Source: Cylindrospermum sp. FACHB-282 (GTDB lineage: Bacteria > Cyanobacteriota > Cyanobacteriia > Cyanobacteriales > Nostocaceae). Taken from it: a stretch of 64,000 nucleotides of DNA. The stretch lies in NCBI RefSeq assembly GCF_014697195.1, contig NZ_JACJRJ010000002.1:155973-219972 (forward strand), given 5' to 3'. Of the stretch, positions 1 to 64,000 are shown piece by piece. The first letter of the stretch is position 1, and every line of letters starts with the position of its first letter. The notes beneath the pieces are model-generated. The model saw only the letters and a program-made list of their open reading frames with translations, had not been told where the DNA came from and searched no databases. The translations under genes and the position numbers were made by a program.

Positions 1-601
1 CAGCAGGAAGTACATCAATGAAATATGGTGTATTAATCAGGTAAGGTAAGCAAGATTTTATGAAGTCTATAGATGATTGATTGAAGGGTGGAGTTTCAAG
101 AATTTCCTGTAATAATTGCTGTAATAACTCTAAATTTAAATCTACAAAGTTCTGAGAATTTAATAAATCTATGATTTCTAAATACCCTAATTCTATTTGT
201 TCAAAATTATCTATTTTAAAGGAAAGTTGTAGAATTTTTAAGAGGTTATTGATATCGTAATTATTAATTTCTTTGATATGCTGACGAATTGCCCAAGCGA
301 GAGAAAATTCTTCTAAATTTTCCCGTCTTTCTGATTCTAGTTGTAAAACTTGGGTTAGTTCTTGTGTATAAGTTGGAATATTTTCTTCTTCTAAATCTGC
401 TAATGGCAGCATCCAAGTCATTTGCGCTTCTAGTTCTTTTTCTTGTAAAAGCAGCATTAAACCTAAATGCCAATAGTGGGAAATTATATCGGGTTCAGAT
501 GCTATTGCTTGCTCATACAATTTGGCAGCTTGCTCATATTCTCCTGCGATTAGATGTTGTTGCGCTGGGGTGAGTGTATTTGGATAAGTTTTGGTGTTCA
601 T
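1..601 (-). CDS. TPR-containing protein, N-terminal part (runs off the window)
   Basis: A reading frame absent from the ORF track because it has no stop inside the window. On the minus strand an ATG at 601 opens 200 codons without a stop to base 1. The protein begins MNTKTYPNTLTPAQQHL, followed by a tetratricopeptide-like helix pair (GEYEQAAKLYEQAI) and then WHLGLMLLLQ and more amphipathic helices. This N-terminal arrangement is familiar from cyanobacterial TPR-linked glycosyltransferases (SPINDLY-like) and FkbM methyltransferases. The catalytic part would lie outside the window, so the activity cannot be assigned. The start is well placed and codon use resembles the neighbours. Confidence 0.7.
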   Translation of the reverse strand, partial: MNTKTYPNTLTPAQQHLIAGEYEQAAKLYEQAIASEPDIISHYWHLGLMLLLQEKELEAQMTWMLPLADLEEENIPTYTQELTQVLQLESERRENLEEFSLAWAIRQHIKEINNYDINNLLKILQLSFKIDNFEQIELGYLEIIDLLNSQNFVDLNLELLQQLLQEILETPPFNQSSIDFIKSCLPYLINTPYFIDVLPA

Positions 602-728
602 AATTAGGTGTATATGATTAAATATAAAATTTAACTTTTGTTTGTGGTGAGAGAGTAGGACTAAAGTCCTTACTACAAGCTTTATTTAAGCTAGCTTAAT
701 AGTATTAATAGCTTCAATAAATGATAAA

Positions 729-755
729 ACAGGTGGGTATCATATACCCACCTGT
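729..755 (-). terminator. Rho-independent terminator of the pilin-like gene
   Basis: A perfect 12-bp inverted repeat (ACAGGTGGGTAT / ATACCCACCTGT) with a 3-base loop lies about 50 bases past the pilin stop. Read on the minus strand it is followed by TTTTATC. It could also stop transcription on the other strand. Confidence 0.75.
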
Positions 756-805
756 GAATACATTTACTAGCAACATTGTTGCCAGCCAAATAATTACATA
801 AATGT

Positions 806-1387
806 TTACTTGATTGCTTTTTGGTTAGCACCGCAATCAACACTGGTGGGAGCACCCGCAGGTGTAGGTACTCCATCAGTCAGGAGAGCCCCATCACCCT
901 GATCTACAGCATTGATAGTCTCGCATAAAACAGATAATGTGGTTGCCTCACCAGTTCCTCCACCTACTGTCTGTCCAACAACAACGCTACCAACATAGCC
1001 TTTCAAAACAGCAGGGTCAGCAGCCAAAGTTGTTGGTAGCGCTTTAATAGTCGCACCGTTTCCTGCAATAGCACCAAGATTGTAAACGTAGTTTTCTGTT
1101 TGTGTCTTGATGCCTAGTTGGAGTTGGGTGAAATTACTTTGATCAGTAACGAAGGATGGATTTTCTAAAATATAAGCTTGTTGAGCGCGGTTAACAGAAC
1201 CTACGTAGGTTTTGGCTTCTGAGGCACGGGCTTTGTTAGCTTGGTTGAGGAAGGAAGGCAGAGCAATAGCGGATAAAATACCGATGATGATAATTACGAC
1301 CAACAATTCGATTAGGGTGAAACCCTCTTCGTTCTTCTTCTTGTTGAGGATGTGTTGGATGAATTTGGCTTTAAGTTCAGTTTTCAT
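806..1387 (-). CDS. Type IV pilin-like protein (major-pilin/pseudopilin fold)
   Basis: Secreted pilin-like subunit of 193 residues. After a basic leader of about 22 residues comes the type III signal peptide motif EEG|FTLIELLVVIIIIGIL. Prepilin peptidase would cut after Gly22, leaving an N-terminal Phe and Glu at +5, which is the class IVa pattern. The hydrophobic stretch is the packing helix. The C-terminal part carries two cysteines (VLCETI and SVDCGAN) that could form the usual disulfide loop. An AAGGA ribosome site lies about 9 bases upstream of the ATG. It stands alone, with no pil genes around it, and has its own terminator. It could be a PilA homologue or a minor pilin; the sequence alone does not decide. 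Confidence 0.85.
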   Translation of the reverse strand: MKTELKAKFIQHILNKKKNEEGFTLIELLVVIIIIGILSAIALPSFLNQANKARASEAKTYVGSVNRAQQAYILENPSFVTDQSNFTQLQLGIKTQTENYVYNLGAIAGNGATIKALPTTLAADPAVLKGYVGSVVVGQTVGGGTGEATTLSVLCETINAVDQGDGALLTDGVPTPAGAPTSVDCGANQKAIK

Positions 1388-1534
1388 AGGATTTTTCCTT
1401 GATTTTGGGGGTGTGGGAGTGTTTCTCTCCTTCTAGAGATAACTTACCCACTTGCGATCGCTTTCATATCACCCCACCTACTTTTTTTTACCAAAGCTCA
1501 AATAAAATCTTCCTCGTGATATTAGTTTCGCTAA

Positions 1535-1562
1535 GGTATAATCCAAAACCCTTATCTATCAA
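1535..1562 (-). promoter_or_regulatory. Possible sigma70-type promoter for the pilin-like gene
   Basis: On the minus strand TTGATA, a 16-base spacer and TATACC lie about 150 bases upstream of the pilin ATG. This is a pattern match only. The rest of 1388-1865 shows no gene. Confidence 0.25.
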
Positions 1563-1865
1563 GGATTTTATCCCTTTATTGTCGTTCTCCGCAGTCCAAA
1601 ATCTTCAGATTGCTTTTGGTTAGCTTTGCCTGTGGCGCTCTCTAGGTTGATGGCAACTTGTTAAATCAGTATTAGCAGGGGCCTAGCAGCCAATATATTA
1701 TTGATATTTTTTACCTGTTTTTCTCTGTGGCATTATATAGATAGGGAATCTGAGTTCGATAGTAGTTGTGTGTTCTCGAAGACGACGAACCCAGGCTGCT
1801 ACATAGGATTTTCCTATGTCATACCAACTGCGCGGACTAACTTCAAATCAAGGATTGTTATCTAT

Positions 1866-2426
1866 CTATTCAAATTCAGGTGGCCAGAGTTCTGATACTG
1901 CCAGTTCCCAGCCTGGGAGTAATTCTGGTAGTGTGAGTGTGTCGCCATTATGCAACACTGTTGGAGTTTGGTTTGGTCGGTAAACGGTTACTGTCAATTT
2001 GTCAGGGTCAATTAAGATACCAACTATAGACCCAAGTTGCAAGAATAGCTGAATTTTCTCTTCTAATGGTTTAATTCTGTCTGATTTGGACTTGACTTCA
2101 ACCATCAGGTCTGGAAGCATCTCTACAAAGTCGCGCTTGGTCTTTTTAAGTCGGTCAGCTTTAACAAAAGACACGTCAGGGGCACGGAGGTTTCTTTTTT
2201 CTGAGTCTTCTATACTCGGCAAGATAAATCCGGCGCTAGAACCAGTTACACGTCCTAGTCTACGTGACATTACCCAGATATTCAAGAAGGTAATTAGACG
2301 AGAGCCTATTTCTTCTGACTCGTAATCTGATGGCCCCATAACTATGATATTCCCTTCTATTAATTCCAGTTGCCATTCTGGATGCTCGGTTTGTAGTTGC
2401 TCTAGGTCTGTAATGGTGAGGGACAT
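1866..2426 (-). CDS. Uma2 family (DUF820) putative endonuclease
   Basis: Uma2/DUF820 protein, a PD-(D/E)XK nuclease-like family greatly expanded in cyanobacteria and of unknown physiological role. The core is visible: APDVSFVKADRL supplies the first acidic residue and LPDLMVEVKSKSD the D...ExK signature. The ATG at 2426 (MSLTITDLEQLQ) gives 186 residues, the usual family length; the track's longer form adds an unlikely N-terminus. It is monocistronic. Two further family members occur in this window, both with ExE or ExD in place of ExK, so this copy is the most canonical. Confidence 0.8.
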   Translation of the reverse strand: MSLTITDLEQLQTEHPEWQLELIEGNIIVMGPSDYESEEIGSRLITFLNIWVMSRRLGRVTGSSAGFILPSIEDSEKRNLRAPDVSFVKADRLKKTKRDFVEMLPDLMVEVKSKSDRIKPLEEKIQLFLQLGSIVGILIDPDKLTVTVYRPNQTPTVLHNGDTLTLPELLPGWELAVSELWPPEFE

Positions 2427-2510
2427 AATACACCAAAAAACACTTCTGTATTTATCATAAGTGTGAATGTAGAGACGTTGCATGGCGGTTTTCGATGGGG
2501 TGCAATACAC

Positions 2511-2670
2511 TTTGACCTCTCTCCAAACCTCTCTCCTAAGAGGCTACCGTGTACACACAAGTTATCCGATTCCCCAAAAGTCTTGAAAAACCTCAAAGAG
2601 TCCTGACGGACATCCCTCTCCTTGCTAAGGAGAGGGAAAGGTTCTACGTAGTAGAACGAGGGTGAGGTTT
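2511..2670 (+). repeat. Dispersed intergenic repeat, copy A
   Basis: About 160 bases closely matching 17935-18100 (same orientation) and, with an internal stretch missing, 40451-40578 (opposite orientation). It contains CCGTGTACACACAAGTTATC and a GGAGAGGG/CCCTCTCC hairpin. A partial inverted copy of its left part follows at 2711-2746. The gap 2427-3125 holds this repeat plus other CCCTCTCC-type palindromes and no gene. Confidence 0.75.
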
Positions 2671-2710
2671 AATTTTCTGTATTCTCGCAACCATAAATTG
2701 CAGAGAGAGA

Positions 2711-2746
2711 GACTTGTGTGTACACCGTAACCTAAGAGGAGAGAGG
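2711..2746 (-). repeat. Inverted partial copy of dispersed repeat A
   Basis: The stretch containing ACTTGTGTGTACACCGTAAC is the reverse complement of 2528-2562, with one or two mismatches over about 35 bases. It forms a long-range inverted repeat around about 150 bases of copy A. Confidence 0.65.
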
Positions 2747-3125
2747 CTTTGAGGTTTGCTCCCCGAACCAGCAATAAAAGCTTTTCCTTTCCCCTCTCCT
2801 CGTAGGGGAGGGTTAGGGAGAGGTTGTTGGGGTTGGGGGTTAGGTCTTTATTGGACTCAACTGCAAACTGCTATGTGCCAATACAGTTTATTTAAGGGTT
2901 ATGGTTGGGAATTTTAAGTGATGTAGAGACGTTACATGTCGCGTCTCTATATCAGTTGATGGTCTTAAGTGAACGGTATTGCACTATATGCAGCGTCTCT
3001 GAACAATAAACAAGATTCCCGACTTCTTAGAGAAGTCGGGAATCTGAGCCTTTACGTACCGCTTTGCGCGATCGCATTTTGCTATGCTATATTAAACGTA
3101 GTCGTTATGAGTTTATATAATTGCC

Positions 3126-4496
3126 GTGACTAACCCAACAGTAGAAAACTTGGTAATTATCGGTTCTGGGCCAGCAGGGTACACAGCTGCTATTTATGCT
3201 GGACGTGCTAATTTGAAACCTGTTGTTTTTGAAGGTTTCCAAGCGGGGGGTTTACCTGGTGGACAATTGATGACAACGACGGAAGTTGAGAACTTTCCGG
3301 GTTTTCCCCAAGGGATTACCGGGCCGGATTTGATGGATAATATGAAGGCTCAGGCGGAGCGCTGGGGGGCTGAGTTATATACTGAAGATGTGATCTCTGT
3401 TGATTTGAGTCAGCGTCCTTTTACTATCCGCTCGGAAGAGAGAGAAGTTAAAGCCCACAGTTTGGTGATTGCTACTGGTGCAACGGCGAAGCGGTTGGGT
3501 TTACCCAGTGAACATGAGTTTTGGAGTCGGGGGATTTCTGCCTGTGCGATTTGCGATGGTGCGACACCAATTTTTCGCGGTGCTGAGTTGGCGGTGATTG
3601 GTGCTGGTGACTCGGCTGCGGAGGAGTCAATCTATCTTACGAAGTATGGCTCTAAGGTAAATTTGTTGGTACGCTCAGAGAAGATGCGGGCTTCTAAAGC
3701 GATGCAAGATCGGGTTTTGAGTAATCCCAAAATTCAGGTGCATTGGAATACTGAGGTTGTGGATGTGTTTGGTAATGGGCAAATGGCTGGGGTGAAAATT
3801 CGCGATCGCATCACCGGCACCCAAACCGAACTCCAAGCTAAGGGTTTATTTTATGCGATCGGTCACAGTCCCAATACAAATTTATTTAAGGGGCAAATAG
3901 AATTAGATGAGGTGGGTTACATTGCCACTAAGCATGGTTCTGTAGAAACCAGTGTTGAAGGTGTTTTTGCCGCTGGCGATGTGCAAGATCATGAGTTTCG
4001 GCAAGCAATTACGGCTGCGGGTACTGGTTGTATGGCGGCGATGTTGGCAGAACGTTGGTTGTCTGCTAATGGTTTAATTCAAGAATTCCACCATCAGCCA
4101 GAAGCAGCAGTTAATGAATTAGCACCTCAGCCAGCAAAGAAAACTGAAGCCGAAGAAGCTGCTGGATTTGATTTGCAAGGGACGCGCCATTATGGGGGTT
4201 ATGCGTTGCGGAAACTTTTCCACGATAGCGATCGCTTAATCTTGGTTAAATATATCTCTCCTGGTTGCGGCCCATGCCATACCCTGAAGCCAATTTTAAA
4301 TAAAGTAGTGGATGAATTTGACGGCAAAATTCACTTTGTAGAAATTGACATCGACAAAGACCGAGATATTGCCGAGAATGCTGGTGTGACAGGAACGCCG
4401 ACGGTGCAATTGTTCAAAAATCAAGAACTGTTGAAGGAAGTTAAAGGCGTGAAGCAAAAGAGCGAATATCGCCAGTTGATAGAGAGTAATATTTAG
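3126..4496 (+). CDS. ntrC: NADPH-thioredoxin reductase with C-terminal thioredoxin domain (NTRC type)
   Basis: Fusion enzyme passing electrons from NADPH through FAD to an attached thioredoxin; NTRC-type enzymes keep 2-Cys peroxiredoxins and Calvin-cycle enzymes reduced. Residues 1-320 are a thioredoxin reductase: FAD motif [10 protein letters not shown] near residue 13, redox pair C140-AI-C143-DG, and NADP motif GAGDSAAE. A linker of about 40 residues rich in Ala/Glu leads to the thioredoxin domain, with CGPC at 381-384 and the cis-proline segment GTPTV. At 456 residues it is full length. The start is GTG at 3126. The gene is convergent with the Uma2 gene downstream, the two overlapping by 4 bases. 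The gene name follows plant NTRC usage and has nothing to do with the nitrogen regulator. Confidence 0.93.
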
Positions 4497-5134
4497 CTAT
4501 TCCCAGAAATTTGCTTTCTTACCCAAGCACGAAAAGAACGGGTAGTTGCATTTTCCCCGTTCTTTTTGGCTTGGTGAATAAACCGGGGAATTTCCTGCAC
4601 TGTTATCGGTGCAAAGGTCTGGCTAATTTGGGTTTCTGAATATTCACCTTCTAAAAGTGCGTAAATCCGCAAGGTAGTTCCGTTATATCGCCAAAATTCA
4701 GGGATAGCAAGGGCGGCATAAAGGCTCAATTTGTCTATTTTTGATCTGGAGTATTCCACTTCTAGCACTAGGTCTGGGGGTGGATCAATTTCTAGGTCGA
4801 TATTTTCTTTACCTCTAACCAAAGACTCATTTTGGATGTAGTAGCTACTATCTGGCTCTCCCCCCCGTTGTAAGTCATCTCGCTTTAAGGTTAGGGAACC
4901 AGCACGTTTATACTCTAATCCCAACTCTTCACACAGCACAACCACAAAACCCTCAATCATCCGGTTGGAGTTTTCATGTGGCATTAGTGGTGTCATAATT
5001 TCTAAGAGTCCTGAGTCAAAGGTAAGCCGGTTGTTGCGATCGCATCCCATTTCTACCAACATGGTTTTAAATGTCTGCCAGCTAATATTTTGAAGCAAAG
5101 TTCTAGTTTCTGCTGGTATTACTTGTGTCACCAC
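4493..5134 (-). CDS. Uma2 family (DUF820) putative endonuclease
   Basis: 213-residue Uma2/DUF820 protein. The nuclease core is recognisable: [11 protein letters not shown] followed by [18 protein letters not shown]. The acid after the core is ExE instead of ExK, a common variant in the family, so activity is uncertain. An ATG is at 5134. The gene overlaps the 3' end of the NTRC gene by 4 bases in convergent orientation and is divergent from the permease at 5256. No partner gene suggests a specific role. Confidence 0.78.
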
Positions 5135-5255
5135 AGCAAGTCCCTCCTTGGGTGTGATCGGCTTGATTTTCGGTCATGTCTCCTTAAGGAGCAGTACTTC
5201 ACCACGCAATATGTACAATGGTCAGCGTATCTTGTTCTAAGCTGGCGATCGCATA

Positions 5256-6152
5256 ATGACTATAGCAAAACGGCGACTACCGCCATTTTTACGCTTTGCT
5301 GAAAATCCTAACCTTTCTCAGCGGTTGATGCTAATTGGGTTAGGCATTACTTTCTTTTTCATCTTTCTGGCTTTCTTCTCTCCCGTCTTTCAAGCTTGGG
5401 GATGGCTGCAAAACCCCAAAGATTTCCTCTCTAACTCCGTTCACGAACCACCTTCAGCCAAACATTGGTTTGGTACGAGTCGCTTGGGCTATGATGTATT
5501 TTCCCGGACGGTGTTTGGCGCTCAAGCTGCGCTGCAAGTAGTGATTTTAGCAACAGCGCTGAGTATGCTGATTGGTGTGCCTTTGGGCATGGTGAGTGGC
5601 TATCTTGGCGGTAGGTTAGATAAGGTGTTGCTGTTTCTCATGGATAGCATCTACACCCTACCAGGCTTACTACTTTCGGTAACCCTGGCATTTGTCGTGG
5701 GGCGAGGAATATTCAATGCGGCGATCGCCATCAGCATTGCCTACATTCCCCAATATTATCGTGTTGTCCGCAACCACACAGTCAGCGTTAAAACCGAAGT
5801 GTTTATCGAAGCAGCCCAAGCAATGGGTGCCTCCACCTGGGTAGTGCTGTCTCGATATCTATTTTTTAACGTTATTCAAAGCGTACCCGTACTTTTCACC
5901 CTCAACGCCGCCGATGCAATTTTAGTTTTAGGCGGTTTAGGCTTTTTGGGACTAGGACTTCCCCAAGAAGTGCCAGAATGGGGACATGATTTAAAACAAG
6001 CCCTAGAAGCACTACCCACAGGCATTTGGTGGACTACCCTGTTTCCTGGATTAGGAATGACATTCATGGTTGTAGGGTTATCACTATTGGGTGAGGGGTT
6101 AAATGAATTTGTCAATCCCCGCTTACGGCGAGAAAATGGTGTCCGGAAATAG
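5256..6152 (+). CDS. ABC transporter permease, oligopeptide/dipeptide type (OppC/DppC-like)
   Basis: Inner-membrane permease of a binding-protein-dependent ABC importer (298 residues). The N-terminal helix (LMLIGLGITFFFIFLAFF) is followed by the soluble stretch HWFGTSRLGYDVFSRTVFG, typical of OppC/DppC. Then come about five membrane segments and the EAA loop (EAAQAMGASTWVVLSRYLF) that contacts the ATPase. The ATG at 5256 follows a HIP1 site. No gene for the ATPase, second permease or binding protein is nearby, so it must work with subunits encoded elsewhere. The substrate is unknown; oligopeptides, nickel or similar ligands are possible for the family. Confidence 0.87.
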   Translation: MTIAKRRLPPFLRFAENPNLSQRLMLIGLGITFFFIFLAFFSPVFQAWGWLQNPKDFLSNSVHEPPSAKHWFGTSRLGYDVFSRTVFGAQAALQVVILATALSMLIGVPLGMVSGYLGGRLDKVLLFLMDSIYTLPGLLLSVTLAFVVGRGIFNAAIAISIAYIPQYYRVVRNHTVSVKTEVFIEAAQAMGASTWVVLSRYLFFNVIQSVPVLFTLNAADAILVLGGLGFLGLGLPQEVPEWGHDLKQALEALPTGIWWTTLFPGLGMTFMVVGLSLLGEGLNEFVNPRLRRENGVRK

Positions 6153-6281
6153 TCTACTTCCTGTGGAAGAATGCAAAATTCAAAATTCAAAATTAATAAT
6201 CCATTTTTTTGAACTTTGAATTGGCTCAAAAGAACGGTTTCATCGTCTAATATTTGTTGTATTTAATACAGAGAGATTTGA

Positions 6282-6440
6282 GTGAAAGATAACATTTCTT
6301 TAATTGCTGCTGCTGCTGGCGGGTTGATGCTTTCTGTCGCCCTTTCTGGAATTTTAAGAGGTACACCGATCACTGCTTGGCATGATCCATCCAGTGTCAG
6401 TTCATACCCAGTAGCTAATTCGCGGATTATTAGTAACTAG
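6282..6440 (+). CDS. Possible small membrane protein, 52 residues
   Basis: Open frame not in the ORF track: GTG at 6282, TAG at 6438-6440, with GAGAG about 6 bases upstream. It reads MKDNISLIAAAAGGLMLSVA and continues through LSGILRGTPITAW to SRIISN. One hydrophobic segment (residues 5-25) is followed by a polar tail, which looks like a small single-pass membrane protein rather than random sequence. Its stop codon lies inside the left end of a MITE-like element, so the original C-terminus may have been replaced. No family is recognised. Confidence 0.45.
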   Translation: MKDNISLIAAAAGGLMLSVALSGILRGTPITAWHDPSSVSSYPVANSRIISN

Positions 6441-6605
6441 AACTTACGCATTGACAAAAAACGACAAGTATGTTTTTCGGTTTTATTAATTGAAAGTCCT
6501 ATAGATTGTGCGTTAGGGAACGCACACTACGGGTAGGATGCGTCCCCTGACGCATCTAAAAAACCTGAAAAGAGGGTAAATTTGTCAAGGAAAGTAAGTC
6601 CTAGT
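6436..6605. mobile_element. MITE-like element with imperfect terminal inverted repeats
   Basis: About 170 bases without coding capacity. The left end ACTAGAACTTACGCATTGAC and the right end, read inverted as ACTAGGACTTACTTTCCTTG, form imperfect terminal inverted repeats. Inside are two palindromes: GTGCGTTAGGGAACGCAC and ATGCGTCCCCTGACGCAT. Related sequence is present at 17080-17192. No transposase is in the window. Confidence 0.55.
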
Positions 6606-6732
6606 AAGGATAAATGAACCCACAGCACACAGAATTCATCTATTCGTGCATTGGGAATTGGGAATCAGAAAATTTTGCATCTGTGTGCTTTTGTGGTTTT
6701 ATGTTTTAAAGAAAGATTTGAGATTGGCTATA

Positions 6733-7623
6733 GTGGATCAAGTAATTGGCATTGATTTAGGGGGAACAGCAATTAAGCTGGGGCGGTTTGCATTACTTGG
6801 CAGTTGCCTACAATCTTTAACTGTAGAAACTCCCCAACCGGCGACACCAGAGGCTGTTGTGGCTGTGATGGTAGATGCGATAGCTCAAATTGACCCAGAA
6901 AATCAAACTCTCGCCATTGGTGTCGGTACTCCTGGCCCCGCAGATGCAGCAGGAAGAATTGCCCAAGTCGCCATTAACTTATCAGGATGGCAAAATGTCC
7001 CATTGGCAGACTACTTAGAAGCTAAAACTGGCAAACCTACCATTCTCGCTAATGATGCTAACTGCGCCGGGTTGGGAGAAGCTTGGTTAGGTGCCGGACG
7101 TCGCTTTCAACATCTCATTTTATTAACTTTGGGGACTGGGGTTGGTGGTGCGATTATTCTTGATGGTAAATTGTTTGTGGGACATCAAGGCGCTGCTGGA
7201 GAATTAGGTTTAATCACCTTAAATCCCCATGGGCCAATGTGTAATAGCGGCAATCAAGGCTCTCTAGAACAGTATGCTTCAGTTACGGCAATTCGCCGCC
7301 GCACCGGCAAAGAACCAGCAGAATTAGGTACTCTTGCCCAAGGGGGAGATATTCATGCCTTGAATTTTTGGCAAGAATATGGTACAGATTTGGGTATTGG
7401 ATTGTCTAGTTTAATTTATGTCTTGACACCGCAAGCGATCATTATTGGTGGCGGTGTGAGTGCCAGTTTTGAGTTTTTCTTACCAGCGGTCATCACAGAA
7501 ATTGAGAAGCGAGTTCTACCTACATCTCGCGTTGGGTTACAAATTTTGCCAGCAGAATTGGGCAACTCAGCGGGAATGGTGGGTGCAGCCAAGTTGGCAT
7601 GGGAAAAATTAAAAGATGTCTGA
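6733..7623 (+). CDS. ROK family sugar kinase (glucokinase-like)
   Basis: ATP-dependent sugar kinase of the ROK family (296 residues). The N-terminal phosphate-binding loop IGIDLGGTAIKLG opens the protein, followed by VGTPGPAD, the catalytic ANDANCAGLGE (Asp acting as base) and the second nucleotide motif LTLGTGVGGAII. The adenosine motif is IIIGGGVS. The start is placed at GTG 6733, just before DQVIGIDLGG; the track's longer version adds 29 residues with no family match. The usual ROK zinc site is altered here (GPMCNSGNQGSLEQ, with two of the cysteines changed to serine). Glucose is the likely substrate but other hexoses are possible. Monocistronic. Confidence 0.87.
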   Translation: MDQVIGIDLGGTAIKLGRFALLGSCLQSLTVETPQPATPEAVVAVMVDAIAQIDPENQTLAIGVGTPGPADAAGRIAQVAINLSGWQNVPLADYLEAKTGKPTILANDANCAGLGEAWLGAGRRFQHLILLTLGTGVGGAIILDGKLFVGHQGAAGELGLITLNPHGPMCNSGNQGSLEQYASVTAIRRRTGKEPAELGTLAQGGDIHALNFWQEYGTDLGIGLSSLIYVLTPQAIIIGGGVSASFEFFLPAVITEIEKRVLPTSRVGLQILPAELGNSAGMVGAAKLAWEKLKDV

Positions 7624-7707
7624 TATCATGTCCGTTTAATTCGTGACCAGTAATCATCCAGACATGATATGAGCTAATTGATAGCCCTCACCAATAACTC
7701 AGCGGAC

Positions 7708-8130
7708 TCAGGCTAAAGGATATCCTGTAGCCTGTAGAACATAATGCAAAACTTTTTGATATGATTCTGGATTATTTGTAGGGTTGATGATGATGGGAAT
7801 AGTTACATCTGGCAACCAAAAAGTTATCCTGCCGTTTGCTTCATAACAAAAAGAACTGATACAGGTGAGGTTAATTACATATTCATTTCTATCGTAATTG
7901 ATTTTTACCCAGTGGGAATTGTCTGATTCCAATCCTTCTACACTTTCTAGAAATTCTAGAATCTTTTGATAGTCTTGCAAGTTATTTTGCGGGCTAATCA
8001 CGATTGGCATAGCGCTATCCGGTAACCAAAATGTAACTCTGCCGTTCTTTTCATAACAAAAAGTATTAATCCGGTCAAAATTAACTACATATTCCTTCCT
8101 CTCGTAAAGTAACTTTAACCAGTAAGCCAC
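7708..8130 (-). CDS. Hypothetical protein made of two tandem ~60-residue repeats
   Basis: 140 residues, no family recognised. The sequence is an internal duplication. Unit 1 has WLKLLYERKEYVVNF, then NTFCYEKNGRVTFWLPDS and IVISPQNN. Unit 2 has WVKINYDRNEYVINL, then SSFCYEANGRITFWLPDV and IIINPTNN. The alternating hydrophobic pattern suggests small beta-rich domains. Each unit keeps one Cys in FCYE and an invariant GR(V/I)TFWLPD segment. There is no signal peptide or membrane segment, so it is probably cytoplasmic. It lies alone between the ROK kinase (convergent) and pyrG (same strand, 166 bases upstream). Confidence 0.7.
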   Translation of the reverse strand: MAYWLKLLYERKEYVVNFDRINTFCYEKNGRVTFWLPDSAMPIVISPQNNLQDYQKILEFLESVEGLESDNSHWVKINYDRNEYVINLTCISSFCYEANGRITFWLPDVTIPIIINPTNNPESYQKVLHYVLQATGYPLA

Positions 8131-8296
8131 ACAATACCCTCAGAATTGACCAAATGTTATTTTTTCATAAAGCAATTTTACCCAGGAAGGGTCAACATTT
8201 GCTCAACTACTGAAGCAATTTGACATACCTAATTTAGCAACAGCTTGTGAGACTAGAAGCCCCCGCCATACCTCCAAGAGGTTAGCGGTGGCAACT

Positions 8297-9958
<1,662 letters not shown>

Positions 9959-10208
9959 CTAAAAATACAACCCGTCTTTTGAGGGATGAAGTGTCAAGCA
10001 TGAGGACGCCCTGAAAGTAGCTTTCCATACTGCTGCTGGAAAACCGATCAGTCCTTAGCCTAGGGCTGGGTGAATCTGCTCCACGAATGAATTTGCCGGA
10101 ACGCCTCTGATTTATTTGCCGCTTGTTTTCATTCTTCATCCTTGATGCTTCAACCTTATTTGGTCATTGTGCCACAGTCATTCTTGTGAAATTTTCTGTG
10201 ATTTTGCT

Positions 10209-12038
10209 GTGAAAAAACTTTTAGGATTAGTACTATTTAGCTGTCTTATCACCTCCTCGGTTGCATTGTCACAATCATCTCTTGTAATAGTTTTTCCTCC
10301 GCCAAACTACCAAACCAGTACGGAAAAAATATTTTTTATTGGCACAGCACCACCAGATGGACAAGTTATCATCAATGGTAAGCCAATTAACCGCAGCAAA
10401 GCTGGTCATTTTTCCCCAAGTTTCCCCTTGCAGTTGGGGGAGAATCGCTTTACAGTGCGCCATCAAAATCAAGAAGTTCAGCTTCAGGTGACAAGACTGA
10501 ACACTCAGCCTGAGCTACCACAGGGGTTAGGCTTCGCTAAGGATTCTCTGACTCCATCTGCTGATATTGCCAGACTACCAGGAGAATTAATTTGTTTTAG
10601 CGCTATTGCACCCCCTAAAGCCAGTGTCTCTGTTAAGCTGGCTAATCAAATTATTGCCCTTGCACCCCAACCACCACAGGCACAACTGCCAAATAATTTG
10701 GCTGCCCTTACGGGGCGAAATCAGCCTACTGCCCAGTCTATCCCAGGAAAGTATGAGGGTTGCACTACCCTGCAAAAACCTGATCCTGATTCCTTCAGCC
10801 TAATTAACGGTAACAACATTATCTCCGGTGCTTTTGCCGCAGATACCAGCAAAGAAGTAGATTTGGGACAACCTCAGTTTCAGCTGACGCTCAATGGCAA
10901 AACTATCACTCAAGCAGGTTCTGGTAAAGTTAAAATCCTCTCACCCGCAGAGTTGACAGTTACTGAGGTGACTTCAGACTCAGGTGTTGCTCGCACTGGC
11001 CCGAGTACCGATCATTCTCGACTTACACCCCTGCCTAAAGGAACAAGGGTAACAGTCACAGGAAAGGAAGGTGAATGGTTACGCCTAGATTATGGCGCTT
11101 GGATTAACAACAAAGAAACCCGCATTCTCCCTGGTGCAGTTCCCACCCGAACCGTAATTCGTAGTGTTGGATCTCGTCAACTCCCTGGTATCACAGAAAT
11201 ACTTTTCCCCCTACAAGTTCCTGTCCCGGTGAGAGTACAACAAGGCGATCGCTCTTTCACCCTCACTCTCTACAATACCACTGCTCAAACAGACACTATT
11301 CGCCTGGATGATAACCCCCTAATTTCTCGCCTAGATTGGCAACAGGTGGCTCCAGGACAAGTAGAATACACTCTTAATCTCAAAAATTCTCAACAGTGGG
11401 GATATAAGCTGCGGTACGACGGTACAACCCTGGTGTTAGCTTTGCGTCATCCGCCTGCTATGGGACACAAAAGACGTCAGCCTTTAGCTGGTATTAAAAT
11501 TTTACTCGATCCAGGACATGGGGGTAAAGAACCGGGTGCTAGTGGCCCAACGGGGTATTTAGAAAAAGATGTCAATTTAACTATTTCTAAATTACTGCGT
11601 GATGAGTTAGTGAAACAAGGGGCGACGGTGGTAATGACGCGGGAAGATGATAAAGAACTGTCCCTGGTAGAACGGCAGGCAATAATTAGTCAAGAACAAC
11701 CTGCGATCGCACTTTCTATTCACCACAACTCTCTACCCGATGATGGTGATGCCGAAAATACCAAGGGCTTCGGCAGTTTTTGGTACAATCCCCAAGCCCA
11801 CAACCTAGCAATATTTTTGCATAACTATGTAGTCAAAGACTTAGGCAAACCTTCCTACGGTGTGTTTTGGAATAACTTAGCCCTCACACGTCCCACCGCG
11901 GCACCATCGGTGTTGCTGGAATTGGGTTTTATGAGTAATCCTGATGAATTTGAGCAGGTGATGAACCCCCAAGAACAGCAGAAAATGGCCAAGACTCTAG
12001 CCGAGGGAATTACTGAATGGTTTAGAAGCGTGCGGTAG
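10209..12038 (+). CDS. N-acetylmuramoyl-L-alanine amidase (Amidase_3) with SH3-like region
   Basis: Exported peptidoglycan amidase cutting the bond between N-acetylmuramic acid and the stem peptide. The track starts at a TTG (10167); GTG at 10209 is preferred because it gives a clean signal peptide (KKLLGLVLFSCLITSSVALS). The N-terminal 280 residues contain beta-rich segments, followed by an SH3b-like stretch (GVARTGPSTDHSRLTPL, GEWLRLDYGAWI) and an AMIN-like beta region. The catalytic domain starts near residue 430: LLDPGHGG (zinc His), EKDVNL (Glu), SIHHN (His) and LLELGFMSN (catalytic Glu). Zinc ligands and catalytic Glu all appear present. In filamentous cyanobacteria AmiC-type enzymes open septal nanopores, but whether this one does so is not shown here. 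Confidence 0.9.
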   Translation: MKKLLGLVLFSCLITSSVALSQSSLVIVFPPPNYQTSTEKIFFIGTAPPDGQVIINGKPINRSKAGHFSPSFPLQLGENRFTVRHQNQEVQLQVTRLNTQPELPQGLGFAKDSLTPSADIARLPGELICFSAIAPPKASVSVKLANQIIALAPQPPQAQLPNNLAALTGRNQPTAQSIPGKYEGCTTLQKPDPDSFSLINGNNIISGAFAADTSKEVDLGQPQFQLTLNGKTITQAGSGKVKILSPAELTVTEVTSDSGVARTGPSTDHSRLTPLPKGTRVTVTGKEGEWLRLDYGAWINNKETRILPGAVPTRTVIRSVGSRQLPGITEILFPLQVPVPVRVQQGDRSFTLTLYNTTAQTDTIRLDDNPLISRLDWQQVAPGQVEYTLNLKNSQQWGYKLRYDGTTLVLALRHPPAMGHKRRQPLAGIKILLDPGHGGKEPGASGPTGYLEKDVNLTISKLLRDELVKQGATVVMTREDDKELSLVERQAIISQEQPAIALSIHHNSLPDDGDAENTKGFGSFWYNPQAHNLAIFLHNYVVKDLGKPSYGVFWNNLALTRPTAAPSVLLELGFMSNPDEFEQVMNPQEQQKMAKTLAEGITEWFRSVR

Positions 12039-12125
12039 CATTTGGGGATAAATTTTGGCGGATAAATGCAAAATTTTGCTAGAATTTACCCATCAGTGTT
12101 TAACCAGGGCTGTTTCGTTCTAGAA

Positions 12126-12204
12126 CCCTGAACTCAAGTTCAGGGCTAACAACTCCCATTCCGTTTTAACGGAATAGAAACTTCTTTTACTCGTCTTTAG
12201 ACGA
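12126..12204. repeat. Cluster of three perfect hairpins with two-base loops
   Basis: Three short palindromes in a row: CCCTGAACT-CA-AGTTCAGGG (12126-12145), ATTCCGTT-TT-AACGGAAT (12158-12175) and TCGTCT-TT-AGACGA (12191-12204). They fill most of the amidase-TAXI spacer (12039-12299), which has no gene. It looks like a composite palindromic intergenic repeat. Confidence 0.6.
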
Positions 12205-12299
12205 ATGAGTGCTATTAGAATTCTAAGGTAGTTGTTGAAAATGAAATAGCCCTGAGTGTCTAACCGTAACTGCTCTCTAAGTCAGAATTAAAAATTGTT

Positions 12300-13649
12300 A
12301 TGACTCCTAACCTGTCGCTAAATGGATTTTTGAGTCGATACAATTTCATGACAAACCCGATATTACTCATTCCCTTACTATTGAGCTTTGGCTTAATAGT
12401 ATTTTTAGGAGTACATATAGTTATTGACATCAACCAAGTACATTACTTGAACATTGCGGCAGGGTCAAAACAAAGTGAAAGTTATATATTAAGTCAAGTA
12501 ATGGCTCAAGTAGTAGCCAAACATGAGCCAAAAATTCAACTCCGAGTCATTGAAACTAAAGGTTCTGAAGAAAATATTCAATTACTGGAAGAAAACAAGG
12601 TACAACTAGCTACAGCACAAGCTGATATTCCCACTCTACCCTCAGCCCGACTAATCTGCAATTTGTTTTCAGACGCATTTCAGCTAATAGTCACAGAAAA
12701 ATCTGGTATCCAGGAAGTTGCTGGAGTCAAAGGTAAACGAATTGCCTTACCTCCCCAAGGGGGTGGCCAATATAATTCATTTTGGGAGTTGGCAAAACAT
12801 TACCGTCTGGTAGGGAATGAATTTACACACACAGCAATGTCAGAAGAACAAGCTGATCTTCTCTTTCGCAACCAGCAAATAGATGCAGTTTTTCGGGTTC
12901 GTCCCCCAGGTAATAAGTCAATTCAGCAACTTGTCCAGAATAGCAACGGACGGTTAGTGGCAATTGATCAAGGTGCGGCAATGAAAATAACTCAGCCAGC
13001 CTTTGAACCAGCATTTATACCTAAAGGCGCTTATCAAGGAAATCCCCCCATTCCGGCGATCAATTTGCCTACAGTAACTTTGCAAAGAACTCTTTTGGCT
13101 TCTAAATTTGTTGATGCTGGTATCGTCCGACAAATAACTGCAATTTTGTATGATTATCGCCAGGAGTTGGCAAATTTGATGCCTTTAGCAGCAAATATCA
13201 GTCCTCCCAGTACAGTTAGTGGGACTGGTTTACCACTTCATCTAGGTGCGGCTGCTTATTATGACCGAGAAAAACCCAACTTTATTCAGGAAAATGCTGA
13301 TTATTTTGGCTTAATTTTGACATTTGTGCTGTTATTAGGGTCTTGGCTTTGGCAGCTAAAAGTGCGATTTGAGAAATTGCAAAAAAATCGTGGTGATGAC
13401 TTTAACCAAGATATTGTCAAGTTGATCAGAACAATTGAAAGCTGTCAAGATATTAATAAGCTAGAAAAAATTCGGATTGAATTGTTAGATGAGTTTGAGA
13501 AAGTTGTGGAAGCTTTGGACAAAGACAGAATTACACCAGAGTCATTCCAATCATTTACTTTTACATGGGAAGCGGGTATGTCAGCATTGCGCGATCGCAA
13601 ACTGTGGTTAGCCAGAGAAACTTTAGCACGTCAGCAACCTAAACCATAG
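12300..13649 (+). CDS. TAXI family solute-binding protein, membrane-anchored
   Basis: 449 residues resembling the TAXI branch of TRAP transporter binding proteins. The N-terminal segment ILLIPLLLSFGLIVFLGVHIVI is a signal anchor. The periplasmic domain has YLNIAAGSKQSESYILSQ, typical of TAXI starts, and VKGKRIALPPQGGGQYNSF in the ligand-binding cleft. Near residue 340 a second hydrophobic helix (FGLILTFVLLLGSWLWQL) leads into a charged cytoplasmic tail of about 90 residues with coiled-coil character. No TRAP membrane component (DctM/DctQ) is adjacent. With two membrane spans and a cytoplasmic tail the protein may sense rather than transport its ligand; this is inference. Confidence 0.78.
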   Translation: MTPNLSLNGFLSRYNFMTNPILLIPLLLSFGLIVFLGVHIVIDINQVHYLNIAAGSKQSESYILSQVMAQVVAKHEPKIQLRVIETKGSEENIQLLEENKVQLATAQADIPTLPSARLICNLFSDAFQLIVTEKSGIQEVAGVKGKRIALPPQGGGQYNSFWELAKHYRLVGNEFTHTAMSEEQADLLFRNQQIDAVFRVRPPGNKSIQQLVQNSNGRLVAIDQGAAMKITQPAFEPAFIPKGAYQGNPPIPAINLPTVTLQRTLLASKFVDAGIVRQITAILYDYRQELANLMPLAANISPPSTVSGTGLPLHLGAAAYYDREKPNFIQENADYFGLILTFVLLLGSWLWQLKVRFEKLQKNRGDDFNQDIVKLIRTIESCQDINKLEKIRIELLDEFEKVVEALDKDRITPESFQSFTFTWEAGMSALRDRKLWLARETLARQQPKP

Positions 13650-13687
13650 TTTGTTAAGGTGTTCTGTAGAGCGATTGCTGCTAATTA

Positions 13688-14185
13688 TTACCACTTCTTA
13701 TGCAAAATTGGCATAGTAAACAAACCCCAGGCTAAACCCGTAATCAAGCCAAAAGGCGTAACCAGATAATTATTAAAACTCCACAAACCAAAAACTTGCG
13801 CTGCTAATTCCACCGGATAAGCCATCATCAAAACACTGGCAAAAGCTGCACCATTCCAACCGTATGGACTTAACCAATAAAAACCTTGACCACCAGTCAC
13901 CCCATACAACAGACGAGTGATCAGCAAACCCGTAACCGTCCCATAGCAGCGCATACAGACAGCCATGAGAAAGGGTGGTGCTAAATCCAAACCCATATCT
14001 GGTTGCGGACATACATGATTACCCATAAAGTAAATGATGTCCGCAATCCCCGGAAGCAAAAACACCCCAGACGCAGCAAGAAAGGGAGCAACAGGCGGGC
14101 CAAAAACCATACCCACCAATAAAAAATCAGCAATAAAACTCACCCAATTAACCCGCAACTCCTCACGCAAAATTACTCTTGTCAT
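13688..14185 (-). CDS. DUF2085 family membrane protein
   Basis: 165-residue integral membrane protein of the DUF2085 family. The signature is visible: MGNHVCPQPD followed by FLMAVCMRCYGTVTGLL, giving a conserved His/Cys set (HxC...CxRC) that could bind a metal. There are about four membrane helices. ATG at 14185, 46 bases past the stop of agrE on the same strand, so the two may be cotranscribed. Function unknown. Confidence 0.75.
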   Translation of the reverse strand: MTRVILREELRVNWVSFIADFLLVGMVFGPPVAPFLAASGVFLLPGIADIIYFMGNHVCPQPDMGLDLAPPFLMAVCMRCYGTVTGLLITRLLYGVTGGQGFYWLSPYGWNGAAFASVLMMAYPVELAAQVFGLWSFNNYLVTPFGLITGLAWGLFTMPILHKKW

Positions 14186-14231
14186 TCCCTTTCTTCCCTT
14201 CGCGTCTTTGCGCCTTTGCGTGATACCTTTC

Positions 14232-16343
14232 TTAACCTACCTGAGTAATGTAGGGACTTGTCAACTTATCCAACTGCTGTGTCAACAGACTGAGGAACAA
14301 TCCCACATCTGTAACTACACCTACTGATTCTACAGAACCGCGATCGCTTAATTTCGTCACCACAGCCGGATTAATATCCACACACACCATTTTCACACCT
14401 GCTGGAGTCATATTCCCCACACCAATAGAGTGCAGCATCGATGAAAGCATCAAAATCATCTCCGCACCTTGGATGTGTTTGGCATATTCTTCCTGGGCCT
14501 GAATCAAATTCATGATGGTATCAGGTAAAGGGCCATCATCCCGAATGGAACCGGCGAGAACAAAAGGTATATGATTGTGAACACATTCATACATGACGCC
14601 GCTTTTAATTACTCCGGCTTCCACAGCTTTGGTAATGCTGCCATAACGACGGACAGAATTAATTACTTTTAGGTGATGACGGTGCCCACCACGAACGGCG
14701 ATACCCCGTTTCATGTCCATACCAAGGGAAGTACCCATGATATTTTGCTCGATATCGTGGACGGCGATCGCATTTCCCCCCAAAAGCGCTTGCACATAAC
14801 CTTCACGAATCAATCGTGATAGATGTTCGCCGCCGCCTGTATGAATCACCACAGGCCCTGCTGTGACAACTACTTTACCACCAGCATCCCGAATTTTACG
14901 TAATTCCCAAGCCACTTGTTCAACGACCAATTCCACGCGGCGCTCGCTGGAAACCCCCGACGACATAAAGCTGAATTCTTGAGTGTTACGGACTTCGCGG
15001 GATTCTGGTTTGCGGATGGTGCGGATACCTAGCACATCGACAACGACGCGATCGCCTATTTCCAAGTCCCGTAATAGTTTACACCGAGCGACAATCCCAT
15101 TGGGAGTTTGAGAAATGGCGATCGCACCATCCATCCGCTGATTTTCCACTTTCAGCCATTCACCATTTACCCGCACTTCCGTAGGATAAATTGTGCTGAC
15201 ATAGAAATCATCGGGCGCAACCCCCGCTTGAATTACAGGCTCTAATTTAGTATCCCGCTCATCTTGGGGTAAGTCTACCGCACCCAAATCAATCAACCGC
15301 GAGATGATTTCTTCCATCACCCCATGGGATGGCGCTGACACCTTTACCTCAGCCGCTGAAGTGCTTTGGCGCTGTTCTCCCAAGTTGAAATTCAGAACCT
15401 GGAAACTGCCCCCAGCGTCTACAATCAAATCTAAAGCGCGGTTAATTAAACCAGCATCGAGCAAATGTCCTTCCATGCGGATGATGCGGCTTTCTACCGA
15501 CACATTGGCATGAACATCAACCTGTACTGGTTCCGTCACCCGCAACGTTAAGCATTTAGCCGCACCACCAGCTTTGAGAAATTCCGTCAGTGGTGTTTCG
15601 ATTACTTGGAAGCCCACCTGTGCAAGGCGTGTTTTCAAATTATCACTCGCCTTGTTCATGATGACGATATTTTCCACATTCACCGTATTACAGGCGAAGT
15701 TCACCGCATCAGCTTCGATGATCGCAATCCGCTTTTCTGGTGCAACGCGCATTTCGATTAAGCGGTTGGAATAAGAATCAAAAGCGCCGGGATAATAAAG
15801 TAAATAGCCGTTTGCTAAGGGACAAAAGCAAGTATCTAGGTGATAGAAGCGATCGTCTATCAGCCGCAGAGACAGTACCTCAATATCCAACCATTTGGCG
15901 AGGTAAGGGTGAGAATCTAATTCTGAGCGAAAACCGTATCCCGCCCATAACCAACGTCCTTCCCTGTCTAGGAGTGCGTCCCCAGCACCTTCAAAGGGTA
16001 AATCTTTTGGCAGTTCATAAACTTTATAACCATTTTCCTCAAACCATTGTTTGAAGAAAGGCTCCTCACCCTGACGTTCTTTGTGCAAAAAGCGACTGAG
16101 AACGACATTTTTCCCCAGCACTAAGCCAGCATTGGCGGTAAAAACTAAATCTGGCCAACCTTTCTGGGGTGGGACTAAGTCTACAATGGCGTTTTCTTTG
16201 AGGATATGGTGTAATTTCTCCCACTGTTCCACGGCGCGATCGCGCGAAGATTTGTGAATATTTCCCTCCATCCAGGGATTAATCACATAGTCCACATCGT
16301 AGTGATCAGGGGCACACATCAAAAAGCGAATCCGGGAAGTCAT
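14232..16343 (-). CDS. agrE: Bifunctional arginine dihydrolase/ornithine-metabolising enzyme (AgrE/ArgZ family)
   Basis: 703-residue enzyme of the cyanobacterial AgrE/ArgZ family, which converts arginine to ornithine, CO2 and ammonium, and in Anabaena further processes ornithine towards proline. It acts in catabolism of cyanophycin-derived arginine. The N-terminal 280 residues have the amidinotransferase-like fold: FTANAGLV, FEGAGDAL, YHLDTCFCPL (His) and GGAAKCLTLR with the nucleophilic Cys. The middle segment is the LOR/SDH conserved region. The C-terminal part (from about 470) has Rossmann-like features (VVVTAGPVVIHTGGG, ALLGGNAIAVHDIE) and corresponds to the ornithine cyclodeaminase-like domain. 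Length and domain order match the family throughout. No arginine or cyanophycin gene is adjacent. Confidence 0.92.
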   Translation of the reverse strand: MTSRIRFLMCAPDHYDVDYVINPWMEGNIHKSSRDRAVEQWEKLHHILKENAIVDLVPPQKGWPDLVFTANAGLVLGKNVVLSRFLHKERQGEEPFFKQWFEENGYKVYELPKDLPFEGAGDALLDREGRWLWAGYGFRSELDSHPYLAKWLDIEVLSLRLIDDRFYHLDTCFCPLANGYLLYYPGAFDSYSNRLIEMRVAPEKRIAIIEADAVNFACNTVNVENIVIMNKASDNLKTRLAQVGFQVIETPLTEFLKAGGAAKCLTLRVTEPVQVDVHANVSVESRIIRMEGHLLDAGLINRALDLIVDAGGSFQVLNFNLGEQRQSTSAAEVKVSAPSHGVMEEIISRLIDLGAVDLPQDERDTKLEPVIQAGVAPDDFYVSTIYPTEVRVNGEWLKVENQRMDGAIAISQTPNGIVARCKLLRDLEIGDRVVVDVLGIRTIRKPESREVRNTQEFSFMSSGVSSERRVELVVEQVAWELRKIRDAGGKVVVTAGPVVIHTGGGEHLSRLIREGYVQALLGGNAIAVHDIEQNIMGTSLGMDMKRGIAVRGGHRHHLKVINSVRRYGSITKAVEAGVIKSGVMYECVHNHIPFVLAGSIRDDGPLPDTIMNLIQAQEEYAKHIQGAEMILMLSSMLHSIGVGNMTPAGVKMVCVDINPAVVTKLSDRGSVESVGVVTDVGLFLSLLTQQLDKLTSPYITQVG

Positions 16344-16601
16344 AAAAAATATTGCAAGGGTTTAGATGCTACAAGTCTATGCTTGGAAACAGGGTTTTGC
16401 CGCTCCAATTCTGTAAAATCTGCTACTAAACGTCTACCTTTTGATAGTTGAAGGCTGTACAAATGCTTTGCTCTTAATTCTAAGATCAGCAGAGACTAAG
16501 GAAAAAGCAGCAGGAGATAAAATGTCAAAATGGCAATCGAAGCATCGGGCTAAAGCCACAAGTTCGTGCTATTCTAGCGCCCTTTGGTAACCATAATTTA
16601 C

Positions 16602-17027
16602 ATGACAGGACTAACAATTATAGTCGAAGATCATCCCTCCCCAGAGGCAATTCGGACTGTGATTAACAATTTGATTGAATACAACAATCTCAGTCAGGCT
16701 GAAAAGGACATATACCAGCCGCTGACTATCTTGTTACGAAACGATAACGATGAAATTGTCGCTGGGTTACTTGGTAAAACACAATGGGGATGGTTGTTTA
16801 TCTCTCACCTGTGGGTTGCTGAATCCCTGAGAAATCAAGGTTACGGAAGTAAAATGATGCTAAAAGCTGAAGAAGTGGCTAAACAACGCAATTGTTCTCA
16901 TATTTACTTGGATACATTCAGCTTTCAAGCCCAGGGTTTTTATGAACGTCTAGGATATGAGATATTTGGCGTTTTGCCAGACTTCCCCCCAGGGCATCAA
17001 CGGTATTTTTTTAAGAAAGATATTTAA
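16602..17027 (+). CDS. GNAT family N-acetyltransferase
   Basis: 141 residues from ATG 16602; the track's TTG start six codons earlier is unlikely. GNAT acetyltransferase fold: WLFISHLWVAESLRNQGYGSKMM contains the acetyl-CoA loop (R-N-Q-G-Y-G), and YLDTFSFQAQGFYERLGYEIFG is the usual C-terminal motif B. The acceptor is unknown; it could be a small molecule or a protein N-terminus. It stands alone, divergent from agrE; 16344-16601 shows no other gene. Confidence 0.85.
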   Translation: MTGLTIIVEDHPSPEAIRTVINNLIEYNNLSQAEKDIYQPLTILLRNDNDEIVAGLLGKTQWGWLFISHLWVAESLRNQGYGSKMMLKAEEVAKQRNCSHIYLDTFSFQAQGFYERLGYEIFGVLPDFPPGHQRYFFKKDI

Positions 17028-17079
17028 TTTTTCGACTTCTTGCAAAAATCCTGTTTGATTATTTGAAACCACAGATATA

Positions 17080-17192
17080 GGACTTACTTCCTTTGGAAAT
17101 TTATCCTAATTTTGGTTTTTTTAATAGTGTTTTAATGCGTCCCCTGACGCATTTTAGTAGGGTGCGTTCCCTAACGCACGGATTAAAATTTT
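17080..17192. mobile_element. Partial relative of the 6436-6605 MITE-like element
   Basis: Begins GGACTTACTTCCTTT, like the inverted right end of the 6436-6605 element, and contains the same two palindromes, ATGCGTCCCCTGACGCAT and GTGCGTTCCCTAACGCAC, in the opposite order. No clear second terminal repeat is visible, so it is probably truncated. It fills most of the 17028-17291 spacer. Confidence 0.5.
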
Positions 17193-17291
17193 AAATTTTA
17201 TCTATAATCCAAGATTCCTAAAATTGATCATCCAGGTTCCTAATTATTAAAAAAAAGCAAGTTTGAAATCACATTAGTTGAGCCAGGATTT

Positions 17292-17900
17292 TTAAAGTTC
17301 TGCACTTTGCCACAGATACCAAGATGCTACAGTGCAATAAGGCTTCCACTTTAGCCCAAAATGCTCTACAGTTTTCTTATCTGGCAATTCTGGCAGCGCA
17401 TAGAGGCGGCGAATTCCCGAACGAACTCCCAAATCATCCACAGGTAACACATCAGGGCGATGTAGGCGAAAAATCAGCATCATTTGCACAGTCCAACGTC
17501 CAATGCCTTTGACTTGCGTCAGGGTTTGGATAATAGCTTCATCTTCCATTACCTCTAACTCTGCAAGAGTTGGTAATCCATCAATTATTTTCTGCGCCAA
17601 ATCTTTGAGATAGACAACTTTGGGGCGAGAAATACCTACCCCGCGCAACATTTCATCTGGGGTATTGAGGATAGCTTCTGGAGTGGGAAAAGGTTGTTCA
17701 GCATAAAGTTCTAGAAATCGGCGATGAATTGCAGCGGCGGATTTACCAGAAAGTTGCTGATAGAGAATTGCTCTAGATAGAGAAAAAAATAAATCTCCAG
17801 TTGGCTGTACTTGGTCAAGTTGACAATCACCAACCTGCTCAATTACAGATCCTAAAATCGGGTCTTTTTTGAGTGCCGCAATAGCCAAAGAATAATCCAT
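17292..17900 (-). CDS. alkA: DNA-3-methyladenine glycosylase II-like (HhH-GPD family)
   Basis: 202-residue DNA repair glycosylase removing alkylated bases. The HhH-GPD domain is visible: the helix-hairpin-helix VKGIGRWTVQMMLIF (about 130-144), followed by the catalytic aspartate in LPVDDLGV (D154/D155). The N-terminal DNA-binding segment FFSLSRAILYQQLSGKSAAAIHRRF is typical. It lacks the N-terminal domain of E. coli AlkA and resembles the shorter MAG/AlkA forms found in many bacteria. ATG at 17900. Monocistronic. Confidence 0.9.
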   Translation of the reverse strand: MDYSLAIAALKKDPILGSVIEQVGDCQLDQVQPTGDLFFSLSRAILYQQLSGKSAAAIHRRFLELYAEQPFPTPEAILNTPDEMLRGVGISRPKVVYLKDLAQKIIDGLPTLAELEVMEDEAIIQTLTQVKGIGRWTVQMMLIFRLHRPDVLPVDDLGVRSGIRRLYALPELPDKKTVEHFGLKWKPYCTVASWYLWQSAEL

Positions 17901-17934
17901 TGTTTTTATAGCCGCTAACAGTATTTTAATTAAA

Positions 17935-18100
17935 TTTGACCTCTCTCAAAACCTCTCCCCTCTTGAGGGGCTACCGTGTACACACAAGTTATCCGATTAC
18001 CCAAAAATCTTGAAAAACCTCAAAGATTCCTAACGGACATCCCTCTCCTTCGCAAGGAGAGGGACAGGTTTTGCGTAGCAGAACCAGGGTGAGGTTTTGT
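17935..18100 (+). repeat. Dispersed intergenic repeat, copy B
   Basis: About 165 bases, closely similar over the full length to 2511-2670 and in the same orientation. It shares CTACCGTGTACACACAAGTT, the AAACCTCAAAGA stretch and the CCCTCTCCTT hairpin. The remainder of 17901-18279 shows no gene. Confidence 0.75.
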
Positions 18101-18279
18101 ATTTTTCAAACAACCTACTCCCTAGAGAAATACGATTAAGGCGAAATTTTGCAAAAAACTTTATACCTATGGTGATAATAATATATGGAGGTCAGAAAAC
18201 CTCGCCCTGAGTTGGAAAAAGCGAGTTTATGCCAGAAAACCGCCTTCTGGATAAATTTATAGCCAGATAATATCCCTCG

Positions 18280-20109
18280 ATGCCTTATAACCCGCGCCTT
18301 AAGTTTTTAATCGAAATCTTAAAAGCCGTCGCCAAGAACAACACGCCGGAAAACATCTATCCCCGGCTGAAGGCGAAGCAACACCTATTAGATCAAGAAT
18401 TTGCTCAAGTTTTGCAAAGCTGGGCTAGGGAACAGTTTGACATATTGGAGAGGGAAGCAGCACGAGATATTGCCTCCAATATTAATAATTTCACTAATCG
18501 GATATGTGAATTCCCCTTAGGCAACCGGGCGAGTAATTTAGAAATTGCGATTGCCGATTACGAGCTATTACTGACTTTTTTTACCCTCACAGATTTTCCA
18601 CAAGAATGGGCAATGACCCAAAACAATCTGGGAAATGCATACAGTGACCGGATACTTGGGCACAAGGCAGAGAATTTAGAACAAGCGATCGCATCTTACC
18701 AAGCAGCATTGCAAGTCTACACCCGCACTGCGTTTCCCCAAGACTGGGCAATGACCCAAAATAATCTGGGAGTTGCATACTGTAACCGGATACTTGGGGA
18801 TAGGGCAGAGAATTTAGAAATGGCGATCGCATCTTACCAAGCTGCATTGCAAATCTACACTCGCACAGCGTTTCCCCAAGACTGGGCAATGACCCAAAAT
18901 AATCTGGGAATTGCATACAGAAACCGGATACTTGGGAACAGGGCAGATAATTTAGAAATGGCGATCGCATTTTACAAAGCTGCATTGCAAGTCTACACCT
19001 GCACAACGTTTCCCCAAGACTGGGCAAAGACCCAACACAATCTGGGAATTGCATACAGTCAGGCAGGGAATTTAGAATTAGCGATCGCATCTTACGAAGC
19101 TGCATTGGAAGTTCGCACCCGCGAAGCTTTACCCCAAGACTGGGCAATGACCCAAAATAATCTGGGAAATGCATACAATCAGGCAGGGAATTTAGAACTA
19201 GCGATCGCATCTTACCAAGCTGCATTGCAAATCTACACCTGCACAGCTTTTCCCCTAAAATGGGCAATGACCCAAAACAATCTGGGTAATGCATACAGTC
19301 AGGCAGGGAATTTAGATCAGGCGATCGCATTTTACGAAGCCGCATTGCAAGTCTACACCCGCACTGCCTTTCCCCTAAAATGGGCACAGACCCAAAACAA
19401 TCTGGGTAATGCATACAGTCAGGCAGGGAATTTAGAACTAGCCTACAACGCCTATAAATCTGCCATTGAAGGTGTAGAATTTCTGCGGCGGCAAATTGTT
19501 TCTGGTGATGAAAGTAAACAAAAACTGGCGGAAGAATGGAACGAACTTTATCGCCGGATGATAGATGTGTGTTTGCAACGGCATGATTCCTCCCAAGCGC
19601 TGAGATATATTGAACGGAGTAAAACGCAGAATTTAGTAGAAGTAATAGTTAAGCGAATTCTCCAACAGGAACTGCAACCTCTAGACAACGAAATTGCTGA
19701 GGAACTACTACGCCTCAAAACCTCAGAAAACCCAGATCAAACACACCTTAATCAACTCCAAGCAAAACGTGAGGAAATCCAAAAGGGTGAAGTTCCCTTA
19801 TCTACCATCAGCTTCAGCGATATCCAAGCTTTAATAGATGATCACACCGCAATATTGCAATGGTACATTTTTGATGATTGCTTCCGCGCCTTCATCATTA
19901 CCCCTCACCATCCAAAACCACAAGTTTGGTCATCTACACGGGAAGATTTAGATAATTTAGAAAACTGGAAAGCAGATTATCTCAACATCTACGAACCCAA
20001 AAACAGCACTTGGCGACAAAACCTAGCCGCAAAACTACAGCAGTTAGCAGAAATTCTCCACATTAACGAAATTCTCGCCCAATTCATCCCCCCAATATTC
20101 AAGCCCTAA
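18280..20109 (+). CDS. TPR-CHAT protein, N-terminal part (frameshifted before the catalytic domain)
   Basis: 609-residue frame. After a helical N-terminus (about 80 residues) come tandem TPR-like units: about three of 46 residues (EWAMTQNNLGNAY with DRILG insert) then about three of 40 residues (with SQAGNLE). Then follow a helical linker and the first strands of a CHAT domain (ILQWYIFDDCFRAFII). The frame ends after ILAQFIPPIFKP, but one frame over the sequence continues directly as PPNIQALIIVPHRYLHLFPF, a standard CHAT segment. The break falls in a C6 run at 20088-20093; a seventh C would restore an unbroken 918-residue TPR-CHAT protein. CHAT proteins are caspase-like proteases or signalling scaffolds. 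This may be a pseudogene, a phase-variable gene or a sequencing error. Confidence 0.8.
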   Translation: MPYNPRLKFLIEILKAVAKNNTPENIYPRLKAKQHLLDQEFAQVLQSWAREQFDILEREAARDIASNINNFTNRICEFPLGNRASNLEIAIADYELLLTFFTLTDFPQEWAMTQNNLGNAYSDRILGHKAENLEQAIASYQAALQVYTRTAFPQDWAMTQNNLGVAYCNRILGDRAENLEMAIASYQAALQIYTRTAFPQDWAMTQNNLGIAYRNRILGNRADNLEMAIAFYKAALQVYTCTTFPQDWAKTQHNLGIAYSQAGNLELAIASYEAALEVRTREALPQDWAMTQNNLGNAYNQAGNLELAIASYQAALQIYTCTAFPLKWAMTQNNLGNAYSQAGNLDQAIAFYEAALQVYTRTAFPLKWAQTQNNLGNAYSQAGNLELAYNAYKSAIEGVEFLRRQIVSGDESKQKLAEEWNELYRRMIDVCLQRHDSSQALRYIERSKTQNLVEVIVKRILQQELQPLDNEIAEELLRLKTSENPDQTHLNQLQAKREEIQKGEVPLSTISFSDIQALIDDHTAILQWYIFDDCFRAFIITPHHPKPQVWSSTREDLDNLENWKADYLNIYEPKNSTWRQNLAAKLQQLAEILHINEILAQFIPPIFKP

Positions 20110-21035
20110 TTATCGTCCCCCATCGCTACTTACATTTATTTCCTTTCCATGCTTTACCTATAAATAGCGATAAAGAATTTTTGATAGATAGGTTCACCAA
20201 TGGTGTGAGATATGCTCCCAGTTGTCAGTTATTGCAGCTTGCTAAAAATCAACCACAGCCTTCTGGGCAGTTAGGTAAAATCTTTGCCATTCAAGACCCC
20301 AATGAAGACTTGTATTACACTAATATCGAAGTTGAAACCATTGCCCGTCACTTTCAACCAGCACCAATAGTTTTGAAAAAAAGCCAAGCTACTAAAGACG
20401 CTTTATATCAACCTCCACATAATGATAGTTTGCAGTCTGCCCATTGCTTACACTTTTCTTGTCACGGTTATTTTGACCTCGAAGCACCTTTAAATTCTGC
20501 CCTAGCCCTAGCTAACTCTCGCGTTTCTTCCGTTCCCAATGCCGACAGCAGACGCTATAGCCGCTTTACCAAAGATAGCGACTTCGACTTACAAAAATGT
20601 CTAACTTTAGGTGATATTTTTAATCTTAATCTCCGTCAATGTCGCCTTGTCACTCTTTCAGCTTGTCAAACCGGAATCATTAACCACGAAAACACCAGCG
20701 ATGAATACATTGGCTTACCTAGTGGTTTTATCAAAGCAGGTAGTGCAGTTGTAATTAGTACCTTATGGTCTGTGGAAGATTTTTCTACTACTTTATTAAT
20801 GATTCGCTTTTATGATAATTTAAACTCTCTAAGCATAGTGCAAGCCTTACAAGAATCTCAGCTTTGGTTACGTAACGCCACCCAAATAAAATTAATTAAA
20901 TGGACTAGCGAACACCCAAAAATTGAGCAACATTATAAGGATAGGATTCAGGAAGAATTAGAATTATGGTTTAAATCAGAACAAAAACCATTTTATAAAC
21001 CTATAGATTGGGCTAGCTTCTGTATAATTGGATAA
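20095..21035 (+). CDS. TPR-CHAT protein, C-terminal CHAT catalytic part (after the frameshift)
   Basis: Continuation of the preceding gene in the next frame. The track begins it at TTG 20181, but homology-like sequence (IQALIIVPHRYLHLFPFHAL) starts at once after the C6 run. Both CHAT catalytic residues lie here: His in LHFSCHGYFD (H95 of the track frame) and Cys in VTLSACQTG (C162). The domain ends in the usual FIKAGSAVVISTLWSVED and PIDWASFCIIG. Without frame restoration the upstream TPR part would lack the active site, and this part has no good start or ribosome site of its own. Downstream, 21064 follows after 28 bases. Confidence 0.78.
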
Positions 21036-21063
21036 TGCTAAATAACTAAAAAGGAGTTTCATC

Positions 21064-21438
21064 ATGATGAAAGATAATGCAATTATTGAATCTTTTATAG
21101 AAGTTCTGAAAGACAGTGAATATCCGTTAGCAGCCGAAACTATTGCCGATTTGTATCAGCTTGATAAAACTCTGTCAAATTTGCAAAATCAACCCATCAA
21201 ATTAGGCGCTGAGGCAATTATCGCTTGGTGTAAGGAACATCCAGAAGTTAGAGATGTAGTCCGATACAATTATAATAATAACAGAGAAATTCAAACGGCA
21301 GGTTCAGGTGAATCAGCCAGTACAGAAACTACCCTCGTTAATCATTATCCCCGCATAAAAGAGGCAATTAAAAATTGCCAAAATCCTCCAAATCCACCTG
21401 CTGATAGTACAACTAATAATTCCAACAATAATCCTTAA
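21064..21438 (+). CDS. Small acidic protein downstream of the CHAT gene, unknown function
   Basis: 124 residues, no family recognised with certainty. A strong AAGGAG ribosome site lies 8 bases before the ATG. The N-terminal 75 residues look like a compact helical domain (IIESFIEVLKDSEYPLAAE, AIIAWCKEHPEVRDVV). The C-terminal 50 residues are low-complexity and rich in Asn, Pro and Thr. It follows the CHAT gene after 28 bases and is probably cotranscribed. Small helical domains next to CHAT or other caspase-like proteases are often adaptor (effector-associated) domains in bacterial conflict systems; that link is inference from context. Confidence 0.7.
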   Translation: MMKDNAIIESFIEVLKDSEYPLAAETIADLYQLDKTLSNLQNQPIKLGAEAIIAWCKEHPEVRDVVRYNYNNNREIQTAGSGESASTETTLVNHYPRIKEAIKNCQNPPNPPADSTTNNSNNNP

Positions 21439-21702
21439 AATATTAGGGGTGCGTTAAATACAGTACTTCATAAGTAAATAAAGTACACATTTCAATATTA
21501 TAAATCCTGTGGGGTGGGCATCTTGCCCGCCTTTGTGTACCTCACTCAGATAAAATTTACTGTAGGTTTAACGCACGATATAGCGGTTTTCATATCAGTG
21601 AGGTACAGTTTTCAATCGCAAACCCTCTAGGGGCGGGGTTTACCCGCCATCGATTGTATTTCATCCGACAGAGAATCGCTATAAAAAAATTAGGTATAGA
21701 TA

Positions 21703-21903
21703 ATGAGTTTTAAAGTTTACGCGCCAAACGTACATTTATTCGCCTTTCATCTGCAAGAAGATAATCAGGGAAATGATACAGATTGGCTTTGGCAAAACTG
21801 TGATCAAATTATTGCTAAAGTTCTCCAGCAACGATTTCAGCTTAAAGATGATTGGCTAGATGTAACGCAAAAAAAAAGATTCTTCCCGCATCGCTTTAAC
21901 TAA
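21703..21903 (+). CDS. N-terminal part of frameshifted membrane protein
   Basis: 66-residue frame (MSFKVYAPNVHLFAFHL) that runs into AQKKRF-like sequence and stops soon after an A9 run (21869-21877). Removing one A joins it in frame to the large frame downstream through QKK-DSSRIALTKPEKVENNNF, giving one protein of about 497 residues from 21703 to 23197. The last eight residues of this frame are therefore out of frame. ATG at 21703. The spacer 21439-21702 holds GGGGTGGGC-type palindromes and no gene. Confidence 0.65.
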   Translation: MSFKVYAPNVHLFAFHLQEDNQGNDTDWLWQNCDQIIAKVLQQRFQLKDDWLDVTQKKRFFPHRFN

Positions 21904-23197
21904 ACCTGAGAAAGTCGAAAATAATAACTTTCTAGTTTCCCTGAAGGGGGATGTAAATTTCAATAGCCAACCTATCGGAGTTACAGGCATTGTTTACGCT
22001 CTCCGGCTATTTGATAGTTACGGTTTATGGTTGAATTTGCGTCGTCCTCAACAAGAAAAAGGTCAAAAATCTGAAGATGTAGAAATCAATTTTTTACAGC
22101 TACTAAATCCAGATAATTGCTTATTTTTAACTGATACAGACGAATTTCTGGGGGAAACTCTTTTAATTACAGCTTTCCTGACTGATGAAGATAAAAATAA
22201 GAGTGCAGCAGAATTAAGACTTCTCGCTGATGCTTGTTTAACAGCTTTTTTGCCTGTTGATGGTTCTCTACCACCTTTTAATCGTTCTGGTTCACTAATT
22301 GGTAGTCAGATTTTTGAATATGGTTTGAACGACTTGCCAAATTATCACCATATTTTAGTTTGGCTATTTGCTAATAGTGATGCTGAGAAGAAAATCCTTG
22401 ATGAATATTATAATCAATTGATTGATTTGTTTTTCTTTAGAAATAAAGTTATCAGTGCTTTTAAAGATAGTAGAAAAATTTATCAAAAGATAAAAGACTG
22501 CTATACCAAAATTGAAGAAGAAATTCAAATATTACAAAACCTAGGTCATAACCCTAGATTAAGCAATGATGATTTGGATAAATTACAAATAAAAATCAAG
22601 AGTTTACCTCAATTAGCATTAGAATATGAGAATTTACTGCGATATTTAGCCGAGTTTAAAAATACAATATATATTAACGGACATACTTATAAAAGTAGAC
22701 TGGAAGAAATACAGAGTTTATTACCTGATGAAAACCTCGAATTTTTAGAATATTTTTATCAGAAAAATTATCCTTATTTTCAAGAACAGATAAAGGTTGA
22801 TTTAGGTTATTTCCAGAATGGTTCTAGCTTGCTCGATAAAGCGATCGCATCGATTCGCGGTATTGTGGAGATTGAGCGATCGCGTTTAGCCCGTGACCAA
22901 GCAGAACTTGCTGAAAAAGAGCACAGAGCCAGAGAGCAAGCAGCAGCACTGGTAAGAACAGCCAAAGAGCAAGCTGATCAGCAACTGCAAAATTCCATTA
23001 CATCTATTGGTACAGGAATCGCTGCTGGTTCTTTCATCGCCTCCAGTTCTGGATTAATCACTATACCTTGGCGAATGCCTGGGGATAAAGATGCTAGCAA
23101 CTATCCCCATCCCTTGATTATCTCCTTAGTGTTAAGTACTGTGATTGGTTTTGCCGTTTGGTGGGGTTGTAAAACTTGGCTGGCAAAGAATAAATAA
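21878..23197 (+). CDS. C-terminal part of frameshifted two-helix membrane protein
   Basis: The track starts this frame at TTG 22031, but it is open from the A9 run and the sequence (FLVSLKGDVNFNSQPIGV, then TGIVYALRLFDSYGLW) continues the preceding frame. No family is recognised. The body is mixed alpha/beta then helical. A long coiled-coil-like stretch (ERSRLARDQAELAEKEHRAR) precedes two membrane helices at the C-terminus (TSIGTGIAAGSFIASSSGLI and LIISLVLSTVIGFAVWWG), with a short basic tail. The bulk is predicted cytoplasmic, anchored by the C-terminal hairpin. Its position behind a CHAT protease gene suggests a signalling or effector role at the membrane; this is inference. Confidence 0.7.
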   Translation, partial: DSSRIALTKPEKVENNNFLVSLKGDVNFNSQPIGVTGIVYALRLFDSYGLWLNLRRPQQEKGQKSEDVEINFLQLLNPDNCLFLTDTDEFLGETLLITAFLTDEDKNKSAAELRLLADACLTAFLPVDGSLPPFNRSGSLIGSQIFEYGLNDLPNYHHILVWLFANSDAEKKILDEYYNQLIDLFFFRNKVISAFKDSRKIYQKIKDCYTKIEEEIQILQNLGHNPRLSNDDLDKLQIKIKSLPQLALEYENLLRYLAEFKNTIYINGHTYKSRLEEIQSLLPDENLEFLEYFYQKNYPYFQEQIKVDLGYFQNGSSLLDKAIASIRGIVEIERSRLARDQAELAEKEHRAREQAAALVRTAKEQADQQLQNSITSIGTGIAAGSFIASSSGLITIPWRMPGDKDASNYPHPLIISLVLSTVIGFAVWWGCKTWLAKNK

Positions 23198-23307
23198 ATG
23201 GCCAATATAAAGTTATGTAACAGTTTTTCCAGTTTCCCCCCAATAGTTGATTGCTGTGCCATGATGGGAGTTGAGAAGTAATTCGGCGACAGCGTTTGTT
23301 TTTAGTA

Positions 23308-23335
23308 TTGACAGGCTTTTCCCTTTTGGTATGGT
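23308..23335 (+). promoter_or_regulatory. Likely sigma70-type promoter of the RNA-binding protein gene
   Basis: TTGACA at 23308-23313 and TATGGT at 23330-23335, with a 16-base spacer, about 60 bases upstream of the start codon at 23396. A GGAG ribosome site lies near 23385-23388. Confidence 0.5.
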
Positions 23336-23395
23336 ATATACAGACTTTTCTCCGAAATCTAAATCTCTACACTCTTATGATTTTGGAGACAATCT

Positions 23396-23704
23396 ATGTC
23401 AATTTATGTAGGCAACCTCTCTTATGAAGTTACCCAAGATACTCTGAGCGCAGTTTTTGCAGAATATGGTTCTGTAAAACGCGTTCAACTCCCTACTGAC
23501 CGTGAATCAGGTCAGTTACGGGGATTTGGTTTTGTAGAAATGGGCACAGAAGCTGAAGAAACAGCTGCCATTGAAGCCCTTGATGGTGCTGAATGGATGG
23601 GACGTGACCTAAAAGTGAATAAGGCTAAACCCAGAGAAGACAGAGGCTCCTTTGGTGGCGGTAATCGTGGCGGCGGCGGTGGCGGTAACCGTAACCGCTA
23701 CTAA
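23396..23704 (+). CDS. rbp: RRM-type RNA-binding protein with glycine-rich tail
   Basis: 102 residues. Single RNA-recognition motif with RNP2 (IYVGNLSYEV) at the N-terminus and RNP1 (LRGFGFVEM) near residue 42, followed by a Gly/Arg-rich tail (GSFGGGNRGGGGGGNRNRY). It matches the cyanobacterial Rbp family, whose members are mostly cold-induced and bind RNA; some help target mRNAs to thylakoids. It has its own promoter-like sequence, a good ribosome site and a terminator, so it is monocistronic. Which paralogue it is cannot be told from this sequence. Confidence 0.93.
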   Translation: MSIYVGNLSYEVTQDTLSAVFAEYGSVKRVQLPTDRESGQLRGFGFVEMGTEAEETAAIEALDGAEWMGRDLKVNKAKPREDRGSFGGGNRGGGGGGNRNRY

Positions 23705-23770
23705 TGCGAAATAGGATAAACCTATTTAGCTAACTCGTAAGTTATTAGTAACTTAATTAGAGTTAGAAGA

Positions 23771-23799
23771 GGCTCAGGCAGTAATGCTTGAGCCTTTTT
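23771..23799 (+). terminator. Rho-independent terminator of the RNA-binding protein gene
   Basis: GGCTCAGGCA-GTAA-TGCTTGAGCC, a 10-bp stem with one G-T pair and a short loop, followed by TTTTT. It lies about 65 bases past the stop codon. Confidence 0.85.
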
Positions 23800-23810
23800 A
23801 ATGCAAAAAA

Positions 23811-24121
23811 TTAACGAGGTGCCTCGGAAATTGTCACAATCAGTTTTCCCGTCTTATCGCCATTAAAAAGCTTGAGGATTGCCTGTGGCGCATTTTCTAA
23901 ACCCTCAACCATTTCTTGAGTATATTTAATTTTCCCCTCTTGTAGCCACTGTCCGATTTGCCTGAAAGCAACATCAAATTGCGCTAAATAATCGGTGACA
24001 ATAAACCCCTGCAAGCGCAAACGCTTTATCAAAATTTTGCTGTAATTATAGGGGCCAGGAACAGGTTTATCAGCATTATAAGTGGATATCAAACCGCATA
24101 GGGTAATACGTGCAAATAGAT
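23811..24121 (-). pseudogene. Remnant of an NADP-dependent zinc-free alcohol dehydrogenase-like oxidoreductase
   Basis: Only the C-terminal ~100 residues of a medium-chain reductase of the curcumin/2-alkenal reductase type remain. FARITLCGLISTYNADKPVPG, at the start, matches the usual LCG-IS-YN segment, followed by ILIKRLRLQGFIVTDYL and the terminal GLENAPQAILKLFNGDKTGKLIV. Upstream the frame meets TGA near 24122, and the N-terminal two-thirds (catalytic and most of the Rossmann fold) are gone. The track's TTG start (24092) lies within the conserved part. It has no plausible own start and is best seen as a decayed gene. Confidence 0.75.
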
Positions 24122-24187
24122 TTTTTCATAGATTTTTAATTAACAATTTGTAGGCAGCGCCATTGCTGATTATTCTGTCATATAACT

Positions 24188-24265
24188 AATATCAATTTAA
24201 AACAAGAATGCGACAGGTACAAGCCCGGAAACCCTATCAAATCAAGCTTTTTTAATTTTGAATTT
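24188..24265 (-). repeat. Dispersed repeat D, copy 1
   Basis: About 80 bases that in reverse complement match 46171-46260: shared blocks include AAAGCTTGATTT, GGTTTCCGGGCTTGTA and GTCRCATTCTT, with AATTCAAAATT on one side. Lies in the spacer 24122-24327, which has no gene. Confidence 0.65.
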
Positions 24266-24305
24266 GTATCGCTTACGGAAGCCGTAGGCTCTATGAGAGA
24301 ATTTT
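24262..24305 (-). repeat. Dispersed repeat E, copy 1
   Basis: In reverse complement, ATTCTCTCATAGAGCCTACG followed by GCTTCCGTAAGCGATACAAA; nearly the same sequence lies at 40288-40339. Flanked by TTTTGAA heptads. Not coding. Confidence 0.6.
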
Positions 24306-24327
24306 GAATTTTGAATTGGTATAACTT

Positions 24328-25545
24328 CTATCCTAGTTTCTGATCTAAACGGGTGGCTTGTTCTAGGGCGGCTTTTTCTCTAGCTCTCCGGGCATAGGGC
24401 TGTAATTTGGAGCGATCGCAACCGGTAAGAATCGTCAGGTTATCTAAGCTAATGCCCCGTATCAACATTTCTACACACCAAGTATGTTGTGCTTGGGCGA
24501 TCGCAGGTGGTTTTCCTTGGGGAGTCAATGTTCCCTCAGTCCATGCTTGCCAATGTCCCAAAAGCTCTAATTCTGAGATGGGTTTACCTGTGCTGTTAAT
24601 AAACATCGCGGGTTGAGAATCTTTGCGACTTTTGTGCCATTTGGTTAAGGGATTATTTGTGTAGGAGCCATAGCGTTTGCCTAGAATCCACTGATTTACG
24701 GGTACCTGACGGGTGCTTCCTGGAGTTGTAATTTGCAGGAAATACCCTTTGGTGTCGTAGATTTGGTGCGTTCGTTGCAAGCTAACTATTTCTATGGGAG
24801 ATATTCCTGTGCTAAATAACACGTAAGCCAAGGCATAATCTTGAATTCCCAATTTTCTGGCTTGGTGTAAAATTTCATGAACTAAACCAGCGGGTAAATC
24901 AGCCACTTCTTTGGTAATGGGGCTTTCTAAGGTTGATTCCCCTAGGGATGACATGGCTCCATGTAAAAATAACTCCACTAAATTTTCGAGAAAATCATCC
25001 CTCCCCTCCCACAATTCGTGAAATTCACTTGTAAATTCGATCACGGCATATCCTAAGATCATTCCATTGAGCAAACTGGCTAATTTCTCAGCGGGTAAAT
25101 AAGTATTTAAATGTCCCTGCTCAATAACGGTGGCTAAATACTGGGCTACATAGCGGTTCGCCTCTGTTAACCCCCTGCCTAAAGCACGGCGATTTTCCAT
25201 CGGGTACTGGTCTGCTTCTCCTACCACAGACCGGACAAACTCAGGCACTCGTTCTAATGCTAGTAGACTGTCACTTGCATAATCTTTCAGTGCTTGATAG
25301 ACATTACCAGGTGGAGTTGCCCGCTGTACCAGTGACTCGCCTAAATTCTTAAAGGCTGCGGATTCTTCCAATACCGCTAATAGCAGCCCATGCTTATTAC
25401 CAAAATGTCGAAATAGTGTAACTTCGTTAACTTCGGCTTTGATGGCAATTTGACGGGTAGTGGTAGCAATCACCCCTTGGGCAGAAAACAACTCAAGTGC
25501 TGCTTGAATCAGGCGTTGACGAGTTGAACTCGGTTGAGACGACAT
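24328..25545 (-). CDS. TetR family regulator fused to a degenerate tyrosine-recombinase-like domain
   Basis: 405 residues from ATG 25545; the track's TTG start is four codons longer. Residues 5-55 are a TetR helix-turn-helix (TRQRLIQAALELFSAQG, TTRQIAIKAEVNEVTLFRHF), followed by a TetR ligand-binding region to about 200. The extra C-terminal 200 residues resemble a tyrosine recombinase core: ALAYVLFSTGISPIEIVSLQ matches the usual TGLR-x-x-EL box but with the catalytic Arg replaced, and HTWCVEMLIRGISLDNLTIL matches the H-x-L-R box with the Arg replaced by Cys. A tyrosine remains near QPYARR. It is therefore likely a catalytically dead DNA- or partner-binding domain. Divergent from the acyl desaturase, with palindromes between; autoregulation and control of desC are inferred. 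Confidence 0.82.
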   Translation of the reverse strand: MSSQPSSTRQRLIQAALELFSAQGVIATTTRQIAIKAEVNEVTLFRHFGNKHGLLLAVLEESAAFKNLGESLVQRATPPGNVYQALKDYASDSLLALERVPEFVRSVVGEADQYPMENRRALGRGLTEANRYVAQYLATVIEQGHLNTYLPAEKLASLLNGMILGYAVIEFTSEFHELWEGRDDFLENLVELFLHGAMSSLGESTLESPITKEVADLPAGLVHEILHQARKLGIQDYALAYVLFSTGISPIEIVSLQRTHQIYDTKGYFLQITTPGSTRQVPVNQWILGKRYGSYTNNPLTKWHKSRKDSQPAMFINSTGKPISELELLGHWQAWTEGTLTPQGKPPAIAQAQHTWCVEMLIRGISLDNLTILTGCDRSKLQPYARRAREKAALEQATRLDQKLG

Positions 25546-25551
25546 ATAATA

Positions 25552-25570
25552 ATGCAAGTGTCACTTGCAT
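25552..25570. promoter_or_regulatory. Likely TetR operator, perfect palindrome
   Basis: ATGCAAGTG-T-CACTTGCAT, a perfect 9+1+9 palindrome immediately upstream of the TetR start codon (25545). Its half-site recurs inside the regulator gene (TGTCACTTGCAT near 25269). Confidence 0.75.
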
Positions 25571-25600
25571 AAAAATAGGAGAATTGATAGCATAGCAAAT

Positions 25601-25615
25601 GTAAGTGATACTTGC
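25601..25615. promoter_or_regulatory. Second, imperfect TetR operator
   Basis: GTAAGTGATACTTGC matches the core GCAAGTGTCACTTGC of the first operator at 12 of 15 positions. It lies between the two divergent genes, 85 bases before the desaturase ATG. Confidence 0.6.
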
Positions 25616-25699
25616 TTTGCTTTACTTTAACGAAATCTTTTGTCAGGTTGCACCAGACAAACAACCGATCACTTAAATAACCCATCCACAAGAATTTTT

Positions 25700-26557
25700 A
25701 TGCCCGCAAAATTTCTGGCGATCGCCCCTGAGGGAGGCCAAGCACTACGCCTCAGTTGGACGAATGTGGCATTTTTTGCCGCAGTTCATGCTTTAGCTCT
25801 CTTGGCCCCTTGGTTTTTCTCCTGGTCGGCACTAGGTTTGCTGCTATTTCTCCACTGGTTGTTTGGGAGTATCGGCATTTGCTTGGGATATCATCGACTG
25901 TTAAGCCATCGGAGTTTCCAAGTACCCAAAGGGTTAGAATATGCGATCGCCTTCATTGGAGCACTTGCACTTCAAGGAGGCCCAATTTCCTGGGTTGGCG
26001 CACACCGCCAGCATCACGCCCACACTGAAGACATTCACCTCGACCCCTACTCGGCTCAACGAGGCTTTTGGTGGAGTCATATTCTTTGGATTTTATACCC
26101 TCGTCCAGAATTTTTTGATTATCAAATTTATCAAAAATTTGCGCCAGACCTCGCACGGCAACCATTCTATCGCTGGTTAGATCGCTACTTTTTGCTGCTA
26201 CAAGTTCCCCTAGGCGTGCTGCTGTATGCCTTAGGCGGGTGGTCTTTTGTAATTTACGGTATGTTTGTCAGGACAGTATTGATTTGGCATTCCACTTGGT
26301 TTGTGAATTCTGCATCTCACATCTGGGGCTATCGCACCTTTGAAAGCAACGACGGTGCGCGTAATTTGTGGTGGGTATCCCTGGTAACTTATGGAGAAGG
26401 ATGGCACAACAACCATCATACTTATCCCCACATGGCAAAATCTGGATTGAGTTGGTGGGAAATTGATGTTACTTGGTGGAGCATCAAAGCTTTACAAACA
26501 CTAGGTTTAGCCAAAAAGGTTGTCTCACATCCTCCTCAAAGTGCAGGTCAAGGTTAA
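25700..26557 (+). CDS. desC: Acyl-lipid/acyl-CoA delta-9 fatty acid desaturase
   Basis: 285-residue membrane di-iron desaturase introducing the first double bond into fatty acids. The three histidine boxes are complete: HRLLSH, HRQHH and HNNHH. There are four membrane helices in two pairs. The start is ATG 25700 (MPAKFLAIAPEGG); the track's longer form is unlikely. The 3' end overlaps the convergent ogt gene by 33 bases. The divergent TetR regulator and the operators in between suggest it is regulated by lipid or stress signals. Cyanobacteria carry several DesC paralogues with different acyl-position specificity; which one this is cannot be told here. Confidence 0.92.
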   Translation: MPAKFLAIAPEGGQALRLSWTNVAFFAAVHALALLAPWFFSWSALGLLLFLHWLFGSIGICLGYHRLLSHRSFQVPKGLEYAIAFIGALALQGGPISWVGAHRQHHAHTEDIHLDPYSAQRGFWWSHILWILYPRPEFFDYQIYQKFAPDLARQPFYRWLDRYFLLLQVPLGVLLYALGGWSFVIYGMFVRTVLIWHSTWFVNSASHIWGYRTFESNDGARNLWWVSLVTYGEGWHNNHHTYPHMAKSGLSWWEIDVTWWSIKALQTLGLAKKVVSHPPQSAGQG

Positions 26558-27049
26558 TGCCCCCTCATAGTGAAGTAACCAACGTTTGCGCTCTAAACCC
26601 CCTGCGTATCCTGTGAGTGCAGCGTTGGTACCAATCACTCGATGACAGGGAAGCACAATGGCTACTGGATTGAGTGAATTTGCCAAGCCGACAGCACGAC
26701 AAGCAGTCGGCTTACCAATTTTCTTTGCTAGCTCACCGTAGGAAATTGTTTTTCCCCAAGGAATAGTTCGCAGTGTTAACCAAACCTGCTGCTGAAAGGC
26801 AGTACCCCCAGTATTTACAGGAATATCATCTAAACTTTGCTCATCACCTTTAAAATAAGCCCGAATCCGGCTACTGAAACTCTGCGGATCTTTCACATCT
26901 AGGAAAGTAAAGTTACCATAGCGCCGCTGAAGAAGTTTGATCATTCTCAGCTCGCTATCGACAAAATCAACAGCGCAGAGTTTCTCACCATCGGAAACAA
27001 TTAAAATTGTCCCAATTTCCGAATTGATTTTGTCAATTAGTAATTGCAC
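26525..27049 (-). CDS. ogt: Methylated-DNA--protein-cysteine methyltransferase
   Basis: 174-residue suicide repair protein taking methyl groups from O6-methylguanine onto its own cysteine. The active site is VLPCHRVIG with the acceptor Cys135. The helix-turn-helix DNA-binding part (ISYGELAKKIGKPTACRAVG) precedes it, and the N-terminal alpha/beta domain is complete. ATG at 27049. The last 33 bases overlap the end of the desaturase gene on the other strand. Confidence 0.95.
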   Translation of the reverse strand: MQLLIDKINSEIGTILIVSDGEKLCAVDFVDSELRMIKLLQRRYGNFTFLDVKDPQSFSSRIRAYFKGDEQSLDDIPVNTGGTAFQQQVWLTLRTIPWGKTISYGELAKKIGKPTACRAVGLANSLNPVAIVLPCHRVIGTNAALTGYAGGLERKRWLLHYEGALTLTCTLRRM

Positions 27050-27339
27050 AATCTAGAATTAACCTAAAAATTTAAATATATGAGCAAATTATAACATATA
27101 AATTTATTTTGCCAGAAACCCTACTTTTCGTCAAGTAAAAATTGGAAGTTATCATCTGCAGCAAAAAAAGGGAAAATCATCCCCAAGTCTGAGTATTTTG
27201 GCAGATTGGCAGGATATTTTGGAAAAAATTGTCAATCATAATAATTTGGCAGTACTTGCCAGCAAAAATATTCACAAAATGTTACCTTGGGGGACTATGA
27301 CTTATTTACGCTGTCCCAAATCTCCGGGAATCTTAGCCA

Positions 27340-28260
27340 ATGCCTTATCTTACTACTGCCAGCGAAATTCATTCCCTGATCGCTGAATATACCAAAGCTA
27401 AAACTTTGTGGATAGATACAGAAGTGGCTGACTATAAAAGTCGTAAGCCCAGGTTGTCACTGATTCAGATTTTGGATAATCCTCAAGATATGAGTGGCGA
27501 TTCTGTTTACATTTTAGATGTATTAGATCAGACTGACATTATAGATAATTTTGTTGAAAAAATCATGGTAAATTCTGCCATTGAAAAGGTATTCCATAAT
27601 GCTAGTTTTGATCTGAAATTTCTCGGTAATAAGCGAGCGAAAAATATTACTTGCACTTTAGAAATGGCAAAAAGTATTCCTTACTATCTGTTGTCATTAC
27701 CTAACTACCAACTTAAAACACTTGCTACAAAACTTTGTCAATTTAACAATATAGATAAACAAGAACAAAGCAGCGATTGGGGCAGACGACCTTTAACGGA
27801 AGAACAGATAGAATATGCTTACTTAGACTGTATTTATCTGGCTCAAGTACACTGGCGTTTATTAAAGTTACAGGCAAATATCAGCCATGAACCCGCTACA
27901 GAAGACTTACAAATACTTGGAGAAAGATATACACAACTAGAGCAGCAGCGGAAGCTATTGACTTCAGAATGTGAACATCTGCAAGAAAGAATTAAAAATG
28001 CTATGCAGGTACAAAATATTTCAGAAACTGACTATTGTAAGCTAACTAGTTATGAGCGCAAAAGCGTAAAAGTAAAGTTTATAGAATTAGCAAAACTAGT
28101 CCAAAACCAAGAAATTGATTTAGATTTTCCCATCACCCTAACTGAGAAAATTCAGAAAGATTTAGGGGAAAATCTAGAACAACTAGCTGTAGATATCGAT
28201 AAAACGACTGCTTGGCGACTGACTGCCAAAACCCAGGAAAGTGATGTTGATCAGGAATAA
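27340..28260 (+). CDS. rnd: Ribonuclease D (DEDD 3'-5' exonuclease)
   Basis: 306-residue RNase D-like exonuclease, which trims the 3' ends of tRNA and other RNAs. The exonuclease motifs are visible: Exo I WIDTEVADY (D/E near 24-27), Exo II NASFDLKFLG, and Exo III EYAYLDCIYL with the final Asp. The C-terminal third is helical and lacks a clear HRDC domain; it carries a coiled-coil-like stretch (ERYTQLEQQRKLLTSECEHL) instead. Start ATG 27340. The upstream spacer 27050-27339 has only a short low-quality frame. Downstream, 28261-28626 holds no gene I can support. Confidence 0.85.
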   Translation: MPYLTTASEIHSLIAEYTKAKTLWIDTEVADYKSRKPRLSLIQILDNPQDMSGDSVYILDVLDQTDIIDNFVEKIMVNSAIEKVFHNASFDLKFLGNKRAKNITCTLEMAKSIPYYLLSLPNYQLKTLATKLCQFNNIDKQEQSSDWGRRPLTEEQIEYAYLDCIYLAQVHWRLLKLQANISHEPATEDLQILGERYTQLEQQRKLLTSECEHLQERIKNAMQVQNISETDYCKLTSYERKSVKVKFIELAKLVQNQEIDLDFPITLTEKIQKDLGENLEQLAVDIDKTTAWRLTAKTQESDVDQE

Positions 28261-28626
28261 ATTAGTCATCACCAGATGACTAATAGAAATTATCGGGTTA
28301 TGGTAAAGCAGAAAACTTAATCTGGGAAATAGCAAATACATTCTTTGTACAAAGTATCATAAAAAACATAAATAGCTTTCCTCAATCAGGAGATGATCAG
28401 GCAATGGCTGAAGAATAAAAAATCAAAGATGAAAAGTTTTATACTTCATAGTTCATTCTGCCTAATCTATTCTTCAAAAAGCTGTTAATTACACCAAGAA
28501 AACATAAGGAAAGATTGTCAATTGACTGTAAACCTCTGCCAAAAGTTAGAATTATTCTGGAGTTAAATAATTAACTAGATTTTGGTACTAATTTCCTCTA
28601 AGTATAATGGCGGTTTATAGAAACTT

Positions 28627-29466
28627 ATGAGATGGCGGTTATTTGCACACAGAGGGCAAGGGGTAGGCAGAGTATTTACTATCGCTTTGTTTACCGCTTT
28701 GAGCGGAATTACAATAGTTTCTTGTAGTAGCAACAAGGATGTATTGGTAACAGAAGTAGGAATTAGTCCTCCAAATCGTCGGACAGCGAAAACAACCAAA
28801 GCTGGGGACTTCTATATTCAGGGACAGAATCAACATGCTAAAGGCAATTCCCAAGCTGCTATTGCTGCCTATAGCAAAGCGATTAGTTTAAATCCCAGGT
28901 ATTCCCCGGCTTTCAGGAGTCGCGGACTGGCGTACTTTGATATCGGAAACAAGGAAGCTGCGATCGCCGATTATAGCCAAACGTTGCGCCTCAACCCTAA
29001 TGATGCCGAAGCCTACAATAACCGGGGAAACGCCCGTGCATCAATGGGAGACAACAAAATGGCGATCGCCGATTATAACGAAGCAATTCGCTTGGCTGCC
29101 AACTATGCCGAAGCTTTCAACAACCGGGGGAACGCCCGTGCTACCCAAGGAGACAAAAACGGCGCCCTAGATGATTACAACCAAGCTATTCTCCTCGACC
29201 CAAAATATAGCATTGCCTACAATAACCGGGGAAATATCCGCGCTGCTAAGGGAGATCCTCAAGGAGCGATCGCAGATTACAATGAAGCCGTTCGCCTCAA
29301 TCCCAACTTTGGCCCTGCCTACAACAACCGAGGTAATGCCCGCGCCGCCAATAAAGATAAAATGGGGGCGCTGCAAGACTTACAACGGGCCGCTGCTATC
29401 TTTGAAAAAGAAGGTAACGACGACTTATACCGACAAGTGATGAAGAACATTCAAGAAATGAGGTAG
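28627..29466 (+). CDS. TPR-repeat lipoprotein
   Basis: 279 residues. The N-terminal hydrophobic segment VFTIALFTALSGITIVSC ends in a lipobox-like IVS|C, so it is probably a lipoprotein. From about residue 60 five to six TPR units follow with the consensus AxNNRGNARAxxGDxxGAIADYNEAIRLNP, a pattern common in cyanobacteria. The units are nearly identical in places, at DNA level too. It probably acts as a protein-binding scaffold on the periplasmic face; partners are unknown. ATG 28627. It is convergent with the symporter gene. Confidence 0.85.
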   Translation: MRWRLFAHRGQGVGRVFTIALFTALSGITIVSCSSNKDVLVTEVGISPPNRRTAKTTKAGDFYIQGQNQHAKGNSQAAIAAYSKAISLNPRYSPAFRSRGLAYFDIGNKEAAIADYSQTLRLNPNDAEAYNNRGNARASMGDNKMAIADYNEAIRLAANYAEAFNNRGNARATQGDKNGALDDYNQAILLDPKYSIAYNNRGNIRAAKGDPQGAIADYNEAVRLNPNFGPAYNNRGNARAANKDKMGALQDLQRAAAIFEKEGNDDLYRQVMKNIQEMR

Positions 29467-29487
29467 TCAGCAATTTTTACAATTCGT

Positions 29488-31143
29488 CTATTCTTCAATA
29501 GTCGGGCTGCGGAGGTCTTCTACTAGCGCTTGAATTTCTGCGCTTGGAGGTGGTGTAAGGCGAGAAACCACCAAGGCAACTATGAAGTTAAAGATCATCC
29601 CCAAAGTACCAATTCCTTCCGGTGAAACTCCAAAAAACCAGGGTTGCATACCCCCGAATTTGACTCCGATAATGTAGATGATTGTAAAAATCAAACCAGT
29701 CAACATACCAGAGATCGCCCCGGACGCATTGGTACGCTTGTCAAAAATCCCCAGGAGTATAACCGGGAAAAAGCTAGCAGCAGCTAAACCGAAGGCAAAA
29801 GCCACCACCTCACTCACAAATCCCGGCGGATTCACCCCAAAATATCCAGCGAGGACGAGGGAAAAACCAACCATAACGCGCCCAACAAACACTCGTTTCT
29901 CTTCCGAGGCCGTCGAATCTATAATCCGGTAGTAGACATCATGGGCGATGGAACTAGAAATTACCAGCAACAGACCTGATGCTGTAGACAAAGCCGCAGC
30001 TAACCCGCCAGCAGCCACTAAAGCAATTACCCAAGCTGGGAGTTTCGCCACTTCTGGGGTAGAAAGCACAATGATATCTCGGTCAATTTTAATTTCGTTA
30101 GTGTCTTTATTGGGGGTTAATTGCAAACGCCCATCTTTATTTTTATCCTCAAAACTTAGCAGTTTAGTTTTTTCCCACTTGGTCGCCCAGTCTAGCTGCT
30201 GCACTTCTGCAACCGTGTGATTATGCAGAGTATCAATTAAGTTATAGCGGGCAAACATCGAGAGGGCGGGGGCTGTGGTATAAAGAATGGCAATAAATAA
30301 TAGTGCCCAACCAGCAGAAAAACGTGCTGCACGCACATTTTTAACCGTATAAAACCGGACGATGATATGGGGTAAACCAGCAGTACCTACCATCAGAGCG
30401 AGAGTGGTGAACAGCACATCTAACATCGACCTGTTAACAAATGGCTCAGTATACTGCTTAAACCCCAGTTCAACTTGAATTTGATTTAGCTTGTCAGCCA
30501 CATCACTAAAGGTAAATGCTAATTGGGGGATAGGATTACCCGTTAACAGCCAAGCGATCGCGATCGCCGGAATCAGATAAGCAAAAATCAACACACAATA
30601 CTGGGCCACTTGCGTCCAAGTGATGCCTTTCATCCCCCCCAACACAGAAAAGAAGCCAACGATCACCATGCCGATGATCACACCTGTATTGATATCTACT
30701 TGGAGAAAACGACTGAAGACAATACCCACACCTCGCATTTGTCCAGCAACGTAGGTGAGGGAGATAAAAATGGCTGCAACTACCGCCACCAAACGTGCAA
30801 GATTAGAATCGTAGCGATCGCCTACAAAATCCGGCACTGTATACTTACCAAATTTTCGCAGATAGGGAGCCAGCAACAATGCTAACAGCACATAGCCACC
30901 AGTCCAGCCCATCAGATAAATAGAACCGTCATAACCCAAAAAAGAAATCGATCCCGCCATTGAAATAAACGAAGCTGCGGACATCCAGTCAGCAGCAGTA
31001 GCAGCACCATTAGCAATTGAAGGTATCCCCTGACCTGCTATAAAGAAGTCTTTCGTATTTTCAACTCGTGATTGCCAACCAATATAAATGTAGATGAGGA
31101 AAGACAGTCCCACCAACAAAATAGTCCAAATTTCAACTGACAC
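29488..31143 (-). CDS. actP: Sodium:solute symporter, acetate permease ActP-like
   Basis: 551-residue SSS-family transporter with about 13 membrane helices. The start (IWTILLVGLSFLIYIYIGW) and the conserved FIAGQGIPSIANGAATAADW plus SAASFISMAGSISFLG are typical of the ActP/acetate branch. A cytoplasmic loop rich in charged residues (about 310-345, LSFEDKNKDGRL) resembles a calcium-binding loop (DKNKDGRLQL) and is unusual for the family. It transports a small carboxylate with sodium; acetate is the likely substrate but not proven. It follows the DUF4212 gene by 9 bases, an operon. Confidence 0.88.
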   Translation of the reverse strand: MSVEIWTILLVGLSFLIYIYIGWQSRVENTKDFFIAGQGIPSIANGAATAADWMSAASFISMAGSISFLGYDGSIYLMGWTGGYVLLALLLAPYLRKFGKYTVPDFVGDRYDSNLARLVAVVAAIFISLTYVAGQMRGVGIVFSRFLQVDINTGVIIGMVIVGFFSVLGGMKGITWTQVAQYCVLIFAYLIPAIAIAWLLTGNPIPQLAFTFSDVADKLNQIQVELGFKQYTEPFVNRSMLDVLFTTLALMVGTAGLPHIIVRFYTVKNVRAARFSAGWALLFIAILYTTAPALSMFARYNLIDTLHNHTVAEVQQLDWATKWEKTKLLSFEDKNKDGRLQLTPNKDTNEIKIDRDIIVLSTPEVAKLPAWVIALVAAGGLAAALSTASGLLLVISSSIAHDVYYRIIDSTASEEKRVFVGRVMVGFSLVLAGYFGVNPPGFVSEVVAFAFGLAAASFFPVILLGIFDKRTNASGAISGMLTGLIFTIIYIIGVKFGGMQPWFFGVSPEGIGTLGMIFNFIVALVVSRLTPPPSAEIQALVEDLRSPTIEE

Positions 31144-31152
31144 AGTTTTTCC

Positions 31153-31407
31153 TCACTTCCTGATATTGTATTTGCGGTCTAGCTTGTCCATTTGGAACGC
31201 ATAAATGAAAATCAATGCCACAAATATCAGGATTGATCCTTGCTGCGCCATCCAAAAACCAAAAGGTACGCCAAAAAAACGGATCGCATTCAACGGCTGA
31301 ACCAACAAAATACTAAAAACGAGGGAAACCAGCGCCCAGACAATTAAAAGATTACGAATTAAAGCAGTATTAGCACGCCAATAAGCACGGCGCTCAAGTT
31401 CATCCAT
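31153..31407 (-). CDS. DUF4212 family small membrane protein, partner of the symporter
   Basis: 84 residues with two membrane helices (LLIVWALVSLVFSILLV and FWMAQQGSILIFVALIFIYAF), the DUF4212 pattern. Such genes regularly precede an SSS symporter of the ActP type and are thought to be an accessory subunit. It is cotranscribed with actP, the gap being 9 bases. Start ATG at 31407. The upstream spacer (31408-31907) is AT-rich, contains repeated AACTAGTTTTAACTAG-type motifs and no gene. Confidence 0.85.
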   Translation of the reverse strand: MDELERRAYWRANTALIRNLLIVWALVSLVFSILLVQPLNAIRFFGVPFGFWMAQQGSILIFVALIFIYAFQMDKLDRKYNIRK

Positions 31408-31907
31408 CGTTCTTTACCATAAGTGCAACAAAAATAATAGCAATAAGCCGATATTTTAATAGCGAATTCTTATGTTATTTTTTATTTCTTTATTAGAGTT
31501 AGATATATAAAATTTTTAACCGTAAGAGGTCATTTATAAAGTAAACATACAAAAACAGTAAGGTGTATTAGGCGCATATTAAGAGCTAATTCATTTTTGT
31601 GTATAAAAAAGTACTTTAACTAAAGCTCTTTCCGCCAACACCAATGAGAATTTACGGCAAAATAAAATGTAGCTTATTTAACCGTCATTATTAACAAATT
31701 TTAAATTTTATTAATCCAAATATTCCCTATTAATTGTCAATACCACAATATAGTAGTTTACGCAACTTTATTGGAGAAATATACCAAAAAATTTGGTTTT
31801 AACTAATTTTAACGACTTCTAACTAGTTTTAACTAGTTTATGCTTTCAGCCGGAACTTTAGTTCACGACTGTTGGCAATTAGTACAATAGCCGTTTTCAG
31901 ATTTTGC

Positions 31908-32288
31908 TCAAACTTCCCAACCAAATATATTAGCTACTTGATACACAAGATTCATTGGCTCAAAAGGCTTGGCTAGCACACCCAAAATCCCTAACTGCGA
32001 AAATTGCGCTCTGTCTTCAGGCTGTAGTTTTGCTGTCAAAAAAATCACTGGAATATATTGAGTCGCAAAATTTGCTTGTAATTTTTGAAATGTTTCAATT
32101 CCACTCATTTGTGGCATAGAAACATCCAAAAGTATACCATCTGGGTTTTGAGCTTCAGCCAATTGCAATCCTTCCTGACCTGAACTAGCAAGCAAAACTT
32201 CCCATCCTGCAATGTCTTCTAAGCAACCCTGAATCACAGCTTGAATTGCATTTTCATCGTCAACGACCAGCACTCGTTTTCTAGACAT
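31908..32288 (-). CDS. Single-domain (CheY-like) response regulator
   Basis: 126-residue receiver domain without output domain. Acidic pocket DD (10-11), phosphoacceptor D55 in GILLDVSMPQMSG, T in FLTAK and K107 in LAKPF are all present. It follows the histidine kinase by 15 bases and is the last gene of the Kai-like cluster on the minus strand. It is probably the kinase's target, passing the signal by protein interaction. Confidence 0.9.
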   Translation of the reverse strand: MSRKRVLVVDDENAIQAVIQGCLEDIAGWEVLLASSGQEGLQLAEAQNPDGILLDVSMPQMSGIETFQKLQANFATQYIPVIFLTAKLQPEDRAQFSQLGILGVLAKPFEPMNLVYQVANIFGWEV

Positions 32289-32303
32289 AACTTAAAAAAG
32301 TTC

Positions 32304-34886
32304 CTAATTTTCGATCACGTAATTTGGTACGAAGGGCAATGTAAAGAAAAATGTACTACCTTGACCTAATATGCTCTCTGCCCAAATGTATCCCCCATGT
32401 TGCCGGATAATTTTCTGGCAAATTGCGAGTCCCAGACCTGTACCACCTTTTTCCCGCGCATTGGAAGCATCAACTTGTTGAAACCAACCAAATATGCTCT
32501 CTAATTTATCTGCGGGAATTCCCTGTCCTTCATCTTGAACCTGAAACAGGATATAAGGTGGTGTGAGGAAGTTAAAAATAGAACGATTGGCAAGATGGGA
32601 AAATATTTGTGCTTGAGTTTCTTTTGTCTCAATTAATTTATTACTGACAGAAATAGTGGTACAAGGTTCAGAAAACTTGATGGCATTGCTCAACAGATTT
32701 GTCAAAGTCTGAATAATGGCATCGGAATTAGCCCAAACTTCCACAGGGAGCGGTTTAACATTAATACTAATGTGCTGTTTTTGGGCGATCGCTTGCATAG
32801 TATCCGCCGAATCTATAATTAATTTAGCCGCATCGCAACGTTGTTTCACCAGCTTCATTTGGCCAGACTCTAACTTTTCTAGGCAAAGAATATCATTAAC
32901 CAACCGTACCAAACGCTCTGTTTGAGAGGTAGCAATATTCAGCATCTGGCTACGCTTGTCTGGCTTTTTGTCATAGACTTTACCTGCTAACAATCCCAAA
33001 GAACCATGTATTGCTGTTAATGGAGTTCGCAATTCATGACTGACAATAGAGATAAAATCCCTTTTTACTTGCTCAACCGCACGAATTTTTGTCACGTCTT
33101 CCACAGTACCAATGTAACCACTCAAGTTCGTCTTCTCCATCAATATAGGAGCAAGTATAATTCGCGCATAGCGAGTTTTAGTATCTTTGTGAAGATAGCG
33201 AATCTCGTGATCAAAACTTTCTGATATATCTTTAAAAATCCTCAACCATTGATTTAACAACTTCTCCCTATTATCCGCATTAATCAATTCTAACCAACTT
33301 TGTCCTATCACTTCTGCCATCGTCAAACCGAAAATTTGTAGAAAACAAGGATTAGCATAAGTGCATATCCCCTGTTGATCAATCACAAACAAACCTATGG
33401 GTAAACATTCACTTAGTGAGCGAAACTTAGTTTCACTTGCCTGTAGTGCTACTTCTTTTTGCTTTCGGGACGTAATATCATTATTAATTTCTAGAATTTT
33501 TATAGGTCTACCTAGATCGTCTTTTTGTAACACCCAACGACTGAATACAGTTATAGAAATGCCATTTTTATCAGTATGAATTAACTCACCTTCCCAATAT
33601 CCTAGATTGAGTAATTGAGCTTCAATTTCTGTCAATGGCTGCGGAAATTTGGTTTGCAAAAGTATGTGAGATACCTGTCCTATAGCTTCAGATTTTGTCC
33701 AGCCATACATCTGCTCTCCTCCTTTGTTCCAAAAGGTAATCACCATGTTTAAATCTAGCGTCAATATCGTATCGTGGGCTAAATCTAAAAGTTTTGATTG
33801 TTCCAAAAGAATTTGTTTCTTTTGTTTTACATCATCTAGGGTCAGACGTAGCTGTTTATTGAGTTCAGAGAGTTCAGCAGTCCGTTCTGCAACACGCATT
33901 TCTAATTCCACTTTAGCCAGGTGGAGTTCTGCTTCTTGGCGTTTGCGCTCTGTAATCTCTGTAAGATTAATAATTGCTCCAATAATTTCTCCCATTGAGT
34001 TTAACAAGGGACAGGCATTCAGTAGTAAATCAACCCGCTCGCCATTAGAACGTTGAAAGTAAACTTCTACTCCCTTATAATGCTGTCCCTGTAAAACTCT
34101 ACTAATAGAAAAGCAATTTTCCATTAAAAATTTTTCTGGGAGAATATTTTGGTCAGATTGAGTTGCTTGGGGTTTGATATGTATATCTAATTTAGAGTAA
34201 TACAATGATAATATCTGGTCGAAGTCTTGAAAAAGATAATTGTCACAACATAGAGTTTTAAAAACTTGACTAGCACGAATAATTATACCTTTTTGGTTAC
34301 AAACCACTACAGACTCGCCCACTTGTTCTAAAATGGATCTAGCAAACTTTTCAGAAGCAATAATTTCTTCATTTTGTCTTTTTTCTGTTAAATCAGTAAT
34401 AATAATACAATTAATATAATGATTATCTACATTGAACTTATTAGCGGCCAGATAAACAGGTACTTCCTGTTCATTAATAGTAACCAGTAATAATTCACCT
34501 ATTGCCGTTAATTCTTGCTCTTGTTTTTTCATTAAAGATTGAAATATATTAATATCTCGCTCTAAAATAAATTCTTGGAACCGAGAGCTAATAATCTTCT
34601 CTAAAGGATGCTTGAGTAAGTTAGCGAATGCTTGATTAGCATATAAAATCCATCCATCTGATGTGATGATAACTGCTCCCTCACACATCTGCTCAACCAG
34701 CAAGCGATAGGTATAATCTGCGCTTTGCAGCGTAAATATCTTATCACCTTCTGGACTAGAAATAACAAAAGCATCAACTGCCCCTTCATGAATAGCTTGT
34801 AATGTATCTTCAGCGACAACTAGCCTTTCTCGCAGTACTTGAATTTCTTTCAAAAGTTCTTCTTTAGAATAATTGAATAGAGTCAT
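32304..34886 (-). CDS. Multi-PAS sensor histidine kinase
   Basis: 860-residue soluble histidine kinase. The start is ATG 34886 (MTLFNYSKEELLKEIQVL), four bases after the stop of the KaiB-like gene; the track's TTG start is ten codons earlier. At least four PAS-type domains: near 55-160 (RLLVEQMCEGAVIITSDGW), 190-310, 375-490 (LDLNMVITFWNKGGEQMYGW) and 500-620, with PAC segments (TEITERKRQ). A coiled coil around 325-365 separates the pairs. The HisKA domain has the H-box FISIVSHELRTPL, and the HATPase domain the N box and TGLGLAICQKI. No membrane helix. Probably senses redox state or a clock protein in the cytoplasm; no haem or flavin motif can be confirmed. Works with the adjacent receiver. 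Confidence 0.92.
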   Translation of the reverse strand: MTLFNYSKEELLKEIQVLRERLVVAEDTLQAIHEGAVDAFVISSPEGDKIFTLQSADYTYRLLVEQMCEGAVIITSDGWILYANQAFANLLKHPLEKIISSRFQEFILERDINIFQSLMKKQEQELTAIGELLLVTINEQEVPVYLAANKFNVDNHYINCIIITDLTEKRQNEEIIASEKFARSILEQVGESVVVCNQKGIIIRASQVFKTLCCDNYLFQDFDQILSLYYSKLDIHIKPQATQSDQNILPEKFLMENCFSISRVLQGQHYKGVEVYFQRSNGERVDLLLNACPLLNSMGEIIGAIINLTEITERKRQEAELHLAKVELEMRVAERTAELSELNKQLRLTLDDVKQKKQILLEQSKLLDLAHDTILTLDLNMVITFWNKGGEQMYGWTKSEAIGQVSHILLQTKFPQPLTEIEAQLLNLGYWEGELIHTDKNGISITVFSRWVLQKDDLGRPIKILEINNDITSRKQKEVALQASETKFRSLSECLPIGLFVIDQQGICTYANPCFLQIFGLTMAEVIGQSWLELINADNREKLLNQWLRIFKDISESFDHEIRYLHKDTKTRYARIILAPILMEKTNLSGYIGTVEDVTKIRAVEQVKRDFISIVSHELRTPLTAIHGSLGLLAGKVYDKKPDKRSQMLNIATSQTERLVRLVNDILCLEKLESGQMKLVKQRCDAAKLIIDSADTMQAIAQKQHISINVKPLPVEVWANSDAIIQTLTNLLSNAIKFSEPCTTISVSNKLIETKETQAQIFSHLANRSIFNFLTPPYILFQVQDEGQGIPADKLESIFGWFQQVDASNAREKGGTGLGLAICQKIIRQHGGYIWAESILGQGSTFFFTLPFVPNYVIEN

Positions 34887-34890
34887 TTTT

Positions 34891-35253
34891 TTAATTTCCC
34901 TTGTTATGTGACACAATATTTAAACCTAAAAGCACTTTGGATGTATTGGATAAATCACCAATCACTTTTTTGATGGGAAGAGGCAATTCTTTCACTAATG
35001 TAGGAACAGCAACTAAATTTTCTACAATAATTAATCCCGGTTGTTGATAAACATCAATTACTTCCAGACTATATTGACCAGGTAAATATTGTTCACAGAT
35101 ATCTTTAATATTTTTTAAAGCAGCAAGAGAATGCAAATTAGCACCAGCCACATAAAGGCGTAAACAAAAAACTGGATTTTCCGCCTTTGCCATTAGCTTT
35201 TTAAATTCAGAACTCACATCTTCAGGATTGTCTTGTTCATTTTCATTATTCAT
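34891..35253 (-). CDS. KaiB-like protein (first of two)
   Basis: 120-residue KaiB-family protein with an N-terminal extension of about 25 residues rich in Glu/Asn. The KaiB core is clear: FCLRLYVAGANLHSLAALKNI, then SLEVIDVYQQPGLIIVENLVA and a proline-containing VPTLVKELPLPIKKVIGDLS. The thioredoxin-like fold corresponds to KaiB, which in clocks switches fold when bound to KaiC. It lies 20 bases after the other KaiB-like gene and 4 before the kinase gene, one operon. It differs from clock KaiB at many positions and is not the clock's KaiB. Confidence 0.85.
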   Translation of the reverse strand: MNNENEQDNPEDVSSEFKKLMAKAENPVFCLRLYVAGANLHSLAALKNIKDICEQYLPGQYSLEVIDVYQQPGLIIVENLVAVPTLVKELPLPIKKVIGDLSNTSKVLLGLNIVSHNKGN

Positions 35254-35273
35254 CTACTTTTACCTCTAATTTA

Positions 35274-35582
35274 TTAGTAATTAACAGGCTTGATTTCTAA
35301 ACCCAACAATACTTTCTCTTGATTTGATAGATCCCCTATTATTTGCCTGATAGGAACAGGTAGCTGGCGGATTAAAGTGGGGATAGCAAAGATTTGATTT
35401 TCTCGGGCTAGATGAGGGTGTAGAACTAAATCGACTACTTCAATTTGATATTTGCCCTGAAGATTTTGCTCACATATTTTTGTTAAGTTGGCAAATGCTG
35501 TCACCGATTTAGGTGTTTGTCCAGCAACATAAAGACGTAATTTCCAGAAAACTAATTCCTCTGATTGATTGATTTCTTCCAT
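35274..35582 (-). CDS. KaiB-like protein (second of two)
   Basis: 102 residues, same family as the next gene: [38 protein letters not shown] and [20 protein letters not shown]. It shares the C-terminal [13 protein letters not shown] with the other copy's LSNTSKVLLGLNI, so the pair probably arose by duplication. ATG at 35582. The upstream spacer to kaiC (35583-36116, 534 bases) has no gene and contains a GC-rich palindromic stretch near 35770-35930. Confidence 0.85.
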
Positions 35583-36116
35583 AACACAATCTCCTTAAAT
35601 TTGCTAAAACTAATAAGTAGAGTAACGTAAATAATTAAAGGTTTGTAGTAAGGAATTCAGCCCTACTTTGAGGCTAATTTCAACATTTATTACTTTACTT
35701 AATATAGTTTGATTTCTTTTTGCATACTTGCTTAGAGATTCTCAACGAATAGGATTCAGATGTAGGTTGGGGAGCCACTCACCTGCGGGGGTTCTCACCT
35801 TGGAGTGCAGTGGCATTTGAGGAACTAAACCCAACATTACCAGTGAATTATCGGAATCCGATTTGATTTGTGATAGCTTGCATGGCGTAGCCATACTTAC
35901 TCATAGAGGCTCTTAACAAGCAAATAAGGGAGGTAGACGTGTAGGTAATTTTTCCAAAAATCAAACAGCAATTCTATATTTGAATTTCACTTCATTCCCT
36001 ACACTAAGCAAGCTACAACTAAACTGAAGATAAACTTTCTTTTTCTCCAAAAAAGTTGAAACTAGTGGTAAAATAGAATGTCAGATTTTTTCTTGAACGA
36101 AAGTGGCAAAACAAGG

Positions 36117-37823
36117 CTAATCTGCTTTTCTTAATTGAGCTAGTATCTGGCTATATTCCTTTAAATTGCTTTGATTAAGAGCTTCTTGTTCTGTGAGAAT
36201 GCGGAGTTCTTCTTGTTCTGCTGCCAATTCTGCTTCTAATGTAGAAATTTGGGAGCAAACTACCATTCGTTTGCGTTCCAATTCTCGTTTCTTTTGCTCT
36301 AACAACAGTTGGCGTTGACTGGCTGCTAATTTTTCTTGTGCTTCTTGAATAATTCTAGCACTACCAGTTAAGACAGTTCCTTGTCCTAAATACACATCTA
36401 ACAGTTGAATACCTTGTTTAGTCAGTAAAAATTCCCGCACTTGGTTAGAGTGTTCCATACCACGAGATTTGAGAACATACAAAAGTCGGCTACGTTCCCC
36501 GTTGCTTTCTAGCATGCGGACTTCTATCCAAGTATCCATGAGGGAGGAAATTCCCATTTCCGTCTGCTCAAATGGGCCACCCCCAGGAGTTAGGTTATTG
36601 AGCAACACTGTAATTTGTTGGGATTTGAGAAAATCAACCAATCGGATAAAGAACATCTTGGTTTGATTAAGATTACCGCTTGAGGTGAGGTTGCTTATAG
36701 GATCAATAACCACGGTAGAGGGGTTAAATTTCTGTATGAGGTGATGTAAATTCACCAGGTGTGTTTCTAACCCATACTCGGTGGGACGGACAGCCTGAAA
36801 ATTGAGCAACCCCTGCTGTAAATATGGTTCTAAATCTAAGCCAACAGAGCGCATATTCCTGATAATTTGTTGCGGTGCTTCTTCTGATGCTAGATACAAA
36901 CACCTTTCTCCTTGACGGCAAGTTTCAGCAGCAAAATGGCAAGCTATAGTAGTTTTACCTGTGCCAGCTGTACCAGTAAGAAGAATACTGCTACCCCGGA
37001 AGTATCCATTTCCACTCAACATGGCATCTAAACGAGGGATACCGGAGGAAATATGTTCTGTTGAGACTACATGGTCTAAGCCAACAGAGGTAATGGGCAA
37101 AACGGAAATGCCATCATCAGTAATTAAGAAGGGATACTCGTTAGAACCATGTTGAGAACCTCGATATTTAATAATTTGCAGTCGTCGTATTGCTAGCTCC
37201 TCATTAGTTCGTTGATCTAGCCTAATTACACAGTCAGAAACGTATTCCTCTAAACCTTGGCGTGTCAAGGTGTTGTCGCCCCGTTCTCCAGTGATAATGG
37301 CAGTTAAGCCTTTTTGTTTAAGCCAGCGAAATAGACGACGTAACTCAGCGCGGACAATAGCAGCGTTGCTTAAACCGACAAATAACACTTCGATGGTATC
37401 TAGTACTATTCTTTTGGCACCTACTGAATCTACAAGCATACCAATGCGAATAAATAACGCTTCTAAATCATAATTACCTGCTTCTTGAATTACTTGGGGT
37501 TCAATGTAGATGTGTTCAATAGCTAATTTTTTTTCCTGTATTAGCTGCTCTAAATCCCACCCCAGAGAAGTAACATTTTGCACTATTTCTTCTGGGGTTT
37601 CTTCAAAACAAATGAATGCTCCTGGTTCTGCATACTCGGTTGCACCTCGTACCAAAAACTCAATCCCCATTAAGGTTTTGCCACAACCCGCAGCACCACA
37701 AACTAATGTTGGACGACCTAATGGTATTCCTCCATCTGTAATTTTATCTAAACCTTGAATGCCAGTTGGACACTTAGGAAGATAATTTTTTTTAACTTTT
37801 GCAGATGTATCTTGTTTAACCAT
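36117..37823 (-). CDS. KaiC-like double-domain ATPase with coiled-coil tail
   Basis: 568-residue RecA-like ATPase with two KaiC domains. Walker A motifs at 43-50 (GAAGCGKT) and 284-291 (GTAGTGKT); catalytic acid pairs at E74-E75 (FEETPEE) and E314-E315 (SEEAP). The segment corresponding to the KaiC phosphorylation loop reads GISSLMDTW, with S426/S427 and T431, unlike the ST pair of clock KaiC but similar to KaiC homologues of non-clock clusters. Residues about 490-560 form a Glu/Gln/Lys-rich coiled coil (QRQLLLEQKKRELERKR) absent from clock KaiC. Start ATG 37823. Located in a cluster with KaiB-like and two-component genes, not with kaiA, so it is a signalling module rather than the core clock. 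Confidence 0.9.
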   Translation of the reverse strand: MVKQDTSAKVKKNYLPKCPTGIQGLDKITDGGIPLGRPTLVCGAAGCGKTLMGIEFLVRGATEYAEPGAFICFEETPEEIVQNVTSLGWDLEQLIQEKKLAIEHIYIEPQVIQEAGNYDLEALFIRIGMLVDSVGAKRIVLDTIEVLFVGLSNAAIVRAELRRLFRWLKQKGLTAIITGERGDNTLTRQGLEEYVSDCVIRLDQRTNEELAIRRLQIIKYRGSQHGSNEYPFLITDDGISVLPITSVGLDHVVSTEHISSGIPRLDAMLSGNGYFRGSSILLTGTAGTGKTTIACHFAAETCRQGERCLYLASEEAPQQIIRNMRSVGLDLEPYLQQGLLNFQAVRPTEYGLETHLVNLHHLIQKFNPSTVVIDPISNLTSSGNLNQTKMFFIRLVDFLKSQQITVLLNNLTPGGGPFEQTEMGISSLMDTWIEVRMLESNGERSRLLYVLKSRGMEHSNQVREFLLTKQGIQLLDVYLGQGTVLTGSARIIQEAQEKLAASQRQLLLEQKKRELERKRMVVCSQISTLEAELAAEQEELRILTEQEALNQSNLKEYSQILAQLRKAD

Positions 37824-38219
37824 AACTTATACTCATTTAGGAGAAATCTGCTACTTTTTTCTTCCCATCATTGCTTTATGATTTGCTCTTACACACAGTA
37901 CTCATACTTAATTCAAAAATTTCTAAAACGGCAGCCCAACTTTTATCTGAGTTTTGCTTAAAATTTTAAATCTAAAATTTGAATATTTTTTGAAGATTGA
38001 CAAAGCCTCTTAGAGGATGTTTTACATCAGGGTAGGTAGAATTTGTAATTCTGTTCGTTTAGCGTGCCCGAGGCTCTATAATCTTGGGTTTCTGGCATAC
38101 AATGAGATGCTTTATTTCGCTATGGCTGACGCTAGGTCGTGTAGCGTGCCGTAAGTTCTAGCTATGCCCGCAGGGCTTTATGCTGCATTGATCATGACAG
38201 CAAAAATACTTTTAATCTC

Positions 38220-38642
38220 CTAGGCTTCTAGTGTCCAACCCAGAAGTTTAGCGACTTGTTCAGAGAGAAGCATGGGATCGAAGGGTTTAATAATTGCTCC
38301 GACCACATCTAAATTTGAACACAGTATATGTTCAGTTAACTTTGTGCAGCCTGTCACTAAAACTACTGGTAAAAACTGGAAATCTGGACTAGTTCTCAGT
38401 TCTTTTAAAAACGCTAGACTACCCATCTCTGGCATTATCCCATCAAGAATAATTGCATCTGGCTTTTCTGCCATGACTTTTGCTAACCCTTCGCATCCTG
38501 AACTGGCAGTCACTACATCCCAACCACCTATATCTTCTAAAGAATACTGCACCAACGTCCGGATATCAGGGTTATCATCAATCACCAAAATTTTTTTCTT
38601 TACCATTTTGTCAGGAGTGCAGGATTGTAACTTACTGTTCAT
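38220..38642 (-). CDS. Single-domain response regulator upstream of the KaiC-like gene
   Basis: 140-residue receiver. DD at 22-23, phosphoacceptor D67 in AIILDGIMPEM, T97 in LVTGC and K119 in IIKPF are present. After the MPEM motif the usual D-G is reduced (MPEMGSLAFLK), one residue shorter than most receivers. Start taken at ATG 38642; an ATG 12 codons later is an alternative. It shows the same KPFDPMLLSEQVAKLLGW ending as the receiver at 31908 (KPFEPMNLVYQVANIFGW), so the two are probably related by duplication. It lies 396 bases upstream of the kaiC-like gene; the spacer has only short repeats. Confidence 0.87.
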   Translation of the reverse strand: MNSKLQSCTPDKMVKKKILVIDDNPDIRTLVQYSLEDIGGWDVVTASSGCEGLAKVMAEKPDAIILDGIMPEMGSLAFLKELRTSPDFQFLPVVLVTGCTKLTEHILCSNLDVVGAIIKPFDPMLLSEQVAKLLGWTLEA

Positions 38643-38961
38643 ATAGCTATTTCAACCTACCTCAACTATTTTTAAGATTACACAATAGTTTTGAAGATTT
38701 TTTGAAGATGGCAAAACTTTAATTACTCTAGATTTAATACAGTTTGGTTCAGTAAATTTATTTATTCAAGTGAGTGCTGTGAGACAACAAAGCTTACTCT
38801 AAACTGTCTTGCTATAGAATCATTATTTTATCTTAGTATTTAAATTTACTACTAAACTTAACTTTATCCATAAAACAGATAACAGGGAATAATTTAGTTA
38901 GATGTGCTTCTTTGATGTGTTGCTAGTGGCAATAGTTGCTAATTAGAGGATTACATCTTCT

Positions 38962-39024
38962 AGCTTTTCGTCAAAAAGCTCAGAAATACATCTTTTTGAG
39001 CTTAAAATTCTTATTTTTAAGCTC
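38962..39024 (+). promoter_or_regulatory. Chain of mutually exclusive hairpins
   Basis: Four alternating complementary stretches: AGCTTTT (38962-38968), AAAAGCTCA (38974-38982), TTTTTGAGCTTAAAA (38993-39007) and TTTTAAGCTC (39015-39024). Adjacent pairs form stems, the last one a perfect 10-bp stem with a 7-base loop, so forming one pair breaks the other. It lies about 200 bases upstream of the REC-wHTH-HPt gene. An RNA switch is possible, but no transcript start is known. Confidence 0.3.
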
Positions 39025-39230
39025 ATTTATTCACAATATTTGCACTTTCTAGTCGTGATGCAAGATGCCTGGTTATTATACAAAACCTTACTTAAAAGTA
39101 TTGTGTAAAATAGATTTATAGTCTTGCTCATCCTGTTGTAATGTTGGGCTTTAATACTTTTACTATCAACCAAAAAACAACAAATTACCTTAAATCAGGG
39201 CAAAATTAACATATAGGAGCTAAAAATATT

Positions 39231-40274
39231 GTGAAAATATTATTAGTAGAAGATGATAGTATTACCAGTGAGATACTTGCTAATTTGCTAACTGCTCATC
39301 AATACCAAGTCAGTTTAGCTACCGATGGACAGATGGCATTAGAATTGATAGAAGAGTTTGAGTATGATTTGGTAATATTAGATATTATAATTCCTAAAAT
39401 AGATGGGATTAGTCTATGTAAGCAGTTGCGAAAGCAAGGCTACGAAACTCCAATTTTGTTACTTACTGCTAAAGATAAAGTAACAGAAAAAATTAGCGGA
39501 CTTGAGGCGGGAGCAGATGATTACGTTACAAAACCCTTTAATTTAGAAGAATTACTAGCAAGGGTTAGTGCCTTATTGCGCCGGAGAAAATATCTCAATC
39601 ATCAGGAAATAATTTGGGAAAATATCCACTTTGATTCAGTAAATAGCAGAGTAACTTATGGCACTCAACTTTTACATCTCACACCTAAAGAGTATTGGTT
39701 ATTGGAATTATTTTTACTCAACCCTAAACGGATATTTAGTCGTCAAGCCATTTTAGATCGACTCTGGGATTTTTCTGAATCTCCCAGCGAAGGTACTGTC
39801 AGTACTCATATTAAGAGTTTGCGTCAAAAGTTAAAAGCGGTGGGAGCAGAAAATCCAATTGAAACCGTGTATGGCTTGGGGTATCGTTTAAAGACTCCCA
39901 GCGAGTCTTGTCACTGCTCACTGTCAAGCATTTCAAATATTAAAGATGATACTAAACAAAAAGCCCAGACTATTACCTCAGGGGTATGGAAAAAATTTCA
40001 GACTCAGTATACAGAACAAGCCAGGAAATTGGCACAAATTATAACTGTTTTGTCATCGAAAAAATCTGATCTAGAAGTACAACATCAAGCGGAGGAAATT
40101 GCTCATAAATTAGCTGGAGCTTTGGGAATTTTTGGTTTGGTGAATGCATCCCAACAAGCAAGAAAGCTAGAGTTGTTGTTGCAACAGACAGTTTTAGATA
40201 CTATGCATATCCAGCAAGCAATGGAATTGAGCAAAGTTATACAACAAGAAATCAGCCACTGGAGTTTAGACTAG
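39231..40274 (+). CDS. OmpR-type response regulator with C-terminal HPt domain
   Basis: 347 residues. Receiver with phosphoacceptor D51 (LVILDIIIPKIDG) and K101 (VTKPF). Winged-helix output near 130-222 (LTPKEYWLLELFLLNPKRIF, TVSTHIKSLRQKL, ETVYGLGYRL). A linker leads to a C-terminal histidine phosphotransfer domain of about 90 residues with the motif AEEIAHKLAGALGIFG (phospho-His H292). DNA-binding regulators with their own HPt domain are rare and would allow relay within one protein. The start GTG 39231 has an AGGAG site upstream. Divergent from the receiver gene of the Kai-like cluster. Confidence 0.88.
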   Translation: MKILLVEDDSITSEILANLLTAHQYQVSLATDGQMALELIEEFEYDLVILDIIIPKIDGISLCKQLRKQGYETPILLLTAKDKVTEKISGLEAGADDYVTKPFNLEELLARVSALLRRRKYLNHQEIIWENIHFDSVNSRVTYGTQLLHLTPKEYWLLELFLLNPKRIFSRQAILDRLWDFSESPSEGTVSTHIKSLRQKLKAVGAENPIETVYGLGYRLKTPSESCHCSLSSISNIKDDTKQKAQTITSGVWKKFQTQYTEQARKLAQIITVLSSKKSDLEVQHQAEEIAHKLAGALGIFGLVNASQQARKLELLLQQTVLDTMHIQQAMELSKVIQQEISHWSLD

Positions 40275-40287
40275 TACCGCAAGGGGA

Positions 40288-40339
40288 AATTCTCTCATAG
40301 AGCCTCCGGCTCCCGTAAGGGATACAAAATTTAAAATGA
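40288..40339 (+). repeat. Dispersed repeat E, copy 2
   Basis: ATTCTCTCATAGAGCCTCCG followed by GCTCCCGTAAGGGATACAAA, nearly the reverse complement of 24262-24305. Not coding. Confidence 0.6.
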
Positions 40340-40450
40340 ATACAGCGTCAGATTTTCAAAGATTTGGAATGGGTGGTTTATTTTCCGCCAACCTGCACTA
40401 TACGAAAGCGATGACACACCCTACAGTTTTATGGTTTATAGAACAGAGGA

Positions 40451-40578
40451 AACAAAACCTCACCCTGGTTTTGCTATCGCTTTACCTGTCCCTCTCCTTA
40501 TGAAGGAGAGGGATTTCGGTCAGGACTCTTTGAGTAATCGGTAGCCTTCCAGGGGAGAGGAATGAAAGGGAGGTCTGA
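40451..40578 (-). repeat. Dispersed intergenic repeat, copy C (lacks an internal stretch)
   Basis: In reverse complement it matches copies A and B at both ends (CTCTCC...GGCTACCG, CAAAGAGTCCTGA, CCCTCTCCTT, CCAGGGTGAGGTTTTG). It lacks about 40 bases between GGCTACCG and CTCAAAGAG that contain GTGTACACACAAG. Either the copies differ by an insertion or by a deletion. The spacer 40275-40610 has no gene. Confidence 0.7.
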
Positions 40579-40610
40579 TATTTAATTCAGGCTACCTACT
40601 TAGTCACCTA

Positions 40611-43073
40611 CTATTTGCTGTAATATTCAGTTTGAGCATAGACGCTGATAATGCTATCACTAACTACAAAAAATGTGCCTTCTTGCTCATGTTTAGAGAA
40701 CTGCAAATTGGGGTATTTAGCAGCAACTTCTTCAGCAGTCATGGCTTTAGCTAAAATTTCATCTGGTAACAGTCCTGTAGCACCAATATAAAATACCAAA
40801 GGAGAAATTTTCTCCTGGTAAATTTTGTCAGTATATTGCTCTAACTTACTATTTGCTGCTGTCATTGCAGCAATAATTTCCTCCTTACTGACATTTTTAC
40901 CAGAGTGTTTAGCTTGCAATACTAGCACCAAAATATCAGCACCAACTTTGCTCAAAATTTCTGCAACTCTGTGATTGTTATCAAGTCCGAGAAAGTCATC
41001 AAAAATTGGTTTCATCAATTCATCAACTTTGGTAATTTTCATCCGCGCCGAAATTGATTTTGGTCTAAAAGCTATATTTTGATTAAATACCATTTCTAAG
41101 CTAGGACTGGTAAAAATCTCTCCAGTTTCTTTATCATAAGCTTCATATCTTCTTTCTAAGAATTTATTAGCAGAATAAAGCTTGCTCAGGTTGAGGATAT
41201 CTTGACTACCAATATCGATTTTATAGCTAACACGGGAGTCAATTTTCCCGTTATTTATAGCTTCGTTGAGGTCGGTGTAATCGTTGGTTGAGGGAAAATT
41301 GAGGTACAGGTTTTTAGATAAGTAATATTTTTTCAACTCATCTAATTGTTCTGGGATAAACACATCGGATTCATCGCGCAAGTAAGCAGAAATAATACTA
41401 GAGACAACTTTGATTTCTGCTAGTTGAGTGAATAAATCATCAATACTGCTGTGACTTACATCAAAGGGTACTAGAGGTAAGTTGTCTAATTGGATGGTGT
41501 ATTCAGCATGAAAATCAAATTTTTCAGCGTCAATAACACTTTTATCTTTAAGCAAATTAAAGGCTTTTTTATTGCTAATTTTGACTTGCAAAGATTTAAC
41601 ATTTATTTCACCATCACTGACAATGGTGTAATTATTAAAAGTAGCTAAGTCATTTACCAACAAACCTGCAACTTCAATAATCGGGGTTTTATCTTCAGCT
41701 TTGACAAGCTTGACTTTGCGGTTAACAAGCATATTGATAGTGGCGGTGTTGCGATTAATTTCAAACACACCCATTTCCACATAATCACCTTGAATGATAT
41801 TTTCTGTTTGTAACCAAGGCTTGATAAGTTCCCCATTTTCATCTCGTACACCTTTTACCCGCTTGACACCTTTTCTTTGATAGTTATCTTGCAGATTTTT
41901 GATGTTGACAATAATGCTTTGACGATATTCCGCAAAGATTTGGATAAGTTCGAGTAAGGAAATTCTGTTGTTGACTTTTACTTCATCAAATATTTCATGC
42001 TTTTCTAGAACATCGGGATAAAACAAAACAATGTCAATATCTTGAGCAAAGTTACAAATATCGTGATTGGTAAGTGCTTTAGCGTGTTTTTCTGTTAATG
42101 TGGCGTTAAATGTACTCCCCAGCGCATACTTCGCAGTATTCAAATTTCCTTCAGCTAAATTTGCTTTAGCAAAGGCATAAACTGATTCATGATTCTGCAT
42201 CACCGGGATATCTTGAAGTTGTTCATAAGCGTCTTTAGTGACTTGCTTATATTTATAGATAATCCCCTCATCTTCTGGTTTCAAACCCAAGATTTTAAGT
42301 GTCTGGCTTGTTCCGTAAATTTTCTTTGCAGTTTGAGAGAAAAACACCTGATAGCTGTAATCACTACCTAATGCTTCTTCGATTGATATTCCTACTGCTT
42401 CAGTTAATAAGTTCGCAGTGCTGTAAATTGCATCATACACTTCTTTAATATTTCCTGCTTGGACACAGCTACCAGAAAGATTATTGGCAATTTTAGCCAA
42501 TAATTTAAAATCAGAATAAGGTGAATAGGCGATAGTATTAACAAAAACATCTAGGTACTTGAGTTCGTTACATATCGCATCTAAAGCCTTTATTTCTGTA
42601 GTCGGGCTACTATCATTAGCATAACCGTCGCTGTGCAAAGTAATCGCTGTCAATTCACCAACTTTAATCAGGGTTTTAGCTAATTGCAATGACTGAGAAA
42701 TACAGGTAAGATAGCTGGCGCTAATTTTTTGAATTTCTTCTAAATACGGTGAATTCCGGCTCATCACTTCTTGAATTGGGATGCGTTGGAAATGACAAGT
42801 AACATCACCCTGAGAAGAATAAGATATTAGAGAAATAACTAACTGAGAGTTGCTGTATTCATCTAAAGTCAAAAGTTTAATTAGTGTGTCTTTCAAAGCA
42901 TCAATATCACTAGACATTGAGCCAGAACGATCAATGATAATGATACTATGAGCTACTGTTTTTTTAGGGATAGCATTAGGCTTGATTTCTAGATTAACTC
43001 TGTCTACTAAATAGTAATCTTTTTCTTTGCCAGCTAAGTTGTAAAGAATGAATTTTGCTGTTTGAGTTGACAT
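40611..43073 (-). CDS. Large von Willebrand factor A-domain protein, function unknown
   Basis: 820 residues from ATG 43073 (MSTQTAKFILYNLAG); the track's start is 20 codons upstream. The VWA domain at about 42-240 has a complete MIDAS start (IDRSGSMSS: D48-x-S50-x-S52), the threonine segment (SASYLTCISQ) and ITLHSDGYAND. A metal-dependent interaction with a ligand is expected. The rest (about 250-820) shows no recognised domain, is mixed alpha/beta and has no membrane segment or signal peptide, so it is cytoplasmic. No neighbouring MoxR-type ATPase, kinase or phosphatase, which usually accompany such proteins. Monocistronic. The upstream spacer 43074-43528 is AT-rich without a gene. Confidence 0.8.
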   Translation of the reverse strand: MSTQTAKFILYNLAGKEKDYYLVDRVNLEIKPNAIPKKTVAHSIIIIDRSGSMSSDIDALKDTLIKLLTLDEYSNSQLVISLISYSSQGDVTCHFQRIPIQEVMSRNSPYLEEIQKISASYLTCISQSLQLAKTLIKVGELTAITLHSDGYANDSSPTTEIKALDAICNELKYLDVFVNTIAYSPYSDFKLLAKIANNLSGSCVQAGNIKEVYDAIYSTANLLTEAVGISIEEALGSDYSYQVFFSQTAKKIYGTSQTLKILGLKPEDEGIIYKYKQVTKDAYEQLQDIPVMQNHESVYAFAKANLAEGNLNTAKYALGSTFNATLTEKHAKALTNHDICNFAQDIDIVLFYPDVLEKHEIFDEVKVNNRISLLELIQIFAEYRQSIIVNIKNLQDNYQRKGVKRVKGVRDENGELIKPWLQTENIIQGDYVEMGVFEINRNTATINMLVNRKVKLVKAEDKTPIIEVAGLLVNDLATFNNYTIVSDGEINVKSLQVKISNKKAFNLLKDKSVIDAEKFDFHAEYTIQLDNLPLVPFDVSHSSIDDLFTQLAEIKVVSSIISAYLRDESDVFIPEQLDELKKYYLSKNLYLNFPSTNDYTDLNEAINNGKIDSRVSYKIDIGSQDILNLSKLYSANKFLERRYEAYDKETGEIFTSPSLEMVFNQNIAFRPKSISARMKITKVDELMKPIFDDFLGLDNNHRVAEILSKVGADILVLVLQAKHSGKNVSKEEIIAAMTAANSKLEQYTDKIYQEKISPLVFYIGATGLLPDEILAKAMTAEEVAAKYPNLQFSKHEQEGTFFVVSDSIISVYAQTEYYSK

Positions 43074-43528
43074 AGTTTTATCCTGAAGTTTTACAGTATT
43101 ATTCCAGTTTGTTTTTACCGCAAAATCTGGCAATGCTTTTTGAGTAAGTTACGGGTATTTTTTGTTTAAATAAATCGCTAAATTCGCCAAGACAAAAAAG
43201 ACAATATTTGTCAAGGTGTTAGGATTTATTATAATAATCAAAAAATCCGCGCTTAAAAATTTATGCCAATGTTAAAATTGACATAGAAAACACAAATTAC
43301 TATGTGGTGATAGTTGGATTTACGAAACGGGTGCTATGGACTATCCGCAACTACAAATCTGGGGCATCATCTTGTAAATTGCTTGGCACACTTAATTGAA
43401 TGTTCATAAATATATAGTACATTAGTACTAATAAAATGTCAAGTGGCTTCCTCTTCAGAGGCGGCGAGAATGCTGAATAATATAAGAGAGCGCTTCATAA
43501 TTCTTAATTATTCATCTGTACTAGAACA

Positions 43529-45037
43529 ATGGCGAGAGATTTACGGGGATTCATTAAAATTCTGGAAGAAAGAGGACAATTACGGCGAATTTCCGCTTTA
43601 GTTGACCCAGACTTAGAGATTGCGGAGATTTCCAACCGGATGCTGCAAAAGGGTGGGCCTGGGTTGTTGTTTGAAAATGTTAAAGGTGCTTCCTTCCCGG
43701 TGGCGGTGAATTTGATGGGTACCGTGGAAAGGATTTGTTGGGCGATGAATATGCAGCGTCCAGAGGAGTTGGAGACTCTGGGGAAAAAGCTGAGTATGCT
43801 GCAACAGCCAAAACCGCCGAAGAAGATTTCTCAGGCGATAGATTTTGGTAAAGTGCTGTTTGATGTGGTGAAGGCGAAACCGGGACGGGACTTTTTCCCC
43901 GCTTGTCAGCAAGTGGTGCTTCAAGGCAATGAGTTAGATTTAAATAAGTTGCCTTTGATACGTCCTTATATTGGTGATGCTGGCAGGATTATTACGTTGG
44001 GGCTAGTGATTACTAAGGATTGTGAGACTGGTACGCCAAATGTGGGTGTGTATCGTTTGCAACTGCAATCGGCGAATACGATGACAGTTCACTGGTTATC
44101 AGTGCGGGGTGGGGCGAGACATTTGCGGAAAGCGGCGGAACGGGGTAAAAAATTAGAGGTAGCGATCGCACTTGGCGTAGATCCTTTAATCATTATGGCA
44201 GCTGCCACACCCATCCCTGTAGATTTATCAGAATGGCTGTTTGCGGGGCTGTACGGCGGTTCTGGGGTGCAGTTGGCGAAGTGTAAAACCGTAGATTTGG
44301 AAGTTCCCGCAGATTCTGAATTTGTATTAGAAGGGACAATTACACCAGGGGAAGTTTTACCAGACGGGCCTTTTGGTGATCACATGGGTTATTACGGCGG
44401 CGTCGAGGATTCGCCCTTGATTCGCTTCCAGTGCATGACACACCGCAAAAATCCGATTTATCTAACCACATTCAGCGGTCGTCCACCCAAAGAAGAAGCG
44501 ATGATGGCGATCGCCTTAAATCGCATCTATACCCCCATCCTACGGCAACAAGTATCCGAAATTGTCGATTTCTTCTTACCAATGGAAGCTTTAAGTTACA
44601 AAGCGGCGATTATTTCCATTGATAAAGCATATCCGGGACAAGCACGACGGGCAGCTTTGGCGTTTTGGAGTGCCTTACCCCAATTTACATACACCAAATT
44701 TGTCATTGTCGTGGATAAAGACATAAATATTCGTGATCCGCGTCAAGTAGTGTGGGCAATTAGTTCCAAAGTTGACCCCACACGGGATGTATTTATCTTA
44801 CCAAATACTCCCTTTGACACGTTAGATTTTGCCAGTGAAAAACTGGGTTTAGGTGGACGCATGGGAATTGATGCAACGACAAAAATTCCCCCAGAAACTG
44901 AACATGAATGGGGTAAACCCCTAGAGTCAGATCCCAATGTGGCGGCGATGGTTGAAAAGCGATGGGCGGAGTATGGTTTAGCAGATTTGAAATTAGGAGA
45001 AGTTGATCCCAACTTATTCGGCTACGATATGAAGTAA
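43529..45037 (+). CDS. ubiD: UbiD family prenylated-FMN-dependent decarboxylase
   Basis: 502 residues, full length. UbiD enzymes decarboxylate 4-hydroxy-3-polyprenylbenzoate; in cyanobacteria this belongs to plastoquinone synthesis. Visible: N-terminal LRGFIKILEERGQLRRI, prFMN-binding GVYRLQLQSANTMTVHW and ARHLRKAAERGKKLEVAIALG, the catalytic-region motif DGPFGDHMGYYGG, and the C-terminal FDTLDFASEKLGLGGRMGID. ATG 43529. The UbiX partner that makes prFMN is not in the window. Monocistronic; a weak hairpin (ACCCCTCC...GGAGGGG) near 45050 may end the transcript. Confidence 0.92.
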   Translation: MARDLRGFIKILEERGQLRRISALVDPDLEIAEISNRMLQKGGPGLLFENVKGASFPVAVNLMGTVERICWAMNMQRPEELETLGKKLSMLQQPKPPKKISQAIDFGKVLFDVVKAKPGRDFFPACQQVVLQGNELDLNKLPLIRPYIGDAGRIITLGLVITKDCETGTPNVGVYRLQLQSANTMTVHWLSVRGGARHLRKAAERGKKLEVAIALGVDPLIIMAAATPIPVDLSEWLFAGLYGGSGVQLAKCKTVDLEVPADSEFVLEGTITPGEVLPDGPFGDHMGYYGGVEDSPLIRFQCMTHRKNPIYLTTFSGRPPKEEAMMAIALNRIYTPILRQQVSEIVDFFLPMEALSYKAAIISIDKAYPGQARRAALAFWSALPQFTYTKFVIVVDKDINIRDPRQVVWAISSKVDPTRDVFILPNTPFDTLDFASEKLGLGGRMGIDATTKIPPETEHEWGKPLESDPNVAAMVEKRWAEYGLADLKLGEVDPNLFGYDMK

Positions 45038-45082
45038 TACCCACAAAACCCCTCCACGAAACATCCGGGAGGGGAGATTTCC

Positions 45083-45334
45083 TTAAAATGCAAAACCTGG
45101 GACGCCTAGCCTGATATAAATATCTCTTTGAACATCCGTAAAAGCTCTTCTGCCATGAAGTATTCTAGTGTTATAAATATCAGCATTAGTTTCAAATCCT
45201 CTAAAAAGTAAGACACCAGAAGATTTAAATAGACTAATAACTGCCTCTTTATCTATTTCCAAAATCCTGGCATTATTGATATTAATAATTTGTTGACCTA
45301 TTCTTTCTGATATTGGCTGTAAATTAATTTTCAT
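45083..45334 (-). pseudogene. Internally deleted TauD-like dioxygenase remnant
   Basis: 83 residues that join two parts of a TauD/TfdA-type Fe(II)/2-oxoglutarate dioxygenase. Residues 1-53 (KINLQPISERIGQQI, then ISLFKSSGVLLFRGFETN) are the N-terminus. From about 57 on (ILHGRRAFTDVQRDIYIRLG) the sequence is the last helix/strand of the same family (the RRAF segment near the C-terminus). The core of about 200 residues with the iron-binding His-x-Asp...His is missing, so no activity is possible. The junction lies near NADIYN-TRILHG. ATG at 45334. Confidence 0.7.
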
Positions 45335-45563
45335 AAAACCTAATAAGTGCTGAGTAATTTTCTAAACACAATAAAACACAATATAATATTCACATTTTAG
45401 ACTCAATAGTAATTATTGTGTTGCATCCACCAGGGAGAATGAGAATAAAATTATTAATTTTTGTTACAGAATTCGCTTTGAATTTTAAGTAATCTAGCTA
45501 TAAAGCTAACCCCAATTTATGTAAAATCCGACGTTAAAATAGAACAATAGTATTAGTGCTGGT

Positions 45564-46124
45564 GTGAAAAAGTTTAGAGCAGTTATGAAAAAAACATTTA
45601 AAAATTCGGCATCACAACTAGTGATGGGATTATCCCTAAGTTGTATTAGTGTGATGATTAATAGTGGGATAGCTAATCAAATAGTTTTGGCGAAAACCGC
45701 CAATCCAGTAAAATGTGATATTTTTGCCTATGTGACTGAGAAAGATCCCCAAGGTTTAAATGTGCGGAGTGGTGCAAGTACCAGGAACAAAATTTTAGGC
45801 ACAGTACCCACCAACGAAACAGTTAAAATTATTGCTGTTTTGGGAAATTGGGTAAAGATTATTAATGCTAGTGATGGTTTTAAAGGAACTGGTTGGGTGT
45901 CTGTGCTCAAGTTAGGCATATCAACACGGGGCTATGGTTCTAATGGCGTGAATCTTTACGCCAATGCTAATCAACAAAGCAAAAAAGTAGGACGAGTTTC
46001 CCCTGATGTAAATGTTAATTTGTTAGGCTGTCAGAGCAATTGGGCATGGGTGGAATATCAAGGTGTTAAGGGTTGGTTGAAAAAAGAAGATCAATGTGGC
46101 GCTGCCCTTACTAGTTGTTCTTAA
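45564..46124 (+). CDS. Exported protein with two bacterial SH3 domains
   Basis: 186 residues. The N-terminus has a basic start and a hydrophobic stretch (LVMGLSLSCISVMINSG) ending near ANQIVLAKTA, a plausible signal peptide. Two SH3b domains follow: GLNVRSGASTRNKILGTVP (about 63-110) and GVNLYANANQQSKKVGRVSP (about 125-175). Four cysteines in the mature part could form disulfides. Cell-wall binding is the usual role of SH3b; no catalytic domain is attached. GTG 45564 or ATG 45585 are both possible starts. Monocistronic. Confidence 0.83.
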   Translation: MKKFRAVMKKTFKNSASQLVMGLSLSCISVMINSGIANQIVLAKTANPVKCDIFAYVTEKDPQGLNVRSGASTRNKILGTVPTNETVKIIAVLGNWVKIINASDGFKGTGWVSVLKLGISTRGYGSNGVNLYANANQQSKKVGRVSPDVNVNLLGCQSNWAWVEYQGVKGWLKKEDQCGAALTSCS

Positions 46125-46170
46125 TCAAATAGCCGTTTTGAAAAACCTATGCAAATCTAAAAAAACGTTA

Positions 46171-46260
46171 TACCAATTCAAAATTCAAAATTAATAAAGC
46201 TTGATTTCATAGGTTTCCGGGCTTGTATTTGTCACATTCTTTTTTTCAAATAGGTATTAG
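46171..46260 (+). repeat. Dispersed repeat D, copy 2
   Basis: About 90 bases matching the reverse complement of 24188-24265: AAAGCTTGATTTCATAGG, TTTCCGGGCTTGTATTTGTC and ACATTCTT. It lies between the SH3 gene and the glnA terminator. Confidence 0.65.
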
Positions 46261-46293
46261 TTGAATATATTTACTGTACACATATCAAATGTG

Positions 46294-46319
46294 GAAAAAA
46301 AGCCACCCTCTAGGGTGGC
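46294..46319 (-). terminator. Rho-independent terminator of glnA
   Basis: On the minus strand, GCCACCC-TAGA-GGGTGGC followed by TTTTTTT: a perfect 7-bp GC-rich stem with a tetraloop, 25 bases past the glnA stop. Confidence 0.92.
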
Positions 46320-46343
46320 AAAAAAATTTACTAATTGTTGAAA

Positions 46344-47759
46344 TTAGCAATCGTAATAGAGATAAAACTCATAAGGATGAGGACGCAACTGCATTTGCTT
46401 AACTTCGTTAACTAGCTTGTAGTCAATCCAGTTTTGGATAAAGTCTTGAGAAAACACGCCTGTATCTGTCAAGAAAGCGTGATCGTTTTCTAGTGCTTCT
46501 AATGCCAATTCTAGAGAACCTGGAGTTGAAGGAATTTTTGCCAACTCTTCTGGAGACAGTTCATAGATATTCTTATCTAAGGGTTCACCAGGATGGATTT
46601 TGTTCTTAATACCATCAATACCAGCACAAAGCATAGCAGCGAATGCTAAGTAAGGGTTAGAAGTAGCATCTGGACAACGGAACTCTAACCGCTTGGCTTT
46701 GGGGTTATCACCAGACAGAGGAATCCGCACAGAAGCAGAACGGTTACCTTGGGAGTAAGCCAAGTTTACAGGTGCTTCATAACCAGGTACTAGGCGCTTG
46801 TAAGAGTTGGTGGTGGGGTTGGTGATTGCCAATAGTGCTGGTGCGTGCTTGAGAATACCACCAATGTAGTACAGTCCCATTTCACTCATACCAGCGTACT
46901 TATCACCTGCAAACAGGGGTTTACCATCTTTCCAGATAGACTGGTGACAGTGCATACCAGAACCGTTATCGCCAAAAACTGGTTTTGGCATGAAGGTGAC
47001 GGTTTTGCCGTACTTTCTGGCAACGTTCTTGATGACGTACTTGTAAGTCATCAGCCAGTCTGCTGCTTCGATTAATTTACCAAATTTGAAGCCTAGTTCG
47101 CACTGACCACCAGTAGCCACTTCGTGGTGTTGCTTTTCAATGGGTACACCGCAATCTGCCATTGTTAACAACATTTCTGTCCGAATATCTTGGAAGGTAT
47201 CCGTGGGTGCAACTGGGAAGTAACCTTCTTTGAAGCGTGTTTTGTAACCGAGGTTGGGGCCTTCCTCTCTGCCGGTGTTCCAACGCGCTTCTGCGGAGTC
47301 TACGTAGTAGTAGCCTGCATTGGCGGTTTGGTCGTAACGGACATCATCAAAGATGAAGAATTCAGCTTCTGGCCCAAAGAAGGCTGTATCACCAAGTCCA
47401 GTGGAAGCTAAGTAATCTATTGCTTTTTGGGCAATAACCCGTGGGCAACGGTTGTACCATTCACCCGTCCGTGGTTCTTTAATGCTACAAATTATACTTA
47501 GAGTTGGCTCCTTCATGAACGGGTCGATCCAAGTGGTGTTTGGATCAAGTACCATTGTCATGTCTGATTCTTCGATGCCTTTCCAACCCCGAATACTGGA
47601 ACCGTCGAAAGGTACACCATCAGAGAATGAACTCTCATCGATTTGGTTTTGGTACACGGTGAGATGCTGCCAAGTACCTAGTGTATCGATGAATTTCAGA
47701 TCAATCATCTGAATTTTTTTGTCTTGAATCAACTTCAAGACTTCTTTTGGGGTTGTCAT
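46344..47759 (-). CDS. glnA: Glutamine synthetase type I
   Basis: 471 residues from ATG 47759 ([14 protein letters not shown]). Forms glutamine from glutamate, ammonium and ATP, the entry point of nitrogen assimilation in the GS-GOGAT cycle. Visible: the N-terminal beta-grasp region with [19 protein letters not shown]-binding [25 protein letters not shown] and the C-terminal part [19 protein letters not shown]. All the usual active-site residues appear present. An NtcA site precedes the gene and a strong terminator follows, so it is monocistronic and expected to be induced by nitrogen limitation. An upstream in-frame TTG or ATG in the track is not needed. Confidence 0.97.
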
Positions 47760-47857
47760 TGTTACTCCTTCTGTAGCCAATTAACTAAAGTCAAACCAGA
47801 ATCTGCTAAAGCATCCTAACCCTGCGGAACTAACCCAAGTTGCGACACACCTGAAAT

Positions 47858-47900
47858 ATCCTAGATACTAGACATTGGGTAAATTTGTAGCCTTTGATAC
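47858..47900 (-). promoter_or_regulatory. NtcA-activated promoter of glnA
   Basis: GTA-GCCTTTGA-TAC (47887-47900) fits the NtcA consensus GTA-N8-TAC. On the minus strand TAGGAT, fitting the TAN3T -10 box, follows after 23 bases. It is the class II layout of nitrogen-regulated cyanobacterial promoters, about 100 bases upstream of the ATG. Confidence 0.85.
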
Positions 47901-48120
47901 AGATTATCCTGATTACAGGTTATATTAACCTTTCTCGGCTGATCTGCACAAAACTGGAAAGTTCATCACATCATGGGACAACTTTGGCATAGAATCCTTA
48001 GATAGCGGATGGATTGTTTTTGTGCCGAGTCTATTTTAAATGGCACAAAAAATTTACTGGTGCATGAGTGCAGTCAAATAAATATCAAACCACAGATAGT
48101 AATGATTGGGAGAAACAGGA

Positions 48121-48630
48121 ATGCGCGATGCAGTAACAAGTTTAATTAAGAATTATGACGTAACCGGACGGTATTTTGACCGGAATGCGATCGATAGCCT
48201 CAAGTCTTACTTTGAAAGCGGTACAGCACGAGTGCAGGCAGCAGCGGCAATTAATTCCAATGCGTCGGCAATTGTCAAACAGGCTGGTTCTAAGTTATTT
48301 GAAGAACAGCCAGAATTGATTCGCCCTAGTGGTAACGCCTATACGACTCGTCGTTATGCGGCTTGTCTGCGGGATATGGACTACTACCTACGCTATGCTA
48401 CCTATGCCCTGGTTGCTGGTAACACCAATGTGTTGGATGAACGCGTGCTGCAAGGTTTGCGGGAAACTTACAATTCTTTAGGCGTTCCTATTGGGCCTAC
48501 GGTTCGCGGTGTCCAGATTATGAAGGATCTAGTGAAGGCACAGGTTGCAGGGGCTGGTATCGCCAATACGGCTTTTGTGGATGAACCTTTTGACCATATC
48601 ACTCGTGAGTTGAGCGAGAGAGATATTTAG
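48121..48630 (+). CDS. apcF: Allophycocyanin subunit beta-18
   Basis: 169-residue phycobilisome core subunit. ApcF sits next to the linker ApcE in the terminal-emitter trimer. Sequence features: MRDAVTSLIKNYDVTGRYFD, the methylated-asparagine region PSGNAYTTRR (N72) and the phycocyanobilin-binding C82 in AACLRDMDYYLRYATYAL. The end ITRELSERDI is typical. ATG 48121 with an AGGA site; the track's TTG start adds five codons. Monocistronic, as apcF usually is. Divergent from glnA, about 360 bases between the starts. Confidence 0.95.
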   Translation: MRDAVTSLIKNYDVTGRYFDRNAIDSLKSYFESGTARVQAAAAINSNASAIVKQAGSKLFEEQPELIRPSGNAYTTRRYAACLRDMDYYLRYATYALVAGNTNVLDERVLQGLRETYNSLGVPIGPTVRGVQIMKDLVKAQVAGAGIANTAFVDEPFDHITRELSERDI

Positions 48631-48786
48631 CTAATTTAAGCCAGGGCGATTATAAATCGCGGCTATACAAATAAAGTCCGCCTACGCGGGATCAATGACT
48701 ATCGCACTTTGGCTTTATTAGCAAGGTGCGTTTACTTTTTTTTAAACCTAAAATAAAACTATAGTTAGCGGTCTGATGCTTAAGCT

Positions 48787-49428
48787 ATGTTTGCCCTAAT
48801 ATCACCAGATAAAACCCAAATTCCCCCAGGTGCAGTGGTGCGGATGCCAGCAACTTGGGAAGAATATCAAACTCTCTGCCAACAACGGGGCGATCGCACA
48901 ATTCCCCGGCTAAAATATCGAGATGGGGAAGTTCTGCTGATGTCACCGTTGCCACAACATGGTCGAGATGTTCACCTCATCGCCAGTGTAATTACTACCC
49001 TTCTCGATTATTTTCAGCTTGAGTATGATGCTTTCACCCCGGTGACAATGGAACTCCCCGAAGAAAGCGGACTAGAACCCGATTACTGTTTCTACATTGA
49101 CAACTGGCAAGCTGTATCTGGCAAAAAGCGCATTAACTGGAGTATTGATCCACCTCCTGATCTGGTGCTGGAAATTGATGTCACCAGTTATACTGATGTC
49201 AACGACTATCTACCCTATCGAGTGCCAGAAATTTGGCTGTGTAAACAAAAGCAACTGTTTATTTATCAACTTCACCAAAACAGCTATTTATCCCAAACCC
49301 ATAGCCGCTACTTCCCTAATGTTGACTTACATGGGATTGTCCAGCAGTGTTTGAAAACTGCCTATAACCGCAATACGAGTGCAGCCATACGAGAACTGAG
49401 GCAATTCCTTGATCATGAAAAATCCTAA
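48787..49428 (+). CDS. Uma2 family (DUF820) putative endonuclease
   Basis: 213 residues. LEPDYCFYIDNWQAV and PPDLVLEIDVTSYTDV are the family core, with ExD in place of ExK. The N-terminal segment MPATWEEYQTLCQQRGDRTI and ILLMSPLPQHGRD-like stretch are common to one Uma2 branch. ATG 48787. It lies 157 bases after apcF, with a short palindromic spacer. No functional partner. Confidence 0.8.
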   Translation: MFALISPDKTQIPPGAVVRMPATWEEYQTLCQQRGDRTIPRLKYRDGEVLLMSPLPQHGRDVHLIASVITTLLDYFQLEYDAFTPVTMELPEESGLEPDYCFYIDNWQAVSGKKRINWSIDPPPDLVLEIDVTSYTDVNDYLPYRVPEIWLCKQKQLFIYQLHQNSYLSQTHSRYFPNVDLHGIVQQCLKTAYNRNTSAAIRELRQFLDHEKS

Positions 49429-49555
49429 CCCATAAAAACTCATTTTTTACTCGTAGTTATGCGGGAAAAGACTTCAAGATTTCTGTGACCAAACTTTTTG
49501 ACTTGGCTACAACATCTATGCTTTAGATTTAATATCATCAGGAGAGTCAATTTAA

Positions 49556-50374
49556 TTGGTTAAACAGCGACTAGATACGCTTTTAGTAGATTTAGGTTTA
49601 TGTGGATCTCGTCAGCTAGCACAGCGGCTAATTCAAGCTGGGGAGGTGACGGTGAATCAACAAATGATTGATAAAGCCGGGACTGAGGTTGATGTTGCGG
49701 CGCAAATTCAAGTAAAAGAACGTCCTCCTTTTGTGTCTAGAGGTGGGGAAAAACTCTCTAAGGCTTTAGAAATCTTTGCAATTCCTGTAGCTGGACGGAT
49801 TTGTTTGGATGGGGGAATTTCTACGGGTGGTTTTACTGATTGTTTATTGCAAGCCGGCGCCATCCAAGTTTACGGGGTTGATGTTGGTTACGGACAAGTT
49901 GATTGGAAAATCAGAACTGATGAACGGGTAGTTTTAAAAGAACGTACCAATTTACGTCAACTACAACCACAAGATTTATATGCTGAAAATGCAACGCTTC
50001 CTGATTTGGCGGTGGTGGATGTGTCGTTTATTTCTTTAACTAAGATTTTGCCTGCTTTGTGGCAATTGACGCAATCTCCCAGAGAGGCTGTGTTGCTGGT
50101 GAAACCACAATTTGAGGTTGGGAGGTCTCGTGTGGGTAAGAAGGGTGTTGTGCGCGATCCTAGTGACCAGGCTGGGGCGATTTTCCAGGTGTTGCAGGTG
50201 GCTCTAGAGTTAGGATGGAAATATCAGGGGTTAACTTGGTCGCCAATAACCGGGCCTGCGGGGAATATTGAGTATCTTTTGTGGTTGGGAATGGAAGGTG
50301 AAACACCACCGCCAGATTTAGAGGCGATTTTGCAAATGACGAAGAAAGTAGTTCAGGAGTTTCTAAAAAAATAG
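49556..50374 (+). CDS. tlyA: TlyA family rRNA (cytidine-2'-O)-methyltransferase
   Basis: 272 residues. N-terminal S4 RNA-binding domain (KQRLDTLLVDLGLCGSRQLA, then RLIQAGEVTVNQQ), followed by an FtsJ-type methyltransferase domain. The SAM-binding loop CLDGGISTGGFTD, VYGVDVGYGQ, the motif PDLAVVDVSFISLTKIL and KPQFE are conserved. TlyA methylates 16S and 23S rRNA and is also known as a haemolysin-like protein, a misleading old name. The start is a non-ATG codon near 49556 with AGGAG upstream. Monocistronic. Confidence 0.92.
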   Translation: MVKQRLDTLLVDLGLCGSRQLAQRLIQAGEVTVNQQMIDKAGTEVDVAAQIQVKERPPFVSRGGEKLSKALEIFAIPVAGRICLDGGISTGGFTDCLLQAGAIQVYGVDVGYGQVDWKIRTDERVVLKERTNLRQLQPQDLYAENATLPDLAVVDVSFISLTKILPALWQLTQSPREAVLLVKPQFEVGRSRVGKKGVVRDPSDQAGAIFQVLQVALELGWKYQGLTWSPITGPAGNIEYLLWLGMEGETPPPDLEAILQMTKKVVQEFLKK

Positions 50375-50509
50375 CTAATGACTGGAAATCGTAGCTACCA
50401 GAACGAACTCCGACGTCGGAGATTAAATAACTAAAATTATTCTAGGCTTTAAAAGAATGAAACAGCCCTGGTAAAAATATTTACTATTTAATCAATGGGA
50501 GATTTAAAA

Positions 50510-50959
50510 ATGAGTAATCAATTCGGTTTGTCATCTCTCTATAGACAAGATTATGAATTATGGCTGGAGTCAACTATTAATCAGTTGCGACAGCATGACT
50601 TTGATAATTTAGATATTGATTTATTAATAGAAGAAATAGAGGAAATGGGTGGGAGCTTAAAAGATGCTTTAGAAAATAATTTAATTGTTATTTTAGCCCA
50701 TTTACTTAAATGGAAATATCAACCCGGTCATCGTTCAGGAAGTTGGCGAGGGAGTATTAAAGAACATCGTCGCCGCATTAATAAATCTATCCAAAAACAT
50801 CCCAGTTTGAGCAGATATTATGAGACTATTTTTGAGGAATGTTATCCTCCTGCTTTAGATTGGGCGGTGGAAGAAACCGGGTTATCTCAAGATATTTTTC
50901 CACCACAATGTCCCTTTACTCGTCAACAGGTAATAGATAGTCAATTTTTACCTGATTAA
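50510..50959 (+). CDS. DUF29 family protein
   Basis: 149 residues from ATG 50510, which has GGGAG eight bases upstream; the track's ATG 50495 is the alternative. DUF29 signature: SLYRQDYELWLESTINQL, IDLLIEEIEEMGGS and LLKWKYQPGHRSGSW, then YPPALDWAVEETGL. It is helical, soluble and of unknown function; such genes are multicopy in cyanobacteria and often neighbour toxin- or nuclease-like genes. None of these is directly beside it here. Confidence 0.85.
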   Translation: MSNQFGLSSLYRQDYELWLESTINQLRQHDFDNLDIDLLIEEIEEMGGSLKDALENNLIVILAHLLKWKYQPGHRSGSWRGSIKEHRRRINKSIQKHPSLSRYYETIFEECYPPALDWAVEETGLSQDIFPPQCPFTRQQVIDSQFLPD

Positions 50960-51100
50960 AAGCCAAAAAAATGCTAGTACATATTGTTTAAGGCATTACC
51001 GCTGATGTTAGAAGCTATTGGGCGTAATGACTAAATCAGCGGTGGTGAATCTAGGAAACGATTAGGGACTTCCGATTAAAAAAAAATATCCAACTAATTC

Positions 51101-51160
51101 TTGTGGGGTGGGCTTCTAGCCCGCCCAGTTTATTGGACTGGCGGGACGCCCATCCTACAA
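51101..51160. repeat. Long imperfect palindrome between DUF29 and cp12
   Basis: TTGTGGGGTGGGCTTCTAGC then CCGCCCAGT on the left pairs imperfectly with ACTGGCGGGACGCCCATCCT then ACAA on the right around a 7-base loop. A related GGGGTGGGCATCTTGCCCGC occurs near 21509-21530. Could act as a two-way terminator, though it has no T-run. Confidence 0.5.
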
Positions 51161-51189
51161 GATGGGATAATTTATTTGTTGGGGTTCCC

Positions 51190-51435
51190 TTAAACGTCGT
51201 ATATTAGGCACTCTACGGAATCTGGATGGTTGTCGCAATAGTTTTCTAAGGAGTTTTGTTGTTGTTTTGCTCGCTGTTGATCTGCTTTTTCAGCTTGCAA
51301 TTCTTCGACGATGTCCCAGGCTACAGCACAACCGGCGGAGTTACTGCCATTAATATCGCAGGTTTCGCGGGCTTCGGCGATCGCATCGACAATTGTTTGC
51401 TCAAGACTGGTAGTTGCATTTAAAGTTGTGGTCAT
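51190..51435 (-). CDS. CP12 protein
   Basis: 81-residue intrinsically disordered regulator that ties glyceraldehyde-3-phosphate dehydrogenase and phosphoribulokinase into an inactive complex in the dark. The ATG 51435 (MTTTLNATTSLEQ) gives the usual length. Both cysteine pairs are present: ETCDINGSNSAGC at the N-terminus and NYCDNHPDSVEC at the C-terminus, with the core motif AWDIVEELQAE between. Light/dark redox control through thioredoxin follows from the family. Monocistronic; 51436-51778 has no gene. Confidence 0.9.
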   Translation of the reverse strand: MTTTLNATTSLEQTIVDAIAEARETCDINGSNSAGCAVAWDIVEELQAEKADQQRAKQQQNSLENYCDNHPDSVECLIYDV

Positions 51436-51778
51436 GTTTTTTACCTTTGATCCTTGTGATAAAAACTGATTGTGAGCGGCTGTTAACATCAGGAAACTCA
51501 CATTTCTTTTAGTTTAGATAAGTTCCGCAAAAGAGTTTGGTGTAAACACCGTCATTCTTTTAGCGAAAATGAGTGGTGAAAGCCCTCTTGTCATTTGCAA
51601 TTTTTCAAGCTATTCAAGTTTCACCTGTTGCAATAACTGTTGAGTTTCGGGCTGTTTATGTACGCAACTCATCTGTTTTGCGGGTTACATTTAATTTAAC
51701 TGAATTTCTTAAAAACATATTGTATTTGAGGCTACAAAATAATTTTTATTTATGAGCAGGGCTGAGGCGAGTTACATT

Positions 51779-53167
51779 TTAAAACTCTCCGAACTTACCT
51801 CCCAACTCTTGGCGCAAACGATACAAAATTGTATTTTGGTCAACTTCAGAAAGAATCTCTAGTATGACGGTGCTAGCGCCCAATTGTCCCCATGTACAGC
51901 CTTTTTCTAGATAGACTTGGGCGGCTTTACCTACAGAATAGGCGCCATAACCGGCGATACCTGCTTGAGCGATCGCACTGCCAGCGAAAACAGTAATATT
52001 GGTGGGATTGTCACCGCTAGCAAGAGCGGCTGTACTTTTGCCTAAACCTAACAGCACACTGCTGCCTAATTCTGAGAGTAGCAAGCCACCGGAACTAAAT
52101 AAAATCGTTTTGAGAATTTTGCTAGCTTCATAGCTAGTCATTGGTAAACCATACAACCTAGCCAAAGAGCGAATTAAAGCCAAATCCGCCACAGTTCCGC
52201 CGAGAATATCTAAAAAAGCGATGGGATTTAGCCCAACTGCTAAAGCCTTGTATTTGGTAAATTGCCAGATGGTAGCCTCTGCTTCTTGTTGGCGTAAATC
52301 GATGGTTTTTTGAGCGATCGCAACGGATGCATCCCGTGCTTGGATGAGTGCGTTTAAAGCAAGTAGCGATCGCCCCTCACGATTCAATATCTTCAAAATT
52401 GTCTGCTTCAGTTCATCTACCTGAGGTGGTTGTGTCTCCCATTCATAACTAACACTTCCATCAGGCCACTCAACCCGCACCTCCATTGGGGCAGGTTCCG
52501 CTGCCACCATGACAATTTCATCAGGTAGTAAAGGCTGGGCTTGAGGATTTGCTGCGCCCAGTTGCTGTAAATTATTGTAAATCGTTGTCCGGTCTGTATC
52601 TGGGTATAAGTCTATCTTGTTAAAGACCAAAATCAGGGGTTTTTGTGCTTGTCGCAATTCCAGCAATCCCTGATACTCTGTGCGCGTGATATCTCCAGAC
52701 ACCACAAACAAGATTAAATCAGCTTGCTGTGCCACAGATCGCGCCATTTGCGCCCGTGCATCACCCTCAATTTCATCTAATCCAGGGGTATCAATTAATT
52801 CAACCAGAACTTTACCTCCTGGTTGCCAACGTACAGAACGAGGCCATTGAGTAACACCATTAAGGGGCCCAGTTGGCAAAATCTTTTCTCCCAGCAAGGC
52901 ATTTAATACCGCTGACTTCCCCCGACTCACCAAACCAAAAACAGCAATTCTAATCACATTAGAATCTAGCTTGTTGAGGGTAGCGTTTAAAGCCTCTAAT
53001 TCTGGTTTCACCAAAGCCGCCAATTCTGGGTTTGATGTTAACTGTCCTGATTTCCGGAGATATCCATACCAAGACAGCGCTTGTCTGAGGCTAGCACGAG
53101 CGCGGTTTAAGTGACTTTCTTGCTGATTTCGCACTGGGTTAGGTTGATTCAAGGTGGAAGAAACCAC
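51779..53167 (-). CDS. Dynamin-like GTP-binding protein with DUF697 domain
   Basis: 462 residues. G domain at about 70-215: G1 GLVSRGKSA, G3 DTPGLDE, G4 NKIDLY. The C-terminal half (about 310-440) has hydrophobic helices (ALAVGLNPIAFLDILGGTVA, ILFSSGGLLLSELGSSVLLG), the DUF697 pattern of membrane-associated GTPases. The N-terminal helix is basic. Probably membrane-bound and perhaps involved in envelope homeostasis; partners unknown. ATG 53167, 78 bases after the S8 peptidase stop, on the same strand, so cotranscription with the protease is possible. Confidence 0.85.
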   Translation of the reverse strand: MVSSTLNQPNPVRNQQESHLNRARASLRQALSWYGYLRKSGQLTSNPELAALVKPELEALNATLNKLDSNVIRIAVFGLVSRGKSAVLNALLGEKILPTGPLNGVTQWPRSVRWQPGGKVLVELIDTPGLDEIEGDARAQMARSVAQQADLILFVVSGDITRTEYQGLLELRQAQKPLILVFNKIDLYPDTDRTTIYNNLQQLGAANPQAQPLLPDEIVMVAAEPAPMEVRVEWPDGSVSYEWETQPPQVDELKQTILKILNREGRSLLALNALIQARDASVAIAQKTIDLRQQEAEATIWQFTKYKALAVGLNPIAFLDILGGTVADLALIRSLARLYGLPMTSYEASKILKTILFSSGGLLLSELGSSVLLGLGKSTAALASGDNPTNITVFAGSAIAQAGIAGYGAYSVGKAAQVYLEKGCTWGQLGASTVILEILSEVDQNTILYRLRQELGGKFGEF

Positions 53168-53244
53168 AGGTTACATATCTATTTTGGTCTAATTTTTGGG
53201 TTGTCTGTTTCCACTTCTGTAGCTAGTTTTTTCAGACTTATTGC

Positions 53245-55416
53245 TCAACGTCCCTGTTTCACTGCCTGAACTGCTGCATCGGCGTTGACTAGTCCTTTAC
53301 CAAAGAAGAGTTGCTGACCTTTAACTGAGGGTTGTGTACGATATCCCTTGGCATCTTCCTCAGAAATAGTCAGCCCTTGGTAAGTGGCTGTAGATTTAAG
53401 GATACTGATCAGGCGATCGCGACTCAATACTCTTTTGGGATCTTCTCCCTTCATTAATGCCACCACTCCAGCCACCGCTGGGGAAGAAAAAGATGTCCCT
53501 TGTACCCACCAATACTTACCTTTAGAGTCAACCTCAGAAGACCAACGAGAGGTGGGGTTGGGTATCCCTTGCCAAAAGGCATTTAGCCAAGTACCACCTG
53601 TGGCGGGAATTCCCCCCAACAATCCTGGTGTATCTAGGTCGCCTCCTGGTGCAACTACATCTAATCCCTTGCCGTAATTACTGTAGGAAGCACGATTACC
53701 CAAAATATTAGTGGCCCCAACTGCAACTACTCCCGGATAAGCAGCAGGGAAAGCGACTTGATGACTGTTGGAGTTACCAGCAGCAGCGACAATTACTAGT
53801 TTAGGGTTGGCTTTGAGGACATCAGCGATCGCTTCTTCTTCTTCTGTAGAAGGTAGGGTACTACCCAAGCTGAGATTGATAATATCAGCGCCGCGATTAG
53901 CCGCATAGCCAATGGCTTCAATGTAGGCAGAAGGCTCAAAACTACCATTTAACCCAAACACCCGCACTGGTAAAATTTGAGCATTGGGAGCCACACCTGC
54001 TAATCCTTGTTCATTTTGTGGTTTAGCGGCAATAGTTCCACTCACATAAGTACCGTGAAATTCCCCACCTATTTGATCAGTGCGAAAAACATAACGTAAC
54101 ACCTCAGCAACTTCTTCTAGTGAATACTCTGGGTTTTCTAGCTTCACTTCCAGCGCTTCTTTGAGGTATCGCTCAACTAATCGAGCGTCAGTTAGTTGGA
54201 AGGTATCCTGAAATTTTGCACCGAGAACAGCCAGTTCTTCTGGACTGACGCGAGTATCAGCATCACCGATTTTGCAGGGGTCGCTGCTATCACCACCGGC
54301 AGAAAAATCCCAGCCGTGAACTTCTCCTGGGCATTTATCGGCAGCTTTGACTGTATATAAATTATCTGCCAAATCGGGATGATCCCACTGAATTAGGCTG
54401 TCTAGGACTGCCACAACTACACCGCGTCCCCCATTGCTACGTTTCCAGGCATCTGTAACCCGCATATCTGTGCGGGATATTACCGTTTTTGTTGCCACAT
54501 TTGGTTTTTGCAGGCAGGTTTGCAGTGATTCCCAGGCAGATGTTTCCTGTTGCAGACATTGTTTGAGAGGTAAGCTGTTCAGATGCCATGCTAATCCTAG
54601 TAAGTTGGTTTTTGGGGAAATGCCTTTGCTAGATTCGGGGGCGGTATTTTCTTTGGTCAGGGGGTAAAATTGCGCAGATTTTTTGAGCTTGGCAACTTGT
54701 TTGGCAGATGTTTTGAGCTTTTGGTCAGTAACAGATTGGATAAAGTTGGGTGATGCAGAAGTCACCCCCTTGACACCGTTGAGTTGGTTGGCAACATTGA
54801 GGACTTTTGTGCCAGCAGCAGTAGTGGATTTGACTAGATAGCGTGAGCGATTGAAGCGCAATGGACGGACAATCGCTAAATTATTTTGCTGTAAAATTGC
54901 TTGCCTCTGACTCTCCGTGAGTTTGGCATCAAAGCTGATAATAATTTCGTTGGGGACAATAATAATTTCTTGGCTTTGACTGCGAGTCAGCACCGGTAGG
55001 ATTGTTTGCACATAGGCTTGCTGTTGGATACGCTGCTGCACAACTTTCTCCGTTCCCGTTGGCAGACTGACCACAGCATAATTTTCGCCCAAAGGACTGA
55101 CCTTTGGTGGAGTAGTTGTGCGAACGCTGCCCTGGATGTCTTGCTGGAGTTGGAGGTACAGGGGGGGACTACCACCAAGACGACGTGTTCCAGCTACTTT
55201 TTTAAAAGCAACTGCGATCGCATCCTCTCGCTGATTTAGAGCTATGCGTTGTCCTTTATATATGTAAAATAAATCACCACTCTCTTGAGTTTGTGCCACT
55301 GCCCTTACCTGTGGTGAAATGGAAAACATACCCAACCCAGACCAAACACAACCAGTTAGTAAAATGCCAGATGCGATGCCTTTCATAGCCCGATTTCCAC
55401 TATTTTTGTCATTCAC
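53245..55416 (-). CDS. Exported S8 family serine peptidase (subtilase)
   Basis: 723 residues. The N-terminus carries a signal sequence: KGIASGILLTGCVWSGLGMF, with either a lipobox-like LLTG|C or cleavage after RAVAQ. Residues about 60-300 look like a propeptide/inhibitor region. The catalytic triad lies in VVVAVLDSLIQWDHPDL (Asp), GGEFHGTYVSGTIA (His) and GTSFSSPAVAGVVAL (Ser). An insert of about 90 residues lies between the Asp and His segments, with KIGDADTRVSPEELAV. The oxyanion Asn is in VAAAGNSNSH. A periplasmic or surface protease maturing itself; targets unknown. Confidence 0.9.
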   Translation of the reverse strand: MNDKNSGNRAMKGIASGILLTGCVWSGLGMFSISPQVRAVAQTQESGDLFYIYKGQRIALNQREDAIAVAFKKVAGTRRLGGSPPLYLQLQQDIQGSVRTTTPPKVSPLGENYAVVSLPTGTEKVVQQRIQQQAYVQTILPVLTRSQSQEIIIVPNEIIISFDAKLTESQRQAILQQNNLAIVRPLRFNRSRYLVKSTTAAGTKVLNVANQLNGVKGVTSASPNFIQSVTDQKLKTSAKQVAKLKKSAQFYPLTKENTAPESSKGISPKTNLLGLAWHLNSLPLKQCLQQETSAWESLQTCLQKPNVATKTVISRTDMRVTDAWKRSNGGRGVVVAVLDSLIQWDHPDLADNLYTVKAADKCPGEVHGWDFSAGGDSSDPCKIGDADTRVSPEELAVLGAKFQDTFQLTDARLVERYLKEALEVKLENPEYSLEEVAEVLRYVFRTDQIGGEFHGTYVSGTIAAKPQNEQGLAGVAPNAQILPVRVFGLNGSFEPSAYIEAIGYAANRGADIINLSLGSTLPSTEEEEAIADVLKANPKLVIVAAAGNSNSHQVAFPAAYPGVVAVGATNILGNRASYSNYGKGLDVVAPGGDLDTPGLLGGIPATGGTWLNAFWQGIPNPTSRWSSEVDSKGKYWWVQGTSFSSPAVAGVVALMKGEDPKRVLSRDRLISILKSTATYQGLTISEEDAKGYRTQPSVKGQQLFFGKGLVNADAAVQAVKQGR

Positions 55417-55534
55417 TGAACATTACTCACATTCCCCAATTAGGGTAAAAGCTGCCCAATATTGAAGATTTGAATATTTTTTATTAGTATCCCACGACCC
55501 AAGGCAGCAGGTTTATCTGGGTTTTCACTGAGTT

Positions 55535-58375
55535 TTATTCTGCTTCACCGATGAGGGTAAATGCAGCCCAGTCAATCGGATTAGAATATTTTTGTTTTGT
55601 AGTCAGCATGGCTTGTCTTAGGGCTACAGCTTTATCAGGATTTTTCTGGAGGTTCTGATAAAACTCGGTCATGAGAAAGGCTGTAGAGTTATCTGGTACA
55701 GACCATAGCGATACAATGACGCTAGGAACTCCGGCAGTAATCAAAGAACGGGATAAGCCGATGACACCATCACCTGTAATATTGCCAACCCCAGTATTAC
55801 AAGCACTCAGGACAACGAGTTCGGCGTTAAGTTTCATGTCAAGAATTTCGCCGGCTGTCAAAAAACCGTCATCTTGACCACCAGCAGCAAAAACCATAGC
55901 TCCCGGTACACCCAATCCTTTAAAATCATCAAGTAAGCCGTGGGTAGCAAAATGAATTATCCTGGCTTTAGTCATCTTTTGCACAATCGAAGTCTCAGTT
56001 GCTTTGCTACCTGTAATTGCTTTAGTTTTAAACAAATTTGCAATCTTAATAGCTTCTATTTCTGCACCAGGGAGAGCTAGTAACTGCTCGTTTGCAATGG
56101 GAACTTTCGGCATTGTAGGATTGCCAACTACTAAAATTTCTTCACTCCCTACTCCCCGTTTTCCACTCCTTAGTTTTGAAAAGCGGGTTAAGTCTAAAAC
56201 TTGAATTGCAGGGGCTGTGAGAATAGTATGTTTCTCAATCAAGTATTTGCCTTGTTCATCTTGCAGTGCAGGGAAAGGCACAAGAAACAGCGAGTCTTGG
56301 GGAATAAAGATGACACGGGCATTAGGATTGGTGGGAAGATGGGAAGCGATGGGTTTTATCAAGATTTCATGGAGTTTTTGTAGCTGTTGTGTTTGCTGAC
56401 CTCCACCTGTAGGCTCAACGTTGATACCCCGACCTCTTGCACCCATAGATTGACGGCTGTTGTTTACTAACTCTTTGAGGGAAGTATCTAGGCTTTTTTG
56501 CGGGTCAACTTGCTCAAAGAAAATTTCACCTGTAGGTTTGGCTACCCATATGTAGAGTGCATTATTCCATGTTGTGGAATATTGAATGAGAGTAGCATTG
56601 TGAATTTTGGCAATTTCTTTAATTTGCTGAATTGTCAAAGGTTTAATATTAAATTGAGCGTTTGGTTTTTCTAATCGTTTAGAGGCTAACAACTCAACAA
56701 ATGCTCTAGCTCTAGCGCGGTCGGCTACTTCTAAAGCAGCTTCAATTTTATCTTGGGCAATTAAGCTGTGTATGAGAAACCGGTAAGTTTCTGCCTGGTT
56801 TTCAAAGATAGATATTTTTTGATCATCAGTTAATCCTGGTCGCAGAGATTCCCAAATTTCTACAGCAGCAAATAGGGTTTTTTCAGCATTATAATATTGA
56901 CCAAGACGATTATAAATTGCTCCAATGTTGTTAAGAGTTATCCCTTCACCCAGCTTGTCGCTAATTTGTTTGGCAATGGCATTTGATTGTTGAAATAACT
57001 CTAAGGCTTCGGGATACTTTCCCAAGTTGCGGTAAACTTCTCCAATATTATTAATAGTTGTTCCTTCCCTTTGCTTGTCACCAATTTGTTTGTGAATGAC
57101 TAATGCTTGTTGAAATAACTCTAAGGCTTGGGGATACTGTCTTAAGTTGCGGTAAACTTCTCCAATATTATTAATAGTTGTTCCTTCCCCTTGCTTGTCA
57201 CCAATTTCTTTGTGAATGACTAATGCTTGTTGAAAAAATTTCAAGGCTTGGGGATATTTTTCCAAGTTGCGGTGAACCTCCCCAATATTATTGACAGTTT
57301 TGCCTTCTCCAAACTTGTCGCCAATTTGTTTGCGAATTACTAAAGCTTGTTCTAAAAATTTCAAAGCTTGGGGATACTGTCTTAAGTTGCGGTAAACTGA
57401 GCCAATATTGTTGAGAATTACCCCTTCTCCAGCCTTGTCACCAATTTCTTTGGCAATGACTAAAGCTTGCCCAAAGAATTCTAACCCTTTGGCATATTGC
57501 CCTAGATTATCGTAGGTCAATCCGATATTGTTGAAAACTGTTACTTGTTCAGCTTTGTTTCCAATTTCTTTGTCAATGGCTAAGGCTTGCCCAAAGAACT
57601 CCAGCGCTTTGGTATACTCCCCTCGTTGGTTGTAAACTGAGCCAATATTGTTGAGATTAATGCCTTGCTGTGCTTTGTTTCCGACTTCTTGGTGAATAGC
57701 TAAAGCTTGCTCAAATAAGTCTAAGGCTTTGGTATACTCTCCTCGTTGGTTGTAAACTGAGCCAATATTGTTGAGAATTCCCCCTTGCTGCCCTTTGTCA
57801 CCGCTTTTTTTGTAAATGGCTAAGGCTTGTTCAAAGAAATCTAGCGCTTGGGTATAATCTCCCATGCGGTTGTGAACTGAGCCAATATTTTCAAGAATTC
57901 CCCCTTGCTGCCCTTTGTTATCGATTTCTTTGTGAATAGCTAAGGCTTGCTGGTAGAACGCCAAAGCTTTGGGATATTCTCCTAATTTGTTGTAAACTAA
58001 CCCAATATTGTTAAGAGTTCCCCCTTCGCTGGCTTTGTCGTCAATTTGTTTGTAAATGGCTAAAGCTTGCTGAAGAAACTCCAAGGCTTTGGCATATTCT
58101 CCTAAGCTGCGATAAACTCCACCGATTTCATTAAGAATTACTCCTTCGCCTCGGCGTTCGCGGATTTGTCTGACAATTACTAAACCTTGCTCAAAGGTTT
58201 TTAAAGCTTCTTGAAACTGGCCTTGATTAAACTGCTGAATACCTAATTGGTAAAGCCGCAAAGCCTGATTTTTTTGCTGTTGATAAGTTTGCGCCTGGGC
58301 TGTTAGGGGAGAGAGGGATATCAGAGGCAAGGGAGATAAGGTCAAAAGTGTGAAGTATTTCAGGCAGTTGTGCAT
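55535..58375 (-). CDS. Exported TPR-CHAT protein
   Basis: 946 residues. Signal peptide at the start (CLKYFTLLTLSPLPLISLSP, cut after TAQAQ). About 12 TPR units of 40 residues (consensus GDYTKALEFFQQALAIHKEIGDKxxEGxTLNNIGxVY) cover residues 35-530. The CHAT domain is at about 640-946, with His812 in IIHFATHGLLDD and Cys859 in VVLSACNTGVGN. Both catalytic residues are intact, so a caspase-like peptidase outside the cytoplasm is possible. ATG 58375. The S8 protease lies 119 bases downstream on the same strand, so two proteases may be expressed together. Such TPR-CHAT proteins are numerous in filamentous cyanobacteria; substrates are unknown. Confidence 0.88.
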   Translation of the reverse strand: MHNCLKYFTLLTLSPLPLISLSPLTAQAQTYQQQKNQALRLYQLGIQQFNQGQFQEALKTFEQGLVIVRQIRERRGEGVILNEIGGVYRSLGEYAKALEFLQQALAIYKQIDDKASEGGTLNNIGLVYNKLGEYPKALAFYQQALAIHKEIDNKGQQGGILENIGSVHNRMGDYTQALDFFEQALAIYKKSGDKGQQGGILNNIGSVYNQRGEYTKALDLFEQALAIHQEVGNKAQQGINLNNIGSVYNQRGEYTKALEFFGQALAIDKEIGNKAEQVTVFNNIGLTYDNLGQYAKGLEFFGQALVIAKEIGDKAGEGVILNNIGSVYRNLRQYPQALKFLEQALVIRKQIGDKFGEGKTVNNIGEVHRNLEKYPQALKFFQQALVIHKEIGDKQGEGTTINNIGEVYRNLRQYPQALELFQQALVIHKQIGDKQREGTTINNIGEVYRNLGKYPEALELFQQSNAIAKQISDKLGEGITLNNIGAIYNRLGQYYNAEKTLFAAVEIWESLRPGLTDDQKISIFENQAETYRFLIHSLIAQDKIEAALEVADRARARAFVELLASKRLEKPNAQFNIKPLTIQQIKEIAKIHNATLIQYSTTWNNALYIWVAKPTGEIFFEQVDPQKSLDTSLKELVNNSRQSMGARGRGINVEPTGGGQQTQQLQKLHEILIKPIASHLPTNPNARVIFIPQDSLFLVPFPALQDEQGKYLIEKHTILTAPAIQVLDLTRFSKLRSGKRGVGSEEILVVGNPTMPKVPIANEQLLALPGAEIEAIKIANLFKTKAITGSKATETSIVQKMTKARIIHFATHGLLDDFKGLGVPGAMVFAAGGQDDGFLTAGEILDMKLNAELVVLSACNTGVGNITGDGVIGLSRSLITAGVPSVIVSLWSVPDNSTAFLMTEFYQNLQKNPDKAVALRQAMLTTKQKYSNPIDWAAFTLIGEAE

Positions 58376-58548
58376 TGCAATTCTTCTTGCAGTAGTTTGA
58401 TTGCTTGCTTACAGTTATATCCGCTCTGAAAAACTTTCCCAAAACTAGTAGTCTGTCAAATAAATTTTGACGGATAAAGAAACCTATCCCTTCGGGAGCG
58501 GTCGGTATTACCGCAAAGGACGCCAGGTTTAAGCCCCATGATTAGCCA

Positions 58549-58881
58549 CTACCACCAAATACGATTACCGTGTTCATCCACTCGTGCTTGGCGAATGATA
58601 TCAGATATTTCTTCAGCATCTTTTACATGGTGGAGTGCTTTTTTTGTACCATCAGGATATTCCACCACAAAGTAAGTCGGGACTTTAATCCAGTCACCTG
58701 TAATGTCGGGGACGTCTACAGCAACCTGCTTGGCTTTTTCTTGAATTGATTGTGGTTTTTCGGAAATTCTATCTCCCGGATTTGCTGTTAAATCTCTTTC
58801 TTTGACTGTTGGTTCTTCACGAGAATGGGGGTCTTCACTGACTGGCTGGTGAATTTCCTCGTCTAGATAATCGTTAGTCAT
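58549..58881 (-). CDS. Hypothetical protein, conserved in style but no known domain
   Basis: 110 residues from ATG 58881 (MTNDYLDEEIHQPV). The N-terminal 55 residues are acidic and disordered; the C-terminal half looks like a small beta-alpha domain (GDWIKVPTYFVVEYPDGTKK, HHVKDAEEISDIIRQARVDE, HGNRIWW). No signal peptide or membrane segment. No family recognised. It lies alone between the CHAT gene (174 bases upstream in map order) and the metal-binding protein gene. Confidence 0.6.
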   Translation of the reverse strand: MTNDYLDEEIHQPVSEDPHSREEPTVKERDLTANPGDRISEKPQSIQEKAKQVAVDVPDITGDWIKVPTYFVVEYPDGTKKALHHVKDAEEISDIIRQARVDEHGNRIWW

Positions 58882-59011
58882 AGGTGTGTCGCAAATGAAC
58901 AACTGTGTTTTCGCTAAACATAAATTTTAGAAAATTATCAGCGTGAACAGTTCTTTCTCCAGAGAGAGCTTGAGGGAGATTTTGAGGTATTAAATAATAG
59001 TTACATCAGAG

Positions 59012-60034
59012 TTAATCAACCTTGCTGATGCTGTTAGATTTATTTGTTTGGAATGGTGTATATTTTCCGCCCAATGCTTCTACAATGCTGCGGGTATTTG
59101 CCTGCATCATTGTGATGTAAGTATCTCCGTCGCTGCCTTTTGCACCAATAGAATCAGAGTAAAGTTGGTGCGGGGCTAATGTCACGCCTGCTTCTTGGGC
59201 AACGGTTTTAATTAATGCTGGATTAATTGTTGTTTCGGCAAAAATTGCGGGTACGCCTATCTTTTTAACTGACTCTACTAATCGCTGTACTGTTTGGGCG
59301 CTGGGTTGTTCTTCGGTGCTGATGCCAATTAAAGTCCCGGCGATCGCTATTCCATAAGCTTGCCCATAATATTGAAATGCATCGTGGGTGGTGATGAGTT
59401 TGCGTTTTTCTGGGGGAATGGTTTGAATTTGTTGACTAATCCAAATATTTAACTGCTGTAATTCCTGAGTAAGTTCTGAGGCCTTCTGAGTGAATTTTTC
59501 TCTATCTGCTGGTGATAACTCAATCAAAGCATCTCGAATTGCCTCTACCATGGCGATCGCATTTTTTCCATCCCCCCAAATGTGGGGATCTGGCACGATT
59601 TGCCCTTTGCCTTTGTCCAACTGCAAAGGTTTGACAACTTCCCCCACCGCTAACTTCCGTGCCTTCCCCCCAGTGGCATTCATTAACTTAATCAGTCCTG
59701 GTTCTAGGTTGTAGCCGTTATACAAAATCAAGTCGGCTTTTTCTAAAACCCGGCTATCTGCTGGTACTGGTTCGTAAACATGAGGATCAGTACCGGGTTT
59801 GAGAATTCCGCTGAGGTGAATCTCGTCGCCGGCAATCTCTTGTGTCAAGTCAGCAATAATGGTACTCGTTGCTACGACTTGGGGCTTACCCTCTCCTTTG
59901 GCCGAGTCGGGGTTAGGGTTCACTTTGGTACAACTCAATAAAGCCAAAGGTAAAAGCATCCCTAGGCAAAGCCTCGAAACCATTGTTTTCTGCTTCCCGG
60001 CTGCCTGACTCTCTATCTTAAGTATTAGTTTCAT
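59012..60034 (-). CDS. mntC: Manganese/zinc ABC transporter substrate-binding lipoprotein
   Basis: 340 residues in the track frame; the ATG giving MVSRLCLGMLLPLALLSC is probably the start of the signal peptide, with lipobox ALLS|C. Cluster A-I metal-binding protein. The metal ligands are visible: His in GTDPHVYEP, His in PDPHIWGD, Glu in IFAETTINP and Asp in LYSDSIG, the His-His-Glu-Asp set of manganese-type proteins. A zinc-type His-rich loop is absent, which favours Mn. The helix linking the lobes is present. Divergent from the ATPase/permease operon, a split arrangement for mnt genes. Start coordinate uncertain by about 20 codons. Confidence 0.88.
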   Translation of the reverse strand: MKLILKIESQAAGKQKTMVSRLCLGMLLPLALLSCTKVNPNPDSAKGEGKPQVVATSTIIADLTQEIAGDEIHLSGILKPGTDPHVYEPVPADSRVLEKADLILYNGYNLEPGLIKLMNATGGKARKLAVGEVVKPLQLDKGKGQIVPDPHIWGDGKNAIAMVEAIRDALIELSPADREKFTQKASELTQELQQLNIWISQQIQTIPPEKRKLITTHDAFQYYGQAYGIAIAGTLIGISTEEQPSAQTVQRLVESVKKIGVPAIFAETTINPALIKTVAQEAGVTLAPHQLYSDSIGAKGSDGDTYITMMQANTRSIVEALGGKYTPFQTNKSNSISKVD

Positions 60035-60123
60035 TTATGTTAGATATTACTTCTAATTATGATTTTTTTCATATTTCTCTCATTTTTATAGTAAGCTCAA
60101 GAAATGGATAATTAAACAAAGTT

Positions 60124-60951
60124 ATGCAAAAAGTCTTTTTTTACCAGAAATTTAGCCAATCTCAGCGACAGTTCCGAGAGATGCCTGCACAAGCTATAAA
60201 AACCATTGAGATGAATTCCTCAGCACCAATTAACATCGCTCATTTAGCAGTACACTACCGTACACAAGAAGCCTTGAGGGATGTTAACTGTATTGTTAAA
60301 CCGGGGCGGCTGACGGGGATTTTTGGGCCCAATGGTGCTGGTAAAAGTACGCTGATGAAAGGCATATTGGGGTTAGTTCCCCTGAGTGGTGGTACAGCGT
60401 TATACCAAAGTAAGCCTTTGATGCAGCAACTAGAGAAAGTTGCCTATGTGCCACAACGTAGTCAAATAGACTGGACTTATCCCGCTACAGTCTGGGATGT
60501 GGTGATGATGGGACGGGTAAAAAAAACGGGCTGGTTACGTAGTTTCTCAGCAGTTAGCCGCCAAGTAGCAAAAGCTGCCATAGAACGGGTGGGTATGAGT
60601 GCTTATGGCGATCGCCCGATTGGTGAACTTTCTGGAGGACAACAACAAAGGGTATTTTTAGCCCGTGCTTTAGCCCAGCAAGCAGACATTTTCTGCTTTG
60701 ATGAACCATTGGTAGGTATCGATCAGAAAACCCAGTCAGTAATTTTTGAAGTCTTCCACGAACTCACCGCTGCTGACAAAATCGTCCTAGTAGTCAATCA
60801 CGATTTAGGCGAATCAATCACCCACTTTGATGATTTAATCTTACTAAACCGTGAATTAATCGCCACAGGCTCACGGCAACAAGTACTCACAGAAGAAAAT
60901 CTCAATCTTGCTTATAGCGGTAAAGTAATGTACTTTTCTGATGCTGCCTAA
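60124..60951 (+). CDS. mntA: Manganese/zinc ABC transporter ATP-binding protein
   Basis: 275 residues as in the track. Walker A GPNGAGKST, Q-loop PQRSQIDW, signature LSGGQQQRV, Walker B ADIFCFDEP and the switch His in VVNHDLGE. The ATPase of the metal importer whose binding protein is encoded divergently. The first ~30 residues lack family similarity; ATG 60211 (MNSSAPINIAHLAVHYR) is a likely alternative start, which would also widen the control region between the divergent genes. The permease gene follows after 62 bases. Confidence 0.9.
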   Translation: MQKVFFYQKFSQSQRQFREMPAQAIKTIEMNSSAPINIAHLAVHYRTQEALRDVNCIVKPGRLTGIFGPNGAGKSTLMKGILGLVPLSGGTALYQSKPLMQQLEKVAYVPQRSQIDWTYPATVWDVVMMGRVKKTGWLRSFSAVSRQVAKAAIERVGMSAYGDRPIGELSGGQQQRVFLARALAQQADIFCFDEPLVGIDQKTQSVIFEVFHELTAADKIVLVVNHDLGESITHFDDLILLNRELIATGSRQQVLTEENLNLAYSGKVMYFSDAA

Positions 60952-61013
60952 AGGATGGAGAAACCCTCAAGGATCGGTTTTCCCTGCCCCTACATTTTAT
61001 CAATCAAGAAACT

Positions 61014-61859
61014 ATGCTCCAAGCATTAATTGAGCCGTTGCAATATGGCTTTATGCAGCGTTCACTCATGATTGCCATTTTAGTTGGTTTGTTGTGTGCA
61101 GTCGTTGGTAGTTACTTGATGGTACAACGACTAGCATTGCTGGGTGATGCTATTAGCCACTCAGTTTTGCCCGGTTTAGCGATCGCCTTTATGGTGGGAA
61201 GCAATATATATCTGGGGGCGTTTATTGCCGGTGTCTTGAGTACAATGGTGATCTCTGTAATTAGGACGCGATCGCCTATTAAAGAAGATGCCGCAATGGG
61301 TATAGTCTTCTCAGCATTTTTTGCTCTGGGAATTACTCTAATTACCCTCATTCAAAAAGATAACAAAATCGACCTAAACCACTTTCTTTTCGGCAACATT
61401 CTCGGCGTCACTGGTGACGAAGTGCGAGATACGGCGATCATAGCCGCTATAGTTTTAATAGTCGTTGTTTTAATCTACAAAGAACTTTTATTTTACACCT
61501 TTGACCCTTTAGGTGCTCAAGCCGCAGGCTTGCCAGTTAATCGGCTAAATTTTGGCTTAATGTTGCTGATTGCTTTAACAATTGTAGCCAGCATGAAGGC
61601 TGTAGGCGTCATCCTCGTATTATCACTTTTGATTACGCCGGGAGCCACTGCCTATTTATTAGTTAAACGCTTACACCAAGTCATGATTTTCGGGGCAGTG
61701 ATTGGCGTATTTTCCAGTATCAGCGGTATGTATCTCAGCTATTTTTATAATTTGCCCTCTGGCCCGGCAATTGTGTTAGTCGTATCCGGGTTATTTTTGT
61801 TGGCATTACTATTTAGTCCGAGACACGGGATTTTGATACCAAATGTCAAACAGAAATAG
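61014..61859 (+). CDS. mntB: Manganese/zinc ABC transporter permease
   Basis: 281 residues with about eight membrane helices, the ABC-3 family. Typical motifs are LALLGDAISHSVLPGLAIAF and ASMKAVGVILVLSLLITPGATAYLL, and GLFLLALLFSPRHGI near the end. The second gene of the operon with the ATPase. Metal choice (Mn or Zn) follows from the binding protein, for which Mn is favoured. No regulator of the Fur/MntR type is adjacent; in cyanobacteria ManS/ManR two-component control is common. Confidence 0.92.
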   Translation: MLQALIEPLQYGFMQRSLMIAILVGLLCAVVGSYLMVQRLALLGDAISHSVLPGLAIAFMVGSNIYLGAFIAGVLSTMVISVIRTRSPIKEDAAMGIVFSAFFALGITLITLIQKDNKIDLNHFLFGNILGVTGDEVRDTAIIAAIVLIVVVLIYKELLFYTFDPLGAQAAGLPVNRLNFGLMLLIALTIVASMKAVGVILVLSLLITPGATAYLLVKRLHQVMIFGAVIGVFSSISGMYLSYFYNLPSGPAIVLVVSGLFLLALLFSPRHGILIPNVKQK

Positions 61860-61970
61860 TTTTGGGGTTTGGTGAAGCAAGGCGATGACTGGACTGTGAT
61901 TTATCTCCCTTTGAGAGAGGATTTAGCAAGGCGAGTATTTAAAGACAAGTTAAGATTAATTTTCACAAAT

Positions 61971-62255
61971 TTAATTGCCGCTGATTAACAAACGGCAGAC
62001 AAAGATAACTATTTTATACCAAATCCAACGAATTGGTTTAAGCAGGAAATAAAAAATAATCGCCTGTACTTTCTCTTGACTAGGTTGATGACAGAAATGT
62101 AAAACCATCAACAATGGTAGAAATAGTGCATAAACAAAAAAAGTAGGAATTACTGAAACATTCTTGGCAATCGTCCGCGCCTGGATTTCAGCAGGAGGAA
62201 GGTTTACAATGTCTATATCATCAAGGCCTTTCATGTAAAAAGCTTCTAATATCAT
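61971..62255 (-). CDS. Small membrane protein, unknown function
   Basis: 94 residues. Hydrophobic segments VIPTFFVYALFLPLLMVLHF and IIFYFLLKPIRWIWYKIVIFV suggest two membrane helices, with an acidic N-terminus (KGLDDIDIVNLPPAEIQAR). The start is ATG 62255 or ATG 62234. No family recognised; a weak case because of size, but the frame is clean and the spacing plausible. Confidence 0.5.
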   Translation of the reverse strand: MILEAFYMKGLDDIDIVNLPPAEIQARTIAKNVSVIPTFFVYALFLPLLMVLHFCHQPSQEKVQAIIFYFLLKPIRWIWYKIVIFVCRLLISGN

Positions 62256-62477
62256 ACCGTCTATCTCGGCAATACAGCATTAGTATCTACGTTATAAAAC
62301 ACACATTATCATGATTTATGGTTTATAAGTGTTTAAGGTTTTACAAATTATTTATGATTTGTTTAAGTAGAAAAGCGTCATTAATTAAAAATAACTTTGT
62401 AAAGAAATCTGAACTAGTACAGATCGGACAAAATAAACCACTCATTCCAAATCTCTAAAAATCTCACACTATATCCA

Positions 62478-62512
62478 TTTTGAATTTTGAATTTTGAATT
62501 TTGAATTTTGAA
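62478..62512. repeat. Tandem heptad repeat (TTTTGAA x5)
   Basis: Five perfect TTTTGAA units. The same heptad appears as one or two units at 6176-6197, 24255-24316 and 46174-46191. These are short tandemly repeated repetitive sequences typical of heterocystous cyanobacteria. The spacer 62256-62670 holds nothing else I can support. Confidence 0.85.
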
Positions 62513-62670
62513 TTCCGCCTTGCGGTGTGAATATCTGAAATTAATTGTCTATTCTAGAAGTTAGAGCATCTCGCACCGAGACTATTGTGTTAGAGCCATT
62601 GCCGTATAAAAATAGACACACAATATTCAGGATAGAGACTGCTGGAAATATTTAGTTTTAGGACAATGCA

Positions 62671-63867
62671 ATGGAAACAAATTGGAAAATAGGGTCTTTA
62701 TTTGGAATTCCTCTATTTTTAGACCCGTTGTGGTTTGTAATTTTAGGGCTGGCAACCCTCAATTTTGGGGTAGCTTACCAGGAATGGGGGACAGCGATTG
62801 GTTGGAGTGCTGGCATAGTCATGGCGCTGTTGCTATTTGCTTCTGTATTGTTGCATGAATTGGGTCACAGCTTAGTTGCTCAGTCACAAGGTATTAAGGT
62901 TAACTCAATTACCCTGTTTTTGTTTGGTGGCATTGCTGCCATAGAAGAAGAATCAAAAACTCCGGGCAAAGCTTTTCAAGTAGCGATCGCCGGGCCGATA
63001 GTTAGCGTTATCCTATTTTTAGTGCTGCGTCTGGCTAGCAATGTTGTGCCTGAGGCTAGCCCTCTGGATGTAATGTTGGGGGATTTAGCGAGAATTAACT
63101 TAGTTGTAGCCTTGTTTAACTTGATTCCTGGCTTACCACTAGACGGGGGACAAGTCTTAAAAGCAGCACTATGGAAAATAACAGGCGATCGCTTTCAAGC
63201 GGTACACTGGGCAGCAAGGGCGGGGCAAATTTTGGGTTATAGTGCGATCGCCTTAGGATTTGCTGTAGACTTCTTAACCAAAGAATTAGTGTTTGGTTTG
63301 TGGATTGTCATGTTGGGTTGGTTTGCTGTCCGCAACGCCAACAGCTATGACCGTGTTACCACATTGCAAGAAACCTTGTTAAAGCTAACCGCCACCGATG
63401 CTATGACCCGTGATTTTCGTGTGGTCGATGCAGACCAGACATTACGTGAGTTCGCCGACCTATACCTTTTAGAAACTGCCTTTTTGCAAGCTTATTTTGC
63501 CGCTTCTGATGGACGCTACCGGGGTATGGTTTTCGTTGATGATTTGCGAACAATTGAACGAAGTCAATGGGAAACCCAAACCCTGCACAGCATTGTTCAT
63601 CCCCTCACCACAATACCCTCCGTTGCTGAGTCAACTACTCTGGCAGAGGTGATTAACAAATTAGAAAATGAACATCTACGCCAAATCACCGTTCTTTCTC
63701 CCGCCGGTGCAGTCGCAGGTGTCATTGACCGGGGAGACATTATGCAGTGTTTAGCACATAAGTTAGATTTGCAGATTACCGAAGCTGAAATCAAGCGCAT
63801 CAAAGACGAAGGCAGCTATCCACCTGGTTTACAACTAGGGGTAATAGCAAAATCAACTAGAAGTTAA
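62671..63867 (+). CDS. Site-2 protease family (M50) metalloprotease with CBS domains
   Basis: 398 residues. Six or so membrane helices with the zinc motif LLHELGHSLVAQ (HExxH at about 66-70) and the third-ligand motif NLIPGLPLDGGQVL (Asp). The C-terminal ~150 residues are a pair of CBS domains (ATDAMTRDFRVVDADQTL, VHPLTTIPSVAESTTLAE, QITVLSPAGAVAGVIDRGDI), as in archaeal and bacterial S2P-CBS proteins where nucleotide binding may gate proteolysis. It cleaves membrane-embedded substrates, for example anti-sigma factors; the target is unknown. ATG 62671. The remaining 63868-64000 has a short palindrome and no gene. Confidence 0.9.
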   Translation: METNWKIGSLFGIPLFLDPLWFVILGLATLNFGVAYQEWGTAIGWSAGIVMALLLFASVLLHELGHSLVAQSQGIKVNSITLFLFGGIAAIEEESKTPGKAFQVAIAGPIVSVILFLVLRLASNVVPEASPLDVMLGDLARINLVVALFNLIPGLPLDGGQVLKAALWKITGDRFQAVHWAARAGQILGYSAIALGFAVDFLTKELVFGLWIVMLGWFAVRNANSYDRVTTLQETLLKLTATDAMTRDFRVVDADQTLREFADLYLLETAFLQAYFAASDGRYRGMVFVDDLRTIERSQWETQTLHSIVHPLTTIPSVAESTTLAEVINKLENEHLRQITVLSPAGAVAGVIDRGDIMQCLAHKLDLQITEAEIKRIKDEGSYPPGLQLGVIAKSTRS

Positions 63868-64000
63868 AGAGAGGAAGTTAATCAGCATTCAGCTTGAACA
63901 GCAAGGAGCCTCTCACCTACCCGCAAGGGAGGTGACGAGAGGAATTGCGAGACAAAAACGAAACGTCCCTTGACCACATCAATCCGCAGGATTGACCGAG

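What the first reader, a model, noticed from the sequence alone, without database searches (positions are those of the whole stretch)
21869..21877. A9 homopolymer frameshift in the neighbouring membrane-protein gene
Frame 21703-21903 and frame 22031-23197 join into one ~497-residue protein if one A of an A9 run is removed (QKK then DSSRIALTKPEKV). A9 runs are known sites of transcriptional slippage and phase variation. Finding a second homopolymer break in the same locus is unlikely to be chance for a decayed locus with no other damage.
Basis: partly seen in the sequence, partly recalled or inferred. Interest (0 to 1): 0.7.

Follow-up and report, generated by a model that had tools for sequence, protein, structure and literature searches.

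The report
Recently frameshifted cyanobacterial membrane-protein gene
A cyanobacterium has gained one extra A in a run of eight in a gene that is intact in its closest relatives, and its partner protease gene is also broken, so this looks like an ordinary recent loss of one operon rather than a regulated genetic switch.

Summary
An A9 run at 21869-21877 splits a 497-codon gene into 58 + 439 codons. Two same-genus genomes carry the gene intact: one has A8 there, the other (Cylindrospermum sp. NIES-4074) has A6-G-A. More distant relatives have no A-run at this site. The A9 is a +1 change private to this genome, not a conserved recoding site.

The upstream TPR-CHAT protease gene is also privately broken: C6 where NIES-4074 has C7. 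Across the 220-kb contig these are the only two clear internal coding frameshifts found. Of 59 A9/T9 runs sampled genome-wide, only this one sits at a split gene. The clustering is probably real, but it fits decay of one functional unit, and the unit has decayed in another genome too.

Lack of other damage fits a recent event; the distal part still shows mild constraint and no stops.

Slippage at A9 is physically plausible and could make the null leaky. It would need loss of one A, the disfavoured direction, and it would not explain the C6 break. Phase variation and assembly error remain untested because no reads were available. The intact operon is a conserved, unnamed three-gene cassette.

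The parts
18280..20109 (+). TPR part of the TPR-CHAT protease gene, cut short by a frameshift
   Evidence: Pfam TPR matches; sisters have one intact frame of 878 and 918 codons
20088..20093 (+). C6 run, frameshift site in the TPR-CHAT gene (C7 in G002, CCCCTCC in G001)
   Evidence: DNA alignment; sequence
20181..21035 (+). CHAT protease part in the other frame, catalytic-type CHG and SACQT motifs retained
   Evidence: Pfam CHAT E=1.3e-43; motifs
21064..21438 (+). Small (124 aa) all-helical protein, middle gene of the cassette, intact
   Evidence: Conserved between the CHAT gene and the membrane-protein gene in relatives; sister protein predicted as five helices, pLDDT 80
21703..21903 (+). 5' part of the membrane-protein gene: 58 codons in frame, then 8 out-of-frame codons and a stop
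   Evidence: Translation; family profile match to positions 3-64
21869..21877 (+). A9 run, +1 relative to A8 of the closest relative; the frameshift site
   Evidence: Sequence; alignment with two sister genomes
21878..23197 (+). Distal 439 codons of the membrane-protein gene (rest of alpha/beta domain, long helices, C-terminal membrane segment)
   Evidence: Open frame; family profile E=1.4e-171; model of the intact G001 protein, pLDDT 83; hydropathy

Best explanation
A recent +1 replication-slippage mutation turned an in-frame A8 tract (CAA AAA AAA GAT, Q-K-K-D) into A9 and truncated the third gene of a conserved TPR-CHAT / small helical / membrane-protein operon after codon 58. The CHAT gene of the same operon was independently broken by loss of one C (C7 to C6). 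The operon is most likely inactive in this strain, with gene 3 at most leaky because RNA polymerase may slip on A9. Shown here: the frames, the sister sequences, the privacy of both changes, and the rarity of such breaks elsewhere in the contig. Inferred: the replication-slippage origin, the ancestral run lengths, the recency and the loss of function. The idea that the cassette is a protease-triggered membrane effector is weaker inference.
For: Both sister genomes carry intact genes, with A8 or A6GA, and an intact TPR-CHAT frame. The A-run is absent at this site in more distant homologs. These are the only clear internal frameshifts among 158 ORFs / 52,306 aligned residues of the contig, after inspection of the other flagged cases. 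Other members of the family are broken in unrelated ways: a nonsense codon in G018, an indel in G007, a replaced C-terminus in G006. In G018 no CHAT gene was found in the roughly 2 kb upstream, so the unit has decayed elsewhere too. Distal codons on the window branch: 20 synonymous, 29 non-synonymous, against 24:23 on the G001 branch, with no stops. There is no second copy in the genome.
Against: Constraint on the distal part (dN/dS about 0.4-0.7 on the window branch, p 0.003-0.11 depending on the transition bias assumed) is also what a still-expressed gene would show. A9 is long enough to slip in many bacteria (PMC1088944). No reads or RNA were available.
Confidence: 0.7

Rival explanations
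1. Transcriptional slippage on A9 produces enough A8 mRNA to make the full-length protein: a 'pseudo-pseudogene' in the sense of Baranov et al. 2005.
For: A9 is a known slip length. Nostoc sp. PCC 7120 IS elements carry 8-10 A runs inferred to slip (PMC1088944). An A11 run rescues tssM in Citrobacter at about 20-25% (PMC4256274). Distal codons show mild constraint.
Against: The run is not conserved. Rescue needs loss of one A (or gain of two), and genome-wide data show that insertions, not deletions, dominate in A/T runs; that study detected no restored reading frame (PMC5574713). The partner CHAT gene is broken at a C run, where no slippage insertions were seen in those data.
Confidence: 0.1
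2. Phase variation: the A tract (and perhaps the C tract) flips the operon on and off in the population.
For: Both breaks are single-base changes in homopolymers, and the sister species has the in-frame A8.
Against: Nine A and six C are short for contingency loci (own knowledge). The on-state needs two independent changes in one cell. Of 59 A9/T9 runs sampled in this genome only this one lies at a split gene; 12 sit inside long open frames. No run of 10 or more of any base occurs in the 220-kb contig.
Confidence: 0.07
3. Sequencing or assembly error: the true sequence is A8 (and C7), and the operon is intact.
For: The genome is a 113-contig draft; homopolymers are the usual error site; both proteins are otherwise undamaged.
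Against: No comparable homopolymer frameshift was found in 158 ORFs of the same contig, though 13 A8/T8 runs lie in its genes. Two errors falling in one three-gene operon (about 4.5 of 157 kb coding) has a probability of about 0.03 (own estimate).
Confidence: 0.13

Closest known systems
Homopolymer-indel pseudogene ('authentic frameshift')
   Same: Single-base change in a mononucleotide run, orthologs intact, partner gene of the operon also broken
   Different: Apparently recent, so no further decay yet
'Pseudo-pseudogenes' of Baranov et al. 2005 (PMC1088944)
   Same: A9 run at the break; homologs are single ORFs
   Different: Rescue needs one A fewer; expression not tested; the partner gene is broken at a C run
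Citrobacter rodentium tssM1 (PMC4256274)
   Same: Poly-A run splits a gene of a multi-gene membrane-associated system
   Different: There A11, demonstrated 20-25% frameshifting, with a counterpart in Yersinia; here A9, not conserved, untested
TPR-CHAT protease Csx29 of Craspase (type III-E CRISPR)
   Same: TPR array followed by a CHAT protease; sequence match of the intact sister gene (E=2.4e-19, below the curated cut-off)
   Different: The neighbours are a small helical protein and a membrane protein; no Cas gene was seen beside it

Membership tests
Functional (programmed) transcriptional slippage site | Slippery run of conserved length and position in homologs | tested here: not met
   A9 / A8 / A6GA / absent
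Functional (programmed) transcriptional slippage site | mRNA length heterogeneity and a full-length product | not testable with these tools
   No RNA or protein data
Functional (programmed) transcriptional slippage site | Run of at least about 9 A or T | tested here: met
   Nine A at 21869-21877
Phase-variable contingency locus | Tract length polymorphic within a clone or between isolates | not testable with these tools
   One genome per species and no reads; only a between-species difference seen
Phase-variable contingency locus | Other similar tract-split genes in the genome | tested here: not met
   1 of 59 A9/T9 runs sampled (of 103) lies at a split gene
Homopolymer-indel pseudogene | Intact single-ORF orthologs in close relatives, change private to this genome | tested here: met
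Homopolymer-indel pseudogene | Relaxed selection after the break | tested here: inconclusive
   Window branch 20:29, G001 branch 24:23, Fisher p=0.41
TPR-CHAT protease | TPR repeats plus CHAT domain in one polypeptide | tested here: met
   Met in the sisters; the window has both domains in split frames
CorA/MRS2-like membrane channel (considered for gene 3) | CorA fold with two C-terminal membrane helices and GMN motif | tested here: inconclusive
   Best fold match CorA, E=3.2e-3, prob 0.97, but TM-score only 0.17/0.30; one clear hydrophobic segment; no Pfam CorA match; GMN motif not checked

The most novel reading that the evidence does not exclude
Polymerase slippage on the A9 run keeps a low dose of the membrane protein in a strain whose protease partner is off, so that the strain carries a damped version of a protease-gated membrane effector.
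Probability: 0.05. Interest if true: 0.5.

Novelty: new member of a known kind. Interest (0 to 1): 0.2.

Why it matters
As a frameshift it is ordinary and mainly guards against over-reading homopolymer breaks as switches. The useful by-product is the operon: a TPR-CHAT protease, a roughly 120-aa helical protein and a roughly 490-aa membrane-anchored protein, together in 13 of the genomes examined. The small and membrane proteins have no credible match in Pfam or NCBIfam, and none of the three scored in PADLOC. It looks like a protease-plus-membrane-effector unit, and recurrent independent loss would fit a costly conflict system.

Tried and rejected
Rejected: programmed -1 ribosomal frameshifting on A AAA AAA, because -1 leads into the frame that stops within about 9 codons. 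Rejected: redundancy with a second copy, because the genome has one. Rejected: NheC/HBL/ClyA-like toxin kinship of gene 3: NCBIfam NheC E=0.0015 is far below its cut-off (17.8 against 420 bits) and the ClyA fold matches are at E>0.1; long helices explain both. Rejected as genic breaks after inspection: the other frameshift flags, which lie before the likely start codons or in short doubtful ORFs. Led nowhere: fold search of the small protein (no match below E=3.4); profile search of solved structures for gene 3. Not pursued: A9 runs beyond the 59 sampled of 103.

Full report
WHAT IS THERE. The A9 run is at 21869-21877. Upstream frame: ATG 21703 to codon 58 (...DVTQKK), then R and seven more codons to a stop ending at 21903. 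Downstream frame: GAT at 21878 to the stop ending at 23197, 439 codons. Together 497, the length of the intact protein in the closest relative. The third frame stops within about nine codons, so -1 ribosomal frameshifting would not restore the protein; loss of one A, or its equivalent, is needed.

RELATIVES. The window is contig C26:155973-219972 of a 6.1-Mb, 113-contig genome, G000. Two genomes of the same genus carry the gene at 92% and 88% identity. G001 reads CAA AAA AAA GAT (A8) and G002 CAA AAA AGA GAT (A6GA); both are single open frames. In 19 more distant homologs the site has no A-run of this kind. So the A9 is private to this genome and the run is not an old, conserved feature.

THE PARTNER BREAK. 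Upstream lies a TPR-CHAT gene (Pfam TPR and CHAT), intact in G001 (878 codons) and G002 (918 codons). The window has C6 at 20088-20093 where G002 has C7 and G001 CCCCTCC. The CHG and SACQT motifs lie in the distal, out-of-frame part. The middle gene (21064-21438) is intact.

IS THE CLUSTER MORE THAN CHANCE? I compared the whole 220-kb contig with G001 (182 kb covered). Among 158 ORFs and 52,306 aligned residues the only clear internal coding frameshifts in this genome were these two. The other flags were upstream of likely starts or in doubtful short ORFs; one further gene has a nonsense codon at C26:22367. A second frameshift landing in the same 4.5-kb operon by chance has a probability of about 0.03 (own estimate). 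So the clustering is probably real. It does not single out slippage: loss of one member of a unit frees the rest. In G018 the membrane-protein gene has an in-frame TAA at nearly the same place, and no CHAT gene was found in the roughly 2 kb upstream. G007 has an indel and G006 a replaced C-terminus.

AGE AND CONSTRAINT. Distal codons: window branch 20 synonymous, 29 non-synonymous; G001 branch 24, 23 (Fisher p=0.41). Against neutral expectation p is 0.003-0.11 depending on the transition bias. No stops. This fits a break late on the branch, and does not exclude residual expression.

A9 IN THIS GENOME. There are 103 exact A9/T9 runs. Of 59 examined, 12 lie inside long open frames and one, this one, at a split gene. 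The contig has 13 A8/T8 runs in genes and no A9/T9 in an intact gene. There is no sign of a set of A9 contingency genes.

LITERATURE. Baranov et al. 2005 (PMC1088944) call genes of this type 'pseudo pseudogenes' and take conserved run length among homologs as the sign of functional use; Nostoc IS elements have runs of 8-10 A. That criterion is not met here. A genome-wide survey in E. coli and Buchnera (PMC5574713) found that insertions in runs occur only in A/T runs, that deletions arise mostly elsewhere, and detected no restored frame. The Citrobacter tssM1 A11 case (PMC4256274) shows that rescue can happen. So leakiness is possible, but it is not the default reading.

THE OPERON. The trio of TPR-CHAT protease, roughly 120-aa helical protein and this membrane protein is together in 13 of the genomes examined, mostly of the same family. 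The family profile matches 155 of 218 genomes of the taxonomic family at E<=1e-6, distant paralogs included. The model of the intact G001 protein (pLDDT 83) has an N-terminal alpha/beta domain, long helices and a C-terminal membrane segment. The best fold match, CorA, is weak. Pfam, NCBIfam and PADLOC give no credible name for the small and membrane proteins. By analogy with Csx29 of Craspase and other CHAT-type systems I infer a protease-triggered membrane effector; this is not shown.

VERDICT. A recent homopolymer pseudogene in an operon that is probably off, with minor room for leakiness, phase variation or an assembly error.

Noticed in passing
window 18280-23197; L033, L034, L003, L035, L037, L042-L046, L048-L050: Conserved three-gene cassette: TPR-CHAT protease, roughly 120-aa helical protein, roughly 490-aa membrane-anchored protein; the last two have no credible Pfam, NCBIfam or PADLOC family.
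   Followed up: partly
L040 (G018:C72): Parallel decay: in-frame TAA in the membrane-protein gene near the position of the window's break, and no CHAT gene in the roughly 2 kb upstream.
   Followed up: partly
window 21439-21702: The spacer between genes 2 and 3 is 264 bp, against about 40 bp in G002, and holds short GC-rich inverted-repeat-like stretches (GGTGGGCATCTTGCCCGCC, GGGGCGGGGTTTACCCGCC); it does not align to the G001 spacer.
   Followed up: no
G000:C26:22367 (L054), outside the window: Nonsense codon (TAG) at residue 151 of a 454-aa ORF that is open in G001 and G002.
   Followed up: no
L047 (G047:C334) and L038 (G027:C66): CHAT gene reduced to a 3' fragment upstream of intact genes 2 and 3 (L038 may be a contig-end effect).
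   Followed up: no
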